NCBI GenBank assembly: GCA_021775715.1 | Contig: JAJFHI010000174.1 | Location: 1-36,344, forward strand | From: Hyphomicrobiaceae bacterium | GTDB taxonomy: Bacteria; Pseudomonadota; Alphaproteobacteria; Rhizobiales; Hyphomicrobiaceae | Direction: 5' to 3' | Length of the DNA stretch: 36,344 bases | Shown here: positions 1 to 36,344 of the stretch, piece by piece | Layout: every line of letters begins with the position of its first letter | Numbering within the stretch: position 1 is the stretch's first letter | Notes under the pieces: model-generated | Told to the model about the DNA's origin: nothing | Seen by the model: only the letters and a program-made list of their open reading frames with translations | The model's database searches: none | Translations under genes and position numbers: made by a program

Positions 1-212
1 AGCGCCAGGAGCGCCGCCTGGAGCGCCGAGAGCGCCGCCTGGAGCGCCGCCGAGAGCGCCGAGAGCGCCGACTGGAGCGCCGCCGAGAGCGCCGAGAGCG
101 CCGCCTGGAGCGCCGTCAGGAGCGCCGAGAGCGCCAGGAGCGCCGCCAGGAGCGCCGCCGAGAGCGCCGAGAGCGCCGTCAGGAGCGCCGCCTGGAGCGC
201 CGAGAGCGCCGA
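1..212 (+). repeat. Tandem minisatellite of 9-bp and 12-bp units, AGCGCC + AGG/GAG or GCC(TGG/GAG/AGG)/GACTGG/GTCAGG
   Basis: Direct reading; every unit is a multiple of 3 nt; continues into 36273-36344. Confidence 0.95.
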
Positions 213-276
213 ATACGTGTGGATCGCAGAGATAGTTATCGACGTTTTTGCGTCGATACGGAAACAGTCAACATAA
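1..276 (+). CDS. C-terminal part of the junction-spanning Ser-Ala repeat ORF
   Basis: Frame 1 open from base 1: SARSAAWSAESAAWSAAESAESADWSAAE...SAESAEYVWIAEIVIDVFASIRKQST*, stop TAA at 274-276; bases 1-54 duplicate 36291-36344. Confidence 0.8.
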   Translation, partial: SARSAAWSAESAAWSAAESAESADWSAAESAESAAWSAVRSAESARSAARSAAESAESAVRSAAWSAESAEYVWIAEIVIDVFASIRKQST

Positions 277-306
277 GCCTGAAACGCAACCATAAGTCCG
301 GAACCG

Positions 307-480
307 ATGCAGATCACATTGACCGAAGATCAGTTCGGGCGTCTCCAGGAGGCCCTCAACACCGCCCTTGGCGTAGCCATCCTTCATGCGCCACGAACAA
401 AACCACGCCTTATGGAAATAACGAACGAGCTGGACGACGCATGGAACGATCAGAACATCCCCGACGAAACACCAGCATAA
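307..480 (+). CDS. Small hypothetical protein (57 aa)
   Basis: MQITLTEDQFGRLQEALNTALGVAILHAPRTKPRLMEITNELDDAWNDQNIPDETPA*; fits between the junction ORF and the 491 gene; below the ORF-track size cutoff. Confidence 0.7.
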   Translation: MQITLTEDQFGRLQEALNTALGVAILHAPRTKPRLMEITNELDDAWNDQNIPDETPA

Positions 481-490
481 GGCCATATCC

Positions 491-793
491 ATGAGTGTGC
501 TGAGCAAAAACTTTATCATCACAATGCCAGACGGCAGCGAATACGCCGTTCCTGTCATGGTCATCGCGCGCAGCAGAGCGTCTGAATACGCGGCGGAGTT
601 CGGCGGGGATGTTGTTCAATCCCTCGCAGACGGCACTGTGCCCCTTTTCGAAGAGGCGGATTTTCATATCCGTGATTGGGCGCAGAACAACATGAACTGG
701 TGCGAGGTTAAAGAACACGCCACACTCATAACTCCCGCCAAGCCAGTTGATGTTCAAGAAGGCTGGATTAACGGCGACTACCGCGTTGAGTAG
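491..793 (+). CDS. Hypothetical protein (100 aa)
   Basis: ORF MSVLSKNFIITMPDGSEYAVPVMVIAR..., preceded by AGCATAAGGCC. Confidence 0.7.
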   Translation: MSVLSKNFIITMPDGSEYAVPVMVIARSRASEYAAEFGGDVVQSLADGTVPLFEEADFHIRDWAQNNMNWCEVKEHATLITPAKPVDVQEGWINGDYRVE

Positions 794-813
794 ATTCGCC
801 AACGAAAGGCCAG

Positions 814-897
814 TCAGAAGAATATCAAAAACGACACATGGGCAACAACTGTCAAAAACAGAACAAACGCGATGAACCTCACCTGATCCCACGTCAT
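814..897 (-). CDS. 27-aa single-TM peptide in the lysis region
   Basis: MTWDQVRFIAFVLFLTVVAHVSFLIFF*; ATGA overlap with the stop of the 1139..894 ORF. Confidence 0.5.
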   Translation of the reverse strand: MTWDQVRFIAFVLFLTVVAHVSFLIFF

Positions 898-1139
898 ATC
901 AGAAACAGCCCGAGGAGGGAGTGCAGGACGCCCGCCCATTCGTCTGCTTTGCTGTGGGCTAAGCCTGCGCTCAAACCCGCCAGCGCTATTGCGAAGGCTT
1001 TGTTCCATGTGTCCTGTGTATCGTGCCTTTCTTCGTGGCGGCTGGTTTTGATCTCCAGCGTGGTTATACGGTGCTCCGTCTCGATTGGCCTGCCCGTTGG
1101 AAGCGTCCGAAATCGTTGCGAGTCTGGATGAGATGTCAT
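894..1139 (-). CDS. Putative holin-like / small membrane protein (81 aa)
   Basis: C-terminal hydrophobic AFAIALAGLSAGLAH...WAGVLHSLLGLFLI; located in lysis cassette. Confidence 0.5.
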   Translation of the reverse strand: MTSHPDSQRFRTLPTGRPIETEHRITTLEIKTSRHEERHDTQDTWNKAFAIALAGLSAGLAHSKADEWAGVLHSLLGLFLI

Positions 1140-1150
1140 CTGGCATAGTC

Positions 1151-1471
1151 TCAGCTCGTCACAGGATCTGGTTTCTCAATGTCGCACGCGGCCTTGTAGA
1201 CTTTTTCCTTACCGGTCTTGAGCGTGTCATAAGCGGAGTTGTGAGCGGCAACAGCTCGCTGCATCTGGCAAGGGGCTTTGCGGCTGTTGGGGATCGGCTT
1301 GAAGCTGGCGAGAGCGCCGTCAGTCGATAGTGTGGGGATCGATTGGCCCGCGCACCCGGCCGTCGCGAGACTTAGCCCGCACACTGTCAGCAACGTTAGC
1401 GGCCTGCTTGTTGGCCTTATGTGTCTGCGCACGTTCGATTTCCTTACCTTTTTGAACGCGAGACGAGTCAT
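1151..1471 (-). CDS. Putative o-spanin (Rz1-like lipoprotein)
   Basis: MTRLAFKKVRKSNVRRHIRPTSRPLTLLTVCGLSLATAGC: signal peptide plus lipobox LATAGC; overlaps the i-spanin in another frame; exact start uncertain. Confidence 0.6.
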   Translation of the reverse strand: MTRLAFKKVRKSNVRRHIRPTSRPLTLLTVCGLSLATAGCAGQSIPTLSTDGALASFKPIPNSRKAPCQMQRAVAAHNSAYDTLKTGKEKVYKAACDIEKPDPVTS

Positions 1472-1565
1472 AAGTCCAAAACAAAGCCAGCGCGCCCATG
1501 CACGCGGCGACGAGAAAGCCATTGGCGGACAGGAACGTTCTGACGATTAAGAGGATTCCGGTCAT
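1320..1565 (-). CDS. Putative i-spanin (Rz-like), 81 aa
   Basis: N-terminal TM (ILLIVRTFLSANGFLVAACMGALALFW) then charged region; ATGA overlap with endolysin stop. Confidence 0.6.
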   Translation of the reverse strand: MTGILLIVRTFLSANGFLVAACMGALALFWTYDSSRVQKGKEIERAQTHKANKQAANVADSVRAKSRDGRVRGPIDPHTID

Positions 1566-2515
1566 CCGATTTTCCCCTTGTCTGCCGCGTCCAAGCGGCG
1601 GAAAATCACCATCGCAATGCCGAAAACACCAAGCCCAAAAGCAATGCTTGAGACGTTGGCCCCCATATCGGCAAGCAGGATTTTTGCCGGTCCAAGCGTC
1701 GTGACCTCTGCCGCAGCCTCAACGAGCACCTGCACACCGTCTTGCATCCATTGGACGATGGACGCGAACAAAGCGATCAGCCCGCCTGTGACAGTTTTAG
1801 ATGACTTTGCCGCCTCCGTGACGGGGCGGACTTCATCGGGCTCGATGGCCTTGGGGATCGGGCGCGGGTCGTCGTCTTCGGCTGCGATGGGCTCAGGCTC
1901 GACATCGTTTGCCGGCATGGGCGGGACAACCGGACGCTGCAACTCCCCCATAATCTCATGGATGCGCGCCATGAGACAGGCAGCGCCCGTCTGCCCGCTG
2001 ACGGCTGTGGCGGACCATTTGCCGTCTGCAATGTATTTCCCCTTGGAATAGTGCTGGCATCCGCTCCATAGGTAGGGGCTCTTGATGCCGCGATAAAGTC
2101 TGTAACCAAACCCATTGAAGCGCTCTGTCTCATACAGGACGCGCTCGATTGGCCAGTCCGTGATTTTGTGCCAACCCTTCATGCGGATAGCGTCGTCTGC
2201 TGAAATTTCCCAAGTGAACGGAGGCTTGCCGAGCGGTCGGCCCTTGGGGACGCGCCAGGTGCGTTTTTGCAAGCTGTCGCCGTTGTGCAGATGCCGGTCA
2301 AAGCGCAGGCCGCTTTCCATGGAATGGATCGCTCCCACCATCCACCATGGCACACCCGTTGACGCCTCGACTTGCTCGTATCTGGTTCGGTTTGCGATGA
2401 TCTGTTTGGCGCGCCGGTCAATCGGCTGCGTCCACGCCCCGCGAACTGTCATCGTCTCCCACAGCAGGGCGTATTCAGATTTGATGTCGTCGAAGCGAGG
2501 CGGGGCCTTGGCCAT
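1562..2515 (-). CDS. Endolysin/muramidase-like protein with C-terminal TM segment (317 aa)
   Basis: GVPWWMVGAIHSMESGLRFDRHLHNGDSL...GFGYR...YLWSGCQHYSKGKY; lysis-cassette position; C-term VSSIAFGLGVFGIAMVIFRR. Confidence 0.65.
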   Translation of the reverse strand: MAKAPPRFDDIKSEYALLWETMTVRGAWTQPIDRRAKQIIANRTRYEQVEASTGVPWWMVGAIHSMESGLRFDRHLHNGDSLQKRTWRVPKGRPLGKPPFTWEISADDAIRMKGWHKITDWPIERVLYETERFNGFGYRLYRGIKSPYLWSGCQHYSKGKYIADGKWSATAVSGQTGAACLMARIHEIMGELQRPVVPPMPANDVEPEPIAAEDDDPRPIPKAIEPDEVRPVTEAAKSSKTVTGGLIALFASIVQWMQDGVQVLVEAAAEVTTLGPAKILLADMGANVSSIAFGLGVFGIAMVIFRRLDAADKGKIG

Positions 2516-2967
2516 TAGCTGACACTCCGCGTTAGTTCCTCTGTCGTAGAGATCACATCGTGCATCGCTGCCGACATCTTTGAGCGGAACTCCTCAAGAC
2601 GCCCGCCGATCTTGTTCATCCTTTCGTGGTGCGCGCGTTGGCCTTCTGCGAGGCTCATCACCAGCGCGCCGAACTCGGCAAGGGTCGCGTGCAACTCCGG
2701 CATCCCCTGAATGAATCCCTCGATAGCCTCAACGCGGGCCTGGATGTCATCAACTTGCGGGACGTTGGGATTTGTCGGGATAAGCAGTTGCGGCTTGGAG
2801 CGCTCGGCCTCGATCCATGCGCAGACTTCGGCAAGCTTGCGCTCAACTTCGCTGATGCGCTCGCGGTCGCCTTCTGCGAGATCGAGCTTTGTCTCTGTAT
2901 GCCGTTCGATGTCCCGCCCGCGCTTGCGCTGACGAGCCGTCAAAAACTTTTCTTCTACACGGTCCAT
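2515..2967 (-). CDS. Coiled-coil hypothetical protein (150 aa)
   Basis: ORF with long charged helical segments; abuts endolysin. Confidence 0.6.
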   Translation of the reverse strand: MDRVEEKFLTARQRKRGRDIERHTETKLDLAEGDRERISEVERKLAEVCAWIEAERSKPQLLIPTNPNVPQVDDIQARVEAIEGFIQGMPELHATLAEFGALVMSLAEGQRAHHERMNKIGGRLEEFRSKMSAAMHDVISTTEELTRSVS

Positions 2968-3590
2968 TGTATTGCCTCATAAGCCGCCTGTGCTTCTTCG
3001 GCTGTACTTGCCGAACTCACTGACGCCTTACCAGACAAACGGGTTTTTTCGATTACGTGTGATAGCTGCGCGAATTGTGCGTAATTCAATCTTACAAGCT
3101 GTGCGCATTCCCAAAGTGTCGGCGCTTCCAATCCAACAGAAGCGGCCAGCGTCGGGTATGCTGCAATTCTTTCCTCAGAAGATAACGCATTTGCCGCTAC
3201 TTCACCAATCTCATTGACAAGTTCAGCTTGCTCGAATTTCTCGCGATACGTCATGACCATGCCGTCGCCTGCGGTTATGTATTTTTGACGAACCTGTTCT
3301 GCTTGCATGTCTACATTTGCGGAAAGCTGGTCTTTCAATTCGGCAAGCGTGGGAATGGGAAGCGGCTCCGGCTCTACAAGCGTGGCTGCGCTCCTGGTAA
3401 TTGTTACAGCAGACATGCCGATGGCTACCGCCTCAATCGGCCCCTCTCCGACATACGAAACCGGGCGATACACTGGCCCGCCGTCGCCTTTGACGTCTAC
3501 CGCATTCCGTTTGTATTCCGGCCATGTGCTCAGGTCATAGCTTTTGCGGCGCAAAATTTGCCCGCCGTCAAGCACTGCATATTCCTGCAT
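2955..3590 (-). CDS. Tail-associated hypothetical protein (211 aa)
   Basis: ORF MQEYAVLDGGQILRRKSYDLSTWPEYKRN...; downstream of fibre genes. Confidence 0.65.
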   Translation of the reverse strand: MQEYAVLDGGQILRRKSYDLSTWPEYKRNAVDVKGDGGPVYRPVSYVGEGPIEAVAIGMSAVTITRSAATLVEPEPLPIPTLAELKDQLSANVDMQAEQVRQKYITAGDGMVMTYREKFEQAELVNEIGEVAANALSSEERIAAYPTLAASVGLEAPTLWECAQLVRLNYAQFAQLSHVIEKTRLSGKASVSSASTAEEAQAAYEAIQWTV

Positions 3591-3604
3591 GTCAGATTTC
3601 CCGA

Positions 3605-4435
3605 TTAGATTGCATAGCGCACGATGACAATACCGGAGCCGCCAGAACCGCCCGACACTGCGGCTGCGGCTGTAGCACCACCACCACCACCGCCGCCAGT
3701 GTTCGCCGTTGCAGAAGCACCCGAAACACCATTTCCGCCAGCACCGCCGCCACCTGAGCCGCCAGCGCCTCCTGTGATGTGCCCACCACCGCCACCGCCG
3801 CCGCCATACGAAACCGATGACCCACTTATACTTGATGCTACCCCAGCGCCGCCAGCGCCGCCCGTCGAACCCGAGCCGTTACCACCAGTGGCAGATGCGC
3901 CGCCGCCTCCGCCCGCGCCTCCTGATGATGACGACGCGATGTTGCCATTACCACCGGCAAAACCTATGGAGCCCGTTGCACCCGTACCACCAGACACCAC
4001 GTTGGAAAAGCCACCGCCGCCGTAAGCTCCAGCTGAAGGGCCAGTGACAAAAGACCCACCGCCACCGCCTCCAACGGCTGTCACTAATGCGGCTATACTG
4101 CTAGATGCACCGCTATTGCCGGGAGCCGATGAACTGTTGCCTGCTCCGCCAACCCCTATTGTGACTGCGTAGCCTTGAGCGGATAAAGATAATGTGCCGG
4201 TTTTTACTTCACCTCCAGAGCCGCCGCCGTGTCGAGCAAGATTGCCGGAATTGTCCCCTCCCCCCGCCCCGCCGCCAGCAACAACGAGATATTCAACATC
4301 GCCTGAGCCGCTAGTTATTTCGAACGTGCCTGACGACGTAAATGTGTGGATGCGGTAGCCGCCAGATTCCGTGATCGTGCCGCCTGTTGCGACAAGGCCA
4401 GAAGCTGGATGATGTGCTGGGAATGGGAATGTCAT
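3605..4435 (-). CDS. Glycine-rich putative tail-fibre tip/adhesin (276 aa)
   Basis: HTFTSSGTFEI...VEYLVVAGGGAGGG, many poly-Gly runs, C-term GGSGIVIVRYAI; ATGA overlap with tail-fibre stop. Confidence 0.75.
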   Translation of the reverse strand: MTFPFPAHHPASGLVATGGTITESGGYRIHTFTSSGTFEITSGSGDVEYLVVAGGGAGGGDNSGNLARHGGGSGGEVKTGTLSLSAQGYAVTIGVGGAGNSSSAPGNSGASSSIAALVTAVGGGGGGSFVTGPSAGAYGGGGFSNVVSGGTGATGSIGFAGGNGNIASSSSGGAGGGGGASATGGNGSGSTGGAGGAGVASSISGSSVSYGGGGGGGGHITGGAGGSGGGGAGGNGVSGASATANTGGGGGGGATAAAAVSGGSGGSGIVIVRYAI

Positions 4436-7221
4436 TGCAGCGCCACCACCGTCAGAACGCTCAACGAGTTGTTTTTCGTGATGAACAGCATGAAGTCATC
4501 GCCGTTGACAGTTGTGAGACTGTCTCCGTTGACTTTCGTGAAACCGCTGGTTGTGATTGTTCCCGCACTGCCGTCGTTTGTGTACTGCAGGACTATGCTG
4601 CAATTGTTCGTCGGAGGCGCGAGCGTGTGCGCCCCGCCGTTGACGGCGTATTGCAGATTCCCTGACGCCTCGTCGGGCGTAAACGTCCCCGTTGTTTTTG
4701 TGCCTGCGTTATGCGGCGTTCCGGCAAAGCCCGCAGTTAGTACGTCAGCCGTGTCCGCCTTGAGCGTATCCGCGTCATATGCCTCGACATCCGAGCCGAT
4801 GGCCAGACCAAGGTTCGTGCGCACCGTGCCAGCGTTGTCCACGTCGGATAGGTTGTTCGATGCGACTAGATCGCCAGTGTTCGCCGTCGCACCGTCTGCA
4901 ACGTTTATCAGCGTCCTAACCTGTGCCGCCGTCAGTTCTTCAGCTAGGCCAGCACCGGCTGTAATACGCCCCGCGATGCGATCAGTCGCGCTGAAATCAA
5001 CTTGCGTGATGTCATAGTCGGAATTAGCCGCAACGACGGCCCCGGTCCGCCCGTAAACGCTATCAACCGCACCCGCTCCATCGTTGCCAGATGGAATGAA
5101 TTGCACGCTGATCGGTGCCGCATCCGCGAAGGACGTTGCACCGCTCGAATACGTGACAGCAAGCGCCACATAACCGGAATTATCCGTGCTCGCGCCCGTG
5201 ATGTTGTAGACCACTTGAGCGCCATCAGATGGCCTCGAGATAAGAAGCTGACCGCGCAATGTCGCGTTAGAAACGTCATCCCAGCCGAGAATAGTCGCCT
5301 CATGACCGTTCCCGTTGCGGTCGCTGTCGTCAATGTAGAGCGCCGTTGCAGAACTCAGATCTGCGTTGTTAGCGCGTAGCACGCCCGCACCTGGATCTGC
5401 GTCAGTTGTGGTTGTCGAGAATGTGTAAAGAAATCCTGGGTCGGTACCGTCAGCGCCATTAGTGCCTGCATCGCCAGTCGTTCCGGTTGGGCCGACATCG
5501 CCAGACCTCGAAAAGACCAGCGTAATGCCATCGGCCGCAGAAAAACCGCCCGGCCCGCTGACGTATGTGACAGCTATCTTGCGATAGCCGCTAGCCGTCG
5601 TGACGCCCGTAACCTGGAACACCGAAAACACGCTGGGGTTGCTGCTTTTGACAAGCTGCAACGTGCCCTTAATCGTGTTCGTGCTGTCGTCTAGCGAATC
5701 AAGCCAATCAGTCTCATCAACGGCATCGGCATCGGTTGTGGAAACATAAAACTCCGTGATGCTTGCCGTCGTGGCGTTGTTGGCCCGGATGTCTCCCGTT
5801 CCGGGGTCGGCGTCGGTCGTACTGGTGTCCCACGTCCAAGAAATGCCGCCGCCCGCCGCGCCCTGCTCGCCCTTATCGCCAGTGCGCGTGAACTGCACAC
5901 CGATTGGATCGCCATTCGCAAACGTTCCTGCCCCGTCAACATACGTGAGGCTCCCGCTACGGTATGCGCCCGAATCCGTCATCGAACCAGTGAGCGAGTA
6001 AGCCGCGAAATTGGCAGGCGCACCGACTTTGTAGATCTTCAAGGTGCCCTTGACTGTGGAAGTTGAGTCATCCCACGTCCCCAAAAGGTCTGCGATGTCT
6101 TCGCCGAAATATCCAGTTTCGCTAATATAAAACGCCGTCGCGCTGGCCAGCGTTGCGTTGTTGAAACGCAACCGTCCCGCACCGGGATCGGCTGCCGCCG
6201 TGCCCGTGTCGAACGTCATTGCTAGGCCGTTGACGGCATAGATATCGGCGTTTGATGTTGTGGCCGATGCAATGATGTCGGCATGCATAGCGACGTTTTT
6301 GACGCGCGCCTCGTCGCTGCCATCGCTTGCAGTTGTTCCACTGGTAATAGACACGGTGTGTGAGTGTGAGCCGGCCGAGCTTGTTGAAAAAGACCCGCCA
6401 TAACTGGCATCATTCACGGAGTTTCCACTACCGCCCGCTATATTGTTTCCGGCGTTGCCATACAGATGTGTGTGCGCGCCATTCGTGCTCGTCGTTCCCG
6501 CAAGCGTTCCAGGCCCGTGCGTGTGCGCCTTGTTCTGATCGGCTTGCGTTGAGCCCGCCGTGCGTGCGCCGCTCGTGTCAACCGAGCTCGTTGTGGCCGC
6601 AAAGCGCAAGAAATAGCCAGCCGCGCTCGGCAGCGTGTTTGCGCCCCACGGCGAAGAATTGCCGACAAGCCACGCGCTCAATTCTGGATATGCTACGGGA
6701 TCAAACGTCTGTGTTGATTCTCCGAGACGAATGCGTCCCGCGCGAACCGTCGTGTCTAGCGTTAAAACAACGTCACCGACTTTTGAACTTGTCCCGCTTG
6801 CAACCGGCGTTGCCGCGCGTTGGCTCAAAAGCTGAAACCAGTCGTTTGCAAGATCATAAACGACTGAGACGATGGCCCCTGAAACGATGTCTCCAGAGAT
6901 GAGTGCGGCACCGCTCGGCCCCACAATCGCCTTGGCCCCGAGCGATGATATGTTGAGCGTTGGTGCGCCTGAGTTCGAATGGTTCGCTGTGAACACCATC
7001 GTCAGCTTGTCGGAGTAGCTGGCAATGGTCCGGTTTGGCGTCACAGTGTAAGCGTTGGCAGAACCGCCAGAAGTCACGCTGCCGTTGTGATCGAGCGCGT
7101 TTCTGGCAATCATGGCCTCCAGCTCGCGCGCTGAGTCGTTCACATTGCGAAACTGCATGTTTTCTGGAAACCGCGCCGTGTTTGAGGCAGCGGTGCCGGA
7201 TAGGTCGAAGATTTCGGCCAT
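4432..7221 (-). CDS. Tail fibre protein (929 aa) with HxH motifs, collagen-like linkers and three ~115-aa repeat domains
   Basis: VGDVVLTLD...LPSAAGYFLRF, AHTHGPGTLAG, SHSHTVSI; three copies of (T)TDADPGxGxxRxNNA...LYI units. Confidence 0.8.
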   Translation of the reverse strand: MAEIFDLSGTAASNTARFPENMQFRNVNDSARELEAMIARNALDHNGSVTSGGSANAYTVTPNRTIASYSDKLTMVFTANHSNSGAPTLNISSLGAKAIVGPSGAALISGDIVSGAIVSVVYDLANDWFQLLSQRAATPVASGTSSKVGDVVLTLDTTVRAGRIRLGESTQTFDPVAYPELSAWLVGNSSPWGANTLPSAAGYFLRFAATTSSVDTSGARTAGSTQADQNKAHTHGPGTLAGTTSTNGAHTHLYGNAGNNIAGGSGNSVNDASYGGSFSTSSAGSHSHTVSITSGTTASDGSDEARVKNVAMHADIIASATTSNADIYAVNGLAMTFDTGTAAADPGAGRLRFNNATLASATAFYISETGYFGEDIADLLGTWDDSTSTVKGTLKIYKVGAPANFAAYSLTGSMTDSGAYRSGSLTYVDGAGTFANGDPIGVQFTRTGDKGEQGAAGGGISWTWDTSTTDADPGTGDIRANNATTASITEFYVSTTDADAVDETDWLDSLDDSTNTIKGTLQLVKSSNPSVFSVFQVTGVTTASGYRKIAVTYVSGPGGFSAADGITLVFSRSGDVGPTGTTGDAGTNGADGTDPGFLYTFSTTTTDADPGAGVLRANNADLSSATALYIDDSDRNGNGHEATILGWDDVSNATLRGQLLISRPSDGAQVVYNITGASTDNSGYVALAVTYSSGATSFADAAPISVQFIPSGNDGAGAVDSVYGRTGAVVAANSDYDITQVDFSATDRIAGRITAGAGLAEELTAAQVRTLINVADGATANTGDLVASNNLSDVDNAGTVRTNLGLAIGSDVEAYDADTLKADTADVLTAGFAGTPHNAGTKTTGTFTPDEASGNLQYAVNGGAHTLAPPTNNCSIVLQYTNDGSAGTITTSGFTKVNGDSLTTVNGDDFMLFITKNNSLSVLTVVALQ

Positions 7222-7245
7222 TGTGTTTTATGTTCCGTTTTTGTG

Positions 7246-8703
7246 TTAGCGCAACGCGGGAACAAGGCTCATAGGAGCACGCAGAGGAGCGGGAGCGTCG
7301 GGGATGCCGTCGCCGTCTGTGTCGATTACGAATTGTTGATAGTCAGCTAGGGCATCATCGAAGGACATGGCAGCACCTGCACCGATGGCAGCCGGAACGG
7401 CGAGAGTGTCAGGTTGTCCGAATGCTCGTTTCTGAACATGCCTATCAGTCGCTTGAAGCCCGGCCTGCTTTGCTGCCATAAGGGCTTGCATCGTCATGTC
7501 GTATCTTTCGCCAAGCTCTTGCATCGGCAAACGGGGCATGCCACCTTCTTCAAAGCCCTGATTCAGCAAGTTGACTGCCATGTCTCGGCCTTGCGTTGAA
7601 GGCCCAACCCCGCCAGTACGGTAAGGCGGATTAAACCCTTCAGGGTTATCAGTGATTGCCTTGTTTATCGCTTGGCGCGCGATGCGTGTATAATCAGATG
7701 GGAGAGGATTTTGAGATGGAACTAACGAAGGAGCAGATGGCTGCGGCGCGGGTTGGGGCAAGGAATTTGCTGCCGGATTCGCCGGAATGGGAGCAGGACT
7801 TGTATTTTGTGCTAACTGGCGGCTTTGATACTCTGCAATCAACTCGGCAGCCGAGTTGTGAGGATCGGCAAGACCACCCCAAGGCCCCTTTGCACCAGGA
7901 TATTTAGCGCCGGACCTAATCGCCTCATCAAGAAGCTTCATCTGGTCGGCTTTTGTTGGCAAACCCTGAACGCCTGGGATCGCCCGAACATAGGGGTTTT
8001 CAGCAACTGCGCTCACAAGCTCGTTGCGCATGTCCATTGGAATCTGCGGCCCGGCGTTTGGCACAGCACTTGCTGTAACGTCCGATTTTTCTCTAAGTTC
8101 TGAAATGCTCTGCCGTAGAGCATCAAGCTCGGCCTGATCTCCCGTCGTCGGCACCTCTGGCTTTGGAGGCTTTCTAAGCCCGCTCTCTGGCTGTTTTCTG
8201 ACTTTTGCAAACAAGTTTTCGAGGCGGGCAATTTCTTGCCGTGCTGACGATATTTCGCCAGACAAATCAACATTGCTGGGCTTTGGCATCAATTTGCCGC
8301 CAAACATGCCAACGCTGCTACCGCCCCGAGCGAGCGCGAACGGTGATCCGCCCATGGCAACCAAACCAGCCGCGTCAAAGCTGTCCTGTGCCGCTTGCTG
8401 CGTATTTGAATAGTCGTAACCGGGTCGAAGCATGTTTGGGATCGTCTCGACGGCTGTTTCGACCATCGCGCCGGGCAGGCCAGCGACAAAACTTCCAGCA
8501 GCCTGTGCGGCAGTCGGAACGGCGGGCCCGAAACTTCCGTCTGCGTATTGAGCGATGGGCACCATGGAGCCCCGCGCAATTTCCTCGCGCGGGTCATAGT
8601 TCCGCATCTCTGCCGGCATGAGGCCGCGCCTTGACCTTTCCGTCATAGGCCCTAGGCCGTAGTCAGGTAGTCCCATAGGAGGCATCAGGGCTCTATTCGG
8701 CAT
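7246..8703 (-). CDS. Putative internal virion/ejection protein (485 aa)
   Basis: Long ORF between ejection-type and tail-fibre genes; Ala/Gly-rich with hydrophobic N-terminal stretch. Confidence 0.6.
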   Translation of the reverse strand: MPNRALMPPMGLPDYGLGPMTERSRRGLMPAEMRNYDPREEIARGSMVPIAQYADGSFGPAVPTAAQAAGSFVAGLPGAMVETAVETIPNMLRPGYDYSNTQQAAQDSFDAAGLVAMGGSPFALARGGSSVGMFGGKLMPKPSNVDLSGEISSARQEIARLENLFAKVRKQPESGLRKPPKPEVPTTGDQAELDALRQSISELREKSDVTASAVPNAGPQIPMDMRNELVSAVAENPYVRAIPGVQGLPTKADQMKLLDEAIRSGAKYPGAKGPWGGLADPHNSAAELIAEYQSRQLAQNTSPAPIPANPAANSLPQPAPQPSAPSLVPSQNPLPSDYTRIARQAINKAITDNPEGFNPPYRTGGVGPSTQGRDMAVNLLNQGFEEGGMPRLPMQELGERYDMTMQALMAAKQAGLQATDRHVQKRAFGQPDTLAVPAAIGAGAAMSFDDALADYQQFVIDTDGDGIPDAPAPLRAPMSLVPALR

Positions 8704-8790
8704 TGCAAGTCTTCCTGAGTTGTGCTGTCATCTTGTGGGCGGCGGATTGGCTGACAAGCGTCGTATTCTCAACGGGGCACCGTTGGCCAT

Positions 8791-11124
8791 TCATTGAGAA
8801 CGCCGCCCATCCACAATGTTCCCGGCACCGATACCGACGCCAATACCAAGCGGCGCAACGTATCTGCCTGCACGGTTTCTTTCTCTTTCAACCGCTGCGG
8901 CTTCCGTCCGCATGCGCTGCAAATGCTCCGCAACGCGCGACGTGTCCCGCATTGGCGTTGTGACGATGCCAGCGAGCGGGCGGTTTTTCCGTTCCCGCAA
9001 GAAATTGACGAAAGTTGCCGTCAGCCATTCCTTAACGCTGCCAATGTTGGCATTTGCCGCGCTTCCAACGAGATTGACATCTGCATCCTTGGCGTCTTGA
9101 ACCATGCCGCGAATGTGCGTCCTTGAGTTTCCAAGGCTGTTGCGGGTCCGCGTTGCAACGGCCTGATCTCTTACCGCTCGAACAAAGTCGATAGCGGCCT
9201 GATCGCCAAACATTTCTCGCATAGTGCGGCGAATGTGGTCGGAGTTGAACAGCTTGGCAACGTCGTGTTGGCTGCCGAGATTGTCCACTTTGTCGATCAT
9301 CTTCTGAAGGAAATGGACTCGCACCAGGTCTTGAGCTTGCGGGGCAAGCTGCCGAAACTCGCGCATCTGATTTCTAAACTGAGGACCGGCCTTTTGGGCG
9401 AATGCGTCGCCAAGCTCTGTCGCGCGCTCGGCAAAGTTCATGTCTGCCCACCGGCGGTTTGCAACTGCCCACCGTGGGCTTGCCATCGTCATAACGCCTG
9501 TGATGTCGCGATAAAGAGGCTGTAGGGTATTGACGAGGTGATTAGCGCCCTGTCTGCGTGCCACCTCGATCTGCCCCCTGATCGCCCCGCGCATGTCCTG
9601 AAGCATTTGCAGAGACGGCATTAGGAGACGTTGGCCGTTCCCTGCATCAACGTAAAGCTCATTGATCGCGCGCTCTAGCGCCTGCCTTTGCTCACCAGAT
9701 CGGCCGCGCATGCGGTTAAGATTGCGATCCACAACGCGCTGAATGCCAGCATGAAGCGCCCGATTGTTGACCGCTGTTCCCGTTGGGGCTCGATATACAG
9801 CGTCATACTCTCTCCGGGCCTGTGTCGTCAGATCCGTGATCAGGTTTTCGGCATCGTCAATCGTCGCCTGATTGGGTGATATGCGGCGCAATGTTCCGCG
9901 CATCGTGTCAAATAGCTGTTCCTGCCGCCTTGCAACAGCATTTCGCGCCATGTTTGCCGATGCGCCAGTTCCAGAGTTTGCGAGGTAATCAAAGTTGCCA
10001 GACAGGCCGTTTTCTTCGATACGTTTCACCTCATCAAGATCAACGTTGCGAGGATTGCGCGTTCCGCCGGCTGGTGTGCGTCGCGCGGCATCTGATGCCG
10101 CAACTGATGGGTACTCACCGAAAAACAGATCACTATCGCCGTGGACGTCTTGAAGTCGCCTCAGACGAGCCTGTGCTGCCTGTGGCGAAACACCTGTTTC
10201 CTGCACAATCCGATTGATCGTTGCTGGAATAGCAACCTGTGCGTCACCGTTCGCGCGCACCATCTCCTCACCTAGAAAATCGAGCGTCTGCCGCTGCATG
10301 GCTGCGTTGCCTGGGGCCGCACCTGTCGCAACTTGGTTTGCAATGGCGTCAACGCCGCCGTCTCCCAAATCGTCAAGCGTGCTTCGGTATGCCCCGCTAC
10401 CTGGTCGCGCCAGTGAAGACCCCGCCTGAACAATTCTGCCAGCGCCTTCCGCAAGACCGCCAAGTATTGCCCCGCCAGCAACGCCCGCAGCAGCCGCTGC
10501 GGGCACGTTTTTCATGCGCTCTTGAAATCCGCCTTCTGCATTTCCAAAAGCGTATACAGGGGCCTGTGTTCCGCCTACCGTTGCCGCTTGCGCAACACGG
10601 CCCGCCGTGCTTGCGGCTGGAGCTGGTGCGCCCATCAACCAACCAGCGCCGCGCCCCGCACCCATTGCGGCACCGCCGCCGACAATAGCGCCCGCGACTT
10701 CTGAAGCAGGCTGCAAGATTGGGTAGTTCTCGCGCTCGATGTCCTGTTGTGCGCGTTGGAATGTCAGGTTGCGGTCATAGGCATCATTAAATGTCGTGCC
10801 ATCGCCATAGCCAGCCGCAGCGGCCACGTTTTTGCCGGCATACTCAACGCCAGCATTCAAGCCCGCTGCAATCTCATCCATGAACGGACCGACAACCGGA
10901 ATCCCTCGCAATGCGTTTGGCGTGCCGCTCTGCCGTTGCAAATCAAGCATGCGCCGCTCGCCTTCAGATAGGGCGGAAAGGTCTCTCGATGGTGATTGCT
11001 GGGATGATTCTTGACCGCCTCCAGGGATAAGCCCACGGCTGCGCGCCTCGTTGAGCATGCCTAGCTTTTCAGGCGGAAGGATGCCGCGCTTTTCTGCTTC
11101 TAAAAGCGCCTCTAGTTTGCTCAT
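8791..11124 (-). CDS. Putative internal virion/ejection protein (777 aa)
   Basis: MSKLEALLEAEKRGILPPEKLGMLNEARSRGLIPGG...; ATGA overlap with upstream gene stop; podovirus gene order. Confidence 0.65.
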   Translation of the reverse strand: MSKLEALLEAEKRGILPPEKLGMLNEARSRGLIPGGGQESSQQSPSRDLSALSEGERRMLDLQRQSGTPNALRGIPVVGPFMDEIAAGLNAGVEYAGKNVAAAAGYGDGTTFNDAYDRNLTFQRAQQDIERENYPILQPASEVAGAIVGGGAAMGAGRGAGWLMGAPAPAASTAGRVAQAATVGGTQAPVYAFGNAEGGFQERMKNVPAAAAAGVAGGAILGGLAEGAGRIVQAGSSLARPGSGAYRSTLDDLGDGGVDAIANQVATGAAPGNAAMQRQTLDFLGEEMVRANGDAQVAIPATINRIVQETGVSPQAAQARLRRLQDVHGDSDLFFGEYPSVAASDAARRTPAGGTRNPRNVDLDEVKRIEENGLSGNFDYLANSGTGASANMARNAVARRQEQLFDTMRGTLRRISPNQATIDDAENLITDLTTQARREYDAVYRAPTGTAVNNRALHAGIQRVVDRNLNRMRGRSGEQRQALERAINELYVDAGNGQRLLMPSLQMLQDMRGAIRGQIEVARRQGANHLVNTLQPLYRDITGVMTMASPRWAVANRRWADMNFAERATELGDAFAQKAGPQFRNQMREFRQLAPQAQDLVRVHFLQKMIDKVDNLGSQHDVAKLFNSDHIRRTMREMFGDQAAIDFVRAVRDQAVATRTRNSLGNSRTHIRGMVQDAKDADVNLVGSAANANIGSVKEWLTATFVNFLRERKNRPLAGIVTTPMRDTSRVAEHLQRMRTEAAAVERERNRAGRYVAPLGIGVGIGAGNIVDGRRSQ

Positions 11125-12275
11125 TGACCAGCCCCGATACTGCGCAGCAATTCTTCGTTGCTCATGGTGCTGTACGGAGATTGTCCTTGCGGGGCTCTGC
11201 CCTGGATCTTCAGAGGTGCGCCGCTAATTTCTGGCAATGGGATCGCAAAGTTGTTCATTACACGCTGACGAACACCCTCAAGCGCACGGCGGTATTCTTC
11301 TGCGTTTCTCGCTTGAGATAGGTTGCCAACAACTGCAACAAGGCGCTTTTGATCGCTATCCGTCCAAGGGCCTTCTCCTGGCTTGCGGATTAGCGGTTTG
11401 ATTGCTGCTGCAAGCGCCTCAGTGTCACCGGCTATTCTGTTGCGGACTTCAGACGTGTAGCCCTTGCCGCCGTAGTTCGTAACGCCTTCAATGGCACTGC
11501 CAATTGCGCGAGAAATGCCGCCAACAAGTCCGCCATCCTCTGCACCCTGATAAGGTCCAACGGCGTTTTCAAATGTTGATTGATCGAAGTCACCAGGAAC
11601 ACGGGCTAGTGTTTCAATGCCTGCTGCAACGTTCTGTGCAAGATCGGTGTCGTCGCCTCCTGAAACACCCTTGTCGCTAAGTTGTCCTGTAAGGACATAC
11701 CGGCGATAGGCATCCGATCCAGGTGCTAGCCCATACTGGTTTGCCATCGATGCTCTGTATTCTGGTCCATTCTTATTGACGGCAGCCGGTTCCTGATACC
11801 CCCGCGCCTTTGCAATCACCCAGTCAGCCCCTAGGATCGGATCACCACGAAACTGATCGGGGATGGATGCAGCCAGCTTAGGATCAGCTTGCAAAAACCG
11901 ATTCCAGTTGTCCGCATTGCCGCGCACGAGCTGCGCCGGACCGGCTGCGCGCTTCATACGCAGGTCGTCAATCTGCATCGAGCGAAGCTCATCGCCCTGC
12001 GTTGCCCGCTGTTTATCGAAGGCGAACCGCTGTTGGCTCAAGCCGAGGCGCTTTTGATCCATCTCGCGCGAATATTCCCGGTCGGCCATGCGGTCGGCTC
12101 GGTTTTGCTTTTGCGCGCTGAACCGCCCCGCCTGTTGCACGCCTTGCGCAAGTCCCGAACCGACGTTATCGGCCCCGAGAACGTTTGCGCCCATTAGGAA
12201 CAGAGGCGACGTAAAGATGTCTTCAAGCGAACCGCCTGGTGCTTGAGGCGGTTTTTTGCCAAGTTGATAATCCAT
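11121..12275 (-). CDS. Putative ejection/internal virion protein (~384 aa)
   Basis: Likely start MDYQLGKKPPQAPGG at 12275, just after the upstream stop (12277). Confidence 0.65.
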   Translation of the reverse strand: MDYQLGKKPPQAPGGSLEDIFTSPLFLMGANVLGADNVGSGLAQGVQQAGRFSAQKQNRADRMADREYSREMDQKRLGLSQQRFAFDKQRATQGDELRSMQIDDLRMKRAAGPAQLVRGNADNWNRFLQADPKLAASIPDQFRGDPILGADWVIAKARGYQEPAAVNKNGPEYRASMANQYGLAPGSDAYRRYVLTGQLSDKGVSGGDDTDLAQNVAAGIETLARVPGDFDQSTFENAVGPYQGAEDGGLVGGISRAIGSAIEGVTNYGGKGYTSEVRNRIAGDTEALAAAIKPLIRKPGEGPWTDSDQKRLVAVVGNLSQARNAEEYRRALEGVRQRVMNNFAIPLPEISGAPLKIQGRAPQGQSPYSTMSNEELLRSIGAGQ

Positions 12276-12276
12276 C

Positions 12277-13176
12277 TCAAAGAATCCTCGATGCGCCGAT
12301 AAGTCCCTGATACGGAAGCATGGCCCCGCCAGCCGCAGCCGCACCGCCACCGAATAGGCTTCCCAGCCCACCAGCCGCCGCGCCGCCCATCATGCCGCCC
12401 ATCCCGAGAGTTGCGCCGCCCGTGAACGGAGCCGCTGCCATCATTCCAAGTCCGAGCGCCGTTTGCATCGGGTCAGACTTTTGCGTCTGCGTTTGCGTGC
12501 TCTGAGACGTGCCGCCAAGCGATGCAACCGGCATCATCGTGCCCATGTACTCTTGCAACGCTCTGGCCTGTCTGTTCTGGTCGAAGTCATAGCGGGCCAT
12601 CTGCTCGCTGATGCCGCGCTGCGCTTGCGCCTCGCGCTCCGCCCCAACGCCCCGCAACATAGCGAGATCTTGGTAATCCTGATTGGCCAGCGTCGGAGCC
12701 ATGCTTGCCGCCTGCATCTGGCGGCCGCGTTCGGCTTCGTAATTCTGATATTCGATAGGGGCGAACGCATCTCCCAAACCGCGTGCCAAGCTGTACCCGT
12801 GCGAGTCCGACCCCGTGCGACCAGCGCGTGAAAACGTGGCGTTGATCCCCGGCATCACGTCCGCCATGATCCGGCTTTGCAGCCCTCCCATGTACGGGTT
12901 GCCCTGGCTTAGATAGTCTCCGCTGAGCGTGCTCTGCATGTTGCCTTGAGCGGCCTGCACAAGCGGGCTTCCCGATGTCGCGCGGGCTTCCGTTCCTGCA
13001 AGTGCTGCCGTCGTCGCCGGGTCAAAATCGGCATATGTCTGGCCTGGGAAAAACTGCTGGTTTTGCCGCTGATTATAGATGTTCTTTGCTTCGCCCACGC
13101 CAAACTCAAGCCCCGGAACTGCTGGAGCCCACGGGTCTGACTTCTGCGTTGATTCCTGCTTTTGCGACTTGCTCAT
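12277..13176 (-). CDS. Putative internal virion/ejection protein, Gly/Ala-rich C-terminus
   Basis: MSKSQKQESTQKSDPWAPAVPGLEFGVGEAKNIYNQRQNQQFFPGQTYADF... Confidence 0.65.
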   Translation of the reverse strand: MSKSQKQESTQKSDPWAPAVPGLEFGVGEAKNIYNQRQNQQFFPGQTYADFDPATTAALAGTEARATSGSPLVQAAQGNMQSTLSGDYLSQGNPYMGGLQSRIMADVMPGINATFSRAGRTGSDSHGYSLARGLGDAFAPIEYQNYEAERGRQMQAASMAPTLANQDYQDLAMLRGVGAEREAQAQRGISEQMARYDFDQNRQARALQEYMGTMMPVASLGGTSQSTQTQTQKSDPMQTALGLGMMAAAPFTGGATLGMGGMMGGAAAGGLGSLFGGGAAAAGGAMLPYQGLIGASRIL

Positions 13177-13177
13177 T

Positions 13178-13597
13178 TCAAAGTACCTTTTCGACAACCG
13201 TCGCCAGCTTGGACCAGCCGAACGGCTTCAATGCTTTTTCCCATCCAGGACGGCCGCAGCCTTCTAGCCGAACCGCGCCAAGCTCTTTGGCCCAAACCTC
13301 GATCACAAGCAAAACGCTCGCCACGTCTTTGATGTCTCCGCCGCATATCGGCATGCCAATCGTCAGACCTGCGGCCGTGTCGTAAATTTCCGTGATGATG
13401 ACGCCCGTTGCCGCTACGCCATCCGTGACAACCCAAAGCTGCGCATCACGCTCCGCAATTTTCTCGCGCCACTGCTTTGCCGTGCGAACGCCCGTGACAT
13501 CTGCGGCGTCCTGCACCCAATCCTCAACCTCTGGCCAAAATGCCGGGAGGTTTTCCGATTTGACCGGGATCAGGCTAACGGATGACAAGCGCGTCAT
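13178..13597 (-). CDS. GNAT-acetyltransferase-like phage protein (139 aa)
   Basis: MTRLSSVSLIPVKSENLPAFWPEVEDWVQDA...LWVVTDGVAATGVIITEIYD...VLLVIEVWAKELGAVRLEGCGRPGWEKALKPFGW resembles phage GNAT-like proteins. Confidence 0.5.
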   Translation of the reverse strand: MTRLSSVSLIPVKSENLPAFWPEVEDWVQDAADVTGVRTAKQWREKIAERDAQLWVVTDGVAATGVIITEIYDTAAGLTIGMPICGGDIKDVASVLLVIEVWAKELGAVRLEGCGRPGWEKALKPFGWSKLATVVEKVL

Positions 13598-13895
13598 ATG
13601 TTTCGGTCCCCGCTGCGGTTGCATGTGTGAGTGTGAAACTAACGCCTACGGCTCGCGCCGACACGTAGGGGCTGAGCGCCGCCGCTGCCGAACTCGTTGG
13701 CATCAGCACAATCGCCGCCTCTGTCGTGACAAACTCATTCGCAATTACCGACGACGTGCCAGCCGTTAGCGTCACTTTTGTCAGCGAATAATCTTTATGG
13801 TCGCCGCGCACGAACTGGCGCGAAAGATTTTGCGCCCATAAATAGAGATCGCCCGCCTTGGCAGACGGCGGGGCTGTCCATCGCCTATCTGTCAC
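13575..13895 (-). CDS. Hypothetical virion-operon protein (106 aa)
   Basis: ORF overlapping the gp10-like stop and the next gene. Confidence 0.6.
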   Translation of the reverse strand: MTDRRWTAPPSAKAGDLYLWAQNLSRQFVRGDHKDYSLTKVTLTAGTSSVIANEFVTTEAAIVLMPTSSAAAALSPYVSARAVGVSFTLTHATAAGTETYDALVIR

Positions 13896-15357
13896 CAGTC
13901 AGTTCCGCCGTGTAATTGATGCCTTCCGCCCGGCTCCAATTGCTTGACGCAATCGAGATGCGAGCGCGCAGAAAACGAGCGTCAATCCGCTGCGGGCAGA
14001 AGCCTTGAGCGTTCATCAACGTGCCTGTCGTATAAGCGACATCAGCACCCGGAAGCGCGCGTCGATACCCGATGGATGCCGTGATCTGCCCCTGGATCGC
14101 GTCACTGATTGGCCAGATCTCAGTGACCAACGCGCGGTTGCCTGGAGCCGCTTCAAACTCTTGCGTGTCAATCGTCGCCGGTCGCGCATCGCCGGTAAAA
14201 ATGCCGATCTGGTTTGACGTGTTTGCGCCAGCCAGAAACCGCCTGCGGTCATCGAAAACAGATGAGTCAATGTTGATGGCGTTGAGGTTCGTCGTGTCCA
14301 AATCGTCCGAGGTTTCGAACGTGTGAAAGTTATCAACGGTGAGCGGGTCCACGGGCAAGTCAAACAGGTATTGCAGGCTTACGTCGTCGCGCGTCCATCG
14401 CCCATCTTGGATAGAATAGATCAGCTGCTCGTTGATGTTTGTGGCCGATCCCGATGGAAAGCCGAACACCACGAGCTTATTGACCGTATCAACCGCCGCG
14501 TTGACCTTGTAGCGGTACCCATAGTTCAGGTTGTCGGTGAAATACTTGTCTACCTTGCCATAGCCAATCGGAATGCTTTGCTGCCCGTCAAAAACATAAA
14601 ACCCATCGTCCGAAGCAAAGAAGATCAAGCGCCCATAAGCTGCAACGGCATCGCGAGAGATGGCCCCACGGCGCTTCTCAACGGCATCTTGGCCAAAGTC
14701 CCAGATCAGCGGCGGGCCGACGTACACACCGCGCCGGATCGCGCGCTCCTGAAATATGGCTGCGTAATCGAGGCCAACGATGGCCTGCACCAGGCCACTC
14801 TCTTGTGCAAACACTTGGCTCCCGGCCTGTGTGGCCGCTGATGGCGTCCAATCCGTGATGTCGTTGAATGCTGAAAAGTAGACCGTGCGTCCAAGCCCTA
14901 GCAGGAGCTGATCGCCTACCGTCGCGAGGCATGTTGCCTGCGGTGGAGATCCGCCAAGATCAGCAAACAGAGACGAAACGCCGATCTGATAGACCTGCGG
15001 AGCATGGCCCGGCGCAACGGCGACGACGTAATCACCGAATTGATCGAACTGCCAACCGGCATCAACGGCCAACGCATAACCGCCAGCCTTTGAGATGTCC
15101 GTCGCAACGCGCGAGACTAGCCAATACAGCTTGGCGCTATCCCCGCAGAAGATAACGGCCTCGCCGTCGTCCTCATAAATACCTTTTGCCCCGCGCAAGT
15201 CCGATGTCGTCGCCGCACCTGTGCCGCCGTACAGTGACAGCGAGGGAAACGGCGCGTAAGCCCCGGCGATGGAAAACACGCCCTTTGCCTCCGTCGCTGA
15301 CGATCTGCGCGCGGGCTGGTCTGGCGTCCATTCGCCAAAGGGAATAGGGCTCGGCAT
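13885..15357 (-). CDS. Packaged DNA stabilisation protein, P22 gp10-like (490 aa)
   Basis: MPSPIPFGEWTPDQPARRSSATEAKGVFSIAGAYAPFPSL...; position after the adaptor. Confidence 0.7.
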   Translation of the reverse strand: MPSPIPFGEWTPDQPARRSSATEAKGVFSIAGAYAPFPSLSLYGGTGAATTSDLRGAKGIYEDDGEAVIFCGDSAKLYWLVSRVATDISKAGGYALAVDAGWQFDQFGDYVVAVAPGHAPQVYQIGVSSLFADLGGSPPQATCLATVGDQLLLGLGRTVYFSAFNDITDWTPSAATQAGSQVFAQESGLVQAIVGLDYAAIFQERAIRRGVYVGPPLIWDFGQDAVEKRRGAISRDAVAAYGRLIFFASDDGFYVFDGQQSIPIGYGKVDKYFTDNLNYGYRYKVNAAVDTVNKLVVFGFPSGSATNINEQLIYSIQDGRWTRDDVSLQYLFDLPVDPLTVDNFHTFETSDDLDTTNLNAINIDSSVFDDRRRFLAGANTSNQIGIFTGDARPATIDTQEFEAAPGNRALVTEIWPISDAIQGQITASIGYRRALPGADVAYTTGTLMNAQGFCPQRIDARFLRARISIASSNWSRAEGINYTAELTGDR

Positions 15358-15358
15358 A

Positions 15359-16012
15359 TCAATAGCCCCAAGGCGTCAAACGGCCCGATGAGACCTTGGC
15401 TTCGTATTTACGGGTCAGTTGTTCCAGCGCCTCGCGCACGCCATCGCGCGCCAGCTCGACGCCTTTCATATCTCTGAGCTTGTCCCGATAAAGGCTGATC
15501 TTGGCTTGATGCCGGATGAGATCGCGCCCTTCCGTAACCCATCCGTTCGCATCGTTATCCGCTGCAAGCGTTTTGAGGCGAGCAAGTCCCGAGATCGTAA
15601 TAGGGTAGACTTGATCTGGGATAGGAAACAGGCGGAGCTGGTCTGCGTAGATGGCATAATCCGTTGATGCGCCCGAGTGCTGCGAGTTTGGGACTGCATA
15701 GGTGTCCATCCATAATTGAGTGCGAGCCCATAGCGTGTAAGGCTCTGAGGATTGCAGGAGCGTGATGCTGTCGATCTCCAAGAGCGTTACACCTGTATCA
15801 AGTGCGCTACCGTCCGAATTGAGCAGCGAAGTCCATGCGTAATATTCCTGGTCGGCAACGGTATTGAGCTTGAAAAGCTTCTCGTTGAAGTGGAAGCGCG
15901 TGCCTTCCCACTTGCGGATGGCAGCGTTGATCGCGTTGGTGATTGGAGACGCGAGATCATCGCGCGCCAAGTCATCAGCGATTTCCGTCTTGATCGTGCC
16001 GAGTGTGCTCAT
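15359..16012 (-). CDS. Head-tail adaptor, SU10/P22 gp4-like (217 aa)
   Basis: IKTEIADDLARDDL...AINAAIRKWEGTRFHFNEKLFKLNTVADQEYY...DYAIYADQLRLFPIPDQVYPITISGLARL. Confidence 0.7.
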   Translation of the reverse strand: MSTLGTIKTEIADDLARDDLASPITNAINAAIRKWEGTRFHFNEKLFKLNTVADQEYYAWTSLLNSDGSALDTGVTLLEIDSITLLQSSEPYTLWARTQLWMDTYAVPNSQHSGASTDYAIYADQLRLFPIPDQVYPITISGLARLKTLAADNDANGWVTEGRDLIRHQAKISLYRDKLRDMKGVELARDGVREALEQLTRKYEAKVSSGRLTPWGY

Positions 16013-16048
16013 GTGAGTTGGGGCGGGATCACTCCCGCCCCTCTCCTA

Positions 16049-16453
16049 TCAGTCATCGGCGGGGACGTACTCAACGATGATCGTTGCCGCCCCCGTCGTT
16101 GCTGCGGTGCCGCTCTGCGTATACTCGGCATAGATGTCAGTATCAGCAGAAGCGCTAAGCAGTCCGCCGAGTGTGGCGGGCGCAACGCGCGTTACAGCAA
16201 CGGCTGTTTCGTCTACACCGCCGGCGGCCACGAGTGCGTCATCATCGCCGGAAGTTCCGACGATAAGAACGTTGGTCGTCGCAGCGTTGAACACCGTCTG
16301 CACCGAAACCGTCGTGCCAAGCACAATGGCATTGGCAGGCACTGTCCCGATTTTAACCGATGTCCCCGAAGCATTGTCATCAAACGCCAGATCGTGGCGG
16401 ATGTAATGAGTCTGGCGAGTGTGATACTCGCGAGCGGTCGAACCGACTCCCAT
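16049..16453 (-). CDS. Small virion/decoration-type protein (134 aa)
   Basis: ORF immediately downstream of the capsid gene; Ala/Val/Thr-rich. Confidence 0.55.
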   Translation of the reverse strand: MGVGSTAREYHTRQTHYIRHDLAFDDNASGTSVKIGTVPANAIVLGTTVSVQTVFNAATTNVLIVGTSGDDDALVAAGGVDETAVAVTRVAPATLGGLLSASADTDIYAEYTQSGTAATTGAATIIVEYVPADD

Positions 16454-16468
16454 GATATCAATCTCCCC

Positions 16469-17542
16469 TTATGCTGCGGTTGCGTAGGACGACACAACGA
16501 TGGTGCTGAAGTCGAGGCTGTTCCAAACGGACTTCTTAAGTCCGCCGATGCAGCCTGCTTCCACGCCCAACTGGTTGCCGTAATCAAAAAGTTCTTCGTT
16601 CCAGTCATACTTTTTGAGTGAATGACCTTGACCGAAGCCCATATGTGCCGCCTGTGCACCGCACAGAACGCCACGACGAACCGTCGCGATGGCTGCACCC
16701 GTTGACGAGTTGACGCCCTGCGTCACGCGCGTTGACTCGTGCAGGATGACGTTGTTGTAAACGCCAAGCGATCCATCAAAGATCGGGTTTTTAGCAACGT
16801 CTCCGCCGCTCATTGCCGCCTTCTGGATGTCAAGCCACTGCCCCGTCGAGGTGTTGGTGCGAAGCGACGTGACTTGGTACGGATGCAGGAACATCACATA
16901 CATTTTTTTGCCGTTGACACTGATCGGACGGAACACCGGAGAAGCAACCTTGGCGGCCTCCACGGCTTTGTCGATCAGGGTCAGCGAGAAAATGTCATCT
17001 GATGCCAGTGCTTGGTCGTTTGCGTTGCCATCGCCGCCCGTGTCCGCCCACTTCTGGCGGGTTGCAGCCGGAGCAACAATCGCGTTATGGCCGGAAAACT
17101 TGGTATCCGTGACCGGCGTATAACCGCAGATCTGATTGAAGAACCAAGTGTCCATGCGATCCGCCCACCAGTCACGAAGGCCGCTCATGGCCTCCTCACG
17201 GATGGAAAACGGAATACGCTGCTCCGTCATTTTGCCCTTGGAACGGACAGCATGACGAAGCTGGTTCACAACCAAGTCATCGGTGTAGGTCGAAAGGCTT
17301 TCTTCATTGCCTTCCAAAGTTTCGTCACCCTGGACACCATCGCCGGTCAACTGCATGCGCAGCGTGCAACGGATGCGGTCGCCTGGGGATTTTTTCGCGT
17401 CGGTTTTTTCGACGATCAAGCTGTCTTTCGACTCGCCAACAAAGCGCCCAATATACGTTTCTTTGAGCGCCTCGCGGGCGAGCTTTGCAGACCACAGCTT
17501 GACCGCCTCTGGCGCGTTGACGCCATATTCGGTATTAGCCAT
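16469..17542 (-). CDS. Major capsid protein, DUF4043/N4-gp56 type (357 aa)
   Basis: VKLWSAKLAREALKETYIGRFVGESKDSLIVEKTDAKKSPGDRIRCTLRMQLTGDGVQGDETLEGNEE. Confidence 0.8.
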   Translation of the reverse strand: MANTEYGVNAPEAVKLWSAKLAREALKETYIGRFVGESKDSLIVEKTDAKKSPGDRIRCTLRMQLTGDGVQGDETLEGNEESLSTYTDDLVVNQLRHAVRSKGKMTEQRIPFSIREEAMSGLRDWWADRMDTWFFNQICGYTPVTDTKFSGHNAIVAPAATRQKWADTGGDGNANDQALASDDIFSLTLIDKAVEAAKVASPVFRPISVNGKKMYVMFLHPYQVTSLRTNTSTGQWLDIQKAAMSGGDVAKNPIFDGSLGVYNNVILHESTRVTQGVNSSTGAAIATVRRGVLCGAQAAHMGFGQGHSLKKYDWNEELFDYGNQLGVEAGCIGGLKKSVWNSLDFSTIVVSSYATAA

Positions 17543-17673
17543 TTGTAAAGCTCCGAGATTGGATTGATGATTTTGCGATAGCGCCGGTTAGCGTCTCGGC
17601 TGACGAGTCACGGTTAGCGGTTCGTGAGACCGAAGCGCTCTAGAGTCGGCTAGAGCATCCGAGGGTTACGCGA

Positions 17674-18666
17674 TTACAGCGCGCCAGCTTGGCGCATTTT
17701 ATTCCACACCGCATCGGCTTTTTCCGGGTCGGTGATGTACATATCAGCAAGCTCCGCTTGAGACGGAAAACCGCTGGCATCCTTGGACGTGCTTGCGCCG
17801 GTTGAAAGCGATCCCGCTGCCTTCTGACCGGCTTTCACCACGTCCAATTTCGTCTGCGCTGTTGGGGCTGGTGCGGGCTGCTGAGATGGCCCGCTAAAGC
17901 CGCGGCCCTTAGCCAGCGCATAGATGTATTGTGCCGGGTCCGCGCCGACTTGGCGGGCCTGTGCGGCAATCGAAAGAGTGTCCTGTTTGAGCATGTACTG
18001 GCGAAGTTCTGCCGCCGACGACATGCCGTTTTGACGTGCAAGCTGTTCCACCTGCGGGTTGCCGTCGGGATAGAACACAGCCAATTCCGCAAGCCTTGAG
18101 TCCGCAAGAGACTCTGCCGCGTCATAGTAGTCCGGCGTTTGTTCCGCGAATTGACGCTCGGACTGAATGATCGACTGAAACGTCTGCTGTTCTTCGAACT
18201 GCGCGCGGGCTTGCTGTTCCTGTTGCTGTTTCCATTCGGAAAGCTGCTTGTTCTGATCGGCAACCGATTTGACTTGCTCCTCAAGCCGCCGCTGTTGCAG
18301 TTCCTCTGGCGTCAGATAAAGCTCGTCTTGCTGTTGCTGGGAACGCATTTGGTCTTCACGCATGGAGCGCAAAAATTCCTGCATGTTGGCAACTTGGTTT
18401 GCGAGCTGTTCCTTTTCCTCGCGCAGTGCCTTCCGCTGATTACGTTCCTCGCCTAGAGCGCCGCGAAGATCGTTGTACTCTTTGCTGAGCTTTTCATAAT
18501 CAGGCTTTGGCTGCTCGTCGTCTTTCTTCGCCTCTGGCTTGTCGCCTTCTGGCGTTGGGTCTTCTGTCTGCGGCTCTGAGCCCTCGATTTCTTTGGCCAG
18601 CTCCGCATATGCGGCGTCATCGGCTGAAGGCTGCGCCTCCACCGTTTCAATTGTCGTGTTGTCCAT
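17674..18666 (-). CDS. Scaffold-like protein (330 aa)
   Basis: Acidic N-term, long Gln/Glu coiled coil, between portal and capsid. Confidence 0.7.
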   Translation of the reverse strand: MDNTTIETVEAQPSADDAAYAELAKEIEGSEPQTEDPTPEGDKPEAKKDDEQPKPDYEKLSKEYNDLRGALGEERNQRKALREEKEQLANQVANMQEFLRSMREDQMRSQQQQDELYLTPEELQQRRLEEQVKSVADQNKQLSEWKQQQEQQARAQFEEQQTFQSIIQSERQFAEQTPDYYDAAESLADSRLAELAVFYPDGNPQVEQLARQNGMSSAAELRQYMLKQDTLSIAAQARQVGADPAQYIYALAKGRGFSGPSQQPAPAPTAQTKLDVVKAGQKAAGSLSTGASTSKDASGFPSQAELADMYITDPEKADAVWNKMRQAGAL

Positions 18667-18738
18667 TAGTTTCTCACCTTTGCATCAGACGGGATGCGAC
18701 CGATACCAGTCGGGCGGCACTGGCAAGCCGAGGTTGGC

Positions 18739-20691
18739 CTAATACGCGGCCTGATACGGAATTTGTTCGAGCATGGCGCGTTCGCGGGCGGCTTCGGTTG
18801 CCTCGCGTTGCGTCTCTATCGATGTCTTCTGCGTGTCGGCTCCAGCCTTGGCGGCTCTGGCCTCACTATACGACGCATCAGCCGAAATCTTGCGGATCTC
18901 TTGCGTCTTGCGGGCCTGCTCAAGCTGCTGCTCAGCCTGTTGCGCCTGCTGTTGCTCTGGCGATTCTTGCTGTGACAGGCCCTGGATGATCTCTTGCGAG
19001 AGTGACGACGGAAGCGGCGAGTATTCGACCAACTTCGCCCAAACATCCATGCCGATAGGCGCGTCTTTCAGGAGCGGCATCATCTGCACCAGCATGCCCC
19101 AGACCTGTTGCTTTTGATCTGCGTTCATGGGTGCTTCGTCTACCACTACGTCAAACTTCGCGGCTCCAGGCTGGCGCATAAGCGGGATGTATTGCTGCGT
19201 ACCGTTCTTGCCCTGGATGCGGATCAAGCGGCCGTCTGAGACGTAGCGATTGATGAAGTCGAGAAGCACCCGGCCTTGAAGTTTGCGGTAGCGGCGAAGC
19301 GAGTCAAAAAAGACCGCTAGGATCGCATAACCAGACTTTTTGCGTTGCGCCTCCAGGACGCCAGCTTGCTCGCGCTGCACCAACCCCAGCATTTCCAAGT
19401 TGATGCCCGAAACCTGCGGGAGGCTTTCGGTGGCAAACTCCAGAAGCTGCCCCATGCCGGCAGGCATCGCGGGCGGATCTTTCGGCCTGATACGATCCAG
19501 CATGCCGGGCTTAACCTCGACCATGCTGTCGGGGCGGCTCCACTGGTCTTCAGCATCGCGCTTGTTGACGAACGCGCCCGTCTCATACATCAACCCGCCC
19601 TTGGCGTTGGAGTTGATGATGTGCAGGAGCTGCGAGAGCCATTTGTTCGCCCACATCTGCGGGTCACACATGGCTTTTACGATTCCATACCAAGTGTTTT
19701 TGTTGCGGTCGCGCTTGCCCGTGATGCACTGGAACGTAAAGCCAGACGGAAGCTCTTTTTTCTCAATAAGCACGTTGCCGGAATAGATCGCCTGATAATG
19801 CACGCGCCTGTCGTGCTTGACGGCCTGCGGAGGTTGCGCGCCATTCATCAGCGCCATGTTTATCAGCGCGGCGTATTGCTCTTTCGAGACGGCTTCAAGA
19901 TCGCCGTTCGGGCCCGGGACGGCGTAGCCCTTTTCAAGATCCCACCACTGCATCTGGACGACGGTAATCTCCCGGCCATCCTCGCGCTTGTTTTCGTCGC
20001 GGCCCCAAGTGTAGTCATCGCGCGGGCTTGAGTAGTTGTTGCTGGACGTGTCTTCAAGCGTGTCTTGCGCCTGGCTGAGAACAGCGTCGAACTTATTTTC
20101 CCAGCGGGCTTTGAAGTCCTGCTTTTCGTATTTGCGCACCCTGAACCTAAAGCGTGAATCCGTGAGGTTGCGCTTGTTGGCGTTCGGGTCCCAACCCATT
20201 TCCAGCGGATCAATGCGCGGCATGAGCACGTCGCCGGCCGGGTCATCCTCATACGACATGTGAGTTTCAGTCCAACCCATGCCGCAAGTGATCGTGTCAA
20301 GGAACGCATCCGACTCCTCGTCTTCGGCGTCGGCGTTGTCGCGGATGAAATCAGCCGCGGCTGTGTAAACCTCGTTGGCTTGGGCATCGCCAAGCTCGCG
20401 CGGGTAATACGTGACGGCCTGTCTGTTGAGCACTTCCGCGCCGGCGACGGCATCCACCATCGGGCCGACGCGGTTGAACGTGATCGGCTGGCGCATCTGG
20501 CCCATGAGAGACGCTTTATCGTCAGCAGACCATTGTTCGCCACTGACCAGATCATACCATTTCTTCGCGTCGTCGCGCCAAGTCGAATGCTGTTCCTTTG
20601 ACGCCTTTTCCCAGCGATGCAAGCGCTTGAGCAGGTCCGACGTATCGTCGTCGTCGCCGTCGCGCTCGATCTCGTTTTCGTTGTCGTTCAT
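18739..20691 (-). CDS. Portal protein, P22-like
   Basis: LHRWEKASKEQHSTWRDDAKKWYDLVSGEQW...QPITFNRVGPMVDAVAGAEVLNRQAVTYYPRE; ATGA overlap with TerL stop sets the start at 20691. Confidence 0.85.
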   Translation of the reverse strand: MNDNENEIERDGDDDDTSDLLKRLHRWEKASKEQHSTWRDDAKKWYDLVSGEQWSADDKASLMGQMRQPITFNRVGPMVDAVAGAEVLNRQAVTYYPRELGDAQANEVYTAAADFIRDNADAEDEESDAFLDTITCGMGWTETHMSYEDDPAGDVLMPRIDPLEMGWDPNANKRNLTDSRFRFRVRKYEKQDFKARWENKFDAVLSQAQDTLEDTSSNNYSSPRDDYTWGRDENKREDGREITVVQMQWWDLEKGYAVPGPNGDLEAVSKEQYAALINMALMNGAQPPQAVKHDRRVHYQAIYSGNVLIEKKELPSGFTFQCITGKRDRNKNTWYGIVKAMCDPQMWANKWLSQLLHIINSNAKGGLMYETGAFVNKRDAEDQWSRPDSMVEVKPGMLDRIRPKDPPAMPAGMGQLLEFATESLPQVSGINLEMLGLVQREQAGVLEAQRKKSGYAILAVFFDSLRRYRKLQGRVLLDFINRYVSDGRLIRIQGKNGTQQYIPLMRQPGAAKFDVVVDEAPMNADQKQQVWGMLVQMMPLLKDAPIGMDVWAKLVEYSPLPSSLSQEIIQGLSQQESPEQQQAQQAEQQLEQARKTQEIRKISADASYSEARAAKAGADTQKTSIETQREATEAARERAMLEQIPYQAAY

Positions 20692-21452
20692 GCGGCCCAC
20701 GCGCTCCCGCTGTTGCGAGATTTCTTACGATTGCGCGCATAGCGGTCCTCGACCTCAACGGGAAGCTCTGTCGTGGCATAGCGCTGCATCATCACGGCGA
20801 TACGAGTTGCCGACATGAGATCGTCGCGCTCCTTAATGATTTTGCCGTCTTTGCGATGATACATGCGAAATTCTTCGAACCATTCATTGAGGTTTGAAAA
20901 CACCTTGAAGCGCCCGGTCATCATGCGTTCCAGGATCATGATAATGCCGGCCTCAGTGCCAAATCCGCCTTCTGCGTGCGTCGCGTGCTCGCGCCACATA
21001 TTGAGGCCGCAGGAGCGGTATTGATCGGCAAGCTGGATCGCTGACCCTTTGTCGTGCTGCAATCCATCGTGTGGCCATGCGCACGGTATCCAAGCGCCCC
21101 ACGGATTGATGGCCGCGGCGTGAATGACGGGCACCGCCTCTTTCTGGCGATAGCTTTTCGTGACGAAAATCGTGTCTGCATCCCGGTCGATGGAAATGTT
21201 TACGGCAGCGAACGGGTGATTGAATCCGAAATCTAACCCGTTGATCTGGACATAGTGAGCAGGGATCGGAAACGGATCGCAGGCAATCAACTCCTCTGAG
21301 ATCGGGAACACGCGGCCAGATCCGAGCATCGGAATGCCTTTAGCGCGTGCGTCCCGCTCATGCGGCGGGTAGCTCGCCCACAATTCGTCTTTCTGTTTTT
21401 TCGTGAGATGCGGTACGTCATCCCATGTCGCTTGAACGCAGAATTTAGTCAC
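20688..21452 (-). CDS. Terminase large subunit, C-terminal nuclease half (254 aa; GTG start)
   Basis: TKFCVQATWDDVPHLTKKQKDELWASYPPHERDARAKGIPMLGSGRVFPI...INGLDFGFNHPFAAV. Confidence 0.85.
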   Translation of the reverse strand: MTKFCVQATWDDVPHLTKKQKDELWASYPPHERDARAKGIPMLGSGRVFPISEELIACDPFPIPAHYVQINGLDFGFNHPFAAVNISIDRDADTIFVTKSYRQKEAVPVIHAAAINPWGAWIPCAWPHDGLQHDKGSAIQLADQYRSCGLNMWREHATHAEGGFGTEAGIIMILERMMTGRFKVFSNLNEWFEEFRMYHRKDGKIIKERDDLMSATRIAVMMQRYATTELPVEVEDRYARNRKKSRNSGSAWAA

Positions 21453-22161
21453 CGTCCATCTCCAGGAACATCATCGCCACGTCAGTTGCGCCTTCCAACG
21501 GAGTGAATGTGCAGAGCGTCATGCCGTCTACTGTCATCGTTCTGGTGAGGCATTCGGTGTAAACATCCATCGGCGGTTCTTCGTCGAGCCAGACGACGTG
21601 CTTTGCCGTGCCTTGAAATTTCTTGCGCCCCTGGTCGTAACTCTTGAAGCCCACTTGGCTGATACCGCCTGAGACGTGGCGGACTTTGGCGATGTCCATA
21701 GCGCCGCTGATGCCCGCGCGCTTTGATGGCTCGCCTATGATGTCATCGCCGGGAACGAGGCCCGTTCCGAGTTGGCCAATCGGTCCCATGAGCGCGAATT
21801 GAATGATGTCTCGCGTTGTTTCGCCGGTATCGCCAGCCGCCCAACAATCAACCGGATCGTTGAATCTCCTGCCTTCCCACCAGTCAGGATATTTGCCTGT
21901 GAGGTGTATGGCCGTCTCGTATCCACCGACTCCCCACGTCTTGCCGACACGGTTTGCCGCCATCATGCAGCGTTCGCTAAACTCCGCGCCGGCCGCAAAG
22001 AATTGCAGGTGCTTGGCGTATAGTTCACGCCTTAACGGGCCGTCTGTCGGATAAAGGTCGAACAGCTTCCGCCTCGACTTCCGGCGTTCTTTCTCCTCCA
22101 AGAGCGCCAGCAACTCCCGCTTTTCCGACGAGCTGAGAGAGTCGAGATTCAAGCTGGTCAT
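21445..22161 (-). CDS. Terminase large subunit, N-terminal ATPase half (238 aa)
   Basis: Walker A-like MMAANRVGKTWG and Walker B-like HVVWLDEEPP; ends EMDGD*. Confidence 0.85.
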   Translation of the reverse strand: MTSLNLDSLSSSEKRELLALLEEKERRKSRRKLFDLYPTDGPLRRELYAKHLQFFAAGAEFSERCMMAANRVGKTWGVGGYETAIHLTGKYPDWWEGRRFNDPVDCWAAGDTGETTRDIIQFALMGPIGQLGTGLVPGDDIIGEPSKRAGISGAMDIAKVRHVSGGISQVGFKSYDQGRKKFQGTAKHVVWLDEEPPMDVYTECLTRTMTVDGMTLCTFTPLEGATDVAMMFLEMDGD

Positions 22162-22669
22162 CGCTGAGCCTCATGTTCATGTCGCCGTCAATCGTGAGCT
22201 TGTCGCCGTATTTCTGCGGGGCACGCTTTCCGGCGGCCCATTTGCGGGCGTCAATGCGAACTCGAGCGCGGTTCGGATCTTCTTCTGTGTCGGCAATTTC
22301 GAGCAGGCTGTCCGCGTGAATGTCTGCTTGTTTCTCGCGTGCGCGTGCGTAACGTTCCTGAAAGGTTGCATCTTCACTGAGCCACACCATCACAACAGAA
22401 ATCGATGGAATTTCAGGAAACTCTCGGCACAGCTTGTGCAGGCTCACCTCAGTTGTAGATAACTCCTCGCAGATGATGTCCATCGCAACGGCTTTACGTT
22501 CGTCAGTCCAATACTTGCTATTCCCGGAGCTAGAGCCTGGCTTATCGCTTGGTGCTCTTTGTCTAGGCTTTGGCGATTGCTTTGATGATGTCTTGGCATT
22601 CTTGGAGGACGAAGCCCGTCGGGTGCTTAATTCGGGCGTTGATACGATGGTGTTCTGTTCTGTCGGCAT
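22025..22669 (-). CDS. Terminase small subunit (214 aa; exact start uncertain)
   Basis: FQERYARAREKQADIHADSLLEIADTEEDPNRARVRIDARKWAAGKRAPQKYGDKL is a TerS hallmark. Confidence 0.8.
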   Translation of the reverse strand: MPTEQNTIVSTPELSTRRASSSKNAKTSSKQSPKPRQRAPSDKPGSSSGNSKYWTDERKAVAMDIICEELSTTEVSLHKLCREFPEIPSISVVMVWLSEDATFQERYARAREKQADIHADSLLEIADTEEDPNRARVRIDARKWAAGKRAPQKYGDKLTIDGDMNMRLSDDQLESRLSQLVGKAGVAGALGGERTPEVEAEAVRPLSDRRPVKA

Positions 22670-22754
22670 TTTCGATGGCCTTCAGTAGGTTTTGCGCGGC
22701 TTGCTGGATGGTCTCGATCTTGGGTGGCCTGCCCCTTGGCTTTGTCTCTGTCAT
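22563..22754 (-). CDS. Small AT-hook-like protein (63 aa)
   Basis: MTETKPRGRPPKIETIQQAAQNLLKAIENADRTEHH...; ATGA overlap with the upstream 54-aa ORF. Confidence 0.6.
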   Translation of the reverse strand: MTETKPRGRPPKIETIQQAAQNLLKAIENADRTEHHRINARIKHPTGFVLQECQDIIKAIAKA

Positions 22755-22915
22755 TTGCCGATCCATGCGAGCGCTGCTGATACGATGGCGATGTCTGCGG
22801 GATCACCTTTGATGGCGGGGATTGAGACGCCAATGATTTTAAGGGCGGCAACGGCAGCTATGACCATGGCCGCGATCATAAACGCGGGTTTGATCTGGCT
22901 TAGGTTAAGCGTCAT
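22751..22915 (-). CDS. Small membrane protein (54 aa)
   Basis: MTLNLSQIKPAFMIAAMVIAAVAALKIIGVSIPAIKGDPADIAIVSAALAWIGK*; first gene of the virion operon; below the ORF-track cutoff. Confidence 0.65.
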   Translation of the reverse strand: MTLNLSQIKPAFMIAAMVIAAVAALKIIGVSIPAIKGDPADIAIVSAALAWIGK

Positions 22916-22985
22916 GCGATTTCCTTTATCGCGCCCTGATGTGGTCGCAGATGGGTGACATGGTGCTGTGAGTGAGTGGCGTTGA

Positions 22986-22999
22986 GTTTCATGTGAAAC
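22986..22999. promoter_or_regulatory. parS-like inverted repeat GTTTCATGTGAAAC
   Basis: 6+2+6 inverted repeat; one mismatch to the parS core GTTTCACGTGAAAC. Confidence 0.35.
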
Positions 23000-23006
23000 G
23001 TTGCAA

Positions 23007-23041
23007 AGGAAAAAGGCACCCTGAGTTGTATGGGGTGCCTT
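23007..23041 (-). terminator. Intrinsic terminator for the minus-strand early operon
   Basis: AAGGCACCC (23013-23021) / GGGTGCCTT (23033-23041) perfect 9-bp stem; minus strand reads GGGTGCCTTTTTCC. Confidence 0.8.
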
Positions 23042-23116
23042 CTGTCTATCTGCTACGCGCCAATTTCACCGACCTAGCGCGATCTTCCCATACATTGGGG
23101 TGATTTGTTGCCAACG

Positions 23117-23641
23117 TCAACTGGGAGGGCGCAAGAGTCCATAAAAGATTGCGAGTTTATCCAGGGCAGAATTAACGTGCTTTCTGCCGTGACGGATGCG
23201 TGATCTTTGAGACTCTGAGCCAAGACGCCAGCCGATTTTCTCCGCCGTCCCATCTTCCATCAGCACCGCCAACGCAATCAAGTCGCGTCGGTTGTCGATG
23301 AACTCGAAGGCTTCTTTGACCTTCTGATGGCAATACGTTCTCCATTCTGGGCGTATCAGGGTTTCCGTGTCTGATTGCCCCTCAGTCGTTCCGCTCCAGC
23401 GCTGATCGCCATATGACGCTGTAATGCCTGTTTGACGGGTTGCGCCGTGGTAATAGCACATGAACTGGCTACCCGCCTGAAATTGTTCCGGCGTCACCCA
23501 GTCACGGCGATACATCAATTCGAGGCTGGAGAGCACCCTGCCGGCCGGCCTGTCGATCTGACGGGTTTTGGTCGGTGCGAGGTATCTTTCCCCAGCATGA
23601 CGTTGGCGTTCGAGTGTCGGCGTGAGCGTGTCGGTTGTCAT
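23117..23641 (-). CDS. Hypothetical phage protein, possible late regulator (~174 aa)
   Basis: MTTDTLTPTLERQRHAGERYLAP...; last gene before the terminator. Confidence 0.6.
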   Translation of the reverse strand: MTTDTLTPTLERQRHAGERYLAPTKTRQIDRPAGRVLSSLELMYRRDWVTPEQFQAGSQFMCYYHGATRQTGITASYGDQRWSGTTEGQSDTETLIRPEWRTYCHQKVKEAFEFIDNRRDLIALAVLMEDGTAEKIGWRLGSESQRSRIRHGRKHVNSALDKLAIFYGLLRPPS

Positions 23642-23786
23642 CAGGTGCCTCATCAGTTTGTACGCAGGCACAAAATTTAAGGACGTTGTAGACTTGGTAT
23701 TCCTCGACGTTGAGGATTTTGGCGATTTGCATGGTGTCGTAGTGGCGACGGAGTTTGGCGACGTACGCGACGAACTGACTATTCAA
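23502..23786 (-). CDS. Small putative DNA-binding protein (94 aa, TTG start)
   Basis: NSQFVAYVAKLRRHYDTMQIAKILNVEEYQVYNVLKF is HTH-like; TTGA overlap with upstream stop; C-terminal part overlaps the next gene. Confidence 0.5.
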   Translation of the reverse strand: MNSQFVAYVAKLRRHYDTMQIAKILNVEEYQVYNVLKFCACVQTDEAPDDNRHAHADTRTPTSCWGKIPRTDQNPSDRQAGRQGALQPRIDVSP

Positions 23787-23926
23787 GGTGTTTTCCTCAC
23801 TGGTTTGGTTTTCTTAGATTTCCGCTCCCGGATTTTGTCGGATAGGGAGCGGGCGGTTGATGTCTTGACGAGTTTGCCGTCTTTGTTGAGCTTGAAGCCC
23901 TTGGGGATGGCGATGGGGCGGGTCAT
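23783..23926 (-). CDS. Small basic protein (47 aa)
   Basis: MTRPIAIPKGFKLNKDGKLVKTSTARSLSDKIRERKSKKTKPVRKTP*; ATGA overlap; below the ORF-track cutoff. Confidence 0.6.
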   Translation of the reverse strand: MTRPIAIPKGFKLNKDGKLVKTSTARSLSDKIRERKSKKTKPVRKTP

Positions 23927-24195
23927 CCGCCCACCTCAAGCTGATATTCGTGAACGCCTTGCGCGATATGCTTGCGCTTGACGGTGTGGCCTCCAAATCG
24001 TGGCTTTCGCAAATCCCGCAGCCGTGCCGAGACGCTTGCCTCTGGCTCGCCTGTCTGCCGGGCAATTGCATCAAGCGTGCGAGCGCGTCCGTCCTTCATC
24101 AGATTGAACACGAGGTTTAGCTGTCGATGCAGGCGCGGGCCATCACGCTCCTGGTCGATTGTGTCGCCGTCAAATTCGATGGTTGAGTAATTCAT
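23923..24195 (-). CDS. Winged-helix-like DNA-binding protein (90 aa)
   Basis: QLNLVFNLMKDGRARTLDAIARQTGEPEASVSARLRDLRKPRFGG. Confidence 0.6.
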   Translation of the reverse strand: MNYSTIEFDGDTIDQERDGPRLHRQLNLVFNLMKDGRARTLDAIARQTGEPEASVSARLRDLRKPRFGGHTVKRKHIAQGVHEYQLEVGG

Positions 24196-24680
24196 TCTCG
24201 CTCCCCCGTGATGCGCTTTGAAAGTGCGGTTAATCCTTCTGGCGTCATGTGCAGCGTGGGGTTTTTACTTTCGCGCTGCATTTTTTCAAATGCTGGTCGG
24301 GACGTGTCCGGCAATGGGCGTTTACCCAACTCCAGACCGTCAGCAGTTTTTTGGAGAACTGCCCGCGTTTTGGCGTAAGCCTCATCCATAGCCGCGTGTT
24401 GCTGGTCGGTCAGATGCACGCGTTCAGGATCGGGATAGTTCGGCGTGACTTGGCGCGTCGGTGCAACGCGCTCGCAGGCTTTGTGCACAGCCCCCGGCAT
24501 TGGCCAGCTAGGGTATTCGTGCTCGCGCACGACGATATCAACGGCGCGGCGCAAAACGTCTTCGTTCCATCCCATGAGCGCTATTTCGTATTCTTCGAAA
24601 AACGCTTCCATGTCGGAGCGCTTAGGGTCGCCGTATAGCTTTTGGAACCTGTCGAGAACCAGTATCTGAACATCAGCCAT
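24192..24680 (-). CDS. Replication-associated protein, possible helicase-loader role (~162 aa)
   Basis: MADVQILVLDRFQKLYGDPKRSDMEAFFEEYEIALMGWNEDVLRRAVDIVVREHEYPSWPMPGAVHKA; follows the initiator as lambda P follows O. Confidence 0.45.
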   Translation of the reverse strand: MADVQILVLDRFQKLYGDPKRSDMEAFFEEYEIALMGWNEDVLRRAVDIVVREHEYPSWPMPGAVHKACERVAPTRQVTPNYPDPERVHLTDQQHAAMDEAYAKTRAVLQKTADGLELGKRPLPDTSRPAFEKMQRESKNPTLHMTPEGLTALSKRITGERE

Positions 24681-25476
24681 TGAGGGCATCCTCCCGTTGC
24701 TTGCGGCGGCGGGCAAGAACGTCTGCCCCGCTTTCCTTCGGTTTTGGTGCAGCAGCATCGCGGTTGGCTTCGCCCATCAGCGAAGCACACAGAAAGTTAG
24801 CGATTTTCGATGGAACGACTGACGACGGTGATCGACCGTTTTCAATCTCTGCCGCCCATTGCAGGGCGTGAGCGGTTAAACGGGTTTTCAAATGATCGGT
24901 GGAGAATCGACCTGCTGTTCCTAACTCAATCGCTGGGATGCTGATTGCAAAGCTGGCGTGCCGAATGGTTTTGCAGTTTACAAAAACCCCATGCCCCAAA
25001 TCTGTTTCACCTTCACGCACGCTTTGCGTTCGTTCTGGGCTCTTAGGGGGTAGGGGGTGAATAATACTAGTATTAACTACTTCCGTAGGAAGTTCCTTAT
25101 ACGCGCGGGCGCGCGAGGGCTCGATTACGCATTTCTGCGGGGTTGAACTACGCAAATCTGCGGGTGGTACGCCGCAATTCTGCGTATGTACGCAATCTTG
25201 CGTATACGCGAATCTGCGTAGCCATATACGCGCATCTGCGTAGTGGCGCTCCGTTGTTCTCATGTTGCGATTAAGTAGCTCTGCCACCTGCCGGCATGTC
25301 GCCGCGCCGGTCTGGATGATTGCAATAGCAACCAGTTTGGCACATGGGCTGAGATTGGAACGCAGGGCGTCCTCAATTTTTGCACGCCGCGATGATTCGC
25401 CGGTCTTGATTTCGTCACTGATTGGTTGTATGTTTTGCATTGTAAGCCATCCTTTGCTGAGGGTTGTTTGCTTCAT
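24673..25476 (-). CDS. Putative replication initiator (lambda O analogue; 267 aa)
   Basis: N-terminal HTH region (LSPCAKLVAIAIIQTGAATCRQVAELLNRNMRTTERHYADARIWL); iteron-like repeats inside the gene. Confidence 0.55.
   Translation of the reverse strand: MKQTTLSKGWLTMQNIQPISDEIKTGESSRRAKIEDALRSNLSPCAKLVAIAIIQTGAATCRQVAELLNRNMRTTERHYADARIWLRRFAYTQDCVHTQNCGVPPADLRSSTPQKCVIEPSRARAYKELPTEVVNTSIIHPLPPKSPERTQSVREGETDLGHGVFVNCKTIRHASFAISIPAIELGTAGRFSTDHLKTRLTAHALQWAAEIENGRSPSSVVPSKIANFLCASLMGEANRDAAAPKPKESGADVLARRRKQREDALNG
25062..25075. promoter_or_regulatory. 14-bp AT-rich palindrome TAATACTAGTATTA beside the iterons
   Basis: Perfect palindrome, 50 bp from the iteron block. Confidence 0.5.
25126..25242. 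repeat. Six iteron-like repeats TACGC(A/G)NNTCTGCG(TA)
   Basis: Copies at 25126, 25149, 25171 (degenerate), 25189, 25205 and 25227; several are inverted-repeat-like (TACGC...GCGTA). Confidence 0.8.
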
Positions 25477-25520
25477 ATCTTCCAGCGCCCACGGGATCAG
25501 CCCCCTGTGGGCGTTTTCTG

Positions 25521-26564
25521 TTATGTGGTCTGCATGTCTTCGAGGATGGCCCTAGCGCGGGCCATGTGGAGGTGGATCGTCTGAAGGCTTTCGGCGGGTA
25601 CAGTGCGTCCTGAGACGACGACGCTGGTGTTGTGCGTGTCGCCGTAAGGCTTGAGCGGCGACGGCTGCTGATAGGCCGTGCGGACTTCTGGAGCGCGGTA
25701 ATCGGGCAGGTATGGGTTGTCTGCTACGCGCGCCGACGATGGCTGATAGGCTGGCGCGGGAGCGTGTCCACGATGCAGGGCAAGCGCGTAGCTCATGACC
25801 GCAGGCGCGACGCTAAACACAACGCCGAGCAAGGCCGTCATCAGCAAATACGCATGTTCTTTGATGTCTTCGCCGGGCGCTAGATCGAAGCTCAAGAGCT
25901 GCGTGAGGCGCGCGATCTGTGTGGCTGTTTCGGAGACGTGCGTACCGCCGTGATCAACGAGTGCTGCCTTGTCTGATTTAAGCTGCGCGGAGAGGTGGTC
26001 GAACTCGGCTTGAAGGGTTTCGCGGCCTTGAGCGTAGGCGAGGCCAGCCTGAGCTGAGCGCCATTTTTCACAATGGGCGAACGTGTCTTTGAGCGTCTGA
26101 TCGCTGCACTGTTTCGAGCGGGCAAAGATCATATGCCCCTCTAGGTTTTTAATCTCGGCTTCCCATGCGCCGGTCGCGGCGTATTCGGGTTTCCACGCTT
26201 GCTCGCCCTGGATCTCTTGCAAGCGCTTTTCCTTGCGCGATATTTCCGTTCTGAGGTTGTCTGCGACTTCGTTTTTGTTAGCCGTTCCGACGAGCTCGTT
26301 TTCCTTCAACGCGAACGATGCGCCGACGTTGGAATAGGCATCGATCAGCGAGAAAAACACGGCAAACAGCATCAGGGCGATGGACTGCGTGCGGCTGCGA
26401 ACGAGCGGGGCCATATACCACAGCAACACGGCGGCAAACGTCACGGCGGGAAGGCCAACCGCGAGCGCAAGACCGCCTGAATTGTATCCGAACTGCGCAG
26501 TCAAATACATGCTGACTACGGTCATCACGATGATAAGGCCGAGCACGAGCCGTTCAACTGGCAT
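25521..26564 (-). CDS. Multi-TM membrane protein with central coiled coil (347 aa)
   Basis: N-terminal TM helices (LVLGLIIVMTVVSMYLTAQF; LALAVGLPAVTFAAVLLWYM; SIALMLFAVFFSLIDAY), coiled coil, further TM (YLLMTALLGVVFSVAPAVMSYALAL). Confidence 0.7.
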   Translation of the reverse strand: MPVERLVLGLIIVMTVVSMYLTAQFGYNSGGLALAVGLPAVTFAAVLLWYMAPLVRSRTQSIALMLFAVFFSLIDAYSNVGASFALKENELVGTANKNEVADNLRTEISRKEKRLQEIQGEQAWKPEYAATGAWEAEIKNLEGHMIFARSKQCSDQTLKDTFAHCEKWRSAQAGLAYAQGRETLQAEFDHLSAQLKSDKAALVDHGGTHVSETATQIARLTQLLSFDLAPGEDIKEHAYLLMTALLGVVFSVAPAVMSYALALHRGHAPAPAYQPSSARVADNPYLPDYRAPEVRTAYQQPSPLKPYGDTHNTSVVVSGRTVPAESLQTIHLHMARARAILEDMQTT

Positions 26565-26656
26565 TGGGGGATTGTCCTAAATCAGGACGCAAAACAAGGG
26601 GGATAAATTATCAACAAACGATGCGCGCTAGAAGCGGCATCGCACTTAATCACGCA

Positions 26657-26685
26657 TTGACTGTACGTGTCCGCGCGGCTATCGT
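26657..26685 (+). promoter_or_regulatory. Sigma70-like promoter TTGACT-17-TATCGT upstream of the XRE gene
   Basis: -35 26657-26662, -10 26680-26685. Confidence 0.45.
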
Positions 26686-26714
26686 CAACGGGCCATTATG
26701 GGGGTTGTTGACGA
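26682..26714. promoter_or_regulatory. Candidate operator: TCGTCAAC...GTTGACGA inverted repeat
   Basis: Perfect 8-bp arms at 26682-26689 and 26707-26714, overlapping the putative -10. Confidence 0.45.
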
Positions 26715-26758
26715 GTGTGGGGACAAACAACACAGATGCAAATCAGAGGCGGCAATTC

Positions 26759-27016
26759 ATGACCACGTTCGGGGCAAAGCTCAAAGAAGTGCGGACTCAA
26801 TCAGGATATACGCACGCATCACGCCTTGCAGCGGACTTAGGCATATCACCCGCAACCTATAGACACTGGGAGCGCGGGACGGCTTTGCCAGATGTCGCAA
26901 CGCTTGCCATGCTGTGCAGCGTCCTCAACATTAGCCCGAACGATTTGCTCGCCGTTCCGTCTGTCACGACGGCCAAGGCGCAGAGCGCTCGCCATCGGCG
27001 GCACAAGGTTGCATGA
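26759..27016 (+). CDS. XRE/Cro-type HTH transcriptional regulator (85 aa)
   Basis: MTTFGAKLKEVRTQSGYTHASRLAADLGISPATYRHWERGTALPDVATLAMLCSVLNISPNDLLAV. Confidence 0.8.
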   Translation: MTTFGAKLKEVRTQSGYTHASRLAADLGISPATYRHWERGTALPDVATLAMLCSVLNISPNDLLAVPSVTTAKAQSARHRRHKVA

Positions 27017-27072
27017 GCTGTGGCAATTTTGCCGCTCAAAGCACTATCATAAAAATAAAATCAAATTATCTG

Positions 27073-27101
27073 TTGACCCCGCCCCGAACGTAAATTAGCT
27101 T
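27073..27101 (+). promoter_or_regulatory. Sigma70-like promoter TTGACC-17-TAGCTT with upstream A/T tract
   Basis: AAAATAAAATCAAATTAT immediately upstream of the -35. Confidence 0.4.
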
Positions 27102-27272
27102 TATCACATCGCCAACGCGGTGGATGCACTTACCCAGCGGTCTTTCTCCTGCCGCGTGTCTCCAAACCCCCAATGGCCGCGTTGGCGATGCTTCGAATTG
27201 CTGCCCGTAAAATCGGCAGCGGGGCGGGGTCGCAGGCATTATCGGACTGGGCATGCCTGCGGCCCCGATAAT
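27075..27272 (+). ncRNA. Candidate structured leader / small RNA
   Basis: Perfect inverted repeats: 27075-27085/27221-27231 (11 bp), 27107-27120/27177-27190 (14 bp), 27200-27205/27215-27220, 27231-27239/27253-27261 (9 bp), 27238-27245/27265-27272 (8 bp). Confidence 0.5.
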
Positions 27273-27292
27273 TTCAACAGAGGGCTGATAAA

Positions 27293-27592
27293 ATGGGACG
27301 CACACTAGTTGGCCAGAAAAGCCGCACACTCTCCGAAGTGCTTTATGAGATTTGGGACGAGTCGCAGGATCTCGACGCTCGCGAGGGGTCTGATGATTTC
27401 CTACGCGGTAAAAGCTGCAATCCCAACGTTGATCGATTGGGCGAGATCCAGCGGTTAGCGGAAAAACTTGTCAGCAAGATCCGCGATTACGAGCAAGACC
27501 GCGCTGACGGTCTAGCCGATGAACCCGCGCTAAATGACGACGTGCTCATGTTTGAAGATTACGGCTTTACCTCTCGGCGGGCCGGACGATGA
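27293..27592 (+). CDS. Hypothetical protein (99 aa)
   Basis: ORF MGRTLVGQKSRTLSEVLYEIWDESQDLD...; first ORF after the leader. Confidence 0.65.
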   Translation: MGRTLVGQKSRTLSEVLYEIWDESQDLDAREGSDDFLRGKSCNPNVDRLGEIQRLAEKLVSKIRDYEQDRADGLADEPALNDDVLMFEDYGFTSRRAGR

Positions 27593-27792
27593 AAAACGTT
27601 GTCCAATGGCCGTTGCAACCTCTGCGGGACACGACGCGGGGCTTGCGGTTTACCGGGCCTGAGATGTTCGATCTGGCTTGCGAGACAATCGAACACGAAC
27701 ATGGGCGCAGAGCCCTGATTGATTTCATTGAGGCTGAACTGGAATTGCTGAAATGCTCGACTTGCGACCATTCATCGAATGCGTTGCGTTAG
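27589..27792 (+). CDS. Hypothetical protein (67 aa)
   Basis: ATGA overlap with previous ORF. Confidence 0.6.
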   Translation: MKNVVQWPLQPLRDTTRGLRFTGPEMFDLACETIEHEHGRRALIDFIEAELELLKCSTCDHSSNALR

Positions 27793-27866
27793 TATTGGGT
27801 TTGCATGTTGTTGGAATTAGTCTGTTTTTGTTTTGGGCGGTTTTGAGCGTGGCGTGGGGTCCGTGA
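27753..27866 (+). CDS. 37-aa single-TM protein
   Basis: MLDLRPFIECVALVLGLHVVGISLFLFWAVLSVAWGP*; below the ORF-track cutoff. Confidence 0.5.
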   Translation: MLDLRPFIECVALVLGLHVVGISLFLFWAVLSVAWGP

Positions 27867-28009
27867 TGAGTGATCGAGGTTGGGGCGGCGGCAGGTCGAG
27901 TTGGTGGCATTGGGTTAAAGAACGGGACTTAGACGTTTTCGCCGTCCTGATTACCTTGTTAAGCGTTTTGCTTTGGATATTTGTGAGCCTGAAAGGCGGT
28001 GGAATGTGA
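27866..28009 (+). CDS. 47-aa single-TM protein, Trp-rich N-terminus
   Basis: MSDRGWGGGRSSWWHWVKERDLDVFAVLITLLSVLLWIFVSLKGGGM*; start overlaps the previous stop. Confidence 0.5.
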   Translation: MSDRGWGGGRSSWWHWVKERDLDVFAVLITLLSVLLWIFVSLKGGGM

Positions 28010-28983
28010 CTGACTATTCGTATTACCATGATGCTCTGGCCGGCCGAAAGCAGCCGATCGACGCGGACTCTCCCCAGCCCGGTATCTACTATATCCGCGA
28101 CGGCAAGAACGGGCCGCGCAAGCCGGTATGGATTTGGATAGACAAAGAGACCGGCAAGATGCGCGCTGCCATTGCCCGTGCCCAGGAAGTCGATCCTCAC
28201 ACTATCTGGACGTGGGTTGCGGACAAGCCATGTCCGAAGGACGCTGCCGACTACTGGATGCAGCACCGCAAATTCCCAGGAGAGATTGAAGATCCGTCCA
28301 TTGGCGACAATTCCGGCGATCTGTCTCTTGCTGACCAGCTCCGCGACTACATGGACACGGCCCGGTCGTGGTTTTCGAAAGCAAAGATCGACACGCAGCA
28401 AGCCTGCGACATGGCCGCCAACTACGCCGCGAAAATCATCGAACTCAAGGGCAAGGTCGATAAGGAGCGCGACGGCAAGGTTCGCCCGCATCTGGAAGCC
28501 CAGCGAGAAATAAACGCGGAATACAAGCCTGTAATCGATGAGGCGACCGATCTTTCCAAGCAGATCAAGCGCGCGACCGATGGATTTTTGATCGCGGAGA
28601 AGCGCCGCCTTGAGGCCGAAGCCCGCGCCAAGTATGAGGCAGAGCGCGCCGCAGCCGAAGCCGAGCGCAAGCGCATTGAAGAAGAACGCGCAAAGAAGAT
28701 GGCCGAAGACCCGATCGCAGCGCTCACCGATCCAGAGCCGGAATTGCCGGAAGCCCCACCACCGCCCGCGCCGGTCAAGGTGCAGGCCGGCGGGCAGCGC
28801 GGCAAGAAGCTCTCGCTGCGCAAGGTCATTGAATACGACGTGACCGATTACGACAAGGTGCTGGCGTTCGTCATGCACGACGCGAAGGTCCGCGCGGTTG
28901 TCGAGCAAGTCGCCAAGCAGCAGAGCCGTGCCGGTATTGATGTTCCGGGCGTCACAAAACGCGAAGTTGAGGTAGCAGCATGA
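28006..28983 (+). CDS. Coiled-coil early protein (325 aa, GTG start)
   Basis: VTDYSYYHDALAGRKQPIDADSPQPGIYYIRDG...; long Ala/Glu/Arg coiled coil; starts within the previous stop (ATGTGA). Confidence 0.7.
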   Translation: MTDYSYYHDALAGRKQPIDADSPQPGIYYIRDGKNGPRKPVWIWIDKETGKMRAAIARAQEVDPHTIWTWVADKPCPKDAADYWMQHRKFPGEIEDPSIGDNSGDLSLADQLRDYMDTARSWFSKAKIDTQQACDMAANYAAKIIELKGKVDKERDGKVRPHLEAQREINAEYKPVIDEATDLSKQIKRATDGFLIAEKRRLEAEARAKYEAERAAAEAERKRIEEERAKKMAEDPIAALTDPEPELPEAPPPPAPVKVQAGGQRGKKLSLRKVIEYDVTDYDKVLAFVMHDAKVRAVVEQVAKQQSRAGIDVPGVTKREVEVAA

Positions 28984-29795
28984 CCGGGAGCAACGTCGTC
29001 AAATTGCAAACTGGAGGGGCGATTGCGCCCATCGTGCCAACCTCGATCGAGGAAGTGTTTAGGCTCGCGACGGCTATCGCCAAAAGCGGCCTCGCGCCGC
29101 GCGACATGAACAAGCCCGAGCAGATCACAATTGCGATCATGCACGGCATGGAGATTGGATTGCCGCCCATGCAGGCGGTCCAGAAGATTGCAGTCATCAA
29201 CGGCCGCCCTACGCTATGGGGCGATGCGCTGCCGGCCCTACTTTGGGCGCGAGGCTTCAAACTCGACGAGGACGTGTCCGAAGACGGCGCACGGTGCAAA
29301 ATCACACGCCCAGACGGCACAGAAGTCGTCCGCACATTCACGAAAGCCGATGCCGAGAAAGCAGGGCTCTGGTCCAAGTCCGGGCCATGGAAGCAGTACC
29401 CGTCCCGCATGATGCAGATGCGGGCGCGGGGATATGCTGCCCGCGACGGTGCCGCTGACGTGCTTTCTGGCCTCTACCTCGCCGAGGAAATGCAAGACGC
29501 GGGGATGAAGAACATCACGCCAGCGTCAGAAATTGACGTTCCAGAAGTTCCCGACCAGGAACAAACTGCATCGGACGGCATGATCGAAGTACCAGAAGTT
29601 CCCGAGCAGGAACACGAAGCGATTGTAGATGTCGAGGCTTTCGTCCGCATGGTCGAGGATGACATCGCCGGTGCAAGCGGTGACGCGGAAGCGATGGCCG
29701 ACGTTGCCGAGAAATACGACGACGACTTGCTTTCCCGGCTGCCCGATGACGCACGGGCGCGCGTTGAGAAGCTGATAGAGGACGCTGGGCAATGA
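28980..29795 (+). CDS. RecT/Bet-like single-strand annealing protein (271 aa)
   Basis: EQITIAIMHGMEIGLPPMQAVQKIAVINGRPTLWGDALPALLW...WKQYPSRMMQMRARGYAARDGAADVLSGLYLAEEM. Confidence 0.6.
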   Translation: MTGSNVVKLQTGGAIAPIVPTSIEEVFRLATAIAKSGLAPRDMNKPEQITIAIMHGMEIGLPPMQAVQKIAVINGRPTLWGDALPALLWARGFKLDEDVSEDGARCKITRPDGTEVVRTFTKADAEKAGLWSKSGPWKQYPSRMMQMRARGYAARDGAADVLSGLYLAEEMQDAGMKNITPASEIDVPEVPDQEQTASDGMIEVPEVPEQEHEAIVDVEAFVRMVEDDIAGASGDAEAMADVAEKYDDDLLSRLPDDARARVEKLIEDAGQ

Positions 29796-30208
29796 CGACT
29801 TGCCCCACATGCGGCGGACCGCACAAAAAGCGCCGGTCGCCAGAGCATCACGCGCGGTTTTTCGCGGTCATCGCGGCAGCCTATCACCATTGGCCTGATG
29901 CTCATGATTTCCAACCGGCGAATGCCGAGCACCTGCGAGCGTGGCTGCTGTGCAAGGCGAAACACTGCGACGTAATGACAAGCGCGCCAGAAGCCTTTCT
30001 GCGCGGATCGTTCAAACATGCTGGCGGTTTCTGTTTTCGCTACGTGTCCGGCGGTTTGGTCCACGAGTACACGCCGCGAACTATCAATTGGGAAAAGATG
30101 GATCAACGTGCTTTCTCGCCCATCGCTCAAGCGGTTGATGAAATCATAGAGGCTGAGATAGGTATTCCAACGGATCGACTTTTGAAGGAAACGGAGGCAG
30201 CAGCATGA
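29792..30208 (+). CDS. Hypothetical phage protein with CPTCGGPHKKR motif (138 aa)
   Basis: ORF with ATGA overlap. Confidence 0.6.
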   Translation: MTTCPTCGGPHKKRRSPEHHARFFAVIAAAYHHWPDAHDFQPANAEHLRAWLLCKAKHCDVMTSAPEAFLRGSFKHAGGFCFRYVSGGLVHEYTPRTINWEKMDQRAFSPIAQAVDEIIEAEIGIPTDRLLKETEAAA

Positions 30209-30420
30209 GCCGCAAAGCATGGACTGAGGAGGAAGATTTCTTTTTGCGCGAGCTTTGGCCAACGCAAAACCATTCTGCGGAAATCATTGGCGGTATCGTT
30301 GGCAGAAGCCGGGGCGCGGTGATAGGGCGGGCGCAACGCCTGGGGCTTTCGAAGAATGGAACGCCGCGAGGCCGTCGCAAGCGTGTGCTTGTTCCTCGCG
30401 TAGAGAGGGCTGCGCAATGA
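30205..30420 (+). CDS. GcrA-like / SANT-like DNA-binding protein (71 aa)
   Basis: KAWTEEEDFFLRELW...SAEIIGGIVGRSRGAVIGRAQRLGLSKNG matches the GcrA N-terminal pattern. Confidence 0.65.
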   Translation: MSRKAWTEEEDFFLRELWPTQNHSAEIIGGIVGRSRGAVIGRAQRLGLSKNGTPRGRRKRVLVPRVERAAQ

Positions 30421-30896
30421 CCCGCAATAACGATATAAAGTTGGAAACTAGCCGTTTTGATGGTGATCTATATTTTGCGTCACGCGGATCATGTCCGCTG
30501 GGCCGGATCTATCGAAATGATAACGGGTTGCTGTACGCAAGACGCCATAATGATTTAGTTAGCGAGAGCTTTGCAAGCATAAATGACGCCGTGATTTATC
30601 TCGGCAATGGCCGTCGTCACATCCCTGGTTTTGCCGCTGCTCGATCCGTAATATTTGCGGCTGTCCCAAAGCCTCACATTATATTCAGATCAACAGTTTT
30701 GCTTCTGGTATCGGCTTGCTGCTACACAATGGCCCCTATCTTGGGGTCTTGGGCATCAACCGCAGGTCTTGTTGCACTCGTTGTTGCAGTCAATCAGCTC
30801 CTAGCTACTAGCGTTTTGCTAGGCATAGACGATGCGTATAGGATTGTTGCAAATCGCTTTGGCTTGCCTTCGAAAGAAACGGGTGGCGAGCTGTGA
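30417..30896 (+). CDS. Membrane protein (159 aa)
   Basis: C-terminal hydrophobic segments (STVLLLVSACCYTMAPILGSW; TAGLVALVVAVNQLLATSVLLG); ATGA overlap. Confidence 0.6.
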   Translation: MTRNNDIKLETSRFDGDLYFASRGSCPLGRIYRNDNGLLYARRHNDLVSESFASINDAVIYLGNGRRHIPGFAAARSVIFAAVPKPHIIFRSTVLLLVSACCYTMAPILGSWASTAGLVALVVAVNQLLATSVLLGIDDAYRIVANRFGLPSKETGGEL

Positions 30897-31198
30897 ACGC
30901 TTTTTTCCACGAGAAACGCCGCGCGATGACACCGCGCCGGATTGCTGAGATATTTGCTCGCGACGACGGCCGTTGCCAATGCTGCAAGCGCAAACTCCGC
31001 GCCGGCGATGACTATGAAGTCGATCACGTGATAGCGTTGTCCAAGGGCGGGAGCGACGACGACACAAACTTGCAGATTTTATGCTCTGGCTGTCACGCCA
31101 TCAAGACGCCTGGAGACATTTCAGACGCGGCGAAATCAAAGCGCACTTACACAAAGGCCAAAGTTCCCGGCCGCTATAAGACAAGGTCTTTCCGATGA
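30893..31198 (+). CDS. HNH endonuclease (101 aa, GTG start)
   Basis: FARDDGRCQCCKRKLRAGDDYEVDHVIALSKGGSDDDTNLQILCSGCHAIKT. Confidence 0.85.
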   Translation: MNAFFHEKRRAMTPRRIAEIFARDDGRCQCCKRKLRAGDDYEVDHVIALSKGGSDDDTNLQILCSGCHAIKTPGDISDAAKSKRTYTKAKVPGRYKTRSFR

Positions 31199-31476
31199 TC
31201 CCGCACCGCTCAAGGATCGCATTCGTGATTTATGAGGTCCCGCATGGCGGGTACTTCGTGCAGGTTTCAATTCCGGCCGGTCCCGATGGCGAAAATCAAT
31301 TCGATATGGAGGCAGCGGCTTGCTGCACGTCTTTGTCCGATGCAGAGCGCTACGTTATTAGCCGCATGCGGGATTACGAAGAGGAACAGCGAGAATTGAC
31401 GCGCCGCCAGACGATAGAGGATAGCGGCAACGTCACGGCTTTCGAGCCAAAGAAACGGAAATGGCTATTTGGATGA
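31195..31476 (+). CDS. Hypothetical protein (93 aa)
   Basis: ATGA overlap with HNH gene. Confidence 0.6.
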   Translation: MIPHRSRIAFVIYEVPHGGYFVQVSIPAGPDGENQFDMEAAACCTSLSDAERYVISRMRDYEEEQRELTRRQTIEDSGNVTAFEPKKRKWLFG

Positions 31477-31495
31477 GAGGTTCGCCGGGAGCGGA

Positions 31496-31702
31496 TTATG
31501 ATTTTTCTTCGAAAAGCACACAGCCAAAATCAGGGCCGACCATGTTTGCCCATCCTTCATCACTCTCCACCCAGGCTTCGTTTGAAGCGAACGTAGTCAG
31601 GTCTTCGGAATAGGATTGACGCCATCTACCGCAATGGCCAGCGCCCGTCCAAACGTCTTGATGCTGTGTGGGGGTGAAAGATTTACAATCTGCACACCTC
31701 AT
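31496..31702 (-). CDS. Small Cys-containing (possible zinc-binding) protein (68 aa)
   Basis: MRCADCKSFTPTQHQDVWTGAGHCGRW...; preceded by GAGGAGCGAAAAGCG. Confidence 0.6.
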   Translation of the reverse strand: MRCADCKSFTPTQHQDVWTGAGHCGRWRQSYSEDLTTFASNEAWVESDEGWANMVGPDFGCVLFEEKS

Positions 31703-31728
31703 CGCTTTTCGCTCCTCGTTTGACGGTT

Positions 31729-31899
31729 TCAATTTTCGGAATCAAGTGGCGGCAACAGCGCGATTGGCTGCGCGTCATATCCGCAATCGTCACACTCCCA
31801 ACCCGTGTCGAGAGGATTCCGGCAACGCGGGCATTTGTTCTTTGCCACCATGTCGCGCTCGTAGCGCGTCGTCGGCTGGTCCACAGTCGGTTGATCCAC
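31729..31899 (-). CDS. Zinc-ribbon protein (56 aa, GTG start)
   Basis: VAKNKCPRCRNPLDTGWECDDCGYDAQPIALLPPLDSEN*; below the ORF-track cutoff. Confidence 0.55.
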   Translation of the reverse strand: MDQPTVDQPTTRYERDMVAKNKCPRCRNPLDTGWECDDCGYDAQPIALLPPLDSEN

Positions 31900-31909
31900 G
31901 GAAAGTCTC

Positions 31910-32173
31910 CTAATCTTGTTTGTCGGTCGTTGTCAGAATGCGCAGATGTTGCGCTCCGAGTTGCCCCAAGGCTGTTCCCAGCAACTTGTGCGTCTCCGCA
32001 CTGGCATCTGCATAGATAGCCTGCACGACGGCATGGAAACGGGCGTCAAACTCGCGAGCATCGTCCCGATCTTTCGGCCGAAATCTATCCGCAAATGCTG
32101 AAACCGTCCTTGCTACCCGATCCCTCTCACCCTCGCGGCGGCTTGCCTCGATTGCCTTCATGTCAATTGTCAT
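31910..32173 (-). CDS. Hypothetical protein (~87 aa)
   Basis: MTIDMKAIEASRREGERDRVARTVSAF...; AAGGAGCG upstream. Confidence 0.55.
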   Translation of the reverse strand: MTIDMKAIEASRREGERDRVARTVSAFADRFRPKDRDDAREFDARFHAVVQAIYADASAETHKLLGTALGQLGAQHLRILTTTDKQD

Positions 32174-32184
32174 CACCACGCTCC

Positions 32185-32463
32185 TTATGATTTCACCAAA
32201 TACTTGCTCGGCATCCGCTCGCGTCCTGTGAGGCGCGCGATCCTGTCGGCTATGTCGGCGTGCTTCTCGTGCAGCTTGTCTAGGCCGTGATCCTGCCGAT
32301 AGCGATCAACGGCTATGCAGACGAATGGGTAGGCATCATCAAGGGCCGCCTCAAGCTCTGCGATGCGCGTTTCCATCGCCCGCCATGCTTCGTTCTCAGC
32401 CTTCAATTCGGCTCGCTCGCTGAATGTCAGCGGTTCGGTGAAGTGCTTAAATCCTAACGGCAT
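32185..32463 (-). CDS. Hypothetical protein (92 aa)
   Basis: MPLGFKHFTEPLTFSERAELKAENEAWRAMETR...; AAGGAGCGAAAT upstream. Confidence 0.6.
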   Translation of the reverse strand: MPLGFKHFTEPLTFSERAELKAENEAWRAMETRIAELEAALDDAYPFVCIAVDRYRQDHGLDKLHEKHADIADRIARLTGRERMPSKYLVKS

Positions 32464-32476
32464 ATTTCGCTCCTTT

Positions 32477-32692
32477 TCATTCCGCCTTGCGAGGCGATGC
32501 CGAGATTGCTCTTGCGATCATCCACATTCCCATTCGGGCTAATTCCCATCGCGTGAGGACGTTCTGCGTCTTCACCTCTGGATTGAGATCCTCAATCCGC
32601 AACAGCCGAGACCCGATGCCGGTGTCATCGATCTGATCACAGGCAATCATGAGCCCCGTAGATCTCCAAACTGCTGTGCGCCCAAAAGTCAT
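32477..32692 (-). CDS. Hypothetical protein (~71 aa)
   Basis: MTFGRTAVWRSTGLMIACDQ...; GAGGAG upstream. Confidence 0.5.
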   Translation of the reverse strand: MTFGRTAVWRSTGLMIACDQIDDTGIGSRLLRIEDLNPEVKTQNVLTRWELARMGMWMIARAISASPRKAE

Positions 32693-32706
32693 CTGCAAAG
32701 TCTCCT

Positions 32707-32913
32707 CTATTTGTCTGCCTTATGGGCTGCTTCAATTCGATTGAGCGCCTTTTCAGTCGCCTGCTCAATTGCCCCAACAGCACACACACCCCCGTCATAA
32801 ATAGTCGAGTTGAGTGCCGGCAGGTCATGGACGATGCAATAACATTCAGAAGGTGCGTTTACATCGTAAGAGCCCGACCGGCTAATGATTCGAATCGAAA
32901 ATGAACATGGCAT
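32707..32913 (-). CDS. Hypothetical protein (68 aa)
   Basis: AGGAGG-type SD upstream of ATG. Confidence 0.5.
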   Translation of the reverse strand: MPCSFSIRIISRSGSYDVNAPSECYCIVHDLPALNSTIYDGGVCAVGAIEQATEKALNRIEAAHKADK

Positions 32914-32922
32914 ATCGCCCTC

Positions 32923-33129
32923 CTAACTGGACACGCGCAGCGGGGATCGCGGCGCAAGTTGATTGATCTTCTCAGAAGCTAGCTTGACGCGCTCGCGGAT
33001 TTCTTCGCGGCTCATTTCTGGTCCGCCGTCGCGGAGCCGGTTGTCTAGCATGTCGAGTATCATTCTCGCCTCTTCCATCAAGCGAAGCGAGCGCAGAACT
33101 CGACGGTATCCTCGCTGCTCAGCACCCAT
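32923..33129 (-). CDS. Hypothetical protein (68 aa)
   Basis: MGAEQRGYRRVLRSLRLMEEARMILDMLDNRL...; start supported by the GAGGAGCGAAAAGCGATG repeat. Confidence 0.55.
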   Translation of the reverse strand: MGAEQRGYRRVLRSLRLMEEARMILDMLDNRLRDGGPEMSREEIRERVKLASEKINQLAPRSPLRVSS

Positions 33130-33142
33130 CGCTTTTCGCTCC

Positions 33143-33445
33143 TCAATCTGATCTGGTATTTCTGGAAACCATCTCTGCGGGGTCAAGTCCGAAGCGCCTG
33201 CAAAGCTGATGCGAAAACGTTGATCCGAGCGCGAAGCATTTTGATACTGCCACCCATCTGGGATGATTATGGCCATCGGGTGCGGACGGGTCTCTAGATC
33301 CTCGCACCGCTCGCTCCAGCAGCTTTTCGTCAGATATGCTGCGAACTGTATTTCCATCACCTACCCATCCGGCCTCGCATGGGAGATTTTCGCGAGCATC
33401 GCTATCGATCTGCTGCTTTAGATAGTCGTATCTCGGTAGGTTCAT
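33143..33445 (-). CDS. Conserved-looking phage protein (100 aa)
   Basis: EKLLERAVRGSR...HPRWVAVSKCFALGSTFSHQLCRRFGLDPAEMV. Confidence 0.6.
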   Translation of the reverse strand: MNLPRYDYLKQQIDSDARENLPCEAGWVGDGNTVRSISDEKLLERAVRGSRDPSAPDGHNHPRWVAVSKCFALGSTFSHQLCRRFGLDPAEMVSRNTRSD

Positions 33446-33459
33446 CTCAGGCTCCTTAG

Positions 33460-34032
33460 TTAGTTGCCGCGTCCAGATGCCTTAAGCACATAGATCGCTT
33501 GCCTCACGTCCCGGATCGGGACCCCCTTGTCCTGCATTGCCTTCACCGCATCCGCGTTGGTCGCGTGCGCAATACTATCCCACTCGCGCTCCATAATTTC
33601 GAGCCACGGCGACCAGTCCATCTTCGGCCTGCCACGACTGCGCGCACCGTTGGCCGCACTCTTTAGGCCGCGCCCGCCTTTGGCCAGCGCCTCAACGGCA
33701 TCCTGTACTATGCCTAGCCCGTCTGCGAGTTTGTCTGATTTCCGATCAGTGGCCAGTTCCAACAGGATGCTGCCCCGGTCATCAATGGCTTTCAGGGCAG
33801 CAAACAGGCTGGAACGAGGCTGCGCCTTCGTTGACGTTTTCGGCTCGGCCAAGAGCCATGCGTATAGCACCGCAATCCTCGTGCCCTTGCGCAGAGCGCG
33901 GATCGCTTCGGCAAGGCTCTCTGGCCCGCACCCCTCAACATAAACAGTCGTCACGCCAGCGGCCTCCATAGCCGCGCGCTGCTTCTGCGCTGTGCATGAT
34001 CTGTGTGGGCGAATGTAACCAATCGTTCTCAT
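33460..34032 (-). CDS. Serine-recombinase/resolvase-like protein with degenerate catalytic motif (190 aa)
   Basis: MRTIGYIRPHRSCTAQKQRAAMEAAGVTTVYVEGCGPESLAEAIRALRKGTRIAVLYAWLL...ANGARSRGRPK. Confidence 0.5.
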   Translation of the reverse strand: MRTIGYIRPHRSCTAQKQRAAMEAAGVTTVYVEGCGPESLAEAIRALRKGTRIAVLYAWLLAEPKTSTKAQPRSSLFAALKAIDDRGSILLELATDRKSDKLADGLGIVQDAVEALAKGGRGLKSAANGARSRGRPKMDWSPWLEIMEREWDSIAHATNADAVKAMQDKGVPIRDVRQAIYVLKASGRGN

Positions 34033-34100
34033 GGGATAAGATGTAAAGCCGATTTGAATGGATTGCAATAATTATTTACGGAAAATGCACACACGGGTTA

Positions 34101-34129
34101 TTGACATGAGCCGGACAAGCATCTAAGTT
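34101..34129 (+). promoter_or_regulatory. Strong sigma70-like promoter TTGACA-17-TAAGTT
   Basis: -35 34101-34106, -10 34124-34129; upstream of the plus-strand small-gene block. Confidence 0.65.
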
Positions 34130-34155
34130 CAAGTCAGCAGCAAGGGAGAACAGAC

Positions 34156-34275
34156 ATGCAGATCGGATACATCACGATCAACGGCCACAAAGCACCGGCC
34201 ATCTTTCACGCAGACGGCAGGATCGAAAGCGGCCCAACGGCCAACCGGATGATGCAGGAAAAAGAGGGGCGCTAA
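34156..34275 (+). CDS. Small hypothetical protein (39 aa)
   Basis: MQIGYITINGHKAPAIFHADGRIESGPTANRMMQEKEGR*; GGGAG upstream; below the ORF-track cutoff. Confidence 0.6.
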   Translation: MQIGYITINGHKAPAIFHADGRIESGPTANRMMQEKEGR

Positions 34276-34309
34276 GCCCCTCGCTACTCCCAGCAACGAA
34301 AGGCCCATC

Positions 34310-34579
34310 ATGGCGAAGTATCGGAAAAAGCCAGTCGTTATCGAGGCGCACAAAATAGGCACTGACGGCTGGCCTATGGCGATCTGGCAGGGCGTGATGG
34401 ATAATCAGATCGTCCTGCACCTGGAAAAGGTCGGAGGCGCAGTTATGGGACACGTCGAGATCAAGACGCTTGAGGGGACCATGCGCGGCGAAGTTGGGGA
34501 CTGGATAATCCGCGGCGTGGCCGGTGAGCTTTACCCCTGCAAGCCGGAAATCTTCGAAGCAACCTACGAACCTGTATAG
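34310..34579 (+). CDS. Conserved phage protein (89 aa)
   Basis: MAKYRKKPVVIEAHKIG...GDWIIRGVAGELYPCKPEIFEATYEPV, a pattern recurring in many phages. Confidence 0.75.
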   Translation: MAKYRKKPVVIEAHKIGTDGWPMAIWQGVMDNQIVLHLEKVGGAVMGHVEIKTLEGTMRGEVGDWIIRGVAGELYPCKPEIFEATYEPV

Positions 34580-34593
34580 AAAAGGCCGGAACC

Positions 34594-34815
34594 ATGTCGG
34601 AATATGACCGCTACTGTGAAATGCTATGGGCGTATGCAAGATTTAAGGGGGTCGGCGCGACCGATGAAGACCTACGTAACACCCCGTTCAAGTATGCCGA
34701 CACGTTGCAAGCCGTGAATCAAGGTCGCGTATCTCTTGACGAAGCGATGCATCGCTTCGGCATGGCCGTACACCGGCACATGCGGCGCGGTCGTCAAATT
34801 AGTGAAGCAGCGTAA
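34594..34815 (+). CDS. Hypothetical protein (73 aa)
   Basis: ORF with GAAAAGGCC upstream. Confidence 0.65.
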   Translation: MSEYDRYCEMLWAYARFKGVGATDEDLRNTPFKYADTLQAVNQGRVSLDEAMHRFGMAVHRHMRRGRQISEAA

Positions 34816-34828
34816 TCAACATAAGGCC

Positions 34829-34986
34829 GGATTGAACGTCGCGAATGATCTGTGACCAACCAGCAGCCGATCATTCACGGGAATCGTAAGGGTGTTGCTG
34901 GGAGGTAGTCGGTTGCAAGCCTCAGAGCCGACTGAACGGGGGACTTGTGCCCGTGACAGGCCGGAGAGACGGCCACCCAACTCGAC
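34829..34986 (+). ncRNA. Candidate structured intergenic RNA A
   Basis: GAATGATC 34843-34850/GATCATTC 34869-34876; CCAGCAGC 34860-34867/GTTGCTGG 34894-34901; AGTCGGTT/AGCCGACT; ACGGG/CCCGT; GGCCG/CGGCC. Confidence 0.35.
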
Positions 34987-35003
34987 AACGAAAGGCCGCA
35001 TCC

Positions 35004-35435
35004 ATGAAGGTCGTATACAATTCCCGGCACGGCGGATTCAGCCTTAGCACAGAGGGGATCGCGGCTTATGCAGCTCGGAAGGGCATCACTCTATATCTGG
35101 AAGATAGCCACTACGGCTTAACAGTATACTGGACGGTGCCAGCCGATCAGCGAAGCGGCATTTTGCGGGACGATGAGTGGCACACGGCAGACATGGATGC
35201 CCGCCGAAAAAGCAATGAACTGTACGCCAGAATGACTTTAGATGACAGATCAATATCACGTTCTGATCCTGAACTCGTTGCAGTGGTTGAAGCAATGGGG
35301 GATGCCGCAAGCGGCACGCATGCCAGCCTTAGAATCGCTGAAGTTGAGACTGGTAAGAGATGGCGTATTGATGAGTACGATGGTGCGGAGACTGTCATGA
35401 CAGTCGATGACTATGAATGGCATATCGCCGACTAA
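35004..35435 (+). CDS. Conserved phage protein (143 aa)
   Basis: MKVVYNSRHGGFSLSTEGIAAYAARKG...; AACGAAAGGCC 6 nt upstream supports this start over 34947. Confidence 0.75.
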   Translation: MKVVYNSRHGGFSLSTEGIAAYAARKGITLYLEDSHYGLTVYWTVPADQRSGILRDDEWHTADMDARRKSNELYARMTLDDRSISRSDPELVAVVEAMGDAASGTHASLRIAEVETGKRWRIDEYDGAETVMTVDDYEWHIAD

Positions 35436-35454
35436 CCCAGAAAAGGCCAGAGCC

Positions 35455-35577
35455 ATGACCACCACACTAGGAGACGCACTGCCGGAAGCCATCGCGAAGG
35501 TATCAGAACTGATCGGGCAGCAGGAGGCGCAGGCCAAGGAAATGGACGAACTGTACGCGGGCGGGGGAGATGCATGA
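35455..35577 (+). CDS. Small hypothetical protein (40 aa)
   Basis: MTTTLGDALPEAIAKVSELIGQQEAQAKEMDELYAGGGDA*; GAAAAGGCC upstream; below the ORF-track cutoff. Confidence 0.6.
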   Translation: MTTTLGDALPEAIAKVSELIGQQEAQAKEMDELYAGGGDA

Positions 35578-35627
35578 TGCGCGCGTACAAAGAGCTTGAA
35601 CCAACCATTGAATTGGCGAACGCCTAG
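35574..35627 (+). CDS. Possible 17-aa micro-ORF (ATGA-coupled)
   Basis: MMRAYKELEPTIELANA*; start overlaps the previous stop. Confidence 0.35.
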   Translation: MMRAYKELEPTIELANA

Positions 35628-35643
35628 TAATCCACGAAAGGCC

Positions 35644-35800
35644 AGAATTCCGGGCGTCAGCTCTGCCGACGGACCCCGGTCTTAGATATCGGCAGCGGAG
35701 TGGCGGACGAAACTGGCTCTGCAAAGCGAGCGGGTGATGCGGGAGACCGCACTGAGCGCGCGGTATGGGGTGGCTCTTGAGGCCACCCTCCAGGCCACAG
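35644..35800 (+). ncRNA. Candidate structured intergenic RNA B
   Basis: CCGGG 35650-35654/CCCGG 35675-35679; CTGCCGA 35663-35669/TCGGCAG 35689-35695; TGCGG-GAGA-CCGCA 35738-35751; GGGTGGC/GCCACCC 35768-35788. Confidence 0.3.
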
Positions 35801-35828
35801 AATTTTTGACCAACGAAAGGCCGATCAG

Positions 35829-36344
35829 ATGACCCCACAACAACGCGAGGCTCGCATCAATCGGGCGAAGGCACACGCCGCCGCAGATCGTCTGCGGTCT
35901 GGATTTTACTCAGACGACATCTGCCACTCCATTGGCTGCTCTGTCGGCTGTGATGCGATTGATATTGCAGGATGGCAGGAGACCTACAAAAACCCACACG
36001 CAATTGTGGCTGCGCACGACGGCACTCCTGAATGGCTGGAGCATTTGCGGGATAGAATATTTGAGGGTCTCCCTTCACATCGGCGCGCTTGGTGGCACGT
36101 CTCACTGGCTGAGGCTCTGCCAGCCGATGTCGATTTGCAGCCTGCTTATCATCTCATCTGCATACGACTTCTGGAGCGGCAGCTTTCGCGCAGGACAGAG
36201 TGGGATAATACGGCATACGGTGATCAAGTGGCGGCTGCTCTTGAAAAGGTGATCGCGCATCATCGTGACCCAAGCGAGAGCGCCGCCGAGAGCGCCAGGA
36301 GCGCCGCCTGGAGCGCCGAGAGCGCCGCCTGGAGCGCCGCCGAG
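35829..36344 (+). CDS. N-terminal part of a junction-spanning ORF (continues at 55..276 if circular; ~245 aa in total): conserved-looking N-domain followed by Ser-Ala-rich repeats
   Basis: ATG at 35829 with AACGAAAGGCC 6 nt upstream; MTPQQREARINRAKAHAAADRLRSGFYSDD...PEWLEHLRDRIFEGLPSHRRAWWHVSLAEALPADVDLQPAYHL...HHRDPSESAAESARSAAW...; 516 nt = exactly 172 codons to the window end, no stop; absent from the ORF track because it is open-ended. Confidence 0.85.
   Translation, partial: MTPQQREARINRAKAHAAADRLRSGFYSDDICHSIGCSVGCDAIDIAGWQETYKNPHAIVAAHDGTPEWLEHLRDRIFEGLPSHRRAWWHVSLAEALPADVDLQPAYHLICIRLLERQLSRRTEWDNTAYGDQVAAALEKVIAHHRDPSESAAESARSAAWSAESAAWSAAE
36291..36344. repeat. 54-bp terminal direct repeat identical to 1-54
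   Basis: Base-by-base comparison of window start and end. Confidence 0.95.

Follow-up and report, generated by a model that had tools for sequence, protein, structure and literature searches.

Background

The closest known relatives of the protein described here are encoded by Xanthomonas phages: K1pha_60 of KPhi1 (APQ41939.1), phiXaf18_37 (QFR59591.1) and WYA89407.1 of XapPhi5. They share with it an N-terminal head (37-42% identical), a Ser-Ala array with E/R/W (also D and Q), a C-terminal AAWIEERxALFxSL helix and a place in the early region adjoining VapE. They differ in that their arrays are written in TCG/GCG rather than AGC/GCC, the proteins are longer (284-327 aa) and the phages are of an unrelated type (Beograduvirus and relatives). 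The closest heads are those of three IMG/VR proteins (L013, L014 and L034; 49% identical), which carry the same CSVGCDAIDI motif but differ in their C-terminal sequence (FKTIAEKLILEFAR) and in their array, which is degenerate and has few SAA units. Annotated members of this family are always named "hypothetical protein". A literature search found no description of the family, and ORF K1pha_60 is not mentioned in the KPhi1 paper under the terms tried. A family of unknown function, phrog_3416, gives weak co-linear matches around the head-array border and is matched by 5 of 60 family members. Membership in phrog_3416 was rejected, as the window head has no match to it and Ala-rich sequence accounts for much of the score.

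The window, by which we mean the whole 36,344-nucleotide stretch that was analyzed, is contig C84 of a 3.03-Mb, 469-contig MAG. Among its genes are those for portal, major head, terminase, RecT and exonuclease. The terminase region is similar to that of EBPR podovirus 1 (record of 36,122 bp). The window is likely a nearly complete podovirus-like phage genome binned with the bacterium. An earlier note on this DNA proposed that a gene for a protein of about 245 aa, with a Ser-Ala repeat, spans the two ends of the contig. Joining 35829-36344 to 55-276 does yield an ORF of 245 aa, ending at the stop codon 274-276 and consisting of the head, 21 Ser-Ala units and a tail (Table 1).

Table 1. Features of the array gene and of the contig ends in the window
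Feature	Position	Strand	Remarks
AACGAAAGGCC	35812..35822	+	directly upstream of the array gene's start codon
N-terminal head, residues 1-150	35829..36278	+	homology; AlphaFold2
His16	35874..35876	+	kept in at least 90% of 60 relatives
Asp20	35886..35888	+	kept in at least 90% of 60 relatives
Cys37-x3-Cys41 (CSVGC)	35937..35951	+	both Cys in 60/60 relatives
His57	35997..35999	+	kept in at least 90% of 60 relatives
Ser-Ala array, first part	36279..36344	+
Terminal direct repeat, right copy	36291..36344	+
Terminal direct repeat, left copy	1..54	+
Ser-Ala array, remainder	1..210	+	1-54 duplicates 36291-36344, new from 55; TRF periods 33 and 75
C-terminal helix EYVWIAEIVIDVFASIRKQST and stop codon	211..276	+	matches relatives' C-terminal profile

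A viral protein family with a conserved head

By sequence comparison, the window protein is one further member of an existing, undescribed and mainly viral family in which a conserved head is followed by a Ser-Ala-rich array and then by a short helix at the C-terminus. All of the family's head motifs (H-x3-D, GC-x2-GC, H, GxPxxL and DxxFEGL) are present in it, an in-frame, Ala-rich array of 3/4-residue units follows right after the head, and the C-terminal helix closes the protein. Family searches returned first 12 and then 211 confirmed viral matches, 80 of which were kept, plus 9 bacterial genome contigs. Members come from Xanthomonas phages and from dozens of IMG/VR contigs, and a few plasmids have the gene as well. 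Bacterial genomes rarely have the gene; it was found in 1 of 385 of the class, namely on the window contig itself. Phage proteins with a similar N-domain and Ala/Trp repeats had been mentioned in the earlier note, and the search of the N-domain that it called for recovered them in the Xanthomonas phages (head 42% identical, E 2e-16). Identity to IMG/VR proteins reaches 49%. Some viral contigs hold two family copies, either tandemly arranged or separated by tens of kb (L049/L050, L082/L091 and L054/L081). In other branches of the family (L080, L098, L101, L093, L066 and L078), the head is kept and YAADAA, LADLAYRAD or AAWAAR repeats stand in place of the Ser-Ala units.

The structure prediction that had also been called for gave a confident, mostly helical AlphaFold2 model of the head (pLDDT 91, pTM 0.79). 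Searches of the head sequence against Pfam, NCBIfam, PHROG and PDB gave no usable match and none above a curated threshold, and in a Foldseek search of PDB with the head model the best E was not below 4.5 (cut-off E 0.001). Against a viral structure library, the model matched one uncharacterized phage protein. The pattern of conservation suggests that the head may bind metal through His16, Cys37, Cys41 and His57 in a C2H2-like manner, and His16 is a possible metal or active-site residue. With its conserved Cys and His residues, confident predicted fold and lack of a PDB match, the head is a good target for structural and functional work.

The Ser-Ala array

Recounting the joined protein gave 21 SA units, in the order of unit lengths that had been reported from the translation: 4,3,4,3,(4,4,3)x3,3,(4,4,3)x2, followed by SA-EYVW. 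Serine periodicity is strongest at 3.61 residues, with a power of 20.7; in 500 shuffles of the residues it never exceeded 10.0. Across the family, unit length averages 3.7 residues, which is close to a helix turn, and ranges from all-4 arrays to 3/4 mixtures; the array of L093, with its 3-residue units, fits a helix stripe poorly. In a full-length model of a relative (L018), helix is predicted with low confidence for the array and with high confidence for the last 20-30 residues. The proposal that the array is helical thus gains support from the serine period and from the models, although the low confidence of the L018 array means that a rod is not established by that model. Pairing of E and R at i+3/4 in the array is not above chance, and so a designed salt-bridge pattern was not found. 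A membrane stalk, suggested as one form the helix might take, is unlikely from the composition of the protein, which has no hydrophobic transmembrane segment (maximum 19-residue Kyte-Doolittle mean 1.1; array mean -0.27).

The array had further been described as an 11-residue, or hendecad, repeat. This stands for the window, where the 4,4,3 order is stronger than in shuffles of the unit order (p about 0.003), in part a consequence of 33-bp copies in the DNA that reiterate it. It does not extend to most relatives, which lack 11-residue periodicity: the 4,4,3 order goes beyond shuffles (p<0.05) in just 4 of 25, and 5 of 25 have arrays purely of 4-residue units. Hendecad coiled coils have the local 4,4,3 spacing of serine in common with the window array; they differ from this family in that the spacing is not kept in relatives and that the interface positions would be Ser/Ala instead of large hydrophobic residues. 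The hendecad is probably a local outcome of 33-bp duplication and not a rule of the family.

At the DNA level the arrays are strikingly uniform. The median entropy of alanine codons is 0.09 bits in arrays versus 1.60 in heads, and it is lower in 43 of 44 arrays. In the window array, every serine is AGC (22/22) and every counted alanine is GCC (30/30); other window genes use each of these codons 28% of the time. Ten Ser/Ala codon pairs occur among the arrays (for example AGC/GCC, TCG/GCG, TCC/GCC, TCA/GCA, TCT/GCT and AGC/GCG), yet the peptide S-A-A-[E/R/W] stays despite these differences, with E/R/W filling 776 of 1178 variable positions. Because each array uses one codon per residue and the codons differ between arrays, the sequences show DNA that is homogenized within lineages and a peptide that is kept by selection between them. 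Length changes follow whole residues, as had been anticipated from the repeat. Arrays of unequal length follow near-identical heads in L095/L097 (247 vs 232 aa, a 15-residue, in-frame difference with 5' ends 99.8% identical), in the near-identical relatives L017/L019 (293 vs 259 aa, 34 residues, in frame) and in L077/L087/L089 (262/311/222 aa, in frame).

The same data bear on the idea that the array is neutral, self-expanding DNA within a gene, its peptide being without function and persisting since all three plus-strand frames are open. All three are indeed open in the window array, homogenization of the DNA is strong, and some relatives (L088 and L057) have frame-shifted or truncated ends. 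We consider this explanation improbable, however, given that the same frame and the same peptide recur across the ten codon pairs and that most complete arrays continue in frame to the conserved C-terminal helix.

We favor a model in which a junction gene of an undescribed family maintains fast-turnover array DNA under a kept peptide, which would serve as an adjustable helical spacer; we give it a probability of roughly 0.6. The array would be an alpha-helical spacer or self-association rod linking the putative metal-binding head to the end helix. Through slippage between units of 9, 12 and 33 bp, or unequal recombination between them, the rod would change by whole residues, and a helix would be expected to tolerate such changes in length.

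Genomic neighborhood and possible roles

Genes neighboring the family members encode DUF2800/PD-(D/E)XK, Enc34 ssDNA-binding, YqaJ, AAA_24, cytosine methylase and VapE proteins. Neighbors were clustered after removal of overlapping ORFs, as antisense and low-complexity ORFs otherwise dominate, and this clustering found no neighbor common to all family members. An attempt to follow synteny across the join via portal genes shared by the window and relatives' contigs yielded distant portals only. In the early region of the window, an HNH endonuclease gene lies at 30893-31198. The large terminase of the window is split into two minus-strand ORFs (20688-21452 and 21445-22161) that overlap by 8 bp and match phrog_5653 and phrog_31467/phrog_2; in two related phages the terminase is one ORF of ~434 aa, and the split in the window may be a frameshift, a sequencing error or a true split.

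The element AACGAAAGGCC, found before the array gene, has further plus-strand copies at 34295, 34987, 35633 (1 mismatch) and 801, which places them close to where the early region ends and shortly beyond the join. There are 6 sites in all, one of them on the minus strand, compared to a shuffle mean of 0.84. It is probably a shared ribosome-binding or leader element.

Since relatives adjoin recombination, replication and methyltransferase genes and not virion genes, and since the exonuclease and RecT genes of the window lie on the same strand as the array gene, we tentatively suggest an early accessory protein that acts on the host, in takeover or counter-defense. More doubtful is a version in which the protein is an effector with a new head fold and the array a fast-evolving helical ruler, whose length or E/R/W order would be a tunable specificity module. 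A virion or tail component with the array as a fiber-like shaft seems less plausible again. The array does give weak, low-complexity matches to tail-fiber and tape-measure PHROGs, but these are confined to the array and vanish when the head is searched alone. The neighbors in relatives are early DNA-metabolism genes, and the portal, head and terminase genes of the window (13.9-22.7 kb) are on the strand opposite to the array gene.

The join and the probable break in assembly

The contig ends form a 54-bp exact terminal direct repeat, and this 54-mer is absent elsewhere in the window. The frame survives removal of the duplicate, as had been claimed, and it is equally kept without removal because 54 is a multiple of 3. 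With three frames open in the array, an open frame alone is weak evidence for the join, and the tail is more informative. When a profile built from the C-termini of relatives is compared with the last 32 residues of the joined protein, which include flanking array, the score is 27 bits, and none of 2000 shuffles or 219 window ORF ends does as well. For just the last 22 residues the score is 10.5 bits, which is matched by 1 of 5000 shuffles and by no other of 550 reading-frame ends in the window. Against the C-terminal profile of complete relatives, the post-join tail is the top-ranked match in the window. Relatives in intact phage genomes and viral contigs have head, Ser-Ala array and tail within one uninterrupted ORF. 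The two contig ends are very probably halves of one gene, and the join right, because the head and tail of one family sit in one frame at opposite ends; this argument is independent of reads. An apparent joining, through similar repeats, of ends from different repeat copies or genomes is very unlikely: there is low-complexity sequence at both ends, exact internal repeats reach 32 bp at most and relatives' contigs likewise stop in such arrays, but the overlap is exact and unique, neither array nor gene was found on any other contig of the MAG, and the two sides bear the family's head and tail in a single frame.

The earlier note had the gene hidden by linearization. It is split by the contig ends, as stated, but linearization is probably an incomplete account. 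As the array makes up ~0.6% of the contig, a circle opened at an arbitrary point would seldom be cut within it. Among 81 viral family loci, the contig stops at most 600 bp downstream of the head in 15 and at most 600 bp upstream of it in 2 (p 0.001). The GenBank records of XapPhi1 and XapPhi2 also terminate inside the array, and that of XapPhi1 resumes at the next gene. The array itself probably stopped the assembler, which would have been unable to resolve the repeat or strain variants of it. For this reason, 21 units are probably a minimum, and the true array here may be longer.

Conclusions

This widespread family of phage proteins probably goes under-counted, and its members truncated, because assemblies break at its own repeat. 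If the helical ruler were true, phages would reshuffle a module in frame against changing hosts, with the peptide rebuilt repeatedly from different codons. In the array family, nature provides a clean example of DNA evolving in concert while the peptide pattern stays fixed.
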